Of a stretch of 56,651 nt of DNA, positions 1 to 56,651 are shown one piece after another. Under the pieces are notes generated by a model. The model was not told where the DNA came from and did no database searches. It worked only from the letters and a program-made list of their open reading frames with translations. Location: positions 1 through 56,651 of the forward strand of contig JAJFIC010000075.1 in NCBI GenBank assembly GCA_021775315.1, given 5' to 3'. The translations under genes were made by a program, and so were the position numbers. The number at the start of each line of letters is the position of its first letter. Within the stretch, counting starts at the first letter, position 1. The stretch is from Paracoccaceae bacterium (GTDB lineage Bacteria; Pseudomonadota; Alphaproteobacteria; Rhodobacterales; Rhodobacteraceae).

Positions 1-2
1 GG

Positions 3-734
3 ATGATCAAATCGCCGATGGAAATCGACATCATGCGCCAAACCGGCCAGATCGCGGGTGCCATGATGGCCGCCGCCGAGGGGGCATTAGCAGCAGGCGC
101 ACCGGAATACGAGGCCGCCTTGGCGGTGATCAACGCCGGGACGCGCAAGGCCGCTGGTTTTCTGACCGACAAAGGTCTGGACGCTTTTATTTCCCCGATG
201 ATCCACAATTTGCAGGTCATGCAATCGGGCCGCGACACATCCATGGTGCATCGCCGGGCCAGCGTCAAAGCGCTTGAGGTTGGTGACCCGGTCTATTTCT
301 GCTTTTGCAACATGGCACAGTTCAAACAGTACAAGCTGGGATTTGACCGGATGTTTTTCGTGCGCGAAGTCTCAGACGCCGGGGCGCGGGTTCAGCAAGC
401 CGCGATTGATGCGCAACAAGCTGCGATTGCTGCGATCAGGCCGGGGGTCACGGCCGAAAGCGTGGCGGAGGCCGCGAACGTCGTTTACCGCGAACGGGGC
501 TATGAACCCGGATACCGCACGGGTCGTTCAATCGGTATGTCTTATCTTGAGGCGCCGGAATTGAAGGCGGGCGATCAGACGATCCTGCAACCCGGTATGA
601 CCTTTGCGGTTGATGGCGGTATCTCGGTTGATGGGGAATATGGCGGGCGGATTGGGGATTCTATTGTCGTGACAGACACTGGCGCTGACTATCTGACGGA
701 TTATCCACGCAAGATTTTGTTGGTGGATCAATAG
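3..734 (+). CDS. M24-family metallopeptidase (Xaa-Pro aminopeptidase/creatinase-like), 5' truncated by the window
   Basis: This is the C-terminal catalytic half of a pita-bread-fold M24 hydrolase, the family of Xaa-Pro dipeptidases, creatinases and related amidinohydrolases. The visible start (IKSPMEIDIMRQ) is the conserved helix that links the N-terminal domain to the catalytic domain in full-length proteins of about 390 residues. The Met at base 3 is therefore almost certainly internal and the gene begins before the window. Late motifs such as PGMTFAVDGGIS and GGRIGDSIVVT match the metal-binding and substrate-binding strands of the family. One usual metal-site stretch reads HNLQVMQSGRDTSMVHR, so the substrate cannot be named. 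A creatinase-like or betaine-related role would fit the neighbouring demethylation genes, but that is inference. Confidence 0.75.
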   Translation: MIKSPMEIDIMRQTGQIAGAMMAAAEGALAAGAPEYEAALAVINAGTRKAAGFLTDKGLDAFISPMIHNLQVMQSGRDTSMVHRRASVKALEVGDPVYFCFCNMAQFKQYKLGFDRMFFVREVSDAGARVQQAAIDAQQAAIAAIRPGVTAESVAEAANVVYRERGYEPGYRTGRSIGMSYLEAPELKAGDQTILQPGMTFAVDGGISVDGEYGGRIGDSIVVTDTGADYLTDYPRKILLVDQ

Positions 735-803
735 GATACGGCTTTTTGGGCTGCCAACGCGCTGTGACTTGAAGAATCCGGGCGCGTCTCACATGGTGGT
801 ATC

Positions 804-1472
804 ATGTGCGGACGCTTTGCCCTGACTTTGCCCCATGATGCGATGGCCCAATTGTTTGACGCGGTGCTTGGCGCAAGCCTGATGCCGGTGCCGCGGTACA
901 ATATTTGCCCGACGCAGAATGTCTCGGTTGTGGTTAGGCATGAAGACGGTCGCCATTTGTTGCCGATGCGCTGGGGGTTCTTGCCGCATTGGTACAAGAC
1001 CGATCGTGATGGCCCGTTGCTGATCAACGCGCGCGCCGAAACTATCGCTGAAAAACCGGCCTTTCGCGCTGCGTGCCGCGCGCGACGCTGCCTGATCCCG
1101 GCCACCGGGTTTTATGAATGGACCAAAACCACCCAAGGCGATCGCCTGCCGTGGTATATTCGCCCAACTGACGAAAGCCATATGGCGTTTGCCGGGATCT
1201 GGCAGGATTGGACCAGCCCGGAAGGCATCACGCAATCCACCTGCGCTATGGTCACCATATCGGCTAACGAAACCATGTCAGCGATCCATCACCGCATGCC
1301 GGTCACCATTGCGCCTTCGGATTACGGATTGTGGCTGGGCGAGGCAGGCAAAGGCGCGGCGACATTGATGCAGCCAGCGCCCGAGGACCGGTTTGCCTTT
1401 CACCGCGTCGATGCGCGGGTCAATTCAAACCGCCCGGACGATGCCGATCTTATAATGCCCTTTGATGGTTAG
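804..1472 (+). CDS. SRAP-family DNA-protein crosslink protein (YedK/HMCES-like)
   Basis: This 222-residue protein belongs to the SOS-response-associated peptidase (SRAP) family. Its members attach covalently through Cys2 to abasic sites in single-stranded DNA and shield them. All known active-site residues are visible: Cys2 in MCGRFALT, Asn75 in LLINARAET, Glu105 in TGFYEW and His162/His163 in IHHRMPV. The length is normal for the family. The next gene lies on the opposite strand and the two reading frames overlap tail to tail by 4 bp. No LexA-type site was recognised directly upstream, so its damage control is unknown. Family assignment is firm; the role follows from work on E. coli YedK and human HMCES. 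Confidence 0.93.
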   Translation: MCGRFALTLPHDAMAQLFDAVLGASLMPVPRYNICPTQNVSVVVRHEDGRHLLPMRWGFLPHWYKTDRDGPLLINARAETIAEKPAFRAACRARRCLIPATGFYEWTKTTQGDRLPWYIRPTDESHMAFAGIWQDWTSPEGITQSTCAMVTISANETMSAIHHRMPVTIAPSDYGLWLGEAGKGAATLMQPAPEDRFAFHRVDARVNSNRPDDADLIMPFDG

Positions 1473-1801
1473 CTGATGTTCAACCGGCCGGTCATGGCCG
1501 GATGGAATTTGCAGAAATAATTCTTGTCCATTTCAGCCGTCACCGCGATTGACGCGGATTTATTGCGCATCAGGGTCTTGGTGTTCCACTTTTTATCGCG
1601 TGCGGTGGCGGTGTGCGGCGCGCCGTCTTTGTTGGTGAAAACAATGGTGTCACCGGCTTTGACGGACAGGGTTTTGGGCGCGAATTTGAAGCCCTTGATT
1701 TCAACCTGATGGGTGGTCGCGGCGCTGGCTGATTTTGCAAACGGCACCAACAGGGTGGCCCCGGCGGCAAATATCATTTTCAATGTGCGTCTTCTGTTCA
1801 T
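1469..1801 (-). CDS. Exported cupredoxin (plastocyanin/amicyanin-like blue copper protein)
   Basis: This is a 110-residue periplasmic copper protein. I chose the ATG at 1801 because CAGGAG lies a few bases upstream and the protein then opens with a twin-arginine-type leader (MNRRRTLKM), a hydrophobic stretch and an AxA cleavage region. The mature part is a single cupredoxin domain with the complete type-1 copper set: His63 in GAPHTA, then Cys97, His100 and Met103 in the C-terminal YFCKFHPAM. Small proteins of this kind pass electrons to or from dehydrogenases, or carry copper. Its partner is not evident here. The divergent Rieske gene 240 bp away uses a different electron carrier, so no functional link is claimed. 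Confidence 0.88.
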   Translation of the reverse strand: MNRRRTLKMIFAAGATLLVPFAKSASAATTHQVEIKGFKFAPKTLSVKAGDTIVFTNKDGAPHTATARDKKWNTKTLMRNKSASIAVTAEMDKNYFCKFHPAMTGRLNIS

Positions 1802-2040
1802 AATAAACTCCTGTTCAACAAAGTAATCCGCCAAGCCTACAGGATAATTCGACCCCGGAATACACCTTCACGCTAAGGTGACCGGGTGGGCATTATTATT
1901 GCTTAAACCCACCGTTTTCCGGCCCGGCGTCGCCACCGGAATAGGTTTTGTCGAAAAAAAGCGCGATTGAGGCGAAATAGGCGGATTTTACTGGGCAGAG
2001 TTTTGATGCGGACAATGCCGCCGGATGAAAAGGACACAAG

Positions 2041-3234
2041 ATGCCCGACGATCAGTTTCCCGAAGATATGCCCGGCCAGATGATCCCGCAATCCAGCGAC
2101 CTGTCAGGTGTGTTGCAGCCCGTGGAAACCGCGCGCGGGTTGCCCAATGCGCATTACACCGATCCTGATATCTATGATGAGGAACGCAAGTCGGTCATGT
2201 TCGCCAATTGGGCCGGGATCGGGTTCGCCTTTGACACCCCCAATGCGGGCGACGCCATGCCGGTTGAATTCATGGGCATGCCGCTATTGGTTGTGCGCGA
2301 CGGCGACGGCGGCTTGGGCGTGTTCCAGAATACCTGCCGCCACCGTGGCATGATTTTGGTCGAGCAGAAAACCAATGTGCGCGGCACCATCCGCTGCCCC
2401 TATCATTCGTGGTGCTATGGCCTGAAGGGCGAGTTGCGCTCGACCCCGCATGTCGGCGGGCCGGGGCAGAATTTGCACGAGAACATCAAGCGAAATGAAC
2501 TGGGCCTGACCGAAATCCGGTCTTATGTCTGGCGCGATATCATCTACGTGAACATCGACGGCACTGCCGCCCCGTTCCCTGACTATGCGGCAGGTGCGAT
2601 GGCGCGGATGAAAGATCACGACAAGCCGTTATACCACGGCGATGGGTTTTCGTTTGAAGTCAAATGCAACTGGAAACTGGCGGTCGAAAATTACTGCGAA
2701 AGTTATCATTTGCCGTGGATTCATCCCGGTCTGAATTCCTATTCCCGGCTTGAGGATCATTATCACGTCAAAAACGACGGCGCTTTTGCCGGACAGGGCA
2801 CCAAAGTGTTTCAGGGCATGCAGGGCGACAATGGCGAGGTTTTCCCGGATTTTAACGGTCTGCCAGAATTCTGGGACAAGGGGGCCGAATACCCCGTGGT
2901 TTTTCCCAATGTTATGCTCGGCTTTCAGCGCGATCACTTTTTCACCGTGCTGGTGCTGCCACAAGGCCCTGAAAAATCCATCGAACGGGTCGAAATCTTT
3001 TATGGATTTGACCCTGCCGAGCGTCCCGATCTGGATGATCTGAGGGCGAAAAACACCGCCCAGTGGAAATCCGTGCTGAAAGAGGATTTGTTCGTCGTCG
3101 AAGGCATGCAACGCGGTCGACACGCCGTGCATTTTGATGGTGGCAAGTTTTCCCCGGTCATGGACAATCCAACCTATGACTTCCATCATTGGGTCGCGAA
3201 ACAAGTTGAAAAAGGCCGCACATTTGGCGGTTAG
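2041..3234 (+). CDS. Rieske non-heme iron oxygenase alpha subunit (ring-hydroxylating/N-demethylase family)
   Basis: This 397-residue oxygenase has a Rieske [2Fe-2S] site formed by Cys99, His101, Cys119 and His122 (CRHRG then CPYHSW). A mononuclear iron site follows with His223 and His228 in NYCESYHLPWIHPG. The family includes aromatic dioxygenases and also GbcA-type and Stc2-type enzymes that remove a methyl group from quaternary amines. The gene is followed at once by a small protein and an FAD/GcvT demethylase on the same strand. I therefore infer a role in stepwise N-demethylation of a betaine-type compound rather than aromatic attack. No reductase component is encoded nearby. The RBS AAGGACACAAG precedes the ATG. 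Confidence 0.85.
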   Translation: MPDDQFPEDMPGQMIPQSSDLSGVLQPVETARGLPNAHYTDPDIYDEERKSVMFANWAGIGFAFDTPNAGDAMPVEFMGMPLLVVRDGDGGLGVFQNTCRHRGMILVEQKTNVRGTIRCPYHSWCYGLKGELRSTPHVGGPGQNLHENIKRNELGLTEIRSYVWRDIIYVNIDGTAAPFPDYAAGAMARMKDHDKPLYHGDGFSFEVKCNWKLAVENYCESYHLPWIHPGLNSYSRLEDHYHVKNDGAFAGQGTKVFQGMQGDNGEVFPDFNGLPEFWDKGAEYPVVFPNVMLGFQRDHFFTVLVLPQGPEKSIERVEIFYGFDPAERPDLDDLRAKNTAQWKSVLKEDLFVVEGMQRGRHAVHFDGGKFSPVMDNPTYDFHHWVAKQVEKGRTFGG

Positions 3235-3245
3235 GCCAGATTGTT

Positions 3246-3473
3246 ATGGAACTCAAAGCCTTAGATGAGACTTTGCTTGCCGCCCACGCGGCGCAGGATA
3301 AATCTATGCTTGTGTCGCTTTATCATCAGGCCGGGGATCACATGTTGGACCTTGGCAACATTGATGCGGCCTGTTTTTATCTGACCCACGCCTATATCTT
3401 TGCGCTTGATACGAATGATCCATCGGCGGGTGCGATCCACCGGATACTGGCCAGCCATGGCCGCGAAGAATGA
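3246..3473 (+). CDS. Small TPR-like helical protein between the Rieske and demethylase genes
   Basis: This is a 75-residue protein of unknown function that starts 11 bp after the Rieske stop codon and ends 51 bp before the FAD/GcvT gene, so it is very likely co-transcribed with both. The sequence is two or three amphipathic helices. The pattern AAHAAQDKSMLVSLYHQAGD followed by AACFYLTHAYIFALD resembles a single tetratricopeptide-type helical pair. There is no signal peptide and no membrane segment. Its position suggests an assembly or electron-transfer accessory for one of the neighbouring enzymes, but nothing in the sequence proves this. Confidence 0.75.
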   Translation: MELKALDETLLAAHAAQDKSMLVSLYHQAGDHMLDLGNIDAACFYLTHAYIFALDTNDPSAGAIHRILASHGREE

Positions 3474-3524
3474 CCCTTTTACACCAACCTGACCCACATC
3501 CTGACCCACTCGGAGAATAAACCC

Positions 3525-5945
3525 ATGAAAACCCACGCACAGGCCGTTGTTATCGGGGGAGGCCTTGTCGGCTGTTCGATCCTGTATCATTTGGCGAAAC
3601 TTGGCTGGACAGATGTGGTGCTGCTTGAGCGGGACGAATTGACCTCAGGCTCCACTTGGCACGCGGCGGCGAACCTGCACGGGCTGCATGACAACAACAA
3701 CATCTCAAAACTGCAATATTACACCATGCAGCTTTATAAAGAGCTCGAGGCGGAAACCGGGCAGGGCTGCGGCGTGTTTCAGCCCGGCTCGCTTTATCTG
3801 GCGCAGACCGAAGAACGTGAACACCAGTTGCGTCTGCAAGAGGCAAAGGCGCGCGTGTTTGGCGTCGATTTTCGTGAAGTCAGCCGGCAAGAGGCCGAGG
3901 CGATGCACCCATTGGTCAATTACGATGGCGTGCGCTGCATCATGTTTGAAGGTGATGGCGGCAATGTCGACCCGTCAGGTGTGACGCAGGCCTATGCGAC
4001 GGGCGCGCGCAACATGGGGGCGGAAATCCACCGCTTTACCCCGGTGACAGCGACAACGCCGCAGCCTGATGGCAGTTGGATCGTGGAAACCCCGAACGGC
4101 AATATCCACACGGAATGGGTGGTTAACGTGGCCGGTCTGTGGGGCCGTGAAGTGGCGGCGCTGGCCGGTATTGAACTGCCGTTGCAACCGACCGAACACC
4201 AGTATTTTGTCACCGAAACCATCGATGAGATCGCCAATATGGGGCGGCGTTTGCCGTCTGTTGCGGATCGGGACGGTGAATATTACCTCAGGCAGGAAGG
4301 CAACGGTCTGCTGATCGGGGCCTATGAAAAAGACCTGCGGTTCTGGGCTGAAAACGGCACGCCGCAGGGGTTTGGCCATGAATTGTTTGCCGACGATCTT
4401 GATCGCATCATGGACAATGTTATGCGTGCCATGGACCGGGTACCAGTTGCTGCGGATGCAGGTATTAAACGGGTGATCAACGGCCCGATGATCTGGTCGC
4501 CTGACGCCTCGGCCCTGTTTGGCCCGGTGCCGGAATTGCGCAATTATTTCTGCTGCAACGGCATCATTCCGGGCTTTTCGCAATCCGGCGGGCTGGGATT
4601 GATGAGCGCGCAATGGATCATCCACGGCGAATCTGAATACGACATGTTCCCCTGGGATATGGCGCGGTTCGGTCTGTGGGCGGGCAAGGATTTCACCAAG
4701 GCGCGGGTCGGCGATCAATATGCCAACCGCTTCAAAATCCACTTTCCTTACGAGGAACGCGAGGCGGGCCGCCCGATGCGCAAACGCCCCGTTTATGAAA
4801 AGCAAAAATCCCTCGGCGCGGTTTTCGGTCTGAACTATGGCTGGGAGCACCCGCTTTGGTATGCGCCGGAAGGCATGGAACCCGTTGAAACCTATGGGTT
4901 TACTCGCCAGAACTGGTTTGAACCGGTGCGCGCGGAATGTGCCGCCCTGCGTGGTGGTGTCGGTCTGGTCGATGTGTCGAATTTTGCAAAATATGAGGTT
5001 TCAGGCCTTGGCGCTGCCGATTGGCTGAACAAAGTCGTGGCCAATAATGTGCCGACCGAGGTGGGCCGTTCCTGCCTCACCCCGCTGATTGGTGTGCGCG
5101 GCGGCATTGCCGGGGATTTCACCATCACCAAACTGGCTGAGGATCATTTCTATATGGTCGGCTCGGGCATGGCCGAACGCTATCACAAACGGTTCTTTGA
5201 TGCCGTGGCACGCCCTGACAGCGTGACGTTTGTCAGCCGGACCGAAGCATTGTGCGGCTTTAACGTGGCTGGGCCGAAATCGCGCGAATTGTTGTCACGC
5301 TTAACCCAAGCCGACCTGTCAAACGAGGCTTGGAAATTCATGCGCTCCGCCCGGATCACAGTCGCCGGAATTGACGCCATCGCCATTCGCGTGTCTTTCA
5401 CCGGCGATCTGGGTTGGGAGGTTTATGTCGACGAGGCTGATCAGCTAAAACTGTACGAGGCCTTGCTGGACACCGGTGCCGATCTTGGCGTGCGCCCTAT
5501 TGGCGGGCGGGCCCTGATGTCGCTGCGGCTGGAAAAGGGTTACGGGTCTTGGGGGCGTGAATACAGCCCGGAATACTGGCCGCAAGAGGTCGGGTTGGAT
5601 CGTCTGATCAAAATGGACAAGCCGAGTTTTCTGGGTAAAGCCGCCTATCAGGCCCTTGCCGCCAATCCACCGCGTGAAAAACTGGTTATTCTTGAGGTGA
5701 CCGCCGATCAGGCCGACGCCAGTGGTGGCGAGCCTATCTTTCTGCCCGATGGCACACCGATTGGCCGGGTATCGTCTGGCGCCTATGGCTTTACGGTTGA
5801 AAAATCACTGGCGCTTGGTTTCGTCAAAGCCGAACACGCCGCCCCCGGTACTGTTCTGGATGTGGCTGTACTTGGCCTGCCGCACCGGGCGGTTGTGTTG
5901 GCGGAACCGCCCTTTGATCCAAAAGGTACAAAACTGCGGGCCTGA
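3525..5945 (+). CDS. FAD-dependent demethylating dehydrogenase with GcvT domain (dimethylglycine/sarcosine dehydrogenase-like)
   Basis: This 806-residue enzyme has an N-terminal DAO-type FAD domain opening with the dinucleotide motif VVIGGGLVGCSILYHL. It is followed by GSTWHAA, whose His carries covalent FAD in mammalian dimethylglycine dehydrogenase. The C-terminal half, from about residue 430, is a glycine-cleavage T-protein (GcvT) fold that binds tetrahydrofolate and captures the methyl group as methylene-THF. Length and domain order match dimethylglycine and sarcosine dehydrogenases. It is one of three paralogues in this window. Here it sits downstream of a Rieske oxygenase, so the pair could carry out successive demethylations. 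The substrate is not fixed by sequence. Confidence 0.88.
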   Translation: MKTHAQAVVIGGGLVGCSILYHLAKLGWTDVVLLERDELTSGSTWHAAANLHGLHDNNNISKLQYYTMQLYKELEAETGQGCGVFQPGSLYLAQTEEREHQLRLQEAKARVFGVDFREVSRQEAEAMHPLVNYDGVRCIMFEGDGGNVDPSGVTQAYATGARNMGAEIHRFTPVTATTPQPDGSWIVETPNGNIHTEWVVNVAGLWGREVAALAGIELPLQPTEHQYFVTETIDEIANMGRRLPSVADRDGEYYLRQEGNGLLIGAYEKDLRFWAENGTPQGFGHELFADDLDRIMDNVMRAMDRVPVAADAGIKRVINGPMIWSPDASALFGPVPELRNYFCCNGIIPGFSQSGGLGLMSAQWIIHGESEYDMFPWDMARFGLWAGKDFTKARVGDQYANRFKIHFPYEEREAGRPMRKRPVYEKQKSLGAVFGLNYGWEHPLWYAPEGMEPVETYGFTRQNWFEPVRAECAALRGGVGLVDVSNFAKYEVSGLGAADWLNKVVANNVPTEVGRSCLTPLIGVRGGIAGDFTITKLAEDHFYMVGSGMAERYHKRFFDAVARPDSVTFVSRTEALCGFNVAGPKSRELLSRLTQADLSNEAWKFMRSARITVAGIDAIAIRVSFTGDLGWEVYVDEADQLKLYEALLDTGADLGVRPIGGRALMSLRLEKGYGSWGREYSPEYWPQEVGLDRLIKMDKPSFLGKAAYQALAANPPREKLVILEVTADQADASGGEPIFLPDGTPIGRVSSGAYGFTVEKSLALGFVKAEHAAPGTVLDVAVLGLPHRAVVLAEPPFDPKGTKLRA

Positions 5946-6029
5946 TTTGCACGGGCGGCAGGGCCAACCTTGCCGCCCGCCCAAGCCCCCGATAGGATTG
6001 CGGCAACATTTTCCCGCCAAGGATAAGCC

Positions 6030-7379
6030 ATGCCCGTGACCCTGATCAAAAACGCCGACATCATCGTAACGATGGACGCCACACGGCGTGAACTGGCGGG
6101 TGCCGATCTGTTGGTTGACGGCGGTGTTATCAAGGCCGTCGGGCACAATCTTGAAAGCGGCCACACGCCAGTTGACGCGGTGATAAACGCCGCCGGATGC
6201 GTGGTAACGCCGGGGCTTGTGAACACCCATCACCATTTGTACCAGACGATGACCCGCGCCGTGCCGGGCGGTCAGGACGCGCTGTTATTTGGCTGGCTGC
6301 AAACGCTGTATCCGATCTGGGCCCGCATGGGACCGCAGGAAATGTTCGTCTCAGCCCAAATCGGTCTTGCAGAACTGGCCTTGACCGGGTGCTCGCAATC
6401 CTCAGACCACTTATACCTTTTCCCCAACGGTGTGCGGCTAGAAGATACGATTGAGGCGGCCAAATCGGTTGGCCTGCGTTTCCACGCCACCCGCGGCGCG
6501 ATGAGCATTGGTGAAAGTGACGGTGGCCTGCCGCCGGACAGTCTGGTTGAGCGTGAGGAGGATATCCTCAAGGATTGTATCCGTCTGGTCGATGGTTTTC
6601 ACGACGCAAACCACGGCGCGATGACCCGCATTGGCATCGCCCCATGTTCGCCGTTTTCCGTCAGCCGCGACCTGATGCGCGACGCGGCCCTGCTGGCGCG
6701 TGACAAGGGCGTGATGCTGCACACCCATCTGGCAGAAAACGACGAGGACGTGGCCTATAGCCTAGCGAAATTCGGCTGCCGTCCGGGCCAGTATGCCGAA
6801 GATCTGGGCTGGACGGGCGATGACGTCTGGCACGCCCATTGCGTAAAACTGGATGCTTCGGAAATTGACCTGTTCGCCCGCAGTCTGACGGGGGTCGCCC
6901 ATTGCCCGTGTTCCAATTGCCGGCTTGGTTCCGGCATCGCACCGGTGCGCCAGATGCGCGACGCCGGGGTTAAGGTTGGCCTTGGGGTCGACGGATCAGC
7001 CTCCAACGATTCAAGTGATCTGATCAGCGAGGCGCGCCAGTCATTGCTGTTGCAACGGGTGCAAAACGGTGCCGACGCCATGTCGGCCCGTGAAGCGCTT
7101 GAGATCGCCACCCTTGGCGGGGCGCAAGTGCTGGGGCGCGATGATTGCGGCAGCCTTGAACCCGGCAAATGCGCTGACATCGCGATCTGGGACATGACCG
7201 GCATCAACACCGCTGGGTCCTGGGACCCTGTCGCCGCCCTGATCCTTTGCGGCCCTCACCGGGTGCGTGATCTGCTGGTAAACGGGGCAGCAGTGGTGCG
7301 CGATGGCCAACTAACAACAATAGACATGGGCAAAACCATCGAGACCCAAAACCGACTGGCCCTGAAACTGGCCAACTGA
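6030..7379 (+). CDS. Amidohydrolase, 8-oxoguanine deaminase-like (AtzB/TrzN/cytosine deaminase group)
   Basis: This is a 449-residue metal-dependent deaminase. The amidohydrolase metal ligands are visible: the HHH run at residues 67-69 (VNTHHHLYQ), HTHLAEN, the later HAHCVK, and the catalytic Asp in LGVDGSASND. The signature QTMTRAVPGGQ and LFGWLQTLYPIW is typical of the group that includes 8-oxoguanine deaminase and hydroxyatrazine hydrolase. The most likely reaction is hydrolytic deamination of 8-oxoguanine or a similar purine to urate. The convergent NCS2 purine permease and the guanine deaminase support a purine role. It reads in the same direction as the demethylase gene but after an 84-bp gap. 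Confidence 0.85.
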   Translation: MPVTLIKNADIIVTMDATRRELAGADLLVDGGVIKAVGHNLESGHTPVDAVINAAGCVVTPGLVNTHHHLYQTMTRAVPGGQDALLFGWLQTLYPIWARMGPQEMFVSAQIGLAELALTGCSQSSDHLYLFPNGVRLEDTIEAAKSVGLRFHATRGAMSIGESDGGLPPDSLVEREEDILKDCIRLVDGFHDANHGAMTRIGIAPCSPFSVSRDLMRDAALLARDKGVMLHTHLAENDEDVAYSLAKFGCRPGQYAEDLGWTGDDVWHAHCVKLDASEIDLFARSLTGVAHCPCSNCRLGSGIAPVRQMRDAGVKVGLGVDGSASNDSSDLISEARQSLLLQRVQNGADAMSAREALEIATLGGAQVLGRDDCGSLEPGKCADIAIWDMTGINTAGSWDPVAALILCGPHRVRDLLVNGAAVVRDGQLTTIDMGKTIETQNRLALKLAN

Positions 7380-7414
7380 CCGCCTCATTGTTCCAAAAAT
7401 ACTCGCGCCGCAGG

Positions 7415-7443
7415 CAAAAAAACCGCCCCGAAGGGCGGTTTTC
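7415..7443. terminator. Bidirectional intrinsic terminator between convergent genes
   Basis: The sequence AAACCGCCCC GAA GGGGCGGTTT-like stem (about 9 bp, GAA loop) has A residues on the left and T residues on the right, so it can stop transcription from both sides. It lies between the deaminase stop at 7379 and the permease stop at 7485. A second short hairpin (GCCCC GACA GGGGC, about 7461-7474) adjoins it on the permease side. Confidence 0.85.
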
Positions 7444-7484
7444 AATAGCATAAACGTCAGCCCCGACAGGGGCTGTCCGCTGGA

Positions 7485-8831
7485 TCAGTCATCGGTATCT
7501 GGAATGATCAGGTTCAGGACAACCGCGATAACCGCTGCTGGCAACAGACCCGACGTCATCAGGATCGAGGCTGTCTTGCCCAGATGTTGCAACGCCTCAG
7601 GCACCAGTTGCAGACCCAGACCAATCGACAGCGACAACGCAAAGATCATCATGTTGCGCCGGTTCCAGTTCACGTCTGACAGCATGTTGACACCCGAGGC
7701 CGCCACCATCCCGAACATAACGATCACACCACCGCCCAACACGTTGATCGGCACAGTGCGGATCACGGCCCCGACCATTGGCACAAGGCCCGCAATGATC
7801 AAAAACACCGCCCCGATGGACACCACATGCCGGCTCATCACGCCGGTCATGGCAACAAGGCCGACATTCTGACTGAACGAAGTGTTTGGCAAGCCGCCAA
7901 AAATCCCGGCAATCGCCGTGCCCAAACCATCGGCAAAGGTCGCACCGGTGATTTCCTTGTCCGTGGCCTCACGGCCCGCGCCACCCTTGGTGATGCCGGA
8001 AACGTCGCCAACGGTTTCAATCGCTGACACAATCGCCATCAGACACATGCCAAGTATGATCGCCCAGTTGAGCTCAAATCCCCATTTGAACGGCATCGGT
8101 AGTTCAAACAACGAGGCTTTGCCAACATTGGCGAAATTGACCTGACCCATTGCCGCGGCCACCAGATAGCCCACGATGATCCCGATCAGGACTGCGGCCA
8201 CTGACATAAAGCCTTTGGTAAAGAACTTGATCCCCATTGTGACCACGATCACCACAAGGGCAGGGCCCCACATCGCCATGGAACCAAAGACCGGCTTGCC
8301 AATATTTGGCACCCCGCCAGCGGCGTATTGAATGCCAACCTTGACCAGCGCAAGACCGATCACCAGCACAATCAGGCCAGTGATAAGTGGCGGTAAGGCA
8401 AAGCGGATTTTACCGATGAAAAAGCCAAGGCAGAAATGGAAACACCCGCCCAGAACCACACCGGTCATCAGGCCGGGTAAACCCGCCGTGCCAAGCCCCA
8501 GAACGGCCGGGATCATCACCGGTACAAACGCGAAACTGGTGCCCTGAACGATCGGCAAACGCCCGCCAATCGGCCCTATACCCATGGTCTGGATCAGGGT
8601 CGCAATGCCGGCAAACAGCATCGACATCTGGATCATATAGGTCATGTCAGGAAAGCCGAGCGCGCCCTGATCCGAACCAAATCCAATGCCCGCTGCCCCG
8701 GCGACAATGATCGCAGGTGTGACGTTGGACACAAACATCGCCAATATATGTTGCAATCCCAACGGGATTGCCTGACCCAATGGCGGGGTCACGTCGGGGT
8801 CTTTGTATTCCCCATCTGTGGTTGCAGACAT
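7485..8831 (-). CDS. NCS2-family nucleobase:cation symporter (purine/xanthine/urate permease)
   Basis: This 448-residue inner-membrane carrier of the NCS2 (uracil-xanthine permease) family has about 14 hydrophobic segments. The family hallmarks are present: the QH motif in GLQHILAMF near the N terminus, the NxxG-type region FGGLPNTSFSQNVG, and the ETVGD stretch of TM8 (SAIETVGDVSG). It imports a purine base with protons or sodium. Its neighbours are an 8-oxoguanine-deaminase-like enzyme (convergent) and guanine deaminase (same strand, 230 bp upstream), which together suggest uptake and breakdown of purines. A strong AGGAGGGAAG ribosome binding site precedes the ATG, and the leader holds an elaborate hairpin set listed separately. 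Confidence 0.93.
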   Translation of the reverse strand: MSATTDGEYKDPDVTPPLGQAIPLGLQHILAMFVSNVTPAIIVAGAAGIGFGSDQGALGFPDMTYMIQMSMLFAGIATLIQTMGIGPIGGRLPIVQGTSFAFVPVMIPAVLGLGTAGLPGLMTGVVLGGCFHFCLGFFIGKIRFALPPLITGLIVLVIGLALVKVGIQYAAGGVPNIGKPVFGSMAMWGPALVVIVVTMGIKFFTKGFMSVAAVLIGIIVGYLVAAAMGQVNFANVGKASLFELPMPFKWGFELNWAIILGMCLMAIVSAIETVGDVSGITKGGAGREATDKEITGATFADGLGTAIAGIFGGLPNTSFSQNVGLVAMTGVMSRHVVSIGAVFLIIAGLVPMVGAVIRTVPINVLGGGVIVMFGMVAASGVNMLSDVNWNRRNMMIFALSLSIGLGLQLVPEALQHLGKTASILMTSGLLPAAVIAVVLNLIIPDTDD

Positions 8832-8888
8832 CTTTCTTCCCTCCTGATTGGTCCGGCGCCTCTTTTAGCGGGCAACTCGGAACAAACC

Positions 8889-8957
8889 GCCTGTTTTCAG
8901 GCAGTTTCCGATCGGAAACCTGCCCCCATATCTGGCGCAAATCAAGAAAAAACTGCC
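8889..8957 (-). promoter_or_regulatory. Candidate structured leader RNA of the purine permease with mutually exclusive hairpins
   Basis: On the minus strand, upstream of the permease ATG at 8831, three helices compete for the same bases. A strong hairpin pairs 8900-8909 with 8914-8924 (GTTTCC GATC GGAAAC plus GGCA/TGCC). A second hairpin, GCCTG TTTT CAGGC, occupies 8889-8902. A distal 8-base segment, GGCAGTTT at 8957-8950, can instead pair exactly with AAACTGCC at 8907-8900. This is a switch-like arrangement in the leader of a purine transporter. I cannot show ligand binding and do not recognise a catalogued riboswitch consensus with certainty. Confidence 0.4.
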
Positions 8958-9061
8958 TATATTTTGGGATGAACCATAGAATTCGGTCGCAAATGGCCCG
9001 AAATCACGGTTTGACCCAAAACAGGGCAAACAGGTAGAAAAGAGTGAAAAAAGCGTGGATA

Positions 9062-10357
9062 TTACTGCATTTCGCGCCCGTTTACCCACACAGCCCGTGT
9101 CGCCCGGTCGTCGCCCATCATAATGGTGGGAAACAGGCTTTCCCAAAATCCACTTGCCCGCGCTGCGCGTTGGGCAATCACTGGGGTCGAGGCAAGATCA
9201 AGCACGACGATATCGGCCTCCATCCCGACCCCAAGATTGCCAATCTGGTGGCCTGCATCCATCGCCATGGCTGATCCTTGGGTCGCCAGCCAATAAAGCT
9301 GCGCCGGATGCAGCGCCGTGCCGCGCAACTGCGCAATCTCGTAGGCTGCGGCCATCGTGCGCAACATTGAAAAGGACGACCCGCCGCCGACATCCGTAGC
9401 CAACCCCACAGTGTGCCCGGCGGCTTTCAGCCCTGCCATGTCAAACAGGCCCGAGCCGATAAACGTGTTAGAGGTCGGGCAATGCACCAGCGCTGATCCG
9501 CTTTCCAGAATACGGGCCTTTTCACGATCCTTTAGATGAATGGCATGGCCGAACAGCGCGCCTTTACCGATCAACCCGAACCGCTCGTAGGTATCCAGAT
9601 AATCGACGGCATCAGGAAACAGGCTGTGCATCCAGTCGATTTCCGGCAATTGCTCAGAAAGATGTGTCTGCATCAGGCAGTCCGGATGCTGGGCCCAAAG
9701 CGCGCCCATTGCCGCCAGTTGTTCCGGGGTCGAAGTCGGCGAAAATCGCGGCGTGATTGCATAGCGCAGTCGTCCCTTTGCGTGCCAAGACCCCAACAAC
9801 GCCTTGCTGTCGTCATAGGCCGATTGCGGCGTGTCGCGCAAACCATCGGGCGCATTGCGATCCATGCAGGTCTTGCCGCCTGCAACGCGCATGCCACGGG
9901 CTGCAGCCTCGAAAAAATAGGCGTTCACGCTTTCGGGGTGGATGGTGCAGAACGAACAGGTGCTGGTGGTGCCATTGGCCAGACACAAATCGAAATAGGT
10001 TTTCGCAACCGCGTCGGCCACGTCCTGATCGGCAAAACGGGTTTCTTCGGGGAACGTATAGGTGTTTAACCAGTCGATCAGCTGTTTGCCCCATGACGCG
10101 ATGATCCCGGTTTGCGGGTAATGCGCATGCGCATCCACAAACCCCGCACTGATCAGGCAATCACCGTAATCATGCACAATTGCCTGCGGATTGGCCGCAC
10201 GCAACGCCGCGCCATCGCCGATTTCCACGACATGCCCGGCGCGGATCATCACACCGCCTTGCCGATCATGGCGGGCGGCTTGTTCGATCGGCATGGCAAA
10301 CGGATCGCCGTCAAATCGTAAAGTCTGGCCAAGCAACAGGGTCGCGGTATCGGGCAT
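9062..10357 (-). CDS. guaD: Guanine deaminase
   Basis: This 431-residue amidohydrolase converts guanine to xanthine and ammonia. Metal ligands His77 and His79 lie in GFVDAHAHYPQTG. The stretch QLIDWLNTYTFPEE is characteristic of GuaD, and further ligands are seen in MQTHLSEQ, FGHAIHL and the late ATDVGGGSSFSM. Length fits the bacterial enzyme (430-450 residues). GAGGAAAAC precedes the ATG at 10357. The downstream gene on the same strand is a purine permease, separated by 230 bp that contains the permease's own leader, so the two may be separately controlled members of one purine-salvage group. Confidence 0.93.
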   Translation of the reverse strand: MPDTATLLLGQTLRFDGDPFAMPIEQAARHDRQGGVMIRAGHVVEIGDGAALRAANPQAIVHDYGDCLISAGFVDAHAHYPQTGIIASWGKQLIDWLNTYTFPEETRFADQDVADAVAKTYFDLCLANGTTSTCSFCTIHPESVNAYFFEAAARGMRVAGGKTCMDRNAPDGLRDTPQSAYDDSKALLGSWHAKGRLRYAITPRFSPTSTPEQLAAMGALWAQHPDCLMQTHLSEQLPEIDWMHSLFPDAVDYLDTYERFGLIGKGALFGHAIHLKDREKARILESGSALVHCPTSNTFIGSGLFDMAGLKAAGHTVGLATDVGGGSSFSMLRTMAAAYEIAQLRGTALHPAQLYWLATQGSAMAMDAGHQIGNLGVGMEADIVVLDLASTPVIAQRAARASGFWESLFPTIMMGDDRATRAVWVNGREMQ

Positions 10358-10479
10358 ATGTTTTCCTCTTCAAACGTGAACTTATGGCCCACGACCGGGC
10401 GCGTAAAGCGTTGCGCGTCACAATCCCCCCTGTTGCTGGCAAACGCCATAGGTTACCATGCCAAAAAACGCCGGAGGGC

Positions 10480-11868
10480 ATGGCAGTGACCGACGAAAAC
10501 ACCGATCACCACGAACATTCTGACAAGGCTTATGCGTTGGAATCAGGTCTGGTTGAACAGATTCTGCTGGCCGTTGACCTGCAGGATTATCCGCTTTTAA
10601 CCAATCTGCTGGAACCCTTTCACGCCGCCGATATCGCCGACCTTCTGGAACAGATCAGCGGCGGCGAGCGGCGGGCTTTTCTGGGAATGTGGCAATCGGA
10701 TATCGACGCTGACGTTCTGTCAGAGCTAAGCGAAGGCGTTCGCGAAGAAGTCATTGATTTCCTGCCAGACCGCGCCCTGGCCGAGGCTATTCGCGACCTT
10801 GAAACCGATGACGTTGTCGATCTGATCGAGGATCTGGAAGCCCCGCAACAGGAACTGGTGCTGGACGCGCTGGAAGACGCCGACCGGGTTGCGGTTGAAC
10901 AGGCGCTGCAATTCCCTGAAGAAACCGCCGGGCGTCTGATGCAGCGCGAATTGGTGCTGGCCCCGACCCATTGGACGGTCGGGCAACTGATCGACGATCT
11001 GCGGACCGAAAAAGACCTGCCGGATCAGTTTTACCATGTCATGATCGTTGATCCGCGCATGCGGCCCGTGGGCAAAGTGCCGCTTGGCAGCCTGATGTCT
11101 TCGTCGCGGGATGTGGCGCTGACCTCGATCATGGAGGATGATTTTCGCACCATTCCGGTCCTGCAAAGCGAAGAGGACGTGGCCTATGCCTTCAACCAAT
11201 ACCACATGGTGTCGGCCCCCGTGGTTGACGCCGATGATCGTCTGGTCGGGGTTATCACCATTGACGACGCGATGGTGGTTCAGGATGAACATGCGGATGA
11301 GGATATCAAGCGTCTGGCGGGTCTCGGTGATGAAAGCCTGACGGACCGGGTGATTTCCACGACGCGGCAGCGTTTCCCGTGGCTGGCGGTTAACCTTGTG
11401 ACGTCGGTTATGGCCTCAATCGTGATCGCGCAATTTGCCTCGACCATCGAGGCGATTGTTGCGCTGGCCATCATGATGCCAATCGTGGCGTCCATGGGGG
11501 GTAATGCCGGAACGCAAAGCTTGACGGTTGCGGTGCGGGCCATGGCAACCAAAGACCTTACCGGCAAAAACGTCTGGCGGGTGATCCGGCGCGAGGCCCT
11601 TGTCGGGCTGGCCAATGGCCTGATTTTCGCGGTTATTATTGGCATTGTCGGCATGGTCTGGTTTGGCATGCCAATGTTGGGCGTGGTGCTGGCCCTTGCC
11701 ATGATCGCCAATATGCTGGTCGCGGGCCTTGCGGGAATTCTGATCCCGATCTGGTTGGATAAACTGGGGATCGACCCGGCGCTAGCATCCGGGGCCTTTG
11801 TGACAACGGTTACCGATGTGGTCGGGTTCTTTGCGTTTCTCGGGCTTGCGGCGCTGATGCTGTTTTAA
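10480..11868 (+). CDS. mgtE: Magnesium transporter MgtE
   Basis: This homodimeric Mg2+ channel has 463 residues from the ATG at 10480. The order of domains is classical: an acidic N domain of helical repeats (about 25-150), two CBS domains (about 155-280, with MRPVGKVPLGSLM and DRLVGVITIDDAM), a plug helix, and five C-terminal membrane helices. The conserved pore helix reads MMPIVASMGGNAGTQS. An open frame extends back to 10180 but overlaps the divergent guaD start and lacks family similarity. GGAGG at 10473-10477 decides the start. The GTG at 10486 is better spaced from it and is an alternative. Confidence 0.95.
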   Translation: MAVTDENTDHHEHSDKAYALESGLVEQILLAVDLQDYPLLTNLLEPFHAADIADLLEQISGGERRAFLGMWQSDIDADVLSELSEGVREEVIDFLPDRALAEAIRDLETDDVVDLIEDLEAPQQELVLDALEDADRVAVEQALQFPEETAGRLMQRELVLAPTHWTVGQLIDDLRTEKDLPDQFYHVMIVDPRMRPVGKVPLGSLMSSSRDVALTSIMEDDFRTIPVLQSEEDVAYAFNQYHMVSAPVVDADDRLVGVITIDDAMVVQDEHADEDIKRLAGLGDESLTDRVISTTRQRFPWLAVNLVTSVMASIVIAQFASTIEAIVALAIMMPIVASMGGNAGTQSLTVAVRAMATKDLTGKNVWRVIRREALVGLANGLIFAVIIGIVGMVWFGMPMLGVVLALAMIANMLVAGLAGILIPIWLDKLGIDPALASGAFVTTVTDVVGFFAFLGLAALMLF

Positions 11869-11896
11869 CCTACCGGCCTGTCACGCGGACGTGCAT

Positions 11897-14713
11897 TTAA
11901 TCGCTGGGGATTTTCAAAACCAGACTGCGGCCACCCTTAACATAGCTAAGCGAGGTAACCCCGATCGCCGCCACCCGGCCACCATCCACCCGGTCGCCGA
12001 TCTTGACCTTCACAAACCGCCCACTGGGCAGGCGCAACAGTGCGTTGCGTTTAGAGGCCGGGCCGTAAACCCCGATCAGGTTCAGTCGGGCCAGATTGAT
12101 CGCATTTTTGATGGTCGCGGTTTTTGCAACGGACGCGCGTGTCGGCAGTACGGGGCCCCGACGGGCAATCGGTTCGGTGGCTGGCGTGGCCGAGGCTACC
12201 TCAACCCGCGCCTTTTCGACCGTTTTCTCAAAATCACTTGGCCGCTGGGCCGGTTGAAACGAGGTCAGCACGGCCAGTTCGGTCGGTGTGGCATCGCCAG
12301 TGTCTTGCACCGCCTGTTCTGATTCAGGGCGTTGCTTTGGCTTGCGCACACGCAGCTCAGCAATGGTCAGGCGGCCCTGTACGAAAACGGCGTCTTCGCC
12401 GGTCTTTAGGTCCACGGGTCGCATTTTGGGTTTTTGTGCCAGCAACGGGTTGGGGGGGACCAGTGCCTCGGTCTCGGGCTTGGTTGGCGGTGTGACGGTC
12501 GGCTTGCCAAGGCGCACCAAAATGCCGTCAGGTGTCATGGCGCCGTCAGCGGTGGGTTTGACAAAACCGCGCTCGTCCAGATCAAAAACCGTGGTCGGGG
12601 ACACTGGTGACAACAATTTACGCGGCGGATAATCGGCCACGCCGTCGTTGAAATCCGGCAGGATAATCGCGTCATTCGCCTCAAGCGGGCGGTCAATTGA
12701 AGCGACGTAAATGTCGTCGCGTTCCTGTTGATCGTTAGGTCTGGGCGGAGATTGCAAACCTTGCAGAATACCGCTTATCTCTAGCGCGATGGCCAGTTCT
12801 TCGGCGGTCATCTGGTTGTCTTGTGTACCGGTGCTGCCTTCGGCGATCTCTTCCGCCGTTGGGGCCGACAGGCCAGCCGCGCGAATGTCTTCAAGTTCCT
12901 GTTCTGACAGGGATGTCACCGGCTCCGCCGTATCAGGCAAACCGGCATCCGGGTCTACTTGACCCTCAAACACCGATCGACGCTCGGGCCGCACAGGGCG
13001 GATCACGCTGGTGGTTTCTGGGTCTGTTTGGGTGCCAGGGGCCAGGGAGGCAACAATTGCCGCCATATCGCTGGGCCGCGCCCGCGCCCGGTTGTCAGCA
13101 TGGACACCACGTTCAGGCGATGTGGTCAGAAAAGCCGCGTCCGTACCATCGGTCGCTTCGGGGGAACCGCTGCGCCCGCCCGGCTCACCCGATGGAAAAA
13201 ACGCATAGACCAGACCGAGCAGCCCAAGAATTGCCAGAACGGCGGCGGTTGAATACAGGATCTTTCGCTTTTTGCGCTCCTGATCGCTGCCCATATCAGA
13301 AGACCCGCCAAAAACCGTGTCAAATTCGGCATTTGATTGGGGGGCGTTCGGCGGTGTTTCTTCGGCCTGCGTCTGACCTTCGGCTTTCGCGGCCTTGGCC
13401 GATTTGCGCCGTGCCATCAAGGCGGCAAACCGCGCTTTCGTTGATTTCGATAGCTCCAGCAACAATTGCCAGACACGTCCCGTCACGCCGCGCAATCGTT
13501 GCATCAGAACCAAAACCAATGGGGTCAATCGGCTTAGCAGCGCTGCCCGCTTTGCCTTCGTTTCGGGCGCAGGTTCGTCAAGAAAGCTGGCCCGCAGCCG
13601 ATCTTCGGCGATGATGTCCGGGCGGTCGGTTTCAGAATAATCAAGTGCGTCAGCAGACGCGGTAAGCGGCGGCGTATCAGGGGACGTGACCGGGCGGATA
13701 GGGGCCGCGCCGGATGCGCCAGCGTTGCTGATCGCAATGCGTGGTGCGACGCGGTTTATCGGGCGTTCGGTTGCATCACCGGCATGTGGTGTGTTCTGGC
13801 GGCGACTGGAAAAGGCCGGGATCGGTGCCGCAACCGCATCGTCTGACGGCTCTGCTTCGGCGGGGGTCTCAAGTTCGGTGCCGTCAATTGCAGGATCGTC
13901 AGTTTCGGGGGCGTCAAATTCAGCGACGTTGGGTTCCGGTTCTTCACCCGCGTCCGAATTCATCGACTCCGTCGCATCAGATTCGGGCGCAAAGATATTG
14001 CCCGCAGGCGTCGCGTCTTCCGGCTGCACAAAAAAGTTCGCGTCTTCAGCCTGATCCGCATCGCCGTCTGTTTCTGCACTAAATTCGCTGGGTTCTTCCG
14101 TGGCCCCTTCAATTTCTTCGTCCGCCGGGACCTCCGCCTCACCGAAAAACAGGTTTTCATCCAATGTCGGCAAAGGGGGCGCCGCTGGCACATCGCGAAC
14201 GTCCACGTCCGGCCCAAGAAACGCATAGGAATAATCGGTGCGCCCAAAGAACGGTTGCCACGCGTCGGGGCTGTCATCAAAGCGTGCTGCGAAACTGATC
14301 GGATTGAACCGATGTTCAACCGCGAATTCCTCGGCCTCGTCCAACGTTTCATTGGCGACCACCGCCACCAGCACACGCGGACCGCCAAGCGGGGTCCAAT
14401 CCAGCGTCAGATCCGCCACCTGATAGGGCGTACGCCCTTCAAGGGCCGCCAAAACCTGTTCGCGCCGTGCCGACTCATCCGGGCCGGGGGCGTCAACCTC
14501 CTGATACAGAACTTGTGAGTTCGGCAGGATCAGCTTTGCGCCAAACCCCTTGCCCTCAAGCCCAACCGCCGTGCTGCGCAGAAATGACAGGTTTTCGCGC
14601 AGGGCCGGATCGTCCAGCGCCACATCACCAACCTCGGTCCAGGTGCCACGCGGCGAGCGGTGCAGCAACGCAATCCCTTCATGGGAAAGATTAAGGGCAA
14701 AATTTGGTTTCAT
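11897..14713 (-). CDS. Large single-pass membrane protein with PilM/GspL-like N terminus and PilP/GspC-like C terminus
   Basis: This is a 938-residue protein without a recognised name. Residues 1 to about 165 look like the actin-like cytoplasmic half of PilM or GspL: FALNLSHEGIALLHR, then LPNSQVLYQEVDAPG and a ribonuclease-H-like alternation. A long acidic and proline-rich linker follows (about 165-370), then a basic amphipathic stretch near 390-430 and one clear membrane helix at about 484-506, preceded by ERKKRK. The rest is a disordered, presumably periplasmic arm. The last 80 residues form a compact HR/PilP-type domain: LIGVYG, RFVKVKIGDRVDGGRV and SLVLKIPSD. No pilus or type II secretion gene lies nearby. 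Both domain assignments are by eye. Confidence 0.6.
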   Translation of the reverse strand: MKPNFALNLSHEGIALLHRSPRGTWTEVGDVALDDPALRENLSFLRSTAVGLEGKGFGAKLILPNSQVLYQEVDAPGPDESARREQVLAALEGRTPYQVADLTLDWTPLGGPRVLVAVVANETLDEAEEFAVEHRFNPISFAARFDDSPDAWQPFFGRTDYSYAFLGPDVDVRDVPAAPPLPTLDENLFFGEAEVPADEEIEGATEEPSEFSAETDGDADQAEDANFFVQPEDATPAGNIFAPESDATESMNSDAGEEPEPNVAEFDAPETDDPAIDGTELETPAEAEPSDDAVAAPIPAFSSRRQNTPHAGDATERPINRVAPRIAISNAGASGAAPIRPVTSPDTPPLTASADALDYSETDRPDIIAEDRLRASFLDEPAPETKAKRAALLSRLTPLVLVLMQRLRGVTGRVWQLLLELSKSTKARFAALMARRKSAKAAKAEGQTQAEETPPNAPQSNAEFDTVFGGSSDMGSDQERKKRKILYSTAAVLAILGLLGLVYAFFPSGEPGGRSGSPEATDGTDAAFLTTSPERGVHADNRARARPSDMAAIVASLAPGTQTDPETTSVIRPVRPERRSVFEGQVDPDAGLPDTAEPVTSLSEQELEDIRAAGLSAPTAEEIAEGSTGTQDNQMTAEELAIALEISGILQGLQSPPRPNDQQERDDIYVASIDRPLEANDAIILPDFNDGVADYPPRKLLSPVSPTTVFDLDERGFVKPTADGAMTPDGILVRLGKPTVTPPTKPETEALVPPNPLLAQKPKMRPVDLKTGEDAVFVQGRLTIAELRVRKPKQRPESEQAVQDTGDATPTELAVLTSFQPAQRPSDFEKTVEKARVEVASATPATEPIARRGPVLPTRASVAKTATIKNAINLARLNLIGVYGPASKRNALLRLPSGRFVKVKIGDRVDGGRVAAIGVTSLSYVKGGRSLVLKIPSD

Positions 14714-14877
14714 GGTCCCGGTTTATCAAGTTCCGACAGCAGGTGGGAGTCGTCAAACACCTACAGCGCCGAATTGTAGCAGAATTTCGCTTACTGACCA
14801 GAAAGATTGCAACAAAGGCTTGATATCGCACGAAATAGCGCCCTAGCCTGAACAATGTGAAGTTTTTGGGATCGCTT

Positions 14878-15564
14878 ATGATATATCGCCTCTGCCTTGG
14901 TTTAGTTTTGATGTTCGCCCACCCGGCTTTTGCCCAACAGGCGCAGGCGGTTCTGACCGTGGTTGGCACAGGACAGGTATCGGCAGTGCCGGATATGGCA
15001 ACCATCTCGGTCGGGGTCGAGGTTGAGGCGCCAAATGCCGAACTGGCGCTGAAACAAAATGCGGCGCGCATGCACGAAATCATCGACACTTTGAAAGCCC
15101 TGGAAATCGCCCCGCGCGACATTCAGACCAGCCAGTTTTCGCTTTATCCACAATGGAGCAATCGCAGTTCATCCTCGACCAAACCTCCGAAAATCACAGG
15201 TTTTGTGGCGACAAACGTGGTCTTTGTGCGGGTGCGCGCACTTGATCGGTTGGGCGAGACGCTGGATGCGTTGACCACATCCGGTGCCAATCGCATTCAA
15301 GGCGTGGATTTCGGGCTGACGGAACCCGGCCCATTTCTGGATCAGGCCCGCCTGAACGCCGTGGCCGAAGCCAAACGAAAGGCAGCACTTTACGCGGATG
15401 CTGCAGGCGTCACGCTTGGGGCTATCCTGTCGATTGACGAAGGCCACGCACAGACTCAACCGGCCTACCGGGCCGAGGCGCGCCTGTTGGCCGATTCAGC
15501 CCCCATCGCCGAAGGGGAACTTGACCTGACCGCCGAAGTGACAATCCGATTTGCGATTGACTAA
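14878..15564 (+). CDS. SIMPL-domain (DUF541) periplasmic protein
   Basis: This exported protein of about 228 residues carries the SIMPL domain (the family of E. coli YggE). Its crystal structures show oligomeric assemblies, and its members are loosely linked to oxidative-stress tolerance. From the ATG at 14878 the protein starts with a good signal peptide, LCLGLVLMFAHPAFA, then the typical first strand VLTVVGTGQVSAVPDMATISVGVE. The segment ALKQNAARMHEIIDTLKAL and the late AKRKAALYADAAGVTLG are also standard. A GTG at 14857 in frame is an alternative start. It faces away from the 938-residue membrane protein, with 144-164 bp between them. Confidence 0.85.
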   Translation: MIYRLCLGLVLMFAHPAFAQQAQAVLTVVGTGQVSAVPDMATISVGVEVEAPNAELALKQNAARMHEIIDTLKALEIAPRDIQTSQFSLYPQWSNRSSSSTKPPKITGFVATNVVFVRVRALDRLGETLDALTTSGANRIQGVDFGLTEPGPFLDQARLNAVAEAKRKAALYADAAGVTLGAILSIDEGHAQTQPAYRAEARLLADSAPIAEGELDLTAEVTIRFAID

Positions 15565-15635
15565 CCGGCAGAAAAGCCGCGCCAACCTGCGGAAATCAAC
15601 AACCCGGGTAAAGCAAACCCATGCATTCATCGTTG

Positions 15636-15695
15636 CAAAAATACTCCGGGGGAAGTGCATTGCCCGCAGGGCTTTGCACTGGGGGCAGCGCCCCA
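15636..15695 (-). repeat. Rhodobacteraceae-type GC-rich intergenic repeat, copy 1
   Basis: Read on the minus strand, this stretch starts with a GGGGCGCTGCCCC hairpin, continues through a GC-rich spacer and ends in CTTCCCCCGGAGTATTTTTG. The same plan (G/C hairpin, spacer, CCCCC-GAG-TATTTTT tail) recurs at 41618-41661 and 52663-52732. A tail-only copy lies near 7386-7410. It probably contributes to RNA 3'-end formation. Confidence 0.6.
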
Positions 15696-15731
15696 CTTTG
15701 CCGACCGAAAAGCGTTCAGCGCCTTCGGCCA

Positions 15732-15767
15732 CGGCGGGTACGCAATAAACGCACCCGCCGCAGTTTT
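15732..15767 (+). terminator. Terminator-like hairpin after the SIMPL gene, next to the metY stop
   Basis: An 8-bp perfect stem, CGGCGGGT with ACCCGCCG, encloses a 13-base loop and is followed by GCAGTTTTGC on the plus strand. It would end transcription coming from the SIMPL gene. On the minus strand there is no T run, so it only adds a stem at the end of metY. Confidence 0.55.
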
Positions 15768-15769
15768 GC

Positions 15770-17062
15770 TTAGTTCATTGCCTTGGTCAGCGCCTGATCC
15801 AGATCGGCAATCAAATCATCAGCATCTTCTGTACCGATGGAAAACCGCACCATATTCGGCCCGGCCCCTGCGGCCTCTTGCTGCTCAGTCGTCAACTGCC
15901 GGTGGGTGGTTGACGCCGAATGGATCACCAATGAACGCGCATCGCCAAGGTTGGCCACATGGCTGAAAATTTCCAGCCCGTTCACCAGTTTGACACAAGC
16001 ATCATAGCCACCCTTGATCGCCACCGTGAACAAAGCCCCGGCCCCTTTGGGGCAAATCCGCTCAACCCGCTCGTAATAGGGCGATGATTTCAGGCCCGCA
16101 TAGGTGACGAAATCAACCCGCGGATCAGCCTCAAGCCATGCCGCCAGCTTTTCAGCGTTTTCCACATGCCGCTCCATACGCAGGCTCAGGGTTTCGGTGC
16201 CCATCAACGTATAATGCGCCGCCTGCGGGTTCATCGTCATGCCAAGATCGCGCAGGCCAATGGCAATACCGTGGAAAGTATAGGCCAGATTGCCGAACGT
16301 CTCGTGGAATTTGAGGCCGTGATAGGCAGGTTCCGGTGCTGACAAAGACGGGAATTTATCGCTGGCGGACCAGTCAAAATTACCGCTGTCAACCACACAA
16401 CCGCCAGTGACCGTTCCGTTGCCGGTCAGGTATTTGGTGGTGGAATGCACCACAAGCGTCGCCCCGTGTTCAATCGGGCGACACAGATAGGGCGTGGCTG
16501 ATGTGTTGTCGACGATCAACGGCAAACCAGCCCCGTCAGCAACCCCGGCAATCGCGTCAAGATCGGTGATATAGCCGCCTGGATTGGCGATGCTTTCACA
16601 GAAAATCGCGCGGGTATTGTCATCAATCGCGGCCTTCACGGCGTCCAGATCGTCAAAATCTACGAACCGTGCCTCCCAACCGAAACGTTTGATCGTATGG
16701 GAAAGTTGGGTGACCGAGCCACCATAAAGTCGGGTCGACGCCACAATATTCAGGCCCGGACCCATCAGCGGAAACAACGCCATAATCTGGGCCGCGTGGC
16801 CCGAAGAACAACAAACCGCGCCAACGCCGCCTTCCAGTGTGGCGATGCGTTCCTGCAATACTGCCACAGTTGGATTGGTCAGGCGCGAATAAATATATCC
16901 AACCTCTTGCAGGTTAAACAGCGCCGCTGCGTGATCGGCATCGCGAAACACATAAGCCGTGGTCTGGTAAATCGGAGTTTGCCGCGCACCTGTGGCCGGA
17001 TCGGGCCGCGCGCCTGCGTGAATTTGAAGTGTGTCAAAACCGTAGCTTGGTCCGTCAGACAT
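15770..17062 (-). CDS. metY: O-acetylhomoserine sulfhydrylase (aminocarboxypropyltransferase)
   Basis: This 430-residue PLP enzyme of the Cys/Met metabolism family makes homocysteine from O-acetylhomoserine and sulfide. The start is set at the ATG at 17062 (MSDGPSYGFDTLQIHAG), which has AAGGGA about 10 bases upstream. An in-frame extension lacks family similarity. The PLP lysine is in VVHSTTKYLTGNGTVTGG. The family signatures RQTPIYQTTAY and YSRLTNPTVAVLQERIA are present. A second sulfhydrylase of the MetZ type lies at 50653 in this window. The upstream gene on the same strand, a CoA-binding protein, is only 75 bp away, so they may share a transcript. Confidence 0.93.
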   Translation of the reverse strand: MSDGPSYGFDTLQIHAGARPDPATGARQTPIYQTTAYVFRDADHAAALFNLQEVGYIYSRLTNPTVAVLQERIATLEGGVGAVCCSSGHAAQIMALFPLMGPGLNIVASTRLYGGSVTQLSHTIKRFGWEARFVDFDDLDAVKAAIDDNTRAIFCESIANPGGYITDLDAIAGVADGAGLPLIVDNTSATPYLCRPIEHGATLVVHSTTKYLTGNGTVTGGCVVDSGNFDWSASDKFPSLSAPEPAYHGLKFHETFGNLAYTFHGIAIGLRDLGMTMNPQAAHYTLMGTETLSLRMERHVENAEKLAAWLEADPRVDFVTYAGLKSSPYYERVERICPKGAGALFTVAIKGGYDACVKLVNGLEIFSHVANLGDARSLVIHSASTTHRQLTTEQQEAAGAGPNMVRFSIGTEDADDLIADLDQALTKAMN

Positions 17063-17137
17063 GGAATAATCCCTTTGCTTAGCTAATGTTGCGGGGAACC
17101 TAAAAGATTGACCGCATAGCCACAACCGTTTCCATGC

Positions 17138-17617
17138 TTAGAGCTTGGAAGAAATTATTCCGGTGTTAAAGCCGCCCATACGCAATTCGCCAAACAGACG
17201 CTGGTATTCAATCTTGGGGCAGCGGTTCTGGATCACCTGCACACCTTGTTCGGTGGCCAGCGCCGCCGCTTCGGCGTTTTCCACCCCGATTTGCATCCAG
17301 ATGGTTTTCAGGCCGGGCAATCTGGCCAGGGCATCGGTAACAATCGGCAGAACATGTTCTGAGCGGCGAAAAACATCCAATACATCGACCGTGCTATCGG
17401 CTGGAATGCTTGCCAGATCGGCGCGAACCTCTTGGCCAAACAACATCTTTCCGGCGTGGCCGGGATTGACGGGAATGACTTTAAATCCCTTGAGCGACAG
17501 ATACCGCGCCACGAAATAGCTGGGCCGTACAGGGTTCATCGACAGGCCGACACAGGCAAAAACCTTGGATTCGGTCAGGATCTTACGCAGCAGTTCATCA
17601 GACGGGTTCTTGGTCAT
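17138..17617 (-). CDS. CoA-binding Rossmann-domain protein (YccU-like)
   Basis: This is a 159-residue single-domain protein of the CoA_binding_2 family. The N-terminal dinucleotide fold is seen in VFACVGLSMNPVRPSYFVARYL, with the second strand FKVIPVNPGHAG. The tail QNRCPKIEYQRL with its conserved Cys-Pro is typical of the family. No enzymatic activity is established for the group. It lies directly upstream of metY on the same strand and is often found near sulfur or amino-acid genes, but that is only context. Family assignment is firm, function unknown. Confidence 0.85.
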   Translation of the reverse strand: MTKNPSDELLRKILTESKVFACVGLSMNPVRPSYFVARYLSLKGFKVIPVNPGHAGKMLFGQEVRADLASIPADSTVDVLDVFRRSEHVLPIVTDALARLPGLKTIWMQIGVENAEAAALATEQGVQVIQNRCPKIEYQRLFGELRMGGFNTGIISSKL

Positions 17618-17755
17618 ATGGTTTGTTAGCAGGATGGTGTGACAAGGGGAAGACTGCCCAAAACCCCTTGATCTGTGTTATGGTGTCTCATCAGGAAATG
17701 GCGATGCCTGACTGCACAATTGATCGGGTGTCTGTTCAGGACGGGGGATAGATCA

Positions 17756-18520
17756 ATGAAAAACCTGCTTCGCGCGCTCGCAAGTCTGTCGGGCCTGTTT
17801 TTGATATTGGCCTTGCCGGTCGCGGTTCAGGCCGCAGATCCCGCCAGCACCCGCTTTGACACCAGCGTCAAAAGCGAAAACGCAAGCATGCGAAACACCA
17901 TCAACAAGACCCGAAAACAGCGCGCCGCCAGTAAGTTCCAAAAAGCAGCGGCGAAAAAGTATTCGGTTAATTACGACAAGACCTACAGCCAGATCAAATC
18001 GCTCAGATCGTCAGACGCGTCCAAAATGCGGTCGGCCTGTCGCACCAACGCCAGCAAATCCACGATCAAAAGCGCGATTTCAAGGTTTGAAGGCCGGATC
18101 AGAAAGCTGGAAAGAGCGCAGGCAATTATCGCGCGCGATCTTCGCAAGATCGACAAAGACAAAAGGAAATTCTGGGGCGATACCAATTGGGTGGCCTTTA
18201 CCGGCGCCAAAGTCACGTCCGCCGAGTTTCGCAAAATCGTCTATGGGGTTAATTTCTACGGCACGCGACCCATGCAACGGATCAGCCTTGACCCCGGCAA
18301 GAAAGCGCCGCGCAGCTACAAGGGCGGCGTGACCCCTGAGCAGGTGTATCTGCGGGCCATGTCAGGCCATCTGGGTAGAATCATCAAAGCCTATAAACGC
18401 GCACTTACTGCGCTGAAGACCAAACAGACCAAGCTTGAGCGCAAGTCTGGGGCCAAAGTCAAAAAGAAAACACCCAAGGGCAAAAAAACGCCGCCACCGC
18501 CAACCATTCCGGACCACTAA
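17756..18520 (+). CDS. Very basic exported protein of unknown function
   Basis: This 254-residue protein from the ATG at 17756 begins with a clear signal peptide (KNLLRALASLSG, then LFLILALPVAVQAAD). The mature part is unusually rich in Lys and Arg. It has helical, coiled-coil-prone stretches (SAISRFEGRIRKLERAQAI) and ends in a Lys/Pro tail (KKKTPKGKKTPPPPTIPDH). A central block, FWGDTNWVAFTGAKVTSAEF, looks like a small folded unit. I do not recognise the family. A basic secreted protein of this type could bind the cell wall, LPS or nucleic acid, but this is speculation. An upstream in-frame extension to 17675 has no signal sequence and is not favoured. Confidence 0.65.
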   Translation: MKNLLRALASLSGLFLILALPVAVQAADPASTRFDTSVKSENASMRNTINKTRKQRAASKFQKAAAKKYSVNYDKTYSQIKSLRSSDASKMRSACRTNASKSTIKSAISRFEGRIRKLERAQAIIARDLRKIDKDKRKFWGDTNWVAFTGAKVTSAEFRKIVYGVNFYGTRPMQRISLDPGKKAPRSYKGGVTPEQVYLRAMSGHLGRIIKAYKRALTALKTKQTKLERKSGAKVKKKTPKGKKTPPPPTIPDH

Positions 18521-18556
18521 CGCGATCAGCGCGACGGGCGGCAAAGACCGATCCTA

Positions 18557-18590
18557 AAAAAGCGCCCGCAGCGGGGGGTGCAGCGGGCGC
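18557..18590 (-). terminator. Intrinsic terminator for rlmB
   Basis: On the minus strand a perfect 8-bp G/C stem, GCGCCCGC with GCGGGCGC, is followed directly by TTTTTT. It lies 130 bp beyond the rlmB stop codon and is the clearest rho-independent terminator in the window. Confidence 0.85.
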
Positions 18591-18721
18591 AAGTGCGGAA
18601 CGAGGGACAGTGATGTAAAAGCGCGAGTTCCGAATATGCGCTTCTGATCAGTACTTAAGCGTTGTGTGGAATGTTTAAAGATTTGGTAAACCAAACGTGA
18701 AACGCCTGTCAGTGGCGCCGA

Positions 18722-19516
18722 TTAACGCCGCCGGGCAACTTCGTACAAACCAACCGCCGCTGCGTTAGAGACGTTGAGCGAGCCAAACGCCCCGGCAAAC
18801 TGGATTTTCGCCAGCGTGTGGCAATTCTCGCGCGTCAGATGGCGCAGGCCCGGCCCCTCGGCCCCCAGCACCAGTGCCGTTGCCACGCCGGGCAGCTTGT
18901 CCAGAACCTGCGGCAGGGTTTCCTCTGCCGTGCCATCAAGCCCGATCAGGAAATAACCCATTTCCTTGAGCGCACGCATGGCGTTGGAAAGGTTCTGAAT
19001 TCGCAAATAAGGCTGGCGTTCCAACGCTCCGGACGCGGTTTTCGCCAGCGCCCCGGTTTCCGGTGCAGAATGGCGCATCGGCGCGATAACCGCGCGGGCA
19101 CCAAACACCTCGGCTGAGCGCAGGATTGCGCCGACATTATGCGGGTCCGTCACCCGATCAAGCAGCAAAACCAGTGGTGCGTCGCCCTTGGTCGCACAGA
19201 TTTCAGAAACCGAGCCCCAAACCAGCGGCATCACCTGAACCGCAGCGCCCTGATGCACCGATTGGGCATCAAGCGGCACGTCAAATTTGCGTGGCTCCAC
19301 CACCTCGGGTGTGATACCAGAGGCGGCAATATCCTCGGCCAGCCTGTCATGCGCGTTCTTGGTCACCACCAGGCGCAGTTTTTCGCGGTTTGGATTCAAA
19401 AGCGCGTCACGCACCGCGTGCAGTCCGAACAGCCACAGGCTTTCAGGTCCGTCGCCTTTGCGGGTCTTTTCTTTTTCGACCACCCAAAGGGGTTTTTTCT
19501 TGTTGCGGGGGGCCAT
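18722..19516 (-). CDS. rlmB: 23S rRNA (guanosine-2'-O-)-methyltransferase RlmB (TrmH family)
   Basis: This SpoU/TrmH-type SPOUT methyltransferase has 264 residues and methylates a conserved guanosine of 23S rRNA with SAM. The start is MAPRNKKKP at 19516, since a longer frame runs backwards through the divergent tRNA-Tyr gene. After a basic N terminus comes the substrate-binding domain (LWLFGLHAVRDALLNP). The catalytic knot follows, with motif 1 DRVTDPHNVGAILRSAEVFG, motif 2 VLGAEGPGLRHLT and motif 3 SLNVSNAAAVGLYE. It is transcribed alone and ends at a strong terminator. TrmH/TsnR relatives are the only realistic alternative. Confidence 0.9.
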   Translation of the reverse strand: MAPRNKKKPLWVVEKEKTRKGDGPESLWLFGLHAVRDALLNPNREKLRLVVTKNAHDRLAEDIAASGITPEVVEPRKFDVPLDAQSVHQGAAVQVMPLVWGSVSEICATKGDAPLVLLLDRVTDPHNVGAILRSAEVFGARAVIAPMRHSAPETGALAKTASGALERQPYLRIQNLSNAMRALKEMGYFLIGLDGTAEETLPQVLDKLPGVATALVLGAEGPGLRHLTRENCHTLAKIQFAGAFGSLNVSNAAAVGLYEVARRR

Positions 19517-19677
19517 CAGCGCGCCTGTTGTTGATTGAATGGTTTCCTTGCCACGCAAGTGAGGCAAAAACAAGCGGTGCATGGGGTGTTTTAAACCGAT
19601 TTTCTGGTTGACGCGGAGCTGCGCGGGCCGTATCCACACGCCAGTTCGCGCCATGGCCGTCAGGTCAGGCACTGAAC

Positions 19678-19761
19678 GGGCGACGGGCTGCAAGGTGCGG
19701 CAGCGGACTGTAACTCCGCCGGGGTGACCCACGCCTGGTTCGATTCCAGGGTCGCCCACCA
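19678..19761 (+). tRNA. tRNA-Tyr (GTA), CCA encoded
   Basis: The acceptor stem GGGCGAC pairs with GTCGCCC. The anticodon arm GCGGA-CTGTAAC-TCCGC carries GTA. The T arm CCTGG-TTCGATT-CCAGG is perfect, and CCA is encoded at 19759-19761. A long variable arm between the anticodon and T arms is as expected for bacterial tRNA-Tyr. It is divergent from rlmB. Confidence 0.93.
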
Positions 19762-19766
19762 TAACA

Positions 19767-19791
19767 AAATCAATGGCTTAGCCGATTTTTT
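19767..19791 (+). terminator. Weak terminator-like hairpin after tRNA-Tyr
   Basis: AAATC and GATTT flank a GGC-TTA-GCC stem with a 3-base bulge, ending in TTTTTT. It lies just after the CCA end of the tRNA. Confidence 0.4.
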
Positions 19792-20160
19792 CAACGGAAC
19801 AAAAGAGACCGAACAAAAAGGTTCCCACTTTGTGTTCTACTCACGTTTCTCGTAAGTGCTGGAAAAGACTCCCCGTTCTTTAGTTCAATGTCTGAATTGC
19901 CCCTAATTTCCTAGACAGCTTGCAGTTTCAGTTTCTGCTGCTGTTGGAATGCGATCGGCGACAGCATTCCGTTCTTAGCGTGTTTGCGCTGTGGGTTGTA
20001 GAAAAGCTCGATGTAATCCAATGGCCGGTAGGCGATTGCCTTCAATCGCCGTATGGCGAACACATCGCGCCTGGCTTGTTCGCGGGTTTTGTATTTTTTG
20101 CGCCGGATGCGTTCGCGTTTGAGCGGGTTGAAGAAACTTTCGACCACCGCGTTATCCACG

Positions 20161-20196
20161 GCCTGACAGGGCATTTCATGCCCTAGAAGGATGGCC
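20161..20196. repeat. Short hairpin insert D at an internal orfB deletion
   Basis: The stretch between RRVIG and DNAVVES is a hairpin GGGCAT TTC ATGCCC that begins GCCTG like insert A. It sits where about 60-70 codons of orfB have been lost, so its relation to the other inserts is less certain. Confidence 0.4.
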
Positions 20197-20281
20197 GATC
20201 ACACGCCTGGAAAATAGGTCGATCACGACCGCAAGATACAAGAACCCCTCGTGCGTGCGGATGTAGGTGATGTCTGTCACC

Positions 20282-20321
20282 TAATACCGATAGGTGATGC
20301 TTGCATCACCGTTAGGCAGAA
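20282..20321. repeat. Short hairpin insert C (40 bp) in orfB
   Basis: Exactly 40 bp separate the codons for DAPDR from those for VTDIT. The centre is a perfect inverted repeat GGTGATGC TT GCATCACC, flanked by CCGATA and GTTAGGC. The order and spacing of the blocks match insert A. Confidence 0.65.
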
Positions 20322-20684
20322 CCGATCCGGAGCATCTACATCAAACTCCCTGTTCACGGTATTGTCTGCCACCACGGCCGGGCTGCCACCGTAGGTGCCG
20401 GGACGCTTTTTATAACCAATCTGGGCCTTTATGCCCGCCAGACGAGCAAGCCGCCAAGCCCGATTAGGGCTAATATCTTCACCCAGATCACATAGATCAT
20501 CGTGCAGCTTGCGGTATCCATAGACCTTGCCGCCTTCATCCCAAGCCGTCTTCAGCAACTTAGTTTGCCGTTGATCCTCCAACGCACGCTGACAAAATGG
20601 TTCGCGTAGCCATGCATAGAAGCCACTCGGATGCACGGCCAGCATCCGGCACATTGCCCGCACGGCAAACACCAGCCGGTTCTC

Positions 20685-20720
20685 GGCCCCTCTCATTAAA
20701 ACTACGTTTCAACTGCCGGG
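20685..20720. repeat. Short hairpin insert E near the orfB start
   Basis: The stretch interrupts orfB after YAFIHC. It aligns with insert A as CCT-TC--TAA---CTACG--TTCA-CTG-CGG and folds through TTAAAAC / GTTTCAA around TAC. Boundaries are uncertain by several bases because some orfB sequence was also lost. Confidence 0.5.
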
Positions 20721-20800
20721 CAATGGATAAACGCATACCTCGCCCGCCGACCGGCATCGGTTTGCCAGCAAACAGCGAGAGGGGGCGGCCTGGCGAAGTT

Positions 20801-20838
20801 CCCTTTCGGCGAATGTGCCATTCACCTGTCGGTCAGCG
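20801..20838. repeat. Short hairpin insert B (about 38 bp) at the end of orfA
   Basis: This segment interrupts orfA just before the YFA codons. Its last 20 bases match those of insert A at 18 positions. The core GGCGAATG / CATTCACC around a 3-base loop forms the same type of hairpin. Confidence 0.7.
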
Positions 20839-20991
20839 CACGGTCGCCTTTTTTAAAATGTCCCGCTCCTCCGTCACCCGCGCCAAATCGCGCTTTAGGC
20901 GACGGATCTCGTCGGTCTGGGCATCAACTTCTTTGACCACCTTCTTGGGCCGCGAAAACAGCTTCTGCCATGTGTAGATTGACTTGGTGCT

Positions 20992-21031
20992 GCCTGTCGG
21001 TAATTGCTACGCATTCACCTGTCGGCCAACG
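20992..21031. repeat. Short hairpin insert A (40 bp) in orfA
   Basis: This 40-bp segment interrupts orfA exactly between the codons for GV and STK. It contains CCTGTCGG twice as a direct repeat and an imperfect inverted core GGTAATTGC / GCATTCACC around TA. Its right half, CATTCACCTGTCGG, is identical to insert B. Confidence 0.7.
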
Positions 21032-21189
21032 GACCCCAAACGCTCAGCAACCTCGCGGACGGGATAGCCCCGATCTTCGGCCTGAGCGACAGCATCGCGT
21101 TTGAACTCTTCTGTGAATTTAACTCCGGACATATCGTCCTCCTTGCTTCCAAAATTACCAAGCAATGTGTCTGCAAATCTACGGGCTAT

Positions 21190-21984
21190 TCAATTGCCCT
21201 TTGTTTGCATCCAGGCCTCTTGCACCGCCGCAGGGATCGACCCGCCCCAAGCAACTGTAATATCGGTGGCGGCTTGTGACAGTCCGGCCAGAATGCTTGC
21301 CTCGGCCTGCTCGGTTAGGCGCGATTTGGGGGTGGCGACGGCGACTGCGCCGCAGCAGGTGCCGTTTCGATCAAACAACGGGGCCGAGATGCCGTATATG
21401 CCGGTTTCATACCCGCCTTCGGAACGGCCAAAACCGGTGCGACGGATATCCTCAAAATCGACCTGCAAAACCTCGGCCTGCGTACTGGTGTCATCTGTAA
21501 TTTGCGACAGCGGTTCTGCCAGAACCTGATCGCGAAATGCGTCATCCGCATAGGCCATCACCACCAACCCCGACGCTGTCGCATGATAAGGCAGCATGTC
21601 TGCCGGTTCGATATAGACGCGGTTGCCGTGGGTCTGATCGTCGATATGGGCCAGCGCACTTAGCCCGGCCGTGCCCTGAACGATAGAGACGTGAACGGTT
21701 TCCTGCACCGCAGCAAAAAGCCGGTCCAACGCTTTCATTGCTGACGCGCTGGCAGGAAAGGTTTGTTCGCGCACCAAGGCTAGGCGCGGGATCGCAGCAC
21801 CCAGTCGGTAAGCCTTGGTTGTGGGGTCCTGTTCTAAAAAACCGGCCTTAACCAATTCAGACAACCGACGATGGGTCGAGGCTTTGTCATATCCCGATAG
21901 CCTGGCGAATTCAGACAGGCCAATTTCGGGCGAGAAGGCTGATAAGTAATTCAGCAATTTCAAGGTCTTGGCAACCGTTCCCAT
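21190..21984 (-). CDS. IclR-family transcriptional regulator
   Basis: This 264-residue regulator is likely to control the divergent FAD/GcvT gene. The ATG at 21984 (MGTVAKTLKLLNYLSAF) is chosen because AAAGG precedes it and family members start here. Residues about 5-75 form the winged helix (IGLSEFARLSGYDKASTHRRLSEL). The C-terminal effector domain follows, with the family blocks LPYHATASGLVVMAYA and GIYGISAPLFDRNGTCCGAVAV. Its stop codon TGA is the terminal TGA of the adjacent IS3 inverted repeat, so the last residues (MQTKGN) may not be the original end. The effector is unknown but is probably the methylated substrate or a product. Confidence 0.88.
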   Translation of the reverse strand: MGTVAKTLKLLNYLSAFSPEIGLSEFARLSGYDKASTHRRLSELVKAGFLEQDPTTKAYRLGAAIPRLALVREQTFPASASAMKALDRLFAAVQETVHVSIVQGTAGLSALAHIDDQTHGNRVYIEPADMLPYHATASGLVVMAYADDAFRDQVLAEPLSQITDDTSTQAEVLQVDFEDIRRTGFGRSEGGYETGIYGISAPLFDRNGTCCGAVAVATPKSRLTEQAEASILAGLSQAATDITVAWGGSIPAAVQEAWMQTKGN

Positions 21985-22077
21985 TGTGACATACCTTTTA
22001 GATGCGGGAAAGATGCGCCCCACCAACACAAACTTGACTCTTTGTATAGCAATGTCGGATTATTATATCAACCAGTT

Positions 22078-22094
22078 GGTCCAAATAATGAACC
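22078..22094. promoter_or_regulatory. Candidate IclR operator in the divergent promoter
   Basis: The palindrome GGTCCA AATAA TGAACC (5 of 6 positions symmetric) ends 15 bp before the ATG of the FAD/GcvT gene. A possible -35 box TTGACT (22034-22039) with an AT-rich region about 18 bp further on lies upstream. A protein bound here would block transcription of the demethylase gene. Confidence 0.4.
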
Positions 22095-22108
22095 GTTAGG
22101 ATGTTGTG

Positions 22109-24571
22109 ATGCCCTTAGCCCTGCCAGAAAAAGCCCCGGTTGTCGTGATCGGCGGCGGCATCACCGGTGTCTCGACGCTTTATCATCTGGCCAAGCGCGG
22201 TGTGCCTGCGGTTCTGTTAGAGCGCAAGAAACTGGCCAGTGGCACCACATGGCATGCCGCGGGGATCGTCGGGCAATTGCGCGATTCGACCGCTCAGACC
22301 GAGCTTGGAAAATATACCGCGCGTCTGTTTCAGGAACTTGAGGCAGAAACCGGACAGGCGACGGGTTACAAGCAGAACGGCACGATCAACCTCGCGCTGT
22401 CTGACATTCGCCATGAACAATTACTGCGCAGTCAGGACCACGCCACGCGGATGGGCGTTGAGAGCTTCCTTTTATCAAGCGACGAAGTGCAGGCGCGTTG
22501 GCCCTGGATCAGAACCGATGACGTCCGATCAGGCTTTCATGTTCCGTCAAACGGGCAGGTCAATCCGTTGGATGTCACCGTCGCGCTGTCCAAAGGGGCG
22601 CGTAATCTGGGCGCGCAGGTGTTTGAAGAAACCGCCGTCACCCGTCTGCTGGTGAAAGACGGCAGGGTCACCGGGGTTGAAACCGACCGTGGGGTGATCG
22701 CGACGCGCCAAGTTCTGCTGGCAGGCGGTATGTGGAGCCACCTTTTTGCCAAGGCGCACGGCGTGACCGTGCCGCTGCATGCATGCGAGCATTTCTATAT
22801 CGTGACCGAGCCGATGGCGGGCCTTCCGTCGGGTCAGCCGATCCTGAATATCAGCGAAGAACGCACCTATTGGAAGGAAGACGCCGGCAAATTGTTGATC
22901 GGCGGATTCGAGGAATTGGGCAAGGCTTGGGCAAAAAACGGTATTCCCGGCAGCTTTGAATTTGACGAATTGCCGTTTGATATGGAGCATGCAGAACCCG
23001 AGCTTGAACGGATGTTCGCCCGCATGCCAGCACTTGCCAATATGGGCATCCAGACGTTCTTTAACGGTCCTGAAAGCTTTACGCCTGACGGTCGGCCCTA
23101 TTTGGGGCCAGCCCCTGAACTTGCGGGTTTGTTTCTGGCGACGGGCATGAATTCTAACGGTATTCTGAATTCCGGCGGTGTCGGGCTGACCATGGCGGAA
23201 TGGTTGATTGACGGTGCGCCATCCCGGTCAATGTTGCCGCTGCTGGCCGCTCGCGCACATCCGTTTCAGGCCAATACCGCCTATAATCGCGAACGCGCGG
23301 CGGAATCTGTGGGGTTCCATTACGGCCTGCATTGGCCCGGCAGACAAGTGACTTCAGCGCGCGGTGTGCGCCGGGTGCCGCTGCATGACCGACTTGTGCA
23401 GGCGGGGGCTGCTTTTGCTGAACGGATCGGTTGGGAAATTCCGATGTTCTTTGATTCTGCGCACAAGGGCTGGCCAACACGGGCCTCGATCGGTTGGCAG
23501 GATTGGTCGCCGATGGTCAAAGCGGAATGTCTGGCGGCACGTGATCGCGCGGTTTTGCTGGATCAATCCATGTACGCCAAAATCATTGTCCAAGGGCCGG
23601 ATGCGGTCAAAGCCCTGAACCGGGTTTGCGGCGGCGAAATCGACGTGCCGGTTGGCACATCGGTTTACACCCAATTCCTGAACACACGCGGCGGCATTGA
23701 GGCGGATGTCACTATCACCCGCATAGCGTTGGGCGGTTTTGTGGTGATCACAGGGCATCCCAGCCAAATGCGCGACCAGAGTTGGATCAAATCCAACGCT
23801 GATGCGGATTGGCGGTTTGAAGTATTTGACGCCACGGCGGCCTATTCTTTGCTGACGATCCACGGGCCAAAGTCTCGTGTTATTCTGGCGGGTATTTCAG
23901 ATGACGACCTGTCGAACGCGGCGTTTCCGTTTGGGGCCGCCAAAGAGATCGACATCGCGCACGCGCGGGCCTGGGTGATCCGACGATCCTTTCTGGGCGA
24001 GCTGGGCTTTGAAATTTTGCTGTCTGCTGAGTTCACCCAAGGGGTTTTTGAGGCGCTTGAACAGGCGGGCGAAAAGCATGGTTTGCGGCCCATGGGCATG
24101 TTCGCGATGAACGCTTGTCGGCTGGAAAAAGGGTTCCGGCATTTCGGCCATGATATCGGGGAAGATGACACACCTTTTGAAACCGGGTTGGGCTTTGCCG
24201 TCTCGCTAGACAAACCCGATGGTTTTTTGGGGCGGGCAGCCTTGCGCACACAAAAAGCAAACGGCGCGGCAACCCAAACCCGAACGGTCGCAATCCTGAT
24301 AGACGGCATCACGGAAAAAGACGGCCCCTACCTGATCCATAATGAACCGATCTGGCGGGACGGGCAGATTGTCGGCCATGTCACATCAGGTGGCTGGGGC
24401 CATCGGCTGGAACGATTGGTCGGGCTGGCCAGCCTTCACAATGACAACGGCGTCAGCAAGGCGTGGATCGACGAGGGTGGGTTCACGGCGCAAATCGCCG
24501 GCGCGTTTTATCCGATCAAGGTCCAGCTGGGCCCGTCTTATGATCCGAAAGGCGAAAGGATGCGGGGTTGA
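22109..24571 (+). CDS. FAD-dependent demethylating dehydrogenase with GcvT domain, second paralogue
   Basis: This 820-residue enzyme has the same architecture as the gene at 3525. The FAD domain opens with VVVIGGGITGVSTLYHLAKRG and GTTWHAAG, with the presumed flavin-linking His. The C-terminal GcvT half starts near residue 430, with RAVLLDQSMYAKIIVQGPDA and later LEKGFRHFGHDIGEDDTP. It is divergent from an IclR regulator and converges with a taurine-type ABC transporter, so the imported compound may be its substrate. It probably releases an N-methyl or similar group to tetrahydrofolate. It differs from the first paralogue in many residues, which suggests a different substrate. Confidence 0.86.
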   Translation: MPLALPEKAPVVVIGGGITGVSTLYHLAKRGVPAVLLERKKLASGTTWHAAGIVGQLRDSTAQTELGKYTARLFQELEAETGQATGYKQNGTINLALSDIRHEQLLRSQDHATRMGVESFLLSSDEVQARWPWIRTDDVRSGFHVPSNGQVNPLDVTVALSKGARNLGAQVFEETAVTRLLVKDGRVTGVETDRGVIATRQVLLAGGMWSHLFAKAHGVTVPLHACEHFYIVTEPMAGLPSGQPILNISEERTYWKEDAGKLLIGGFEELGKAWAKNGIPGSFEFDELPFDMEHAEPELERMFARMPALANMGIQTFFNGPESFTPDGRPYLGPAPELAGLFLATGMNSNGILNSGGVGLTMAEWLIDGAPSRSMLPLLAARAHPFQANTAYNRERAAESVGFHYGLHWPGRQVTSARGVRRVPLHDRLVQAGAAFAERIGWEIPMFFDSAHKGWPTRASIGWQDWSPMVKAECLAARDRAVLLDQSMYAKIIVQGPDAVKALNRVCGGEIDVPVGTSVYTQFLNTRGGIEADVTITRIALGGFVVITGHPSQMRDQSWIKSNADADWRFEVFDATAAYSLLTIHGPKSRVILAGISDDDLSNAAFPFGAAKEIDIAHARAWVIRRSFLGELGFEILLSAEFTQGVFEALEQAGEKHGLRPMGMFAMNACRLEKGFRHFGHDIGEDDTPFETGLGFAVSLDKPDGFLGRAALRTQKANGAATQTRTVAILIDGITEKDGPYLIHNEPIWRDGQIVGHVTSGGWGHRLERLVGLASLHNDNGVSKAWIDEGGFTAQIAGAFYPIKVQLGPSYDPKGERMRG

Positions 24572-24616
24572 TTCCGGTGAGTGATCGCAAATGATGGGCC
24601 GGACTGGCCAAACACA

Positions 24617-24658
24617 CCGACGGGCCATGCTAAGATCGTAATCTTTGTGGCCCGTCGG
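24617..24658. terminator. Bidirectional hairpin between convergent genes
   Basis: An 11-bp perfect inverted repeat, CCGACGGGCCA with TGGCCCGTCGG, encloses 20 bases. It lies in the 128-bp gap between the convergent FAD/GcvT gene and ABC permease gene. There is no T run, so it may act as a barrier or as an RNA end-protecting stem. Confidence 0.55.
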
Positions 24659-24699
24659 CATTGGTATTCAGGTTGTTTATCCAGCCCAAGGGCGCGCTA

Positions 24700-25965
24700 T
24701 CAGCCGCGACCTTTCCACGGGATCAGCCATTTTTCGGCCATGCGCATCAGGATGTCGATGCCATAGCCGATGATGCCAATCAGGATGATACCGGTGATGA
24801 CAATGTCGGTTAGCTGGAATTTCGAGGCAACCATGATCATCATGCCGGCCCCCTTTTCAGCCGCCACCAGTTCGGCCGCAACAACCGTGCCCCAACATAC
24901 ACCCATAGCAACCCGTGCGCCGGTGAAAATCTCGGGCAACGAGTTTGGCACGATGACGTGCCACATGATCTGACGCTTTGAGGCACCCAGTGAAAACGCT
25001 GCGTGGATTTTTGAGATTTTCACCCCGGACACACCCGCCCGCGCAGCGATTGTCATGATCCACAAAGCGGCCAGAAACAGCAGCACCAATTTGCCCTTTT
25101 CCCCGATCCCGGCCCAGATAATCACCAACGGGATCAGCGCCAGCGGTGGCACGGGGCGCATAAATTCGACAATCGGGTCGAACCAGCCACGGAACCAACT
25201 GCTCAGGCCCATTGCATAGCCCAGCGGAATGCCAACCAGTGCGCCCATCACGAAACCGGCTATCACGCGAAAAAGTGACCAGCCGAGGTGTTCCATCAGG
25301 GTTGAGTTTTGATAGCCCTCTTTTTGCAGGCGCATGACACGTTTGAACACCGCCTCGGGTGACGGCAACCAGATCGGCTCCATCTGCCAGCCTTGTGCGG
25401 GCTTGTAGTTCAGCGTGCCTTTTTCGGTCATGCTGACTTTGCCAGAGGCCACGCTGACCTCGCTGCCGGGTTGAATGGGCTGGCCATCAACCGCAACAAT
25501 TTTAGCGCCTTCCTTGCGGCCAAGTTCGTCATTTTTGTCAACGCGGATCAGCTTGCTGCGCCAGGCGGCCACGGTTTCGCTGTCGTTCTTGGCAAAGCCG
25601 TCGCCAAGCTCGACCTCGTCCTTTTCGACGACGCTGCCGAACTCGAACACTTTGAACGAAACCGTCGCGTCATCCTTTTGGCCGTCAACCGCCTCGGCGG
25701 TATAGGTGAAGGTGGCATCGCCGATGAACGGGCCGGGGGCGTGGATTGGCGTGATGACGGATCCGGTAAAAGCCCCCCAGATCAGAAAAATCGCAACCAC
25801 TGAAACGACCGAGGCGACACGGTCAGGTGTGATCGCGCTTTCATCGCCAAAGGTCACCGTTTTCAGGGATGTGTAATCATGCCGGGCTGCAAGCCGCGTG
25901 GTGATGGCTTTGACGACAAAAAAGGCGCCAACGAAAATCGCGATGTATATTGCAAGGATGGTCAT
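24700..25965 (-). CDS. ABC transporter permease (TauC/SsuC type) with a long extra N-terminal region
   Basis: This is a 421-residue inner-membrane permease. The C-terminal 210 residues are a standard binding-protein-dependent permease domain; the coupling (EAA) loop reads AAFSLGASKRQIMWHVIVPNSLPE. The first 215 residues are unusual. Two membrane helices (about 1-20 and 50-70) enclose a cytoplasmic loop, followed by a soluble strand-rich segment of about 110 residues (FIGDATFTYTAEAVDG to NYKPAQGWQMEPIW), probably periplasmic. Related permeases normally have about 250-280 residues. The gene overlaps the ATPase gene by 4 bp and belongs to the same operon. Confidence 0.85.
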   Translation of the reverse strand: MTILAIYIAIFVGAFFVVKAITTRLAARHDYTSLKTVTFGDESAITPDRVASVVSVVAIFLIWGAFTGSVITPIHAPGPFIGDATFTYTAEAVDGQKDDATVSFKVFEFGSVVEKDEVELGDGFAKNDSETVAAWRSKLIRVDKNDELGRKEGAKIVAVDGQPIQPGSEVSVASGKVSMTEKGTLNYKPAQGWQMEPIWLPSPEAVFKRVMRLQKEGYQNSTLMEHLGWSLFRVIAGFVMGALVGIPLGYAMGLSSWFRGWFDPIVEFMRPVPPLALIPLVIIWAGIGEKGKLVLLFLAALWIMTIAARAGVSGVKISKIHAAFSLGASKRQIMWHVIVPNSLPEIFTGARVAMGVCWGTVVAAELVAAEKGAGMMIMVASKFQLTDIVITGIILIGIIGYGIDILMRMAEKWLIPWKGRG

Positions 25966-26768
25966 GCGGCACTCTCCGTCCGGCCCATGATTTCTTCTTC
26001 CATGTCCCAGATCATCGTCAGGATTTCTTCGCGGGTTTGGTTGTAATCTTTATGTTTTTTGACTTCACGCAGGTCAGCCCCGACACCCATTTCAGCGAAC
26101 GGCAGGTTGTATTCTTTGTGAATGCGGCCCGGACGCGGTGCCATGACGATCAGCCGTTCGCCCAGCAACAAAGCCTCTTCGACCGAATGGGTGATCAGAA
26201 TGATGGTCTTGCCGGTTTCTTTCCACAGTTTCAGAACAAGGCCCTGCATCTTTTCGCGGGTCAGCGCATCCAGCGCGCCAAGCGGTTCATCCATCAGGAT
26301 CACCTCGGGATCATTGGCCAGACAACGCGCCAGCGCCACGCGCTGTTGCATGCCACCGGATAGTTCATAGATCGCTTTGTCTTTGAAATCCTGTAAGCCA
26401 ACCACATCAAGCAAATGGTCAACCGTTTCGTTCATTTTGGCCTTTGCCACGCCGTTCATTTTCGGCCCGAACGCCACATTTTCGCGTACATTCATCCATT
26501 CAAACAGCGCGCCTTGCTGAAACACCATGCCGCGTTCCTGCGCCGGGCCGGTGACGGTGTTGCCGCCAAGGATGACTTTGCCCTCGGTCGGGGCCAGAAA
26601 CCCGGCGACAATGTTCAGCAACGTTGTCTTGCCACAGCCAGACGGGCCGAGCACCGACATCAACTCACCTTGTTTGATGTCAAGCGAGACGTTCTTTAGC
26701 GCCTGAACGGATGTGCCGTTCGGCAAATCAAAACGCATGGAAATATCATCGAGGATAAGTCCGGACAT
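25962..26768 (-). CDS. ABC transporter ATPase (TauB/SsuB type)
   Basis: This 268-residue ATPase drives the importer encoded with its neighbours. Walker A is LGPSGCGKTTLLN, the Q-loop is in GMVFQQGALFEW, the signature is YELSGGMQQRVALARC, Walker B is VILMDEPLGALDALT and the switch His is in ILITHSVEEALLL. It belongs to the nitrate/sulfonate/taurine subfamily. The start follows a GGAGG-type site. The gene order is binding protein, ATPase, permease, and a hairpin separates the first gene from this one. Confidence 0.93.
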   Translation of the reverse strand: MSGLILDDISMRFDLPNGTSVQALKNVSLDIKQGELMSVLGPSGCGKTTLLNIVAGFLAPTEGKVILGGNTVTGPAQERGMVFQQGALFEWMNVRENVAFGPKMNGVAKAKMNETVDHLLDVVGLQDFKDKAIYELSGGMQQRVALARCLANDPEVILMDEPLGALDALTREKMQGLVLKLWKETGKTIILITHSVEEALLLGERLIVMAPRPGRIHKEYNLPFAEMGVGADLREVKKHKDYNQTREEILTMIWDMEEEIMGRTESAA

Positions 26769-26797
26769 ATGCCCCTCCTATGGTTCAAAAACGCAAA

Positions 26798-26835
26798 ACG
26801 GCCCGAGGGGTTCCCCGGGCCGTCAAACCAGTCTT
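26798..26835 (-). terminator. Stem-loop between the binding-protein and ATPase genes
   Basis: The stem ACGGCCCGAGG / CCCCGGGCCGT with a GGTT-type loop lies between the stop of the binding-protein gene and the ATPase start, followed on the minus strand by TTTTGCGTTTTT. Such a partial terminator usually lets the binding protein be made in excess over the membrane parts. Confidence 0.75.
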
Positions 26836-26837
26836 GA

Positions 26838-27845
26838 TTACATGCCCGAAGCTGCGGTCAACGGACCAGCATTCACCGCACCGTCATAGCTGTCGAGGGC
26901 TGCGTCAATCGAACCAGCCGCCACGAAAACGTCTGCAACGCCTTTCATGAATTCCTGGCTTGTGCCGCCCAACCAGCTGGCCGACAACTGATCGGCGACG
27001 CTTGGGAATACAAAGGTCGACATGGTCGACGCTGTCGCGTCTTCATCCATACCGGCGTCTTTTGCAATAACCGGCAGCATTTCAGCGGTGTGATCGCCCG
27101 AATTCCACATGGCATTCGCATCAGCCGTGACTTTCAGGAACTTCGCCAGCAATTCGCCTTCTTCAGCGATAAAGTTTGCCGGCGCGGTTGTGGCGTCAAA
27201 CACCAAAATGCCCAATGCTTCTTTTTCGGCACCTGTCAGCAGGACATTGCCATGCTCTAGCATCCGGCGCAGCGAACCACCCCAGCCACAGACCATGTCA
27301 AGATTGCCCTGTGCAAACGCAGCGGCACCATCCGGCGGCGCCATGTCGACGATTTCCATTGTGCCGATATCCACACCGAAATGCGCCATTTGCTTTAGGA
27401 AACCATAATGCGCGGCAGTGCCGATTGGCACAGCGACTTTTTTACCGGCCAGCTCGCCAGCGCTGTCTTTGTCGATCTCAAGGGCAGCGGCAACAACGCA
27501 ATTGTCGTTGTCAGCGTAAGAGACCGCAACATCAACAACCTGAATATCCTGACCGGCAGAAGCCGCGACAACGAAAGGCGGGATGCCTTGCGAGACCGAG
27601 ATCTGGACATCGCCCGATGCCATAGCTGCTGACATGGCCGTACCTGTGTCAAAGCTGACCCAGTTGACTTTTACGCCCAGTTCTTTGTCATAGGTGCCCA
27701 TGACTTTTGCGTATTCAAACGGCATTGGCCATTCCAGAAAATACGCGACCGTGATTTCGTCTGCTGCGCGTGCGGCACTTGTCCCAAGGGTCAAAGCTGC
27801 GGCAAAGCCGGCGATTGTGGCCATTCCAAGTTTCGTTAGTTTCAT
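26838..27845 (-). CDS. Periplasmic substrate-binding protein of a taurine/sulfonate-type ABC importer
   Basis: This is a 335-residue exported binding protein. The start at 27845 is favoured by AGGGAGAATATC upstream and the signal peptide MKLTKLGMATIAGFAAALTL...ARAADE. The mature sequence has the TauA/SsuA-like two-lobe pattern: ITVAYFLEWPMPFEYAKVMG, FDTGTAMSAAMASGDVQIS, and LAGKKVAVPIGTAAHYGFLK. The ligand is not predictable, because this family binds taurine, alkanesulfonates, nitrate and various N-containing compounds. Next to a demethylating dehydrogenase, an N-methylated amine or N-methyltaurine-like compound is a testable guess. Confidence 0.88.
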   Translation of the reverse strand: MKLTKLGMATIAGFAAALTLGTSAARAADEITVAYFLEWPMPFEYAKVMGTYDKELGVKVNWVSFDTGTAMSAAMASGDVQISVSQGIPPFVVAASAGQDIQVVDVAVSYADNDNCVVAAALEIDKDSAGELAGKKVAVPIGTAAHYGFLKQMAHFGVDIGTMEIVDMAPPDGAAAFAQGNLDMVCGWGGSLRRMLEHGNVLLTGAEKEALGILVFDATTAPANFIAEEGELLAKFLKVTADANAMWNSGDHTAEMLPVIAKDAGMDEDATASTMSTFVFPSVADQLSASWLGGTSQEFMKGVADVFVAAGSIDAALDSYDGAVNAGPLTAASGM

Positions 27846-28173
27846 TGATATTCTCCCTGATTTTTTACTTAAGCGTCTCGCGGTTGCGGCCAAATAAGCC
27901 ATGAACTGCAACTGCGAAGAAAACGCTTGGCGGTTAACATGACGCAGGTAAGGCACCTACGATAGGTCCAATTGGCGTCAAGCACTTGTCGAATTGGACT
28001 CATAGATGGCCCATTTATTCGGTGGATGGTTTGAAGTGGTCGCAAAAGGCACATGCGCTGTTTTAAGGTCTTTTGCTGGGGGCGATAAAAGTCTTAATTG
28101 CATCAGGTAGGACACGCCGCCATCTAACGGTATGCGTGGTTTGGTGCTGTACCGGTTAGGTTGAGATAATCAG
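27846..28173. promoter_or_regulatory. 328-bp divergent promoter region with an inverted-repeat operator candidate
   Basis: No gene is seen here. It holds the promoters of the binding-protein gene (left) and the Na/Pi cotransporter (right). The striking signal is the 8-bp perfect inverted repeat GTCCAATT (27966-27973) and AATTGGAC (27992-27999), centred 26 bp apart. Each half carries TTGGAC followed by CTAT or TCAT. A further hairpin-like stretch, CTAACGGTA with TACCGGTTAG, lies at 28124-28159 just ahead of the cotransporter gene. Confidence 0.45.
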
Positions 28174-29979
28174 ATGATGAAAAAACTTTTGGTGCCGGTC
28201 ATTGTCGTGATCCTGTTATTTGGCTTTTGGATCAGCCCGAATTTTCAGGAAATCTCGGCCGGTGTGGCGATTTTTCTGTTTGGCATGTTGATGCTCGAGG
28301 ATGGTTTCAGGCTGTTCAGCGGCGGGTTTTTGGAAAACCTGTTGGAACGCGCCACCCGATCCGTGCCGCGCGCCATCAGCTTTGGCATTCTGTCGACAAC
28401 AATTATGCAGTCCAGTTCGCTGGTGTCTGTAATTACCATTTCGTTTCTGTCTGCCGGGCTGATCTCGCTGTTGGGCGGGGTCGGCATCATTTTTGGCGCC
28501 AATATTGGCACCACAACCGGCGCTTGGCTGGTTGCGGGCTTTGGCATGAAGGTCAAAATCTCGGCCTATGCGCTGCCGATGCTGGCGATTGGCATTGTTT
28601 TGGTGTTTCAGCGGTCAAAATACATGCGCGGCGCGGGCTATGTGCTGGCGGGCGTCGGGTTCCTGTTCCTTGGCATTCATTACATGAAGGAGGGATTTGA
28701 AGCTTTCAAAGACCAGTTCGATCTGACCCGGCTTGCGATGACGGGCTTTGTTGGCTTAATCGTCTACGCGCTGGTTGGCGCGCTGGCGACGGTGGTCATG
28801 CAATCGAGCCACGCGACCATGGTGCTGATTATCACGGCCCTCGCGTCGGGACAAATTTCTTATGAAAACGCACTGGCGCTGGCGATTGGTGCCAATATCG
28901 GCACAACAATCACGGCCATTCTGGGGGCGCTAAGCGCCAATTTCCAAGGCAAAAGGCTGGCCTTGGCGCATCTGATTTTCAATGTGACAACGGCGGGCGT
29001 CGCCCTTGTGTTCATCAGCCCGCTGAAAATGGCCGTGGATCAGATCAGCATGATGGTCGGCATTGCCGACGGGGATTATGCCCTGAAACTGGCGGTGTTC
29101 CACACGATTTTCAATCTGGTGGGCGTCGTATTGATGCTGCCAGCCCTGCGCCCCCTGATCCGCCTGCTGGAACGCACAATCGTTGAGCCCGTGCCGGATC
29201 TAAGCCAGCCGAAATTCCTGTCTGAGGCGGTGGATGAATTTCCGGCCACCATCGAAATCGCGCTCAGAAAAGAGGTCAAGCATCTTTATGACAATGCGGT
29301 CGAGCTGATCTCGCATGGGTTAAACCTGCACCGGCATGAACTCTTCGCCTCGCAAGACATTGCCGCAACTGTTGCCGCCAGTCGCACGCCGGTGGATTTT
29401 GATATCGACGAACGCTATGAGCAAAGGGTCAAAACGCTGTATTCTGCGATCGTTGAATTCGCCACGCGGGCACGGGCCAAGGATTTACCGCCTGATCTGG
29501 CCGAACGGATATTCACGCTGCGCGACGTGTCAGAACGCATCGTGCGGGCGGTCAAGGCGGTGAAACACCTGCGCCGCAACGCCACGACCTATACGGCCAG
29601 ACGTCGCGGTGCGGTAACGGATATCTATAACGAATTGCGCACGGAAATCGCCCGGATACTGGTCGAAATCCGTAAACTTGATCTAGCAGACCCAGAGGAA
29701 AGAAGCAGTCTTTGGCTGGATCAGGAACGCATACAGATCGAAAGCGATTGTGACAGCACAAATCGCCGGATCGAGTCGCTGATCCGCGACAATTCCATCA
29801 GCGCCCGCGTGGCCACTTCGTTTCTCAACGATTCCGGCTATGCTTACAGCGCCATGCGAGATCTGATCGAGGCGGCGCGCGCCTATTATATCGAAAGCGA
29901 CACGGCCATGGCCGAGGTCGAGCGTATTTTGGCGCTGGATGAAGAAGAAGTTCAACAAATCGCATCTGAAAACGCCTAA
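28174..29979 (+). CDS. Na+/phosphate cotransporter family protein with PhoU-like C-terminal domain
   Basis: This is a 601-residue membrane protein of the PNaS family. Two inverted Na_Pi_cotrans repeats carry the QSS signatures: TIMQSSSLVSVITI and VVMQSSHATMVLII, each followed by an IGANIGTT-type motif (FGANIGTTTGAWL and IGANIGTTITAIL). From about residue 340 a soluble, helical PhoU-like domain follows. It probably imports phosphate with sodium. The first helix starts right at the N terminus (KKLLVPVIVVILLFGFWI). A small coiled-coil gene follows 34 bp downstream and may be co-expressed. No Pho box was recognised. Confidence 0.9.
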   Translation: MMKKLLVPVIVVILLFGFWISPNFQEISAGVAIFLFGMLMLEDGFRLFSGGFLENLLERATRSVPRAISFGILSTTIMQSSSLVSVITISFLSAGLISLLGGVGIIFGANIGTTTGAWLVAGFGMKVKISAYALPMLAIGIVLVFQRSKYMRGAGYVLAGVGFLFLGIHYMKEGFEAFKDQFDLTRLAMTGFVGLIVYALVGALATVVMQSSHATMVLIITALASGQISYENALALAIGANIGTTITAILGALSANFQGKRLALAHLIFNVTTAGVALVFISPLKMAVDQISMMVGIADGDYALKLAVFHTIFNLVGVVLMLPALRPLIRLLERTIVEPVPDLSQPKFLSEAVDEFPATIEIALRKEVKHLYDNAVELISHGLNLHRHELFASQDIAATVAASRTPVDFDIDERYEQRVKTLYSAIVEFATRARAKDLPPDLAERIFTLRDVSERIVRAVKAVKHLRRNATTYTARRRGAVTDIYNELRTEIARILVEIRKLDLADPEERSSLWLDQERIQIESDCDSTNRRIESLIRDNSISARVATSFLNDSGYAYSAMRDLIEAARAYYIESDTAMAEVERILALDEEEVQQIASENA

Positions 29980-30013
29980 GCGCGTAGCGGTAACCTTAAC
30001 AAAGAGAGTAACG

Positions 30014-30277
30014 ATGGCCCTGTCAAAACATGTTGAAAAACTCGACAAATACTACGAGCGGCTGGAAAGCGGCAAAGCAAAAAAGATCAAACCTTCGCAT
30101 GTGGACAAGATCATTCAGAAGCTGAAGGTAAAGCATGCCGAGTTGCAGCAGGAAATTCAGGACAGTCAGAAAGCGTCCAAGAAAGACCGGTTAGAGCGGA
30201 AACTTAGCATCGTGACTGAACAGATCACGCGGGCGGAATGGATGCTGGCGCAAATCACAACACCCGCCCAATCCTAG
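30014..30277 (+). CDS. Small basic coiled-coil protein downstream of the Na/Pi cotransporter
   Basis: This 87-residue protein starts at the ATG at 30014, after AAAGAGAG. The entire sequence is charged and helical, with heptad-like spacing (HVEKLDKYYERLESGKAKKI, then IIQKLKVKHAELQQEIQDS). There is no membrane segment or signal peptide. It follows the cotransporter gene by 34 bp on the same strand. It may interact with the PhoU-like domain, but this is only inferred from position. Confidence 0.7.
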   Translation: MALSKHVEKLDKYYERLESGKAKKIKPSHVDKIIQKLKVKHAELQQEIQDSQKASKKDRLERKLSIVTEQITRAEWMLAQITTPAQS

Positions 30278-30302
30278 AGATATGGTCCTTGGGGCGGGCC
30301 AG

Positions 30303-31592
30303 CTATTGTTGCAGCACTGCATTGCACAACGCATCCACCGCCGTTTCAACCGCTGCTTGCGTCAACGCCAGATCATCGGCGTTGATGGCCAATGAGGCAT
30401 ATAATTTGCCGGGGGATTTGAAGATCCCGGCTTGGCGCAAAGCGTCATTGTAAAGTGTGCCTAGCCGGGCATCCGCTGTTTGCGCACCGCGATAGTCAAC
30501 CACCTTCGCATCAGTGAACAGGATGTCAAACAACGTGGCATCCCCCAGCATCTGATGGTCGATACCGGCCGCAGTCAGGGCCTTGTGCTGCATGTCCCAC
30601 AATGTGCGACCCGTGGCGCGTAAGGTGTCATATGCCCCGTCGCGGCGCAAAACCTGCATCGTTTTCAGACCAGCCGCAGCGGCCACCGGGTTTCCCGACA
30701 AAGTTCCAAGCTGCATCAGCCATTTGTCGGCCCCAACAAGGGATTTGTCGAAATGCTGCATAATCTCGCGACGGCCCGCCAAGGCCGCCAAGGGGAACCC
30801 GCCGCCAATAATTTTGCCAAGGGTGCAAATATCGGGCGTCACGCCATAAAGTTCCTGCGCCCCGCCATAGGCCAGTCGGAACCCGGTGACGATTTCATCG
30901 AAAATCAGCAATACGTTATGCTGGTCACATAGCGCGCGCAAACCGGCCAGATAGCCGGGCAGGGCGGGGATGATCCGCTGTAGCGGCTCAACAATGATCG
31001 CTGCCACATCCACTTGTTCGCTCAGCAGAGAGGCGACCGCCGCCAGATCGTTGAACGGCGCGATCAAGACCTGCTCGGCGACCGTGTCAGGGATGCCGGC
31101 TGAATCCGGGATGGCTTGGGGGAAATTCACCCGGCGGTTCGGTGCAAGGCTCATTTGCGCCTCAGCGCTCATACCGTGATAGCCGCCTTCAAATTTGATG
31201 ATCTTGTTCCGCCCAGTAAAGGCCCGCGCCAGACGGATGGCGTACATATCGGCCTCGCCGCCCGAAGTGACAAACCGCACTTGTTCAGCGCAAGGCACTG
31301 CGCTGCATATTTCTTCGGCCAGCTCGATGCCTTTGGTATTGTTGGCGAAAAAGCTCATGCCTTGCGGAATTTGTTCAAACACTGCGTCCAGAACTTCGGG
31401 ATGGCCGTGCCCCAACAACATCGGCCCGGAACCGATCAGGTAATCAACATATTCGCGTCCGTCTTCATCCCAGACCCGGCTGCCTTGCCCGTTGCGGATG
31501 ATGATACCGGGATCGAAATTGCCAAACCCACCGGCGGGCAGAACCTGTTGTGCGCGGGCGATCCAGTCAGCCTGAGTTTGGATTTTACGCAT
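30303..31592 (-). CDS. Class-III aminotransferase, glutamate-1-semialdehyde aminomutase-like
   Basis: This 429-residue PLP enzyme has the PLP lysine in ICTLGKIIGGGFPLAALAGR. The pyridine-binding Asp lies in VLLIFDEIVTGFR, and the phosphate-binding block is VTSGGEADMYAIRLARAFTG. It resembles HemL, but a true HemL is a housekeeping gene. This one sits in a catabolic cluster with a racemase and demethylases, and its tail LTQAAVETAVDAL differs. I infer an aminotransferase or aminomutase acting on an amino acid or amine formed by demethylation. AAGGA precedes the ATG. It ends 25 bp from the convergent coiled-coil gene. Confidence 0.82.
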   Translation of the reverse strand: MRKIQTQADWIARAQQVLPAGGFGNFDPGIIIRNGQGSRVWDEDGREYVDYLIGSGPMLLGHGHPEVLDAVFEQIPQGMSFFANNTKGIELAEEICSAVPCAEQVRFVTSGGEADMYAIRLARAFTGRNKIIKFEGGYHGMSAEAQMSLAPNRRVNFPQAIPDSAGIPDTVAEQVLIAPFNDLAAVASLLSEQVDVAAIIVEPLQRIIPALPGYLAGLRALCDQHNVLLIFDEIVTGFRLAYGGAQELYGVTPDICTLGKIIGGGFPLAALAGRREIMQHFDKSLVGADKWLMQLGTLSGNPVAAAAGLKTMQVLRRDGAYDTLRATGRTLWDMQHKALTAAGIDHQMLGDATLFDILFTDAKVVDYRGAQTADARLGTLYNDALRQAGIFKSPGKLYASLAINADDLALTQAAVETAVDALCNAVLQQ

Positions 31593-31691
31593 GACGCATC
31601 CTTGGTCAATATTAGGATCGGGCGAAGCGGGTTTTGCCCACTGCGCTATGTTGTTTCGCGTGGTTGGTCCGGGAATATATTGACGTGATTT

Positions 31692-32798
31692 TCACGAATA
31701 CACCGCGACTGCCGCGCCTAGTGCGTCCTCGTCCGGATGCACACCCAGACCCGGCGCCTCGGGCAGGTGTAAGCAACCGTCGATATTGCGTGGCCCACGG
31801 CCCGAAGCGATATCAACCGTCAGCATGTCCTGACAGGCCCATACGCCCAACATGTTATCGTCAGGGATGGTGGCGGCCAGATGCAATGCCTCGGTATCGG
31901 CCAAGACGCTGCCGCCGGTGGCCATGACAAAGCAGTCAATGCCGTGGGCCAGCGCGATGTCACGCATCCGGCGCGCCCGGGTCAGCCCACCAACACGGTT
32001 CAGCTTGATGCCGAAAACCTCGGCCAACCCATCACGCGCGATCCGGGCGGCGTCTTGCAGGGTCACCAGACTTTCATCAACGCTGATCGGGGTGCGTGTC
32101 AGCGGGCGGATCGCGGCAATATCATCCAGCGTTTCGCCGGGTTGTTCGACCATGATACCCAGACCTTCGGTCGCGGTCATGACCCGCATCGCCTGTTGTC
32201 GGGTCCAGGCGCGGTTGACGTCATATAGAATACGCTCATCCGGTTTGCGAAACGCCTCAACATGGCGGATGCGTTCGATGTCGCGCTCAACATCGCCGCC
32301 GACTTTGACGGAATGCACCTTATAGCCACGCTGGCGGTAGCGGTTCATCACGGCCTCGGTCTCTTGCGGCGTGGTCGCACCAACGGACGAGGCGATCGGT
32401 GCCAGGCGACGCGACCCGCCGCCAAGCATATCAGCAATTGGCAGACCTGCGGCTTGCCCCGCAATGTCCCAGCAAGCCATGTCGATTGGGGATTTGGCGT
32501 ATAGATGCCCCGGCAATTGCAAATCCATCGCCCGTTCCACGTTCACCGTCAAACGCGGATCACATCCCAAAATGGCCGGGGCCATAGTTTCAATTCCGGC
32601 GCGAATGCCCGGCCCATGCGCCGGAACATAAGTGTGTCCCCAAGGGGTGCCTTCACCCCAGCCGATGAGACCTGCGTCGGTTTCCAGCTTGACGAATGTG
32701 GCGTCCAGAACCTCAAATTTCAGCCGCCCGCCGGATAGCCAATAGGGATGCTCCAGCGGCAGATCGCGGTGAAATACGCTGATACGGGTGATTTTCAT
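31692..32798 (-). CDS. Enolase-superfamily racemase/epimerase/dehydratase (mandelate racemase/muconate lactonizing type)
   Basis: This is a 368-residue enzyme of the enolase superfamily. The N-terminal capping domain reads ITRISVFHRDLPLEHPYW. The first catalytic lysine is in KVHSVKVGGD. Metal ligands appear in ILYDVNRAW, IMVEQPGET and ISVDESLVT, and the second lysine is in FGIKLNRVGG. This arrangement of a Lys on each side is that of 1,1-proton-transfer enzymes, including the epimerases of proline betaine and hydroxyproline betaine. In a cluster with a Rieske oxygenase and an FAD/GcvT demethylase, a betaine epimerase is the best guess, not a proof. It overlaps the next gene by 4 bp. Confidence 0.85.
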   Translation of the reverse strand: MKITRISVFHRDLPLEHPYWLSGGRLKFEVLDATFVKLETDAGLIGWGEGTPWGHTYVPAHGPGIRAGIETMAPAILGCDPRLTVNVERAMDLQLPGHLYAKSPIDMACWDIAGQAAGLPIADMLGGGSRRLAPIASSVGATTPQETEAVMNRYRQRGYKVHSVKVGGDVERDIERIRHVEAFRKPDERILYDVNRAWTRQQAMRVMTATEGLGIMVEQPGETLDDIAAIRPLTRTPISVDESLVTLQDAARIARDGLAEVFGIKLNRVGGLTRARRMRDIALAHGIDCFVMATGGSVLADTEALHLAATIPDDNMLGVWACQDMLTVDIASGRGPRNIDGCLHLPEAPGLGVHPDEDALGAAVAVYS

Positions 32799-33889
32799 GT
32801 CAGCACCACGATATTGCCGGTATGTTCTTTGGCGATAAAGGCGGCTTGGGCCTCGCGCAATTGTGCCAGAGGATAGGTCGCTGCAAGAACCGGTTTAATC
32901 TCGCCCGCCTCGATATACCGCACCAAGGCGGCGGTGACTTCGGGGTCGATGACGGTTGATCCGGTAAACGTCAGGTCGCGCAGATAGAACGTGCGCAGGT
33001 CCAGTTCAACCATCGGCCCGGCAATCGCGCCAGAACAGGTATAACGCCCGCTGCGTTCCAGAATGTCGATCAGATGCGGCCAGTACGGCCCACCAACGAT
33101 GTCAGCCACCACCGTGATTTTCTCATCCGCCAGCGTTTGGCGCAGGTTTTCAGGTGCGCGCGACAGAATGCGATCAGGGCCGAGCAGGGCGACGTCAGGA
33201 TGCTTGGCGTCCGAGGCCATGGCGATCACCCGCGCCCCGCGCCGTTTGGCCAGTTGAACCAACGCCCCGCCAACCCCGCCGGATGCGCCGGAAATTAGGA
33301 CTGTGTCAGAGGCGGTCACACGTGCGCGCGTCAGCATACCTTCGGCGGTTGAATAAGAACAGCTGAAGGTTGCCAGTTCAGCGTCGCTAAGGTCTGACAT
33401 GACCGGCACAGCGTTGCGTGCCGGAATGACAGTAAATTGCGCAAATCCACCGTCACATTCCGACCCGAAATAGCCGGTTTTATCCTTGTTGTCGGGATCA
33501 AGCGGATCACGCAGCCAATTGTCGCTGATGATCCTTTGACCGATCCGACCGGGGTCAATCCCCTGTCCGACACCGACGATTTCGCCGCAAATATCGGCCC
33601 CCTGAATGCGGGGAAACGTCAGCGGCGCGCCACCCCATGTGGGGTCGTCTGTGTCAACTTCGTCAAAAGCGTCGCCCGAGGTCGCCTCGTTCACCGCTTT
33701 GGAATACCAGCCGGATCGGGTGTTCACATCAGTGTTGTTCAGCCCACAGGCCCGCACCCGGATCAGCACCTGATCTGGCGCGGGTTCAGGGCGTGGCCAA
33801 TCGGTGTGCAGCACCATCTGATCCAACCCGCCATGGCCCATTGTGACCATGGCGTGCATGGTGTCGGGCAGGGGTGTCGGTAGCGTCAT
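32795..33889 (-). CDS. Zinc-less MDR-family alcohol dehydrogenase/quinone oxidoreductase
   Basis: This 364-residue medium-chain dehydrogenase/reductase has a GroES-like N-terminal domain (VLIRVRACGLNNTDVNTRSG). Asn replaces the catalytic Cys of zinc enzymes, so it is of the quinone-oxidoreductase type. The NAD(P) fold shows ISGASGGVGGALVQLAKRRG. It overlaps both neighbours by 4 bp, which marks a tight operon with the racemase and the FAD/GcvT enzyme. It probably reduces or oxidises a carbonyl intermediate after demethylation. The product cannot be named. Confidence 0.85.
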   Translation of the reverse strand: MTLPTPLPDTMHAMVTMGHGGLDQMVLHTDWPRPEPAPDQVLIRVRACGLNNTDVNTRSGWYSKAVNEATSGDAFDEVDTDDPTWGGAPLTFPRIQGADICGEIVGVGQGIDPGRIGQRIISDNWLRDPLDPDNKDKTGYFGSECDGGFAQFTVIPARNAVPVMSDLSDAELATFSCSYSTAEGMLTRARVTASDTVLISGASGGVGGALVQLAKRRGARVIAMASDAKHPDVALLGPDRILSRAPENLRQTLADEKITVVADIVGGPYWPHLIDILERSGRYTCSGAIAGPMVELDLRTFYLRDLTFTGSTVIDPEVTAALVRYIEAGEIKPVLAATYPLAQLREAQAAFIAKEHTGNIVVLT

Positions 33890-36363
33890 TGGGGGATTCC
33901 TTGTTCGGTGAAACTGGTTGTGGAGTCTGTGCGCGGTAACAAATTGTCCGGGTCATACGCCGTCCGATCAAGAACATGCGCTCTACGTTCCTGACCTGCA
34001 ATTATCACCACAAGATCGGTGCCGGGCAGGGCGGCCTGTGGTTTGAGATAGGCGAACGCCAAAAGCTTGCCCACCGAATGACCATAGGCCACCGACGCGG
34101 TTGCGCCGACCACTTGGCCATCCAGCAAAACAGCCTCGCCGCCATGGCCATCTTCTGATCCGTTGGTTGCGATCTCAAGATAAGTGCAAACCCATGGCAG
34201 GCTGGATTGGGCGCTGCGGCGTGTGGCTTCGGCCCCAAGGTATTCCTTGTCAAGCTGGACAAAACGCATCACATCGGCCTCGGGCAAACTAACCTCATTG
34301 GTCAACTCACCCGCGCCCTTAAAGGCCTTTTCCATCCGCATCACATTCATCGCAAATGATCCGTAATTGATGATATTGCTGGCCTGCCCAGCCGCCCAAA
34401 GCGCATTGTAAACGTCGGGTGTTGCGGCATTTGGCATATGAAGCTCCCACCCCAGCTCGCCCGCATAAGACATGCGCAAGGCCAACACGTCATGCCCGGC
34501 GACGCGGATATTGCGCCCGCTTAGCCAACGGAAATGCGCGTTATCAAGCTTTGCATCGGTGCATTGGGCCAAAACATCGCGCGACCTTGGGCCGTTCAGC
34601 GACAGGGCAGCCCATTGATCCGAGCGGTTGAAAATTTCAAACACATCATCCCCGCGATGCTGCGCCAGATGGTCCAGCAAACGCTGTTCAAAAAACGCGG
34701 CACAAACAAGGTAAAACCGATCTTCCGCCAGCTTGACGATTGTGGTTTCAAGTTCGATCCGCCCACGTCGGTTCAGCATATGGGTCAAGCCGATGCTGCC
34801 GATTTTCTGCACCAGACGATTGGCGGTCAACCGGTCAAGACAGGCCGCAGACCCCGGTCCTGATAGTTCGATCTTGGCAAACGCCGTGACGTCCATCACC
34901 CCGACGCCGCTGCGCACCGCGCGAACCTCGGCCCCGACGATGTCATGCACCAGGTTGCGGCGAAAACTGTATTGGTCAAGGGCGACCACATCGCCGGTGG
35001 CAAACCAACGCGGGCGCTCGTGGCCATAAACCTCTTCAAAAACCGCGCCCTGATCTTTGAGGCGTTGGTAAAGTGGCGAAGGCTTAACCGGTCGCCCGGC
35101 CAGACGGTTGAAATGCGCGAACGGCACCTCGTGGCGCAAGCAGTAATCCTCGCGCGCTTTGACAACCTGCCAATCCTTGGTCGCATAGACCCCAAACCGG
35201 CGCGGATCGAATTCGCGCATCGAAATATCCGCTGCCCCATGCACCATCCAACGCGCCAGTTCGCGGGTTAATCCCGGCCCCCAGCCAATGCCGATCTGGG
35301 TGCCGCAACAACACCAGTAATTCTGCACACCCGGCGCGGGACCGATCAGCGGGTTGCCATCCGGCGGATGTGAAATCGCGCCGTGAACCTCGCGCCTGAT
35401 GCCAAGATTTGCAAAGACCGGCATCCGGTCCATAGCGTTTTCCAGCCACGGCATGACGCGGTCATAATCAGCGGCAAACAGCTCGTTTTCGGCCTCCCAC
35501 GGGCAATGGTCCAGCCAGACGGCATTGGGGTTTTCTTTCTCGTAAATCCCGATCAGCCCGGATTTCTGTTCCATCCTGATGTACCCCGATACAAGTTTAT
35601 CATCGCGGATCACCGGCAGTTCACGTTCAAGCGTTTGAAATTCCGGCACCGGGTCGGTGACAAAATAATGATGCGTCATGGATGTCATCGGCAGTTGCAG
35701 GCCTGACCATTCGCCCATCTGGCGTGCATAAGTACCGCCCGCATTGACCACATGTTCACAGGTGATGTCGCCCTGTTCGGTCTCGACCCGCCATTCGCCT
35801 GTGGGGGTCTGCGTGATATTGGTCGCCTGACACCGCCGGATGATTTGCGCGCCAAGGGCACGCGCCCCGCTGGCAAGGGCCTGCGTGACACCCGACGGAT
35901 CAACATGGCCGTCATCAGGTGTGTGGAGCGCGCCAAGAACGCCGTCAAGATTGTAAAACGGATGCAGCGCGGCAACGCGGTCTTTGCCCACCAGTTCAAT
36001 ATTGAACCCCAATGCGCGCCCCACTGACAGCGTGTGGCGCAACCAGTCCATTTCGTCGTCGGTATAGGCCAGCCGGAACGAGCCACAGCCGTGCCATGTC
36101 ACCGACTGCCCGGTTTCCGCCTGCAACCCGCCGGAATACAGCCCGATATTGTAATCCACGCATTTGCCCAGGCCAAAACTTGAGGTCGAATGGGTGATTT
36201 GCCCCGCCGCGTGCCATGTGCTGCCGCTTGTCAGTTCGGCCTTTTCCAGCAACACAATATCGCGCCACCCTTCATGCGCCAGATGATAGGCCAGCCCGCA
36301 GCCCATTATCCCGCCTCCGACGATCACCACTTTGGCCTGTGTTGGGAAACGGTGGGATGACAT
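33886..36363 (-). CDS. FAD-dependent demethylating dehydrogenase with GcvT domain, third paralogue
   Basis: This 825-residue enzyme has the VVIVGGGIMGCGLAYHLAHEG dinucleotide motif, GSTWHAAGQ with the flavin His, and a GcvT-type C-terminal half (SGVGVMDVTAFAKIELSGPG and later MRMEKAFKGAGELTNEVS). It is the third such gene in the window and the one most tightly bound in an operon: its stop overlaps the MDR dehydrogenase start. The divergent pair on the other side is an RpiR regulator and a Rieske oxygenase, so the whole set probably degrades one methylated compound. AAGGGCGAATA precedes the ATG. Confidence 0.86.
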   Translation of the reverse strand: MSSHRFPTQAKVVIVGGGIMGCGLAYHLAHEGWRDIVLLEKAELTSGSTWHAAGQITHSTSSFGLGKCVDYNIGLYSGGLQAETGQSVTWHGCGSFRLAYTDDEMDWLRHTLSVGRALGFNIELVGKDRVAALHPFYNLDGVLGALHTPDDGHVDPSGVTQALASGARALGAQIIRRCQATNITQTPTGEWRVETEQGDITCEHVVNAGGTYARQMGEWSGLQLPMTSMTHHYFVTDPVPEFQTLERELPVIRDDKLVSGYIRMEQKSGLIGIYEKENPNAVWLDHCPWEAENELFAADYDRVMPWLENAMDRMPVFANLGIRREVHGAISHPPDGNPLIGPAPGVQNYWCCCGTQIGIGWGPGLTRELARWMVHGAADISMREFDPRRFGVYATKDWQVVKAREDYCLRHEVPFAHFNRLAGRPVKPSPLYQRLKDQGAVFEEVYGHERPRWFATGDVVALDQYSFRRNLVHDIVGAEVRAVRSGVGVMDVTAFAKIELSGPGSAACLDRLTANRLVQKIGSIGLTHMLNRRGRIELETTIVKLAEDRFYLVCAAFFEQRLLDHLAQHRGDDVFEIFNRSDQWAALSLNGPRSRDVLAQCTDAKLDNAHFRWLSGRNIRVAGHDVLALRMSYAGELGWELHMPNAATPDVYNALWAAGQASNIINYGSFAMNVMRMEKAFKGAGELTNEVSLPEADVMRFVQLDKEYLGAEATRRSAQSSLPWVCTYLEIATNGSEDGHGGEAVLLDGQVVGATASVAYGHSVGKLLAFAYLKPQAALPGTDLVVIIAGQERRAHVLDRTAYDPDNLLPRTDSTTSFTEQGIPQ

Positions 36364-36426
36364 TTATTCGCCCTTTGTTGATATTCGGCTCGACATGTTA
36401 AGCAAACAAATATACCGTCGTCAATC

Positions 36427-37314
36427 ATGAATGGGACAAATGTATCAAGAGAAGTATTGGAGCGGCTGGCCGGTGAATTGGCCGACCTGACACCAGAGGC
36501 GCGCAAGGCCGCAACCTATGTGTTGGAAAACCCCCGCGATGTCGGGGTTTCAACCGTGCGTGAAATCGCGCGTTCGGCCAACGTGAAACCCAATACAGTG
36601 GTGCGCATGGCGCGGCAGGTCGGCTTTGACGGTTACGAGGATTTCCGCGAACCGTTTCGCGAAGCGATCCGCGAAGGCGCGGTTTCCTTCCCGGATCGGG
36701 CGCGTTGGCTGCAAGCGGTGCGGGCAACGGGTGATATGGGCGGGCTATACGCCGATATGGTGGGCAGTGCGCTGCGTAACATCGAAGAAACCTTTGGTGA
36801 CATTGACGAGGCGACGTTGAAATCCGCTGCTGACACGATCTGGAACGCCCGCAATGTCTATACGCTAGGGGTTGGGGTTAATAATTCCAACGCCCGGAAT
36901 TTCACCTATCTGGCGTCAACTGGTATGGTGCAGTTTCATTCGATCCCACGTGCAGGGTCCAATGCGACCGATGATCTGGCATGGGTGGATCAGCGCGATG
37001 TGTTGATCGCGATCACCTGCAAACCCTACCGGGCCGAGGTGGTCGCCGCGGTCGCGCTTGCCCGTGAACAAGGCGTGCGGGTGATTGGTATTTCGGACAG
37101 TCCGGCCTCGCCCATTATACGCGGTTCTGTTCACGGGTTTATCGTGGCTGCCGACACGCCGCAGTTCTTTCCATCCTCTGTCAGCACCATCGCGCTTTTG
37201 GAGATTCTGCTTAGCTTTGTTATCGCCGGGGCCAGCCCGGAAATCGTAGCGCGGGTTGAGCGGTTCCATGAGCGTCGTTTGCAGTTGGGCATTTATCACA
37301 AGGAACAGCCATGA
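36427..37314 (+). CDS. RpiR/MurR-family transcriptional regulator
   Basis: This 295-residue regulator has an N-terminal RpiR helix-turn-helix (GVSTVREIARSANVKPNTVV, then RMARQVGFDGYEDFREPFRE) and a C-terminal SIS domain from about residue 130 (NVYTLGVGVNNSNARNFTYL). SIS domains of this family bind phosphosugars or other small effectors. The gene shares a 63-bp divergent region with the FAD/GcvT operon and overlaps the Rieske gene by 4 bp, so it probably controls both directions. The AT-rich divergent gap is where its operator should lie. Confidence 0.9.
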   Translation: MNGTNVSREVLERLAGELADLTPEARKAATYVLENPRDVGVSTVREIARSANVKPNTVVRMARQVGFDGYEDFREPFREAIREGAVSFPDRARWLQAVRATGDMGGLYADMVGSALRNIEETFGDIDEATLKSAADTIWNARNVYTLGVGVNNSNARNFTYLASTGMVQFHSIPRAGSNATDDLAWVDQRDVLIAITCKPYRAEVVAAVALAREQGVRVIGISDSPASPIIRGSVHGFIVAADTPQFFPSSVSTIALLEILLSFVIAGASPEIVARVERFHERRLQLGIYHKEQP

Positions 37315-38402
37315 CCAAAGCCCCGCAAAAATCGCTTGAGGCGCGGTATTACACCGACCCTGCGATATTTGCCGCAGAAAACGCCGGATTGCTGGCGCGC
37401 ACATGGCAATTTGCCTGTCATGTTTCGGCATTGGCGCGGCCGGGGGATTACACCAGCTTTGAGATCGCCGGGGAAAGCCTGTTTGCCATACGCGGCCGCG
37501 ACGGTGTCATCCGGGCCTTTTACAATGTCTGCCAACACCGCGCCCATCAACTGGTCAAGGGCAGTGGACACACACGGGTTGTGGTCTGCCCCTACCACGC
37601 GTGGAGTTATGAACTGACGGGCCAGTTGCGCGCCGGTCCAAATCTAAACGTCGTCGAAGGCTTGGATAAAAGCCAGATTTGCCTAGCGAAGGTCGCTTGC
37701 GAAGAATTTCTTGGCTTTCTGTTTGTCAATCTCGACCCTGACGCGCGGCCGATGGACACTTGGTTTGGCGATGCCCGGCGTGAATTGGCGGAATGGGTGC
37801 CGAATTGGGCCGCTCTTAAGCCGCTTGAATGGGTGGAAATCCCTGAGAATTGCAATTGGAAAGTCTCGGTCGAGAATTATTCGGAATGCTATCATTGCGG
37901 CCTGAACCACCCGACATTTGCCACCGGTGTTATCAAGCCGGAAACCTATGACATCCAGCCGCAGGGCCATTGCCTGCGCCACACGACCGAGTGCCAGAAT
38001 CTGGCGCAGATGACCTATGATATTCAATCCGGCTTTGCCCATCAGAACGAATATTCCAGCTGGTATTTATGGCCGATGTTCAGCTTTCAGGTCTATCCCG
38101 GCAATATTCTGAACACCTATCACTGGCGGGCCATTGATGCCGATCATGTGGTGGTCTGGCGCGGTTGGTATTCCGTGGACGGGCAGGAAAGCGAAACCCT
38201 GCGCGGTCTGGCCGTTCAGGACCGGCAAACCACGGTGGCTGAGGATATAACGCTGGTGGAATCCGTCCAACGCGGGCTGAAATCACGCGGCTACAGACCG
38301 GGGCCTTTGGTGCTTGATCCCCAATGTGGTGTCAATTCCGAGCATTCGGTGAAAGTTTTGCAGGACTGGATGCGTCAGGCGGTTGATACGCCGCCGCTTT
38401 AG
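37311..38402 (+). CDS. Rieske non-heme iron oxygenase, second copy (GbcA/Stc2-like demethylase candidate)
   Basis: This 363-residue oxygenase has Rieske ligands Cys74 and His76 (CQHRAH) and Cys93 and His96 (CPYHAWSY), then iron ligands His195 and His200 in NYSECYHCGLNHPTF. The compact N terminus and the NYSECYHC motif are like those of glycine-betaine and proline-betaine demethylases. It is translationally coupled to the RpiR regulator. Its stop codon overlaps, tail to tail, that of the glycosyltransferase on the other strand. No ferredoxin reductase gene is nearby, so a partner must lie elsewhere. Confidence 0.87.
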   Translation: MTKAPQKSLEARYYTDPAIFAAENAGLLARTWQFACHVSALARPGDYTSFEIAGESLFAIRGRDGVIRAFYNVCQHRAHQLVKGSGHTRVVVCPYHAWSYELTGQLRAGPNLNVVEGLDKSQICLAKVACEEFLGFLFVNLDPDARPMDTWFGDARRELAEWVPNWAALKPLEWVEIPENCNWKVSVENYSECYHCGLNHPTFATGVIKPETYDIQPQGHCLRHTTECQNLAQMTYDIQSGFAHQNEYSSWYLWPMFSFQVYPGNILNTYHWRAIDADHVVVWRGWYSVDGQESETLRGLAVQDRQTTVAEDITLVESVQRGLKSRGYRPGPLVLDPQCGVNSEHSVKVLQDWMRQAVDTPPL

Positions 38403-39916
38403 GGTTTGTATCCATGGCCGATATATAGTGCGTAGCTGTTGACGAAATGGCCGAACCTGCGGATTTCAATCGTCTCGACCTTGTCCACCACATCGAAATG
38501 GTCGCGTAGATAGGGCGTCATCGGAAAGGCCCGGTCGGTCAGGATGATCGCAGTTTGCCCTTCATGCAGTTGGTTTTGCTGCCAAAAATCAAACTGGCTG
38601 TTACGCCTTGCGATCACGGTCACGTCTTTGTCCTGCGCCCAAAACGCCAGCAAAGCGCCGCTGCGGTAATCTGAGCTTGCCAGAAAATCCGCCTTTCTGA
38701 GCTTTCGTGCCAGTGCCGTTTTCTCGGAAACTTCAGGCCAGCCAAACATGATCGCAAACTCGCTGTCATAGCCATCAAACAGCGCGTTGATCGGTGCCAC
38801 CACGTAATTGAAGGTAAAAGCCGTCGCAAAAACAACGCCGTATATCACATGGGCCATGATCTGCCAGCGTTTGGCAAAATAAAGCACGGCAAACGGTAGG
38901 AAGGTGATGAAGGCCACCAAACCCCAATAATAAAGCACGCTGATATAATAAGACAGCGCAAGACAGCCAAGGGCCGAGGAAATCAGCACCGCCAGCGTCA
39001 GGCCGCGCCAATTGGCAAAGCCCGAGCACTCACGAGGCGTCACCACTGGTCGGTTCATTATGAAACGTGTCAGGGCAATCAGCAGGAACGGCGACACTGC
39101 GATGCTTGTGGCAACCAGAAAACCGGCAAAATTCACGCCCGTGCGATTGATGCTGCGGCTGTTTTGCAGTCGATCACCCATATGAAACTGGAACGATGCC
39201 GCCTGATGCGCCGCGTTCCAATAAACCACCGGCAGCACACAAATCAGAGCCGCCAGAACCGCCAGATAGAAATGCTTGGATTTCAGGATCGGGCGCAAGC
39301 GCGGAACAAAAACCACAAGGCCAAACACCCCTGCCGCAAATAAAATGGCATTGTATTTGGTCAGCCCCGCCAGCCCAAGCAGGATTGCGGTGGCGTAAAG
39401 CGGGCCAATTGCGACCTCGGCTTTTGTGGACATCCGCTCGAACAACGAAAAGGCGGCAACCCCCGCCAACGACAAAAGAGCAATCAGCAGATGGTCGTGA
39501 AAGGTTATGGCGGCAAAAATGAAATATAGCGGCGAGGCGAAAACCACCAGCAGCGCCAGTTTGGGGTCAATCGACACCCCCCAGCGTTGCGCCCTTTTGA
39601 GCCACCACAGGATTGACCAGATCAGAACACCGCTGGTCAGCAGGCTGGGCAGTCGCAGCGCCACACGACTGGTGCCAAAAACCGCCTCGGTCACACCTTG
39701 CAGCCACGCCTGAAGCGGCGGGTGATCGTAATAGGACCAGTCAGGATGCTGACCCCATAACCAGTAATACGCCTCGTCCGGGATCGGGCTGGCGAACAGA
39801 TGAAAAATAATGCGCTCGGCAATCAGAATTGCCAGCGCCAGCCACACAAAGGAAGCTGGCAGGTTTTGGCTGTCAGGTATCGCGGCCTCAGCCGACTGAG
39901 GTTCAGACCGGTTCAT
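38399..39916 (-). CDS. GT39/ArnT-like membrane glycosyltransferase
   Basis: This is a 505-residue polytopic protein with about 11 helices. The first periplasmic loop carries the catalytic motif PIPDEAYYWLWGQHPDWSYY followed by DHPPLQAW, typical of the PMT_2 family that moves sugars from polyprenyl phosphate carriers to lipid A or other acceptors. A second enzyme of this family lies at 46703. The gene stands alone, downstream of the Rieske gene in the opposite direction. Its acceptor is unknown. Confidence 0.88.
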   Translation of the reverse strand: MNRSEPQSAEAAIPDSQNLPASFVWLALAILIAERIIFHLFASPIPDEAYYWLWGQHPDWSYYDHPPLQAWLQGVTEAVFGTSRVALRLPSLLTSGVLIWSILWWLKRAQRWGVSIDPKLALLVVFASPLYFIFAAITFHDHLLIALLSLAGVAAFSLFERMSTKAEVAIGPLYATAILLGLAGLTKYNAILFAAGVFGLVVFVPRLRPILKSKHFYLAVLAALICVLPVVYWNAAHQAASFQFHMGDRLQNSRSINRTGVNFAGFLVATSIAVSPFLLIALTRFIMNRPVVTPRECSGFANWRGLTLAVLISSALGCLALSYYISVLYYWGLVAFITFLPFAVLYFAKRWQIMAHVIYGVVFATAFTFNYVVAPINALFDGYDSEFAIMFGWPEVSEKTALARKLRKADFLASSDYRSGALLAFWAQDKDVTVIARRNSQFDFWQQNQLHEGQTAIILTDRAFPMTPYLRDHFDVVDKVETIEIRRFGHFVNSYALYIGHGYKP

Positions 39917-39966
39917 CTATTTGGTTCCACGCGCGGCTAGGCTGGCATTATCGGATGTGACCGATC

Positions 39967-40380
39967 TCAGGGCGTTTTGACCGCATCGCGTTGAAATGTC
40001 ACCACATCAGTGCTGCCATCATCGTATAACAATTCGATTGTGACTGTTTCGACCGAGCCTAGGGGCAGGGTGATATAGGGCAGGCGGCCTTCGGCCTTCA
40101 TGGCGTTGGGCGCACCTTCACCTTCGTAACAGGTTTCAAGTTCCCATTCCTGATCCGGGGTCTCGGAATTGATGCCGTATTTGACGCCGTCCAGCCCACA
40201 TCGCCAGCTTTCCAGATGGGTGAAATACACCAGATCGTTGCCGTCAAATTCACGCACAGCGATCCAATTGCCTTTGGTGGCATTCAGGATCGGTTTAACC
40301 TCGGCCGCGGTGGTAAAAGCGTTGGCGGGCGCGGCACTGACCAGCGCGCAGGCAAGAAGCGAATAGAGTATTTTTTTCAT
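39967..40380 (-). CDS. Small exported protein of unknown function
   Basis: This 137-residue protein has a signal peptide (MKKILYSLLACALVSAAPANA) and two pairs of Cys that may form disulfides in the periplasm. GAGGTGCCCTT precedes the ATG. The mature part is strand-rich: GNWIAVREFDGNDLVYFTHL and later LPLGSVETVTIELLYDDGS. I do not recognise the family. It lies 138 bp upstream of, and divergent from, the glycosyltransferase-like gene, with a GCGGGG/CCCCGC hairpin in the gap at 40456-40473. Confidence 0.75.
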   Translation of the reverse strand: MKKILYSLLACALVSAAPANAFTTAAEVKPILNATKGNWIAVREFDGNDLVYFTHLESWRCGLDGVKYGINSETPDQEWELETCYEGEGAPNAMKAEGRLPYITLPLGSVETVTIELLYDDGSTDVVTFQRDAVKTP

Positions 40381-40517
40381 AAGGGCACCTCAGTCATATA
40401 TGATGGGGGAAGTATCCACAATTTCCCGCCCGAAAGCGAGGGCTTTGCGCCCGGCGCGGGGTTACAGCCCCGCAATTTCCACCTATAGTCGCCGAAAAAC
40501 AGCAAAGGCCCATTGGG

Positions 40518-41504
40518 ATGTCGCGCAAGTTCAATATTTTGGCCATCGTACAGGGTGGGCGGTTGCAATATGAGGCCGTTCTGCTGGCGGCCAGTTTGCG
40601 CGAATTCAGCCCTGATTTGGTTGGGCGGCTTTATCTGGCCGAGCCGCAACCGGGCGGCAAATGGTCAAGCGATCCGCGGATTGACGATCCTGAGGTCCGG
40701 GCTTTGCTGGAAAGTCTGGGTGCTAAAATCGTACCGTTTCAATCTGAGGTCTTTGGCGATTCTTATCCTTATGGCAACAAGATCGAGGGCTTAAAGGTGT
40801 TGCCAAAGGGCGAGCCATTTGTGTTTTTCGACACAGATACGCTGTTTTTGGATGATCTCAGCACAGTGCCGTTTGATTTTGACCGACCGTCGGCATCAAT
40901 GAAACGCGAAGGCACATGGCCGGAAATTGAACTTTACGGCCCCGGTTATACCGAAACCTGGAAATCGCTTTACGACAAATTCGGGTTGAATTTCCAAAGC
41001 TCGCTGGATTTGGGCCAGCCAGATGAGTATTGGGAGCGCTATTTGTATTTCAACGCGGGCTGGTTTTATGGCCGCTGTCCGCATGAATTTGGCGGTCTGT
41101 TTTTAAAATTCGCCCGCGCTATCCGTGATGACCCGCCTGAGGCATTGGTGTGCCAATCGTTGGATCCGTGGCTGGATCAGGTGGCGCTGCCACTGGTCAT
41201 CCATGCGCTGGGCGGCGGGCGCGATGTTTTGCCAATGGGTCTGCTAGATGGGTCGGTGTCGTGCCATTGGCGGGTCTTGCCGCTGCTTTATGCGCGCGAA
41301 CCGGACCGGGTGGTTGAGGCGTTGCATTTGATTGCGGCGCCCAACAAGATCAAGAAGGTCATCAAGCAATACGAGCCGATAAAGCGTATGTTGTACCAGC
41401 GGCGCGGCCTAAAGGTGCGGGCGCTGTTTGATCGCGATAATCTGCCCGACAAGGAACAGAAAATCCGCAATCGGATCAAGGCCAATAAGTTGTGGGTTCG
41501 TTAA
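40518..41504 (+). CDS. Glycosyltransferase-like protein (GT-A fold, unknown substrate)
   Basis: This 328-residue cytoplasmic protein has a nucleotide-sugar-type N terminus (KFNILAIVQGGRLQYEAVLL) and the metal-binding DxD motif in PFVFFDTDTLFLDD. It has a later Trp/Tyr-rich acceptor region (LYFNAGWFYGRCPHEFG). The pattern is that of a GT-A glycosyltransferase, close to GT8-like proteins. There is no membrane helix. The C terminus is basic (RNRIKANKLWVR). The gene is single and is followed by three families of intergenic repeats. Confidence 0.65.
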   Translation: MSRKFNILAIVQGGRLQYEAVLLAASLREFSPDLVGRLYLAEPQPGGKWSSDPRIDDPEVRALLESLGAKIVPFQSEVFGDSYPYGNKIEGLKVLPKGEPFVFFDTDTLFLDDLSTVPFDFDRPSASMKREGTWPEIELYGPGYTETWKSLYDKFGLNFQSSLDLGQPDEYWERYLYFNAGWFYGRCPHEFGGLFLKFARAIRDDPPEALVCQSLDPWLDQVALPLVIHALGGGRDVLPMGLLDGSVSCHWRVLPLLYAREPDRVVEALHLIAAPNKIKKVIKQYEPIKRMLYQRRGLKVRALFDRDNLPDKEQKIRNRIKANKLWVR

Positions 41505-41505
41505 A

Positions 41506-41548
41506 GCGCAATCCGAAAAGTGGGAACCGGTTTTCGGATAGATTGCGC
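41506..41548. repeat. Palindromic alphaproteobacterial intergenic repeat, full copy
   Basis: GCGCAATCCGAAAAGTGGGA at the left pairs with TTTTCGGATAGATTGCGC at the right, forming an interrupted hairpin directly after the stop codon of the glycosyltransferase-like gene. Sequences with this core are familiar as dispersed repeats in alphaproteobacteria. Confidence 0.7.
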
Positions 41549-41561
41549 GTAAATATGGTGA

Positions 41562-41584
41562 CGCAATCCGAAAAGTGGGAACCG
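41562..41584. repeat. Same repeat, left-half copy
   Basis: CGCAATCCGAAAAGTGGGAA plus CCG repeats the left arm of 41506-41528 without its partner arm. It is a tandem partial copy 56 bp downstream. Confidence 0.7.
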
Positions 41585-41617
41585 CGGTTGCCCCGTGCGG
41601 TGCACGAGGGCGCTGGC

Positions 41618-41661
41618 AAAGGGGGCTGTCTGCCCCCTTTGAAACCCCCGAGGATATTTTT
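41618..41661. repeat. Rhodobacteraceae-type GC-rich intergenic repeat, copy 2, terminator-like
   Basis: A 9-bp stem, AAAGGGGGC with GCCCCCTTT around TGTCT, is followed by ACCCCCGAGGATATTTTT. The T run follows on the plus strand. It lies between the convergent glycosyltransferase-like gene and hisE, so it can stop transcription from either side. Confidence 0.7.
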
Positions 41662-41674
41662 AAAAAGAAGAAGA

Positions 41675-41992
41675 TCAGGAGGGTCTTGAGGCTTTTTCTT
41701 CGATGCCGGACAGGCCTTCGCGGCGTTCAAGTTCGGCCAGAACGTCATCAAGAGCCACGTCGCTGGCGGCCAGCATGACCAGCAGATGATATAGCACGTC
41801 TGCTGCCTCATTCGTCAGGTTTTCGCGGTCACCTTTGGCGGAGGCGATGATGGCTTCAATCGCTTCTTCGCCGAATTTTTCGGCCGTTTTTGCGGTGCCT
41901 TTAGATAGCAGTTTCGCGGTCCATGAACTGTCGGGATCGGCGGACTTGCGCGCTTCGATGGTTTGGGCCAGTCGCTTGAGTATATCGCTCAT
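41675..41992 (-). CDS. hisE: Phosphoribosyl-ATP pyrophosphatase
   Basis: This 105-residue all-helical MazG-type enzyme carries out the second step of histidine synthesis, PR-ATP to PR-AMP. The conserved metal-binding helices are seen in [17 protein letters not shown] and [17 protein letters not shown]. The cyclohydrolase HisI is not fused to it and is not in the window. It is last in the visible his run and its start overlaps the hisF stop by 4 bp. Confidence 0.96.
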
Positions 41993-42747
41993 AAGCGCAT
42001 TCCGATGCCTGCGGCCTGCATATGTTGCTTGGCCTCTTTGATCGTGTAATCCCCGAAATGAAAGATCGAGGCCGCAAGCACGGCGCTGGCATGGCCTTCG
42101 GTCACGCCTTCGACCAGATGATCCAAGGTGCCAACGCCGCCTGAGGCGATGACCGGGATGTTGACCGCGTCCGCTATGGCGCGGGTCAGCGGCAGGTTGA
42201 AGCCGCTGCGGGTGCCATCACGATCCATCGAGGTCAGCAGGATTTCACCCGCACCTTTGCTTTCGACCAGAAGGGCGAATTCGACCGCGTCAATGCCTGT
42301 GGCCCGCCGACCGCCATGGGTGAATATCTGCCATTTGCCGGGGCTTGTGGTTTTGGCGTCGATGGCGACGACGATACATTGGTTGCCGAATTTGTTGGCC
42401 GACTGGGCGATCACGTCGGGGTCGGCCACGGCTGCCGAGTTAAAGCTGACCTTGTCAGCCCCCGCCAACAGCAAGGCGCGCACGTCATCGGGTGTGCGCA
42501 CGCCGCCGCCGATTGTCAGCGGCATAAAGCATTGCTCGGCCGTGCGGGTCGCCAGATCATACATGGTGCCGCGGTTTTCATGGGTTGCGTTGATGTCGAG
42601 AAAACACAGCTCATCCGCCCCGGCGGCGTCATAGGCACGCGCGGCCTCGACCGGGTCACCAGCGTCGATCAGATCGACAAAGTTGACGCCTTTAACGACG
42701 CGGCCGTCTTTGACGTCGAGACAGGGGATGATGCGGGTTTTTAGCAT
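41989..42747 (-). CDS. hisF: Imidazole glycerol phosphate synthase cyclase subunit
   Basis: This 252-residue TIM barrel takes ammonia from HisH and makes imidazole glycerol phosphate and AICAR. It opens with [20 protein letters not shown], with the catalytic Asp11 equivalent. The phosphate-binding loops LTIGGGVRT and [13 protein letters not shown] are present. Its glutaminase partner hisH lies about 1.4 kb upstream rather than adjacent. The ATG directly follows the stop of a possible tiny ORF. Confidence 0.97.
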
Positions 42748-42840
42748 TTATGAATTCTTACGATGAATGGTGCGGATGGATGGCATGTTAAAGAGCAGCA
42801 AGACAATCAGCAACAGGATGATGACGGGTGGGAACAACAC
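42748..42840 (-). CDS. Possible 30-residue hydrophobic microprotein between hisA and hisF
   Basis: In the hisA frame, just after its TGA, an open stretch encodes LFPPVIILLLIVLLLFNMPS followed by IRTIHRKNS, which looks like one membrane helix with a basic tail. A GTG at 42840 could start it, but there is no good ribosome binding site. Its TAA stop abuts the hisF ATG. It may be a real microprotein, a readthrough tail for HisA, or chance. Hydrophobicity and exact fit to the gap are the only support. Confidence 0.3.
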   Translation of the reverse strand: MLFPPVIILLLIVLLLFNMPSIRTIHRKNS

Positions 42841-42861
42841 TGGCGAGGTGAAGGCACCAGA

Positions 42862-43584
42862 TCATTCCGCCAGCAAGTCCATCGCCTCGCCCAGATCAAT
42901 CGCCCCATCATAAAGCGCGCGGCCTGAGATTGCGCCGTTTAGCGGTGCGCCGCAGTCTTTCAGGGCTTGCAGGTCAGCCATGGACGATACGCCGCCGCTG
43001 GCAATCACCGGAATGCTGACAGCGTTGGCCAATGCTGCGGTTGCCGCAACATTCGGGCCTTGCATGGCGCCGTCGCGGTTGATGTCGGTATAGATGATGG
43101 CGGCTACCCCGGCGTCCTCGAACTTACGGGCAAGGGCGGTCACCTCGATATCGGTTTCTTTGGCCCAGCCTCGGGTTGCGACCATGCCATCGCGGGCATC
43201 AAGCCCGACGGCGACTTGATCAGGGAAGGCGCGCGCCGCTTGACGAACCAGTTCGGGGTTTTCGACGGCTACTGTGCCAAGGATGACCCGCGCCAGACCT
43301 TTTTCCAGCCAGTTTTCAATCGTGGCCATGTCCCGGATGCCACCGCCAAGCTGCACCGGGATAGTGCAGGCGCGCAAGATCGCCTGAACCGGGGCTGCGT
43401 TCACGGGTGTGCCGGCGAATGCGCCGTTCAGATCCACCAGATGCAGCCATTCGCAACCGGCGTTCTGGAACTCTAACGCCTGGGCCGCCGGGTCGTCGTT
43501 AAACACCGTGGCCTTGTCCATTTCGCCTTTTAACAGGCGCACGCAAGCGCCGTCTTTCAGATCAATTGCGGGGTAAAGGATCAT
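42862..43584 (-). CDS. hisA: Phosphoribosylformimino-5-aminoimidazole carboxamide ribotide isomerase
   Basis: This 240-residue TIM barrel performs the Amadori rearrangement before HisF. The start [17 protein letters not shown] at 43584 holds the catalytic Asp. The second Asp is in [16 protein letters not shown], and the loops VQLGGGIRD and [10 protein letters not shown] bind phosphates. An in-frame extension to 43647 lacks similarity and was not used. The opposite-strand DUF2147 gene separates it from hisH. Confidence 0.96.
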
Positions 43585-43722
43585 TGTTGGCCACCATGTT
43601 TTAATTGTGGTCGCTGTTAAACATATCACCAGCGATTTGCCAAGCAATCGGCCTTACTTAACGAAATGCTTGCGCATTTTCACGGTTTGGAGGAACATTG
43701 CAAAAAACAAAGGGAGAGAACG

Positions 43723-44109
43723 ATGAAAAAACTACTATTTATACTCGCACTTATAGTGGCTGGTCCGGCTATGGCCGCTGATCCGGTTGAGGGCATCTGG
43801 AAGACCGAGGTCGACGATGGCTCGTACGCCCATATCACCATGGCGCCTTGTGGTGCCAAGCTTTGCGGGATCATTTCGCGCACGTTTAATGACACGGGCG
43901 AATATCAGTCAGAAAATATCGGCAAAACGCTGGTGATTAACATGGTGCCGGATGGCGCAAATTTTTATCGCGGCAATGTCTGGCGTCCGTCAAATGACAA
44001 GATTTATATCGGTAAGATTGATCTTGATGGTGACAGTTTGTTCCTCAGGGGCTGTGTCGCTGGTGGTTTGCTGTGCTCCAAACAGACATGGACACGTGTG
44101 ACCAACTAA
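43723..44109 (+). CDS. DUF2147 exported protein
   Basis: This 128-residue periplasmic protein starts at the ATG at 43723, after AGGGAGAGAACG. Its signal peptide is KKLLFILALIVAGPAMAAD. The mature part is a lipocalin-like DUF2147 domain with the standard GIWKTEVDDGSYAHITMAPC, CGIISRTF and a conserved disulfide near the end (GCVAGGLLCSKQTW). It sits on the plus strand inside the minus-strand his genes and has no obvious link to histidine synthesis. Confidence 0.88.
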   Translation: MKKLLFILALIVAGPAMAADPVEGIWKTEVDDGSYAHITMAPCGAKLCGIISRTFNDTGEYQSENIGKTLVINMVPDGANFYRGNVWRPSNDKIYIGKIDLDGDSLFLRGCVAGGLLCSKQTWTRVTN

Positions 44110-44125
44110 CGCAATTGGATGCCCG

Positions 44126-44767
44126 TCAGGGTGCCCAACGCAAGAAATTGCCAATCAGCCGCAAACCGGTTGATTGGCTTTTTTCTGGGTGGAACTGAGT
44201 GCCGATGATGTTGTCGCGCCCGACAATGGCGGTGACGTCACCACCGTAATCACAATGCGCCAGTCGCTGGCTGGGATCACTTGCGGCCAGATGGTAGGAG
44301 TGCACGAAATAGGCGTGATCGCCGGTTTTGAGGCCCTCAAGCACCGGATGTGGCGCGTCGATCACCAGATCATTCCAGCCCATATGGGGAATTTTCAGCG
44401 ATTTGTCGCTTGGGCGCAGGGCCACAACTTCGCCCTTGATCCAGTCAAAACCAGCCGTGTTCAGCCCGTGTTCCAACCCGCGTGTGGCCATAAGTTGCAT
44501 GCCAACACAGATGCCCAGAAAAGGCACGGCGCGCGTAAGGACCGCATGTTCAATCGCCTCAAACAGACCTTGATATGCAGATAAACCAGCCCGGCAATCG
44601 TCGAATGCACCAACGCCGGGCAATACGATACGATCCGCTGCGGCAACAGCGTCCGGATCAGACGTGACCACCACGGGGCCACCGTCATGTTCGGCCGCCA
44701 TGCGCTGAAAGCTTTTCTCGGCCGAGTGCAGGTTGCCGCTGCCGTAATCGACAATAACCAGCGTCAC
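44126..44767 (-). CDS. hisH: Imidazole glycerol phosphate synthase glutaminase subunit
   Basis: This is a 213-residue class-I glutamine amidotransferase. The nucleophile Cys is in [15 protein letters not shown], and the late His and Glu are in [11 protein letters not shown]. The start is the GTG at 44767 ([19 protein letters not shown]), placed one base after the hisB stop codon. No ATG gives a plausible N terminus, so coupling to hisB is likely. Confidence 0.95.
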
Positions 44768-44768
44768 G

Positions 44769-45356
44769 TCACAGAATTCCTTTGGTCGACGGGATCGCAT
44801 CTGCCTTGCGCGGATCGGTTTCCAAGGCGTCGCGCAATGCGCGTGCCACGGCTTTGAACGCGGCCTCGGCAATGTGGTGGCTGTTCAGTCCAGCCAGTTT
44901 TTCCACATGCAGCGTGATGCCGCCATTCATGGCGAAAGCCGTAAAAAACTCGCGCACCAGTTCGGTGTCAAAGCTGCCAATTTTCGAGGTTGGCAGATCA
45001 AGGTTCCAAACCAGAAACGGACGGCCCGACAGATCAAGCGCGGCGCGGACCAATGCTTCGTCCATCGGCAATAGGCAGGCACCATACCGGCGGATGCCCT
45101 TTTTGTCGCCGACGGCCTGTGCCAACGCCTGACCCAACGCGATACCGACATCTTCAACGCTGTGGTGGTCGTCGATATGCAAATCACCGGTGCAGCGGAC
45201 CTGCATGTCGATCAGCGCGTGGCGCGCCAGTTGATCCAGCATATGGTCGAAAAATCCGATGCCGGTTTTGTTGTCATAAACTCCGGTGCCATCAAGGTTG
45301 ATTGTCACCTCGATGGCTGTTTCGGCGGTCTTGCGGGTGATTGTTGCTGTGCGCAT
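44769..45356 (-). CDS. hisB: Imidazoleglycerol-phosphate dehydratase
   Basis: This 195-residue monofunctional HisB is the plant and alphaproteobacterial form, without the phosphatase domain. Manganese ligands lie in [31 protein letters not shown]-type (here [19 protein letters not shown]) and [18 protein letters not shown]. It is the first gene of the visible his run, divergent from the GT2 gene across about 220 bp. Confidence 0.97.
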
Positions 45357-45577
45357 CCGGTTGTCTTTCCTGCATTAGGTTGCGCGTTCTTATAGGCAGG
45401 ATGCCGTGGGCTTGAAAAGAGCCGTAAAGGTCGCTGTTGCGGGCTTTCTTGCTATTGGGCGGAATATTTGCAAATAAAGGCCAAAGCGGGAAGTCGCGCA
45501 ATGGTCAGAATTTCCTTGCCATCCAGCAGGATATCGGGGATTTGGTCAGGATTATTTTGCCAGTAACGGAACCTGAT

Positions 45578-46690
45578 GTGACAACCGCACCGAAACCCAA
45601 CCATATCCCGGACCTGACCATCGTCGTTCCCTGTTTCAACGAGCGTGAAAACGTGCGCCCGTTGGTTGATTTGTTGGACAAGGCGCTGGCCGGGCTGGCA
45701 TGGGAAGTGGTGTTTGTCGATGACGACAGCCCGGATGGCACCGCTAAAGAAGTGCGCGCAGTGGGCCGGGAACGGTTCAACGTCAGGGTCGTGCATCGTA
45801 TCGGGCGGCGCGGTTTGGCCGGTGCCTGTATTGAGGGCATCCTGTCCAGCGTGGCGCCAGTTGTGGCCGTGATGGACGCGGATTTGCAGCATGATGAAAC
45901 CAAACTGGCGGATATGTTTGCGCTGTTTGCCGCTGACCCTGCGCTTGATCTGGTGATCGGGTCGCGCAATGTCGAAGACGGTTCCGTCGGGACCGGCCTG
46001 TCGGCGTTTCGCAAATGGGGCAGCGATCTGGCCACTTCAATGGCACGTAGGGCGCTTAAAATAACCGCAACTGACCCGATGAGCGGGTTTTTCATGGTGC
46101 GCCGGGAAAGCTTTAACACCGTGGTGCTGTCCTTGCAGCAACAGGGTTTCAAGATTTTGGCCGACATGCTGTCTGCCTCTAAAGGGTCATGGAAAATGCG
46201 CGAGGTCGGATACACCTTTCGCGAACGCCAACACGGGGAAAGCAAGATGGACAGCGCCGTGACGGTCGAATTCCTTAGCCTGCTGGCCGTGCGGATGACG
46301 GGCGGGCTGGTGTCGATCCGGTTTATTCTGTTCATGCTGGTCGGCCTGTCGGGGCTGGTTGTGCATCTGGGGGTTCTGCGCGGTATGCTGGGACTGGTCC
46401 CGGATCAGTTTGCTTTGGCCCAAACCGTGGCGGTGATCGTGGCCATGACTTCGAATTTCGTAGCCAATAACATGCTGACCTATAAGGATCGCGCCCTGAA
46501 AGGTCGCGCATTTTTTCGCGGTTTGCTGTCGTTTTACGGCGTGTGTTCGGTCGGGGCCGTGGCCAATATCGGTGTGGCAACGGCGGTTTTTGCCGTGCTG
46601 CCCTATTGGGCCTTTGCCGGGTTTTGCGGCGCCTTTATCGGCGCGTTGTGGAATTTCGTTGCCAGCGCGCTTGTGACGTGGAAATCATAG
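45578..46690 (+). CDS. Polyprenol-phosphate glycosyltransferase (GT2) with C-terminal GtrA domain
   Basis: This is a protein of about 370 residues. The GT2 domain (about 10-240) is of the dolichol-phosphate mannose synthase type: LTIVVPCFNERENVRPLV, VFVDDDSPDGT, and VVAVMDADLQHDE with the DxD. From about residue 245 a four-helix GtrA module follows (RFILFMLVGLSGLVVHLGVL). It makes a polyprenyl-phosphate sugar that serves GT39 enzymes such as the one 12 bp downstream. The GTG at 45578 is the likely start, because the longer frame to 45437 has no family similarity, though the RBS is weak. Confidence 0.9.
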   Translation: MTTAPKPNHIPDLTIVVPCFNERENVRPLVDLLDKALAGLAWEVVFVDDDSPDGTAKEVRAVGRERFNVRVVHRIGRRGLAGACIEGILSSVAPVVAVMDADLQHDETKLADMFALFAADPALDLVIGSRNVEDGSVGTGLSAFRKWGSDLATSMARRALKITATDPMSGFFMVRRESFNTVVLSLQQQGFKILADMLSASKGSWKMREVGYTFRERQHGESKMDSAVTVEFLSLLAVRMTGGLVSIRFILFMLVGLSGLVVHLGVLRGMLGLVPDQFALAQTVAVIVAMTSNFVANNMLTYKDRALKGRAFFRGLLSFYGVCSVGAVANIGVATAVFAVLPYWAFAGFCGAFIGALWNFVASALVTWKS

Positions 46691-46702
46691 TCAGGGGGCC
46701 TG

Positions 46703-48247
46703 ATGCGCGCAAAGATCTGGGACATTACGGAACCTGAGACGTCTTCAGGGCCAAATAACCAGACCGGCGCAGCCGAGTGGGCCATTCTGCTACGGATCAT
46801 ACTGGCAGCACTTGCCTTCAAGCTGTTGATTGCACTGATCTTGCCGCTGGGGCTGGACGAGGCTTATGCGATCGCTGTTGCGCGTGAATACTCCCTTAGC
46901 TTTTTTGACCACCCGCCTTTGTCCTTTTGGGCGCCAGTTTTCGCGGCTGATCTGACCGGATTGGAACACCGCCTGATATTCCGCCTGCCATTTCTGCTGG
47001 CGGGGGTGGTGACGACGGCCCTGATGTATCTGGTCGGGAAAGAGCTTGCCGGCAGGCGTGCAGGGCTGTGGACAGCGCTTTTATACGCCGTGGCACCGTT
47101 TTTCCTGATTTCCGGTGGGTTTATGGCCGTGCCGGATGGTTTGCTGAACCTTGGGCTGGCTGCCGCGGTTTTGGCATTGATGAAAATCGTCAGGGCCGAG
47201 GGCAAAGCGCCATTTGCCTATTGGGTCTGGGTCGGGCTTGCTATGGCTTTTGCGCTGGCGTCAAAATATCAGGCAGCCTGGCTGCCCATTGCGGTTTTGC
47301 TGTTTATGATCGCAACACCAAAGGGTCGCACGTGGTTTGCACAACCGGGGCCGTGGCTTGCTGGCGTGCTTGGGCTGCTGGGCCTGTTGCCGGTGGTTTT
47401 GTGGAATATCGAAAACAACTGGGCGTCTTTCGCGTTTCATACTTCGCGTGCGGGCGGCGGTCTGAGCCCCGGCAACCTGATCTGGATGATTGTGGCGCAA
47501 AGCCTGTTTTTACTGCCGACCGGGATGATTGCCGCCATTGCGGGCCTGCGTTTGGCGATGAAACACCGCGCGGATGCGGCTTGGGTTTTGCTGGCGCTGG
47601 TGGCGCTGGGGCCGATCCTGATGTTCAACTACATCTATTTTACCTCACAAACCTCGCTTGCCCATTGGTCGATGCCGGGCTGGATGTTCGCCCTGCCGCT
47701 GGCCGGTGGCTGGTTGGCGAGCGGTACACGCAAAGCGGCCCGGCGACATCTGCGGTGGTCGACAGGGTTTTTTGTGGTGATCTGGCTGCCTTTGCTGACG
47801 TTGGTGGTCCACAGCAATACCGGGTTTTTGACCCGGTCATTTTATGACCAGCCGCCGAAATGGGATCAGACATTGGAAACCTTTGACTTTGGCGATCTGC
47901 AAAGCGCGTTGAAACAGCGCGACCTTTGGGACCGGACTGAGGTGTTCATGGCCACAACATGGGCCTATGCCGGAATTTTCGACACAGCACTGGCCGCGCA
48001 AAAACCGATGCGGGTGTTTCACACCGACAACGCCCATCATTTTGCCTATCTCAGCGATGCCAAGGCCACCGGTCAGGCCTTGTATCTGGCGGCAACCCAG
48101 CTCAAAGACGCCGCTGCGACCGAGGCGCAAGTGCTTGCAAACGCCCGCATATTGGACGCAACGGCAGAACTTCTGCCACCAATCATCCTGACACGCGGCG
48201 GCCAACCCTATATACAGATCACCTTGGTCGGGCTGAACGTGAAATAA
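46703..48247 (+). CDS. GT39/ArnT-like membrane glycosyltransferase, partner of the GT2 gene
   Basis: This is a 514-residue polytopic protein. The N-terminal loop has the PMT_2 motif LPLGLDEAYAIAVAREYSLS followed by FFDHPPLSFW, with the catalytic Asp-Glu. About 11 helices follow and a soluble C-terminal part runs from about 385 (PPKWDQTLETFDFGDLQSAL). It starts 12 bp after the GT2 gene, so the two probably form a donor-synthesis and transfer pair that decorates LPS, lipid or protein outside the membrane. Confidence 0.9.
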   Translation: MRAKIWDITEPETSSGPNNQTGAAEWAILLRIILAALAFKLLIALILPLGLDEAYAIAVAREYSLSFFDHPPLSFWAPVFAADLTGLEHRLIFRLPFLLAGVVTTALMYLVGKELAGRRAGLWTALLYAVAPFFLISGGFMAVPDGLLNLGLAAAVLALMKIVRAEGKAPFAYWVWVGLAMAFALASKYQAAWLPIAVLLFMIATPKGRTWFAQPGPWLAGVLGLLGLLPVVLWNIENNWASFAFHTSRAGGGLSPGNLIWMIVAQSLFLLPTGMIAAIAGLRLAMKHRADAAWVLLALVALGPILMFNYIYFTSQTSLAHWSMPGWMFALPLAGGWLASGTRKAARRHLRWSTGFFVVIWLPLLTLVVHSNTGFLTRSFYDQPPKWDQTLETFDFGDLQSALKQRDLWDRTEVFMATTWAYAGIFDTALAAQKPMRVFHTDNAHHFAYLSDAKATGQALYLAATQLKDAAATEAQVLANARILDATAELLPPIILTRGGQPYIQITLVGLNVK

Positions 48248-48301
48248 CCCGGCCCGGCATGCGTTGCTGGGACTGTGTTGTGACTGATAACGGGGGATTG
48301 T

Positions 48302-48376
48302 TGGAGCGGGCGATGAGATTCGAACTCACGACATCTTCGTTGGCAACGAAGTGCTCTACCACTGAGCTACGCCCGC
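48302..48376 (-). tRNA. tRNA-Gly (GCC), CCA encoded
   Basis: On the minus strand the acceptor GCGGGCG pairs with CGCCCGC. The D arm GTAGCTCAGTGGTAGAGCA, the anticodon arm CTTCG-TTGCCAA-CGAAG with GCC, and the T arm GTGAGTTCGAATCTCAT are all standard. CCA is encoded. Confidence 0.96.
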
Positions 48377-48458
48377 CTCCTTGGGTGAGGCGTGATTTAG
48401 CGAACCTTCCCGTCCCCTGCAAGCGGAAAAGGCATGCGAATGTGAAAAACTCGCCGAC

Positions 48459-49175
48459 CTATTGCATCGCACGCCGTCGCGCAGCCCGGATCAGGTTCAG
48501 CGCCTCGACGGCACCGGCGAAAACCATGGCCGCATAGATGAAACCGCGCTCGATATGCTGATGCAATCCATCGGCAATCAGCGCCATGCCGATCATCGCC
48601 AGAAAGGCCAAGGCCAGCATTTTGGTCGACGGGTGGCGTTCGACGAAACCGGCGATTGGTTCAGCCGCGACCATCATGATCAGCACCGCGACCACAACGG
48701 CGGCAATCATCACCTCCAGATGGTCCGCGATGCCGACAGCGGTGATGACGCTATCAAGTGAAAACACCAGATCAAGCACGATGATCTGCGCCAGCACAGA
48801 CATGAATCCAGACGCTCCGCCACGCTCTTTTTCGGCAACCGGTTCCATTTCGGCAAAGATTTCGCTGGATGATTTGTAAAGCAGAAAGAAACCACCGGCC
48901 AGCAACAGCAGGTCGCGCCAGCTCAGGTCATAGCCGCCAAGCGTGAACAGTGGCCTTGTCAGGCTGACAATCCAGGCGATCGAAAACAGCAGGCCAACCC
49001 GCATGATCATGGCCCCACCAAGGCCCAGCATCCGGGCAGAGCGACGTTGATGTTCAGGCAGCCGCGAGGCCGTAATGGAAATGAAGATGACGTTATCGAC
49101 GCCAAGTACAATTTCAAGAACGGTCAGCGTCAGGAACGAGGCCAAGACGGCGGGATCAAAAAGCAGGTCTATCAT
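48459..49175 (-). CDS. TerC-family integral membrane protein
   Basis: This 238-residue protein has about seven helices. The TerC hallmarks are LEIVLGVDNVIFISI near residue 22-36 and the second acidic motif IVLDLVFSLDSVITAVGIADH. The family is linked to metal (manganese, tellurite) handling and to secreted-protein metalation. AAAGGCCGACC precedes the ATG. It stands alone after tRNA-Gly on the same strand. Confidence 0.93.
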   Translation of the reverse strand: MIDLLFDPAVLASFLTLTVLEIVLGVDNVIFISITASRLPEHQRRSARMLGLGGAMIMRVGLLFSIAWIVSLTRPLFTLGGYDLSWRDLLLLAGGFFLLYKSSSEIFAEMEPVAEKERGGASGFMSVLAQIIVLDLVFSLDSVITAVGIADHLEVMIAAVVVAVLIMMVAAEPIAGFVERHPSTKMLALAFLAMIGMALIADGLHQHIERGFIYAAMVFAGAVEALNLIRAARRRAMQ

Positions 49176-49230
49176 GGTCGGCCTTTGCGTTTGTGTTAGT
49201 GCGCGCTACTGCGCCATCAGATGGCGCGGA

Positions 49231-50340
49231 TCAAACCCCAAGCAGCGCAAACAGATAGGGCAGGGGATGGGTAATGCCAATCGGGCCCAGCGGCAGGACA
49301 TAGGCCAAAAGCAGCAGTTTTCGGTAAGTTGGCGCGAAAATATCGGTGTTCTCATGGCCATCCCGGAACCTTAGGGCAATGACACAGATACAGGAAAACA
49401 GGATCAGCGCCGTCCAGCGGGCGTAATCGACCCCAAGGGCAAACATGGCGAGCGTCGCAAACGGCGCCAGAAACAAGAGGTCAGTTTTCAGAGTGTTGGC
49501 CGCATAGAACCAGCGCAGGAACAGATACGGCATCACGGTGTAAAACAGCAGGATCAGATAGTGGAATTTGCGCAAAAACAGCGATGGCTGGATGATCTCG
49601 CGCGACCAGACTGAACTGGCCAGTGACACGTTTTCCGGCAGGATCAAAGCCGGGTCAATATCGGCCCGACCAAAGCCGAGGATCAGCCCCGCCGCAAGGA
49701 TCGGCAAAATACCGGTCAACAGTAAATTGGTATGACGGCGCGGGGTTGCGTGGTCTTTCTGATCCGTGATCCACGCATAGGCCAGCACCACTGGAATGCC
49801 GTAAACCACCACCGCTTCGTGGTTCAGAACCGCCACAAATAGCAATAGACCGGCCAGCAAAGGTCGCTGGCGTCCGACACAGATCAGCGCCAGAACCACG
49901 AGAATCAGGTTCAGATGGTCGTAGCGGCCAAGGTCAAAGCCAAGCTGCATAAACCCCGTCGGCGCGATCAACAGCACCGCCAGCAGCGGCCAAAACCCTG
50001 CCCGGCGCGCCCTATAAAGGACGGCAAGTACCAGCGCCATGAACAGCACCGATAACGCGATGTCATAGCCAAACATCAACAGATATTCACCCTGACCGCC
50101 ATCCTCTAACGCGCGCATCAGCGGTGCCAAAACCGACCCGGCCAGTCCGCGTTTTATAAAGCCAAAGTCAAAATAATTCATGTGGAAATGGGTCATATTC
50201 CAGATCAGCGCATCAAAATTCTGATCCGTTTTGAAATACTTCACCACATATTCAAGCAGACCAACCGTAAGCGACAACAAGCCCAGCAACAGGGCGCGCC
50301 GATAGGAAACGCTTGCGAAAATCATTCCAATCCTGCTCAT
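49231..50340 (-). CDS. Polytopic membrane protein of unknown function (possible polysaccharide or glycosyltransferase-C type)
   Basis: This is a 369-residue protein with about 10 helices. AGAGGTCGAAA precedes the ATG. Motifs worth noting are NYFDFGFIKRGLAGSVLAPL near residue 54-73 and LGFDLGRYDHLNLILVVLAL in the middle. The acidic FDLGRYDH after a helix is reminiscent of GT-C enzymes, and the gene is close to other glycosylation genes, but the family was not recognised. It may modify a surface glycan. Confidence 0.7.
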   Translation of the reverse strand: MSRIGMIFASVSYRRALLLGLLSLTVGLLEYVVKYFKTDQNFDALIWNMTHFHMNYFDFGFIKRGLAGSVLAPLMRALEDGGQGEYLLMFGYDIALSVLFMALVLAVLYRARRAGFWPLLAVLLIAPTGFMQLGFDLGRYDHLNLILVVLALICVGRQRPLLAGLLLFVAVLNHEAVVVYGIPVVLAYAWITDQKDHATPRRHTNLLLTGILPILAAGLILGFGRADIDPALILPENVSLASSVWSREIIQPSLFLRKFHYLILLFYTVMPYLFLRWFYAANTLKTDLLFLAPFATLAMFALGVDYARWTALILFSCICVIALRFRDGHENTDIFAPTYRKLLLLAYVLPLGPIGITHPLPYLFALLGV

Positions 50341-50521
50341 TTTCGACCTCTGTTATTCTGTTGTTATTCTGTGTCGTTGCCTGTGGTTTACAGATTTGCG
50401 GTCATCTTGGCTTGAAGGCAAGAAATTTGTGGCGTGATGCGCCTGTCTTGTTGTTGCGGCAAATCTGGCAATCCGTTCCGGCCAACCCGCATTGACCCAG
50501 CACCTGAATTCCCCTAAACGA

Positions 50522-50582
50522 GGGCCGTGGCGATTTGTAACCGGATTGTGGGCCACGTTAAACAAGTCCACTAAAGAGGTCG
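50522..50582 (+). promoter_or_regulatory. SAM-II riboswitch upstream of metZ
   Basis: The P1 stem is CGTGGC (50526-50531) with GCCACG (50552-50557). The conserved loop bases GATTTG and GGATTG follow the first strand, TTAAACAA the second, and CTAAA lies near the 3' end. ACC at 50540-50542 can pair with GGT at 50578-50580 as the SAM-II pseudoknot. The class is typical of alphaproteobacterial met genes. It senses S-adenosylmethionine. Confidence 0.85.
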
Positions 50583-50592
50583 CGCAGAGATG

Positions 50593-50624
50593 CCCCCGAC
50601 CTGTTCACAGTGCGGGGGTTTTTT
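50593..50624 (+). terminator. Intrinsic terminator between the SAM-II riboswitch and metZ
   Basis: The stem CCCCCG / CGGGGG is followed by TTTTTTA, 30 bp before the metZ ATG. It is the expression platform of the riboswitch. An alternative helix, AGGTC (50577-50581) with GACCT (50598-50602), overlaps both the pseudoknot strand and the base of the terminator. Confidence 0.85.
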
Positions 50625-50652
50625 ATTGCCTCCGCATAAATGGAGAGATGCG

Positions 50653-51834
50653 ATGAGTGACAATTGGAAACCCAAAACCAAACTGGTTCATGCAGGCAGT
50701 CGCCGCAGCCAGTACGGTGAAGTGTCCGAGGCGATTTATCTGACCCAAGGCTTTGTTTATGACACCGCTGAGGCCGCCGAAGCCCGCTTTGTCAAAAGTG
50801 GCGATGACGAGTTCATTTACGCCCGCTACGGCAACCCCACCGTGCGGATGTTTGAAGAACGGATTGCAGCCCTTGAAGGCGCCGAAGACGCCTTTGCCAC
50901 GGCCTCGGGCATGGCGGCGGTCAACGGGGCTGTGTTTTCCGCCCTTAAGGCGGGTGATCACGTTGTGTCGGCCAAGGCATTGTTTGGCTCGTGCCTTTAC
51001 ATCATCGAAACCTTGTTGCCGCGATTTGGTGTCGAGGTGAGTTTTGTCGACGGCACTGATCTCAATCAATGGCGCGCGGCTGTGCGCCCTGACACAAAGC
51101 TGTGTTTTCTTGAGGCGCTGTCAAACCCGACGCTTGAGGTGATTGATATTGCCGGCGTGGCAGACATTGCGCATGCCGCCGGGGCGTTGTTGATGGTTGA
51201 TAACGTGTTTGCCACCCCGATTTTTCAGCGCACGCTGGCGCTGGGCGCGGATGTGGTGATTTATTCAGCCACCAAACATATCGACGGGCAGGGCCGGTGT
51301 CTGGGCGGTGTGGTGTTGGGGCAGCGGGACTTTATCCGCAACGTGCTGGAACCCTATCTGAAACATACAGGCGGTGCTTTGTCGCCGTTCAATGCTTGGG
51401 TGATGCTGAAAGGTCTGGAAACGCTGGATCTCAGATGCCACGCGCAGGCCGATACGGCGCTGGTGCTGGCGGAAACGCTGGAAGGCCACGCCAAGCTTGC
51501 GCGTACGATCTATCCGGCACTGGCCAGTCATCCGCAACAGGCCTTGGCTGCGCGTCAGATGGAAAAGGCGGGCACGGTTCTGTCGTTGGACATCAAAGGC
51601 GGGCAGGCGGGGGCTTTTCGGTTTCTGAACGCTTTGCGGATTATTCTGATTTCCAACAACCTTGGCGATACCAAGTCACTGGTGACCCATCCGGCGACCA
51701 CGACGCATCAACGGCTGACGGGCGAACAGCGGGCCGGTCTGGGCATAACGGATGGTCTGGTGCGCGTTTCGGTTGGGCTTGAGGATGTAGATGATTTGCT
51801 GGCCGATATTCAAAACGCATTGGCACAGGTTTAA
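50653..51834 (+). CDS. metZ: O-succinylhomoserine sulfhydrylase
   Basis: This 393-residue PLP enzyme makes homocysteine directly from O-succinylhomoserine and sulfide. The ATG at 50653 (SDNWKPKTKLVHAGSRRSQY) follows GGAGAG, while the longer frame starts inside the terminator hairpin. The PLP lysine is in VVIYSATKHIDGQGRCLGGV, and ARYGNPTVRMFEERIAALEG is the family block. The SAM-II riboswitch upstream gives feedback control. The genome also carries metY at 15770, so two routes to homocysteine may coexist. Confidence 0.94.
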   Translation: MSDNWKPKTKLVHAGSRRSQYGEVSEAIYLTQGFVYDTAEAAEARFVKSGDDEFIYARYGNPTVRMFEERIAALEGAEDAFATASGMAAVNGAVFSALKAGDHVVSAKALFGSCLYIIETLLPRFGVEVSFVDGTDLNQWRAAVRPDTKLCFLEALSNPTLEVIDIAGVADIAHAAGALLMVDNVFATPIFQRTLALGADVVIYSATKHIDGQGRCLGGVVLGQRDFIRNVLEPYLKHTGGALSPFNAWVMLKGLETLDLRCHAQADTALVLAETLEGHAKLARTIYPALASHPQQALAARQMEKAGTVLSLDIKGGQAGAFRFLNALRIILISNNLGDTKSLVTHPATTTHQRLTGEQRAGLGITDGLVRVSVGLEDVDDLLADIQNALAQV

Positions 51835-51990
51835 CAACTTAAGGTTGCTATCTTTACAGGATGATAATCTTTTAGTAGCGTAAGATTCGGGGCGTTACCG
51901 AAACCACGCTATGAACCGTCGCATTTGGCACTGGTATTTTCGCACCAAAACGCCCAGATGTTGCTTTCAGGTGAAACCGAAGGGGAAGAC

Positions 51991-52629
51991 ATGAATATTC
52001 ATGACCCGGCTATTGAAACCGAACACGAAAACACCGCACCCGTGCAGCGACCCTCGCGCGCTGAGGCGGAAGAGGCAGTGCGCACCCTGTTACGCTGGGC
52101 GGGCGATGACCCGACGCGCGAAGGCTTGCTTGACACCCCCGGTCGGGTGACACGGGCCTATGGCGACTGGTTCCGGGGCTATGACGAAGACCCGGCCGCG
52201 ATGTTGCAGCGCACCTTTGAAGAGGTGGCGGGCTATGACGAAATGGTCGTGCTGCGCGATATCCGCTGGGAAAGTTATTGCGAACATCACATGGCACCGA
52301 TCATCGGTGTGGCGCATGTGGGTTATATCCCGACCGAGCGCGTGGTGGGTATTTCCAAACTGGCGCGGGTGGTTGATGCTTTTGCCAAGCGCTTGCAGGT
52401 GCAGGAAAAGATGAACGCCCAGATTGCCAACACCTTGTTTGAGGTTTTGCAGCCACATGGCGTGGCCGTTGTGCTGGAGGGCGAGCATCACTGCATGTCG
52501 ACCCGCGGTGTGCACAAACCCGGTGTGTCGATGGTGACGACCACCATGTTGGGTGAATTCAAAACCGACCGCGCCTTGCGCCGGGAATTCATGGATATCA
52601 TCGGCAACCCGGTCAATCGCGCGGGTTGA
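51991..52629 (+). CDS. folE: GTP cyclohydrolase I
   Basis: This 212-residue enzyme makes 7,8-dihydroneopterin triphosphate, the first step to tetrahydrofolate. The start is at 51991, with AGGGGAAGAC upstream. The zinc ligands are seen in [12 protein letters not shown] and [12 protein letters not shown], and the GTP-binding block is [20 protein letters not shown]. Folate is the acceptor for the one-carbon units of the demethylases in this window, but the genes are not linked. An AATCTT/AAGATT inverted repeat lies upstream at 51866-51887. Confidence 0.96.
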
Positions 52630-52662
52630 ATGGCTTTGGAATAGTTTGATCTGGTCAGATCA

Positions 52663-52732
52663 GGGGGGCTGTCTGCCCCCCCAGCGGTCAATCGCGCAGG
52701 CGCAATTCACCTTCCCCCCTGAGAGTATTATT
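52663..52732. repeat. Rhodobacteraceae-type GC-rich intergenic repeat, copy 3
   Basis: GGGGGGCTGTCTGCCCCCC forms a hairpin right after folE. A spacer follows, then TTCCCCCCTGAGAGTATTAT and TGGAACAATG. The hairpin matches copy 2 in sequence and the tail matches the one near 7386-7410 on the other strand. Confidence 0.65.
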
Positions 52733-52753
52733 GGAACAATGATGTCAATATAG

Positions 52754-52766
52754 TTGTATAATGCAA
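52754..52766. promoter_or_regulatory. Candidate MarR operator
   Basis: The near-perfect palindrome TTGTAT A ATGCAA lies 21 bp before the marR-type start codon, within an AT-rich promoter-like region. ATAGTTG is repeated at 52750-52756 and 52765-52771. Autoregulation by the MarR protein is likely. Confidence 0.45.
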
Positions 52767-52787
52767 TAGTTGCTATATACACGCTAT

Positions 52788-53231
52788 ATGGATTTTGATT
52801 TTGAAACCGTGCCGCATCATTGGATAAACCGTCTGGGTTTTCTGATCCGCCGGGAGTTGCAAACCCGGTTTCGTCGTGCTGGCGCTGATGTGACGGCCGA
52901 AGAATGGGCGGTTTTGTTGTTGTTATGGCGTCGCGATGGCCGCTCGCCCGGGATGTTGGCAGACCGCACCATTCGCGACCGCACGACCATGACCCGATTG
53001 TTGGATGGGATGGAGCGTAAAGGGCTGGTTTTGCGCCAGACGGACGCTGATGACCGACGCCGGATGCAGGTCTGGCTGACGACCAGCGGGCGCGAAATCC
53101 GGGATGTTTTGTTGCCGGTTGCGCGGGACCTTATCGGCCAGACTATGGATGGAATACCGCAACAAGATGTCGAAACCAGTCTGCGGGTTTTGCGCCGCAT
53201 GACAGGCAATTTGCAACCGAACGGAGGCTAA
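52788..53231 (+). CDS. MarR-family transcriptional regulator
   Basis: This 147-residue winged-helix regulator shows recognition and wing regions in DRTIRDRTTMTRLLDGMERKG and RQTDADDRRRMQVWLTTSG, both standard for MarR. The ATG at 52788 gives a usual N terminus (DFDFETVPHHWINRLGFLIR). It ends one base before the deiodinase-like gene, so the two form an operon. It probably senses a small phenolic or oxidant-type ligand, but no ligand can be named. Confidence 0.92.
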   Translation: MDFDFETVPHHWINRLGFLIRRELQTRFRRAGADVTAEEWAVLLLLWRRDGRSPGMLADRTIRDRTTMTRLLDGMERKGLVLRQTDADDRRRMQVWLTTSGREIRDVLLPVARDLIGQTMDGIPQQDVETSLRVLRRMTGNLQPNGG

Positions 53232-53232
53232 C

Positions 53233-53949
53233 ATGTCAGACTATCACTATGACCGGTTCACATCACAAGCCTATGATCTGGACAGTTTTGAAGGCCCTGA
53301 GCCGGGCGACAAAGCCCCCGACGGCATGGTAACGCTGACCAATGGCGAGACACGTCAATTGCTTGATTTTACCGGGGATTTTCTGGTTTTGGAACTTGGA
53401 TCAATCACTTGCCCGCTGTTTCAGAGCCGCCGAAATGGAATGGCGGTGCAGGTGGCTGGCAACCCGGACGTAGATTTCGCCGTGCTGTATGTGCGCGAGG
53501 CCCATCCCGGCAGCAGCATCAGCCAGCACAAAGATTTTGCCGACAAACAGGGCATGGCCATGAAATTGCAGGTTGAGGATGGCGAGACCAGGCCAATTTT
53601 GATTGATGATATGCAAGGCTCGGTCCACAAAGCATACGGCTCGTACCCCAATTCGGTGTTCATCATCAATCGCGGTGGTTGCGTGGTCTATCGGTCTGAC
53701 TGGAATAACCCGGCGGCCACGGCCAAGGCGTTGGCGCGGCTGAAATCGGGCCGTGCCGCTGGTGGGCAAGGCTTGTTTCTACCCGCAAAGCCGCCTTTGG
53801 CCATACGGGTTTTGCGTCGTGCGGGTGGCGACGCGGTCAAGGATTTTCTGAAGGATTTGCCCAAACTGATCTGGAAGAACGCGATCAAGCGCAACCTGCG
53901 CACGATGCTGGGCCGCAAGGCAGGAATTCAGCCCGATCATTCCTGTTAA
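53233..53949 (+). CDS. Deiodinase-like thioredoxin-fold protein (Cys in place of selenocysteine)
   Basis: This 238-residue protein has a thioredoxin fold from about residue 20 to 170. The active-site strand reads FLVLELGSITCPLFQSRRNG with Cys60 where animal iodothyronine deiodinases carry selenocysteine. The following block FAVLYVREAHPGSSISQHKD matches the deiodinase insertion motif (EEAHP). The C-terminal 60 residues are basic and helical (KDFLKDLPKLIWKNAIKRNL). Bacterial homologues are uncharacterised. Reductive dehalogenation or peroxide-type chemistry is possible. It is co-transcribed with a MarR regulator. Confidence 0.8.
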   Translation: MSDYHYDRFTSQAYDLDSFEGPEPGDKAPDGMVTLTNGETRQLLDFTGDFLVLELGSITCPLFQSRRNGMAVQVAGNPDVDFAVLYVREAHPGSSISQHKDFADKQGMAMKLQVEDGETRPILIDDMQGSVHKAYGSYPNSVFIINRGGCVVYRSDWNNPAATAKALARLKSGRAAGGQGLFLPAKPPLAIRVLRRAGGDAVKDFLKDLPKLIWKNAIKRNLRTMLGRKAGIQPDHSC

Positions 53950-53997
53950 CCCGCTTCGCACTTGACAGATCAGAACACACAGCCCAACCGTTTCATC

Positions 53998-55446
53998 ATG
54001 TTAGATATGCGCCCCGTCGGATATGTCATTGGCCTGCTGGTCGCCGTGCTTGGCGCGACGATGGCTTTGCCTTTGGCGATGGATGTGTTTGACGGCAACG
54101 GCCAGTGGCCGGTTTTTGCTGTGGCAATGTTCTTGTCCTGCCTGACCGGCGGATTGCTGGCCATTGCCTGTGCCAATGGCACCGGGCAGGGGCTGAACCT
54201 GCAGCAAACCTTTCTTTTGACCACGCTGCTGTGGCTGACCTTGCCGGTTTTTGGCGCGCTGCCGTTTTGGCTGGGCGCGCCCGAGGCCCGTTTTGTCGAT
54301 GCGTTTTTTGAGGCCATGTCAGGTCTGACCACCACCGGGTCCACCGTGCTAAGTGGGCTAGATGACATGCCGCGCGGAATTTTGTTGTGGCGCGGGTTGA
54401 TGCAATGGTTCGGCGGCATCGGCATCATTGTTGTCGCTATGGTCTTTCTGCCGATCCTCAAGGTTGGCGGTATGCAGATTTTCCGCACCGAAAGCTTTGA
54501 CACTTTGGGCAAAATCCTGCCCCGGGCGGCTGAAATTGCCTGGCGGATTTCGGTGATCTATTTTGGCCTGACGGCCCTTTGCATGGTGTCGTATCTGTTG
54601 GCCGGCATGGGTCCGTTTGACGCGCTGGTCCATGCTTTGACCACATTGGCGACTGGGGGATTCTCCAATTATGACGGCTCGTTCGCGACATTTCAGGGTC
54701 CGGCGGAATATGTGGCTGCAATTTTTATGATCCTCGCCAGTCTGCCGTTTGTGCGATATGTGCAATTGCTGGCAGGCACGGCCAAGCCGTTCTTCCGCGA
54801 CTCCCAGATCCGCGATTACCTGCTACTGATTTTTGGTCTTGTTCTGACGATCACGGTCTATCGGTTGCAGGTCAACGGCGACCATCTTGAAAGCTCGGTT
54901 CGCGAGGCGTTATTCAACGCCACCTCGATTATTTCCGGCACTGGGTATTCCAGTGCTGACTACCAGCTATGGGGCAACTTTCCGATTGTTTTGTTCTTTC
55001 TGATTGGCCTGATTGGCGGCTGCGCCGGGTCGACGTCGTGCTCGGTCAAAATATTCCGCTACCAGTTGCTGTTTGCGTCGATTCGCGCGCAGGTGCAGAA
55101 AATCCACTCGCCGCACGGTATTTTCACGCCGCGTTACGAGGGCCGGTCGGTTTCTGAGGATGTCATATCGTCAGTCATGGCGTTTTTCATGCTGTTCATG
55201 GTGTCGCTGGCGGTTCTGTCGGTGCTGTTGGCACTGACCGGGCTTGACCTTGTGACCTCGATCTCCGGGGCGGCCACGGCGCTGGCGAATGTTGGTCCGG
55301 GGCTGGGTCCGGAAATCGGGCCTGCGGGCAATTTTGCGGGCTTGAATGACACTGCAAAATGGCTACTGATTGCCGGAATGCTGATCGGTCGGCTTGAGCT
55401 GATGTCGGTCTATGTCCTGTTCACTCTGAACTTCTGGCGGAGATAG
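53998..55446 (+). CDS. trkH: Potassium uptake protein TrkH
   Basis: This 482-residue channel subunit of Trk has four pore loops with filter-like motifs: SGLTTTGSTVLSG, LTTLATGGFSNYD, SIISGTGYSSADYQ and ATALANVGPGLGPEIG. The start at 53998 (LDMRPVGYVIGLLVA) matches the family. A TTG 36 bp upstream is an alternative, and neither has a clear ribosome binding site. It needs the cytosolic TrkA, which is not in the window. The next gene starts 2 bp later. Confidence 0.94.
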   Translation: MLDMRPVGYVIGLLVAVLGATMALPLAMDVFDGNGQWPVFAVAMFLSCLTGGLLAIACANGTGQGLNLQQTFLLTTLLWLTLPVFGALPFWLGAPEARFVDAFFEAMSGLTTTGSTVLSGLDDMPRGILLWRGLMQWFGGIGIIVVAMVFLPILKVGGMQIFRTESFDTLGKILPRAAEIAWRISVIYFGLTALCMVSYLLAGMGPFDALVHALTTLATGGFSNYDGSFATFQGPAEYVAAIFMILASLPFVRYVQLLAGTAKPFFRDSQIRDYLLLIFGLVLTITVYRLQVNGDHLESSVREALFNATSIISGTGYSSADYQLWGNFPIVLFFLIGLIGGCAGSTSCSVKIFRYQLLFASIRAQVQKIHSPHGIFTPRYEGRSVSEDVISSVMAFFMLFMVSLAVLSVLLALTGLDLVTSISGAATALANVGPGLGPEIGPAGNFAGLNDTAKWLLIAGMLIGRLELMSVYVLFTLNFWRR

Positions 55447-55448
55447 CA

Positions 55449-56651
55449 ATGAGCCAACAACGACCCCTTGGGGCGCAGATTTCACACGCCCTGAAAAACC
55501 GCGGCGTCGAGGTGATATTTGGCATTCCCGGCGTGCATAATATCGAGCTGTATCGCGGCATTGAAGAGGCCGGGATTACCCATGTGCTCAGCCGTCACGA
55601 ACAAGGTGCCGGGTTTATGGCTGATGGCTATGCCCGTGCCACAGGCAAGCCCGGCGTGGCCTATGTGATTACCGGCCCCGGTCTGTGCAATATCATGACG
55701 CCGATGGGTCAGGCCTATTCTGATTCTGTGCCGATTCTGGTGATTTCGTCTTGTCTTGAACGCGAGCATCGCTCGCTTGCGCATGGCCGCCTGCATGAAA
55801 TGCTGGATCAGGAAGCCGCCGCCGCAACCGTGTGTGACTGGAGCCATACCGCCCCTGATGCGCGCGGGGCTTATCAGTTGATCGACCGGGCATTTCTTGA
55901 GTTTTCAACCAAGCGCCCCCGGCCCAAGCATATTCAGGTGCCAATTGACGTGCTTGGCGCGATGGCGGACGCAGCACCTACACCTTTGAACCCGCCCATC
56001 GCTGCGGCGGTTTCGCCAAGTGCTGTAGCGCAGGTTTTTGAGGTTTTGAAATCCGCAAAACGGCCTTTGATCGTGTTTGGCGGTGGGGCTGTCAAATCAG
56101 ATGACAGCGTTGTGCAGGCCGCACAATTGATGGCGGCAACCGGGGCTGTCTGTTTTACCACTTACGCAGCACGCGGATTGGTGCCAGCGGATCATCCGCT
56201 TAATTTTGGCGCAACTTTGGGGCGGGGCGCTTCCAAGGAAATGATCGCGTCGGCGGATCTGGTGATCACCATTGGCAGCCATCTGGCAGAGGTTGATTTG
56301 TGGCGCGATGAGCTTGGCCATACAGCGCCCCTTGTGCGCGTTGACATTGACCCTGTTGTGCTCAGCGATTGGCATCGAGCACAAATACCGGTGCAGGCCG
56401 ATGGCACGGCGTTTATGGCGGCATTGGTGGCGCATTGCGCACAGGCCAGCCATCCCGTCGCCAAAGGCTGGGACGCGGCAGAGGTCAGCCACGCCAGAAC
56501 AAGGTTCCGAGCCGAGGTTGATGCTGAACGCCCGGGCATTGTGCCGATCGTTGCGGCAATACAGGCTGTTTTGCCGGCTGAGACCACGATCTATTCCGAC
56601 ATGACCCAATTCGCTTATGTCGGCAAAGAGGTTTACGACCTCAACCAGCCC
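55449..56651 (+). CDS. Thiamine-diphosphate-dependent decarboxylase/acetolactate-synthase-like enzyme, 3' truncated by the window
   Basis: The first 401 residues are visible. The ThDP pyrimidine domain shows the catalytic Glu in SRHEQGAGFMADGYARATG and the block VAYVITGPGLCNIMTPMGQA, then SDSVPILVISS. The middle domain follows (KRPLIVFGGGAVKSD). The sequence is closest in style to AruI-type 2-oxoacid decarboxylases (5-guanidino-2-oxopentanoate) rather than to biosynthetic acetolactate synthase. The cofactor GDG motif lies outside the window. The gene starts 2 bp after trkH. Confidence 0.85.
   Translation, partial: MSQQRPLGAQISHALKNRGVEVIFGIPGVHNIELYRGIEEAGITHVLSRHEQGAGFMADGYARATGKPGVAYVITGPGLCNIMTPMGQAYSDSVPILVISSCLEREHRSLAHGRLHEMLDQEAAAATVCDWSHTAPDARGAYQLIDRAFLEFSTKRPRPKHIQVPIDVLGAMADAAPTPLNPPIAAAVSPSAVAQVFEVLKSAKRPLIVFGGGAVKSDDSVVQAAQLMAATGAVCFTTYAARGLVPADHPLNFGATLGRGASKEMIASADLVITIGSHLAEVDLWRDELGHTAPLVRVDIDPVVLSDWHRAQIPVQADGTAFMAALVAHCAQASHPVAKGWDAAEVSHARTRFRAEVDAERPGIVPIVAAIQAVLPAETTIYSDMTQFAYVGKEVYDLNQP

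Follow-up and report, generated by a model that had tools for sequence, protein, structure and literature searches.

The window analysed here, a stretch of 56,651 nucleotides from the genome of a Paracoccaceae bacterium (G000), contains a degenerate IS3-family element into which seven members of one family of short hairpin sequences have been inserted. We consider it highly probable that these are non-autonomous mobile DNA elements of one family, about 40 bp long and able to fold into hairpins, that settle mostly in the genes of insertion sequences (IS), usually killing them. Tiny mobile palindromes had been one suggestion of an earlier, sequence-only reading of the window, and it is supported by empty sites, a common consensus with covarying stems, distribution over many genera and nine IS families, and the occurrence of different hairpins at the same site. 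That reading did not see that IS genes in general are the targets, nor that particular sites are used recurrently.

Seven insertions in an IS3 remnant and the anatomy of the element

The insertions were identified by alignment of the IS3 remnant to hairpin-free relatives, and are listed below with their scores against R1, a model built from 11 copies of the hairpin. The ends of the remnant (termini TGAATAGCCC and GGGGCAATTCA, with the orfA start at 21132) were read by eye from the sequence and from the point where the same-genome copy L002 ceases to match.

About 19893-21192, minus strand: degenerate IS3-family element, from alignment to relatives L002, L006, L007 and L009, with ends inferred by eye
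20995-21033, minus strand: hairpin element a, 39 bp; 43.8 bits; empty in L002
20801-20840, minus strand: hairpin element b, about 36-40 bp; 38.7 bits; near the end of orfA
About 20745-20783, plus strand: hairpin element k, 37 bp inserted; 19.0 bits, E 0.017 (match 20750-20783)
20688-20725, minus strand: hairpin element d, 38 bp; 32.2 bits; at the start of orfB
20282-20317, plus strand: hairpin element c, about 35 bp; 34.0 bits; in orfB, directly ahead of the VTDITY motif
20161-20196, plus strand: hairpin element e; only 11.9 bits, E 1.2 (20162-20190), a weak match
20019-20057, plus strand: hairpin element f, 39 bp; 37.7 bits; near the end of orfB

Five extra segments had been proposed before, and all five prove to be genuine insertions to within a few bases of their proposed places; the total is seven, those at 20019-20057 and 20745-20781 having been overlooked. 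The segments are not normal coding sequence of intact homologues, as relatives are found without them. Element a lies in the orfA helix-turn-helix (G V^S), with two differing bases at its junction, and its limits were taken from alignment to a partial same-genome copy (G000:C109:142-419) and to L009. Because this copy is 39 nt shorter at element a, but is otherwise identical at 269 of 278 aligned bases, element a can be identified as an insertion. Element d is an exact insertion (TTTATC^GCCG). Element b was split by the aligner and its limits were taken by eye. For element c the alignment gives 20282-20316 (35 nt). Element e sits on the junction of an orfB deletion of ~64 codons (residues 93-156 of L007 orfB), and is recognised chiefly by its fold and by this location. 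Judging by its position, the deletion would have removed a conserved catalytic Asp, in which case the window IS3 is dead regardless of its hairpins. Seven insertions, together with a deletion that ends at one of the hairpins, have probably left this IS3 dead.

The best five of the 26 matches reported for R1 in the window all fall in the IS3 remnant (E 7e-9 to 7e-6); these five are among the 11 copies from which R1 was built and so match by construction, elements k and e being the window copies absent from its training set. The pattern CCGACAGGTGAWTG, with at most one mismatch, has 10 matches in the genome of the window against 0 for the reversed control; of these matches, six proved on reading their context to be hairpins and the other four did not. 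The hairpin element matched no family of Rfam, and at gathering score the window matched only a tRNA and SAM_alpha, the latter a riboswitch at 50517-50595 (58 bits). A tRNA-Tyr (GTA) gene at 19678-19761, separated by about 130 bp from the nearer end of the remnant, is not among the Rfam tRNA-model matches at that score.

The consensus of the family is C[AG][CT]TG-NCCG[GA]CA-stem-loop-stem-GAGAGG(G), 37-43 bp in length, in which fixed ends (CAYTG-NCCGGCA on the left and GAGAGG on the right) flank a variable self-complementary stem. Measured from CAYTG to the last model base, the 104 copies have lengths of 40 (54 copies), 39 (18), 41 (14), 38 (10), 37 (5) and 43 (3), so the 38-40 bp given by the sequence-only reading was nearly right: the range is 37-43 bp, with 40 the commonest. 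There are 35 different 5' stem arms among these 104 copies, and the tetranucleotide 5' of the stem is GGCA in 86 and GACA in 14 of them. In the fold, the CC/GG clamp is outermost and is followed inwards by a 4x4 internal loop (GRCA / GAGA) and then by a stem, about 7-9 bp long, that is closed by a short loop. The 11 hand-picked copies from the window and its own genome align without difficulty and show covariation (0 of 500 shuffles), as do 68 distinct copies, in which 97.4% of cells are paired and double changes occur at 10 of the 11 pairs (0 of 500 shuffles). Sliding the pairing partner abolishes this pattern in the 68 distinct rows. Their alignment (A4) was fitted to the model; an alignment made without structure (A3) gives the same covariation. 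The family has both further copies and a conserved fold.

Interrupted genes, mode of insertion and distribution

Most hairpins lie within transposase genes, where they usually break the reading frame. Nine IS families are well-supported targets: IS3, IS5, IS6, IS21, IS30, IS66, IS110, IS256 and IS1182. At least 91 of 136 non-redundant sites (177 listed hits, less those with near-identical left flanks or too near an end) are in IS genes. With hairpins masked, 71 of them have matches to verified IS proteins; an unmasked count of 80 of 136 is possibly inflated by translated hairpins in the queries, and falls to 71 when these are masked and unverified queries are taken out. For twenty further sites the IS assignment comes from the site's own flanks, through family scans or codon alignments (IS110, IS256 and IS3, 3 each; IS21, IS30, IS66 and IS6, 2 each; IS1182, 1; other DDE or Tnp-HTH, 2). 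Weaker matches (L152_471, L222, L239, L086 twice, L151, L231 twice and L147) would raise the 91 to 100 of 136. The loci were found via their hairpins, and the proportion of filled IS copies can not be read from them.

When 105 of the 172 flank fragments were scanned, all 18 matched NCBIfam families proved to be those of transposases or of accessory proteins of IS, and the 21 matched Pfam families were likewise almost all IS-related, the exceptions being FmdA_AmdA and a zinc ribbon; these tallies are by matched family, and do not count fragments without a match. As a control, 101 fragments were taken from 52 of these loci at points over 2.2 kb distant; they matched ordinary genes, and there is no transposase among the 25 families listed first out of 214 in one scan and out of 39 in the other. 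The 45 sites (of 136) without a well-supported IS assignment include examples near genes for ParB-HTH, phage integrase, formamidase, NUDIX and SIR2 proteins. Copies that lie outside IS by reading are found at C65 and at L044, the latter beside a tRNA-like sequence.

The elements insert as DNA, in either orientation and without target duplication, most often 3' of (A/G)TC. Among 16 aligned pairs of filled and empty sites, 13 differ by a single clean gap, the exceptions being L238, L215 and L223. The best empty site comes from comparison of L200 (Puniceibacterium antarcticum) with an annotated IS5 of the Pseudosulfitobacter plasmid CP069018: between GGTCGCATC and GATCATCAC, L200 has 40 extra bases, with nearly identical flanks and boundaries that can not be shifted. 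The 37-bp insertions seen with L229/L209 and L201/L214 are of the same clean kind. Empty homologues were found for 30 of 98 hairpins among the compared loci. Four plasmid records (H31-H34), in which the matching stretch is annotated as IS110 transposase, span the whole 521-nt query, hairpin included, and are 40-41 nt shorter, a length difference that does not by itself place the gap. At the best-resolved insertions no target sequence is duplicated or lost.

(A/G)TC directly precedes the element on its 5' side at 58 of the 136 sites (ATC at 41 and GTC at 17). At the 104 sites with a canonical left end, the last two 5' positions are C in 83 and T in 68, preceded by A in 54 or G in 26; no target signal was seen farther out than (A/G)TC at the 136 sites. 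Relative to the interrupted gene, 28 hairpins are on the same and 29 on the opposite strand with hairpins masked (30 and 31 unmasked).

Thirteen R1 matches at E 0.01 or better are found in the genome of the window. Five lie in the window IS3, and a further broken IS3, at C74, has three; the IS3 at C101 contributes one, as do C8 and C37 (the latter next to an IS21 transposase), and the remaining two form a head-to-head pair at C65. By eye, the C65 pair sits in a repeat that has an empty form at C8; a head-to-head pair (L020 1468-1534, L032 about 1530-1575) breaks the intergenic repeat GGTGGG^TGCAAAGCGCCC..., which has its empty form at C8. Inverted pairs of a similar kind, with a spacing of 29 nt, are present at L137, L138, L158 and G099:C36.

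At least 88 of 395 genomes of the same family are positive for the model at E 1e-4, a lower bound given that the best 17 candidates per genome were scored. In a scan of 41 genomes, the own genome included, in which the best 150 were scored, 15 are positive, all among the 25 of the same family; none of the 16 genomes from other families of the class is positive. An exact degenerate pattern retrieved 63 stretches from a collection of 84,980 species, of which 53 are Rhodobacterales by title (Leisingera, Roseobacter, Ruegeria, Phaeobacter, Thalassovita and others). The other 10 are from Ahrensia, Oricola and other Hyphomicrobiales/Rhizobiaceae, and from single MAGs named Kiloniellaceae, Immundisolibacterales and Marinobacter; MAG placements outside Rhodobacterales may be binning errors. 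There was one stretch with exact matches in IMG/VR, and five plasmid records matched a 40-mer query. Plasmid records matching the IS5 and IS110 queries number 726 and 723, many at 60-80% identity, counts that cover records with or without a hairpin. No gene is annotated at the hairpin in the contexts of H26 and H28, which is weak evidence since pseudogenes go unlisted there. One identical 35-nt hairpin sequence occurs in different IS of different genera. The heaviest loading seen is seven hairpins at L234 (1621-2781) and five at L196 (3700-4638), each within about 1 kb, and G185:C285:42314-42521 has three tandem hairpins 87 bp apart.

Recurrent sites and the fate of the interrupted IS

Comparison of 14 IS5-type copies with the hairpin-free copy L257 (leaving out L082, L084 and L157b) revealed 23 inserts of the hairpin family at few positions, the other 5 of the 28 long inserts being of other kinds. 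Position 276, in an Asp codon (MI^D), carries inserts in 12 copies. Other positions are 351 (3 copies), 639 (3 copies, with approximate limits in L083), 436, 609 and 84, where two closely related copies are filled and a third insert, in L148, lies a few bases away. By reading, copies of IS110 have an insert at VD^L. A 1-bp difference that recurs at IS5 position 324 is, we presume, the natural frameshift site of that IS group.

Hairpin-free copies are interspersed with filled ones, L257 being 90-91% identical to the filled copies L200 and L228. Repeated insertion at position 276 is favoured, because the hairpins there are nearly identical in IS that differ by about 20%, and because L218 has a different stem at this position. 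All three hairpins at position 351 (L083, L218 and L225) are of one rare type, and codon alignment puts five of the eight copies of ACCGGCAGTTGATTGC at one IS110 site, to which two more may belong. A group combining type and site at the start of IS110 comprises L201, L209, L214, L227 and L229, and by eye also L193 and L246. Certain hairpin types thus accompany certain sites in otherwise far-diverged IS copies, for which plain random or repeated insertion is an inadequate explanation. The association could be due either to spread by recombination between IS copies or to a targeting rule not seen here.

Inserts of a second kind, 42-43 nt long, have fixed ends GTAAGGAGGATCAGGAA...TTCCCGACGA (with a few differences in L218) and a variable palindromic middle:

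L148, about 1533-1575: second insert kind, at IS5 position 325
L249, about 7350-7308, minus strand: second insert kind, at IS5 position 325
L218, about 1602-1560, minus strand: second insert kind, at IS5 position 111
L242, about 3129-3172: second insert kind, in IS3

Two 43-nt inserts at IS5 position 172 (L157 and L218) appear to be of a third sequence type.

The evidence on whether filled IS are dead is mixed. L200 and L228, which share a hairpin within one genome, differ by 27 nonsynonymous and 6 synonymous changes (dN/dS 1.37, p 0.67 against 1), compared with dN/dS of 0.21-0.22 for each against hairpin-free L257 and of 0.07-0.22 in nine between-lineage comparisons. L223 and L251, with two hairpins in common, are still constrained (dN/dS 0.33, p 0.008). 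Values between distant copies of IS110, IS6, IS66 and IS3 mostly reflect hairpin-free ancestry, and were not used as functional evidence. In several IS5 copies with 2-3 hairpins of the family, small lesions of other kinds number 0-1. The complete genome G022 encodes six full-length copies of an IS3 with four hairpins (L072 1283-2668, copies L092-L097), 99-100% identical over 1386 bp and all hairpin-bearing; no hairpin-free full-length copy was found in a search of G022, and by eye no lesions besides the hairpins were seen. The six near-identical filled copies indicate that a hairpin-bearing IS3 has spread, and the simplest reading is that it is, or formerly was, mobilised in trans. It is possible that some filled IS are still active.

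Explanations for the hairpin family and comparison with known systems

A short 5' target motif, the lack of duplication and a tetranucleotide at the foot of the hairpin together recall the anatomy of single-strand transposition described for REP and IS200/IS605 (PMC6006769), which we take as an analogy rather than as a sign of membership. The elements would be moved in trans by an enzyme, probably one working through a folded single strand in the manner of REPs or of the ends of IS200/IS605-type elements. An insertion would usually kill the host IS, and the elements could persist and spread in that IS genes are dispensable, with copies riding on plasmids and on IS mobilised by intact relatives; IS DNA is possibly a preferred target, which would aid persistence. 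We tentatively suggest, as one possibility among several, that they form a new class of minimal ~40-bp element, which either is moved in trans by a single-strand enzyme not yet described or passes from one IS copy to another by copying akin to homing, has its preferred home in the conserved catalytic region of other transposons, acts as a natural IS silencer in Rhodobacterales and, given the second insert kind with its own fixed ends in the same IS, is perhaps one of several hairpin families.

It is conceivable, if rather doubtful, that hairpins insert anywhere and that selection purges them from genes, leaving those in dispensable IS. The dispensability of IS genes, the 36-45 of 136 sites without IS assignment and the copies that by reading lie outside IS all accord with this, but 91-100 of 136 sites are in IS even though intergenic DNA is also dispensable and is presumably larger than IS DNA, and the recurrent IS5 positions need either target preference or spread between IS copies. 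That the hairpins are true REPs, with RAYT (Y1) transposases or IS200/IS605 relatives as their movers, we regard as unlikely. They are like REPs in size, in the hairpin, in having GGCA/GACA 5' of the stem foot, in the absence of target duplication and, in places (C65; L137, L138, L158), in forming inverted dimers, but their ends are neither GTAG nor CGTC, and PF01797 is found in 30 of 395 genomes against hairpins in at least 88, with 77 of the 88 hairpin genomes, G000 and G022 included, lacking it. The association of PF01797 with hairpins across genomes has p 0.066, assuming that both counts are from the same draw of 395 genomes, and hairpin hits fall within only 2 of 30 scanned Y1 loci (L168 and L190).

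Tolerance at the level of sense, with RNA removal or ribosome skipping (as for introns and byps) keeping the IS active, seems quite improbable. It would agree with the multiplication of hairpin-bearing IS in G022, where no hairpin-free full copy was found, with the few other lesions in multi-hairpin IS5 copies and with the constraint on L223/L251; such mechanisms, however, need one strand, and there is no orientation preference (28 against 29). L200/L228 are moreover unconstrained, the window IS3 also lacks orfB codons 93-156, the stretch that by inference holds the catalytic Asp, and no matching take-off and landing codons were seen at the few sites read by eye. Hardly credible is an artefact of a mutational process (template switching or IS replication) with no mobile element at all: the stems are mostly perfect yet varied (35 different 5' arms in 104 copies), a pattern that copying of one arm from the other could produce, but the fixed ends recur in unrelated IS families and genera, and an identical 35-nt sequence in different IS and genera. 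The related suggestion of the sequence-only reading, template switching targeting this IS, is not supported, since IS families with no relation to one another share the consensus, and it is also found at some places where no IS was recognised.

Three candidates for the movement of the hairpins found no support. A RAYT/Y1 mover, as traced by PF01797, is not supported, with PF01797 missing from most hairpin genomes and few Y1 loci having hairpins. For a mover of the IS91/ISCR (Y2) kind, PF04986 was found in 5 of 18 hairpin-bearing genomes tested, and in neither G000 nor G022. IS608-like pairing of guide and target, tested at 83 of 104 sites, gave a weak trend in the wrong direction (p 0.03). There is a real chance that the mover of the hairpins is new.

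Mitochondrial DNA has GC clusters and byps, tiny mobile hairpins within genes that are likewise about 40 nt long. Unlike these, our element has no strand preference, and no bypass codon match was seen at the sites read; the sense-only orientation of byps and introns is not found here (28 same, 29 opposite). IS200/IS605 elements also make no target duplication. Their ends have a hairpin with a 5' tetranucleotide and insertion is 3' of a short motif, according to the available part of PMC6006769; the hairpin family differs in that the PF01797 gene is absent from 77 of 88 hairpin genomes, and that no rule pairing motif and target could be demonstrated.

In anatomy, REPs are closest. The parts of PMC3733652 available to us describe GTAG and CGTC super-families of 20-40 bp palindromes, mostly extragenic, with the CGTC group mostly alphaproteobacterial and without known transposase. 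Shared with REPs are the size of the palindrome (37-43 bp here) with its variable covarying stem, the unpaired end motifs and, in places, inverted dimers. The element differs in its end motifs, which are not the GTAG or CGTC/TGTC/CCTC tetranucleotides, in its location, which is mostly inside IS genes instead of extragenic, and in the 4x4 internal loop between outer CC/GG clamp and stem; nor does it as a rule accompany a RAYT gene, 77 of 88 hairpin genomes being without PF01797 and 2 of 30 scanned Y1 loci having a hairpin hit. RPE and other Rickettsia palindromes resemble it as palindromes within alphaproteobacterial coding regions, but many RPEs are in frame in their host genes, and these palindromes are longer or CGTC-tagged (PMC2229807 and PMC3733652, as far as the parts available go), while the hairpin element usually breaks the frame and targets IS genes. 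No published description of the hairpin family was found in the open-licence literature, which is no proof of absence; the main text of PMC3733652 does not mention Rhodobacter, Roseobacter or Ruegeria, and Rhodobacter and Roseobacter do not occur in the available part of the REP survey PMC12306157.

The closest behaviour is that of RUP of pneumococcus, which is 107 bp long, has terminal repeats like those of IS630-Spn1 and a TA target, and is reported in more than six IS families, inactivating transposase genes (PMC2229807, in the part available). Both are small, non-autonomous elements in IS transposase genes, but the hairpin element is about 40 bp, consists of one hairpin and makes no target duplication, its clean insertions lacking the target-site duplication of MITEs in general. 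If our interpretation is correct, a 40-bp mobile element preys on IS across many genera and is the cause of some of the transposase-gene breakage in marine Rhodobacterales, its clean empty and filled sites make both target rule and mover testable, and mini-elements that live in transposons would have a second example, independent of RUP.
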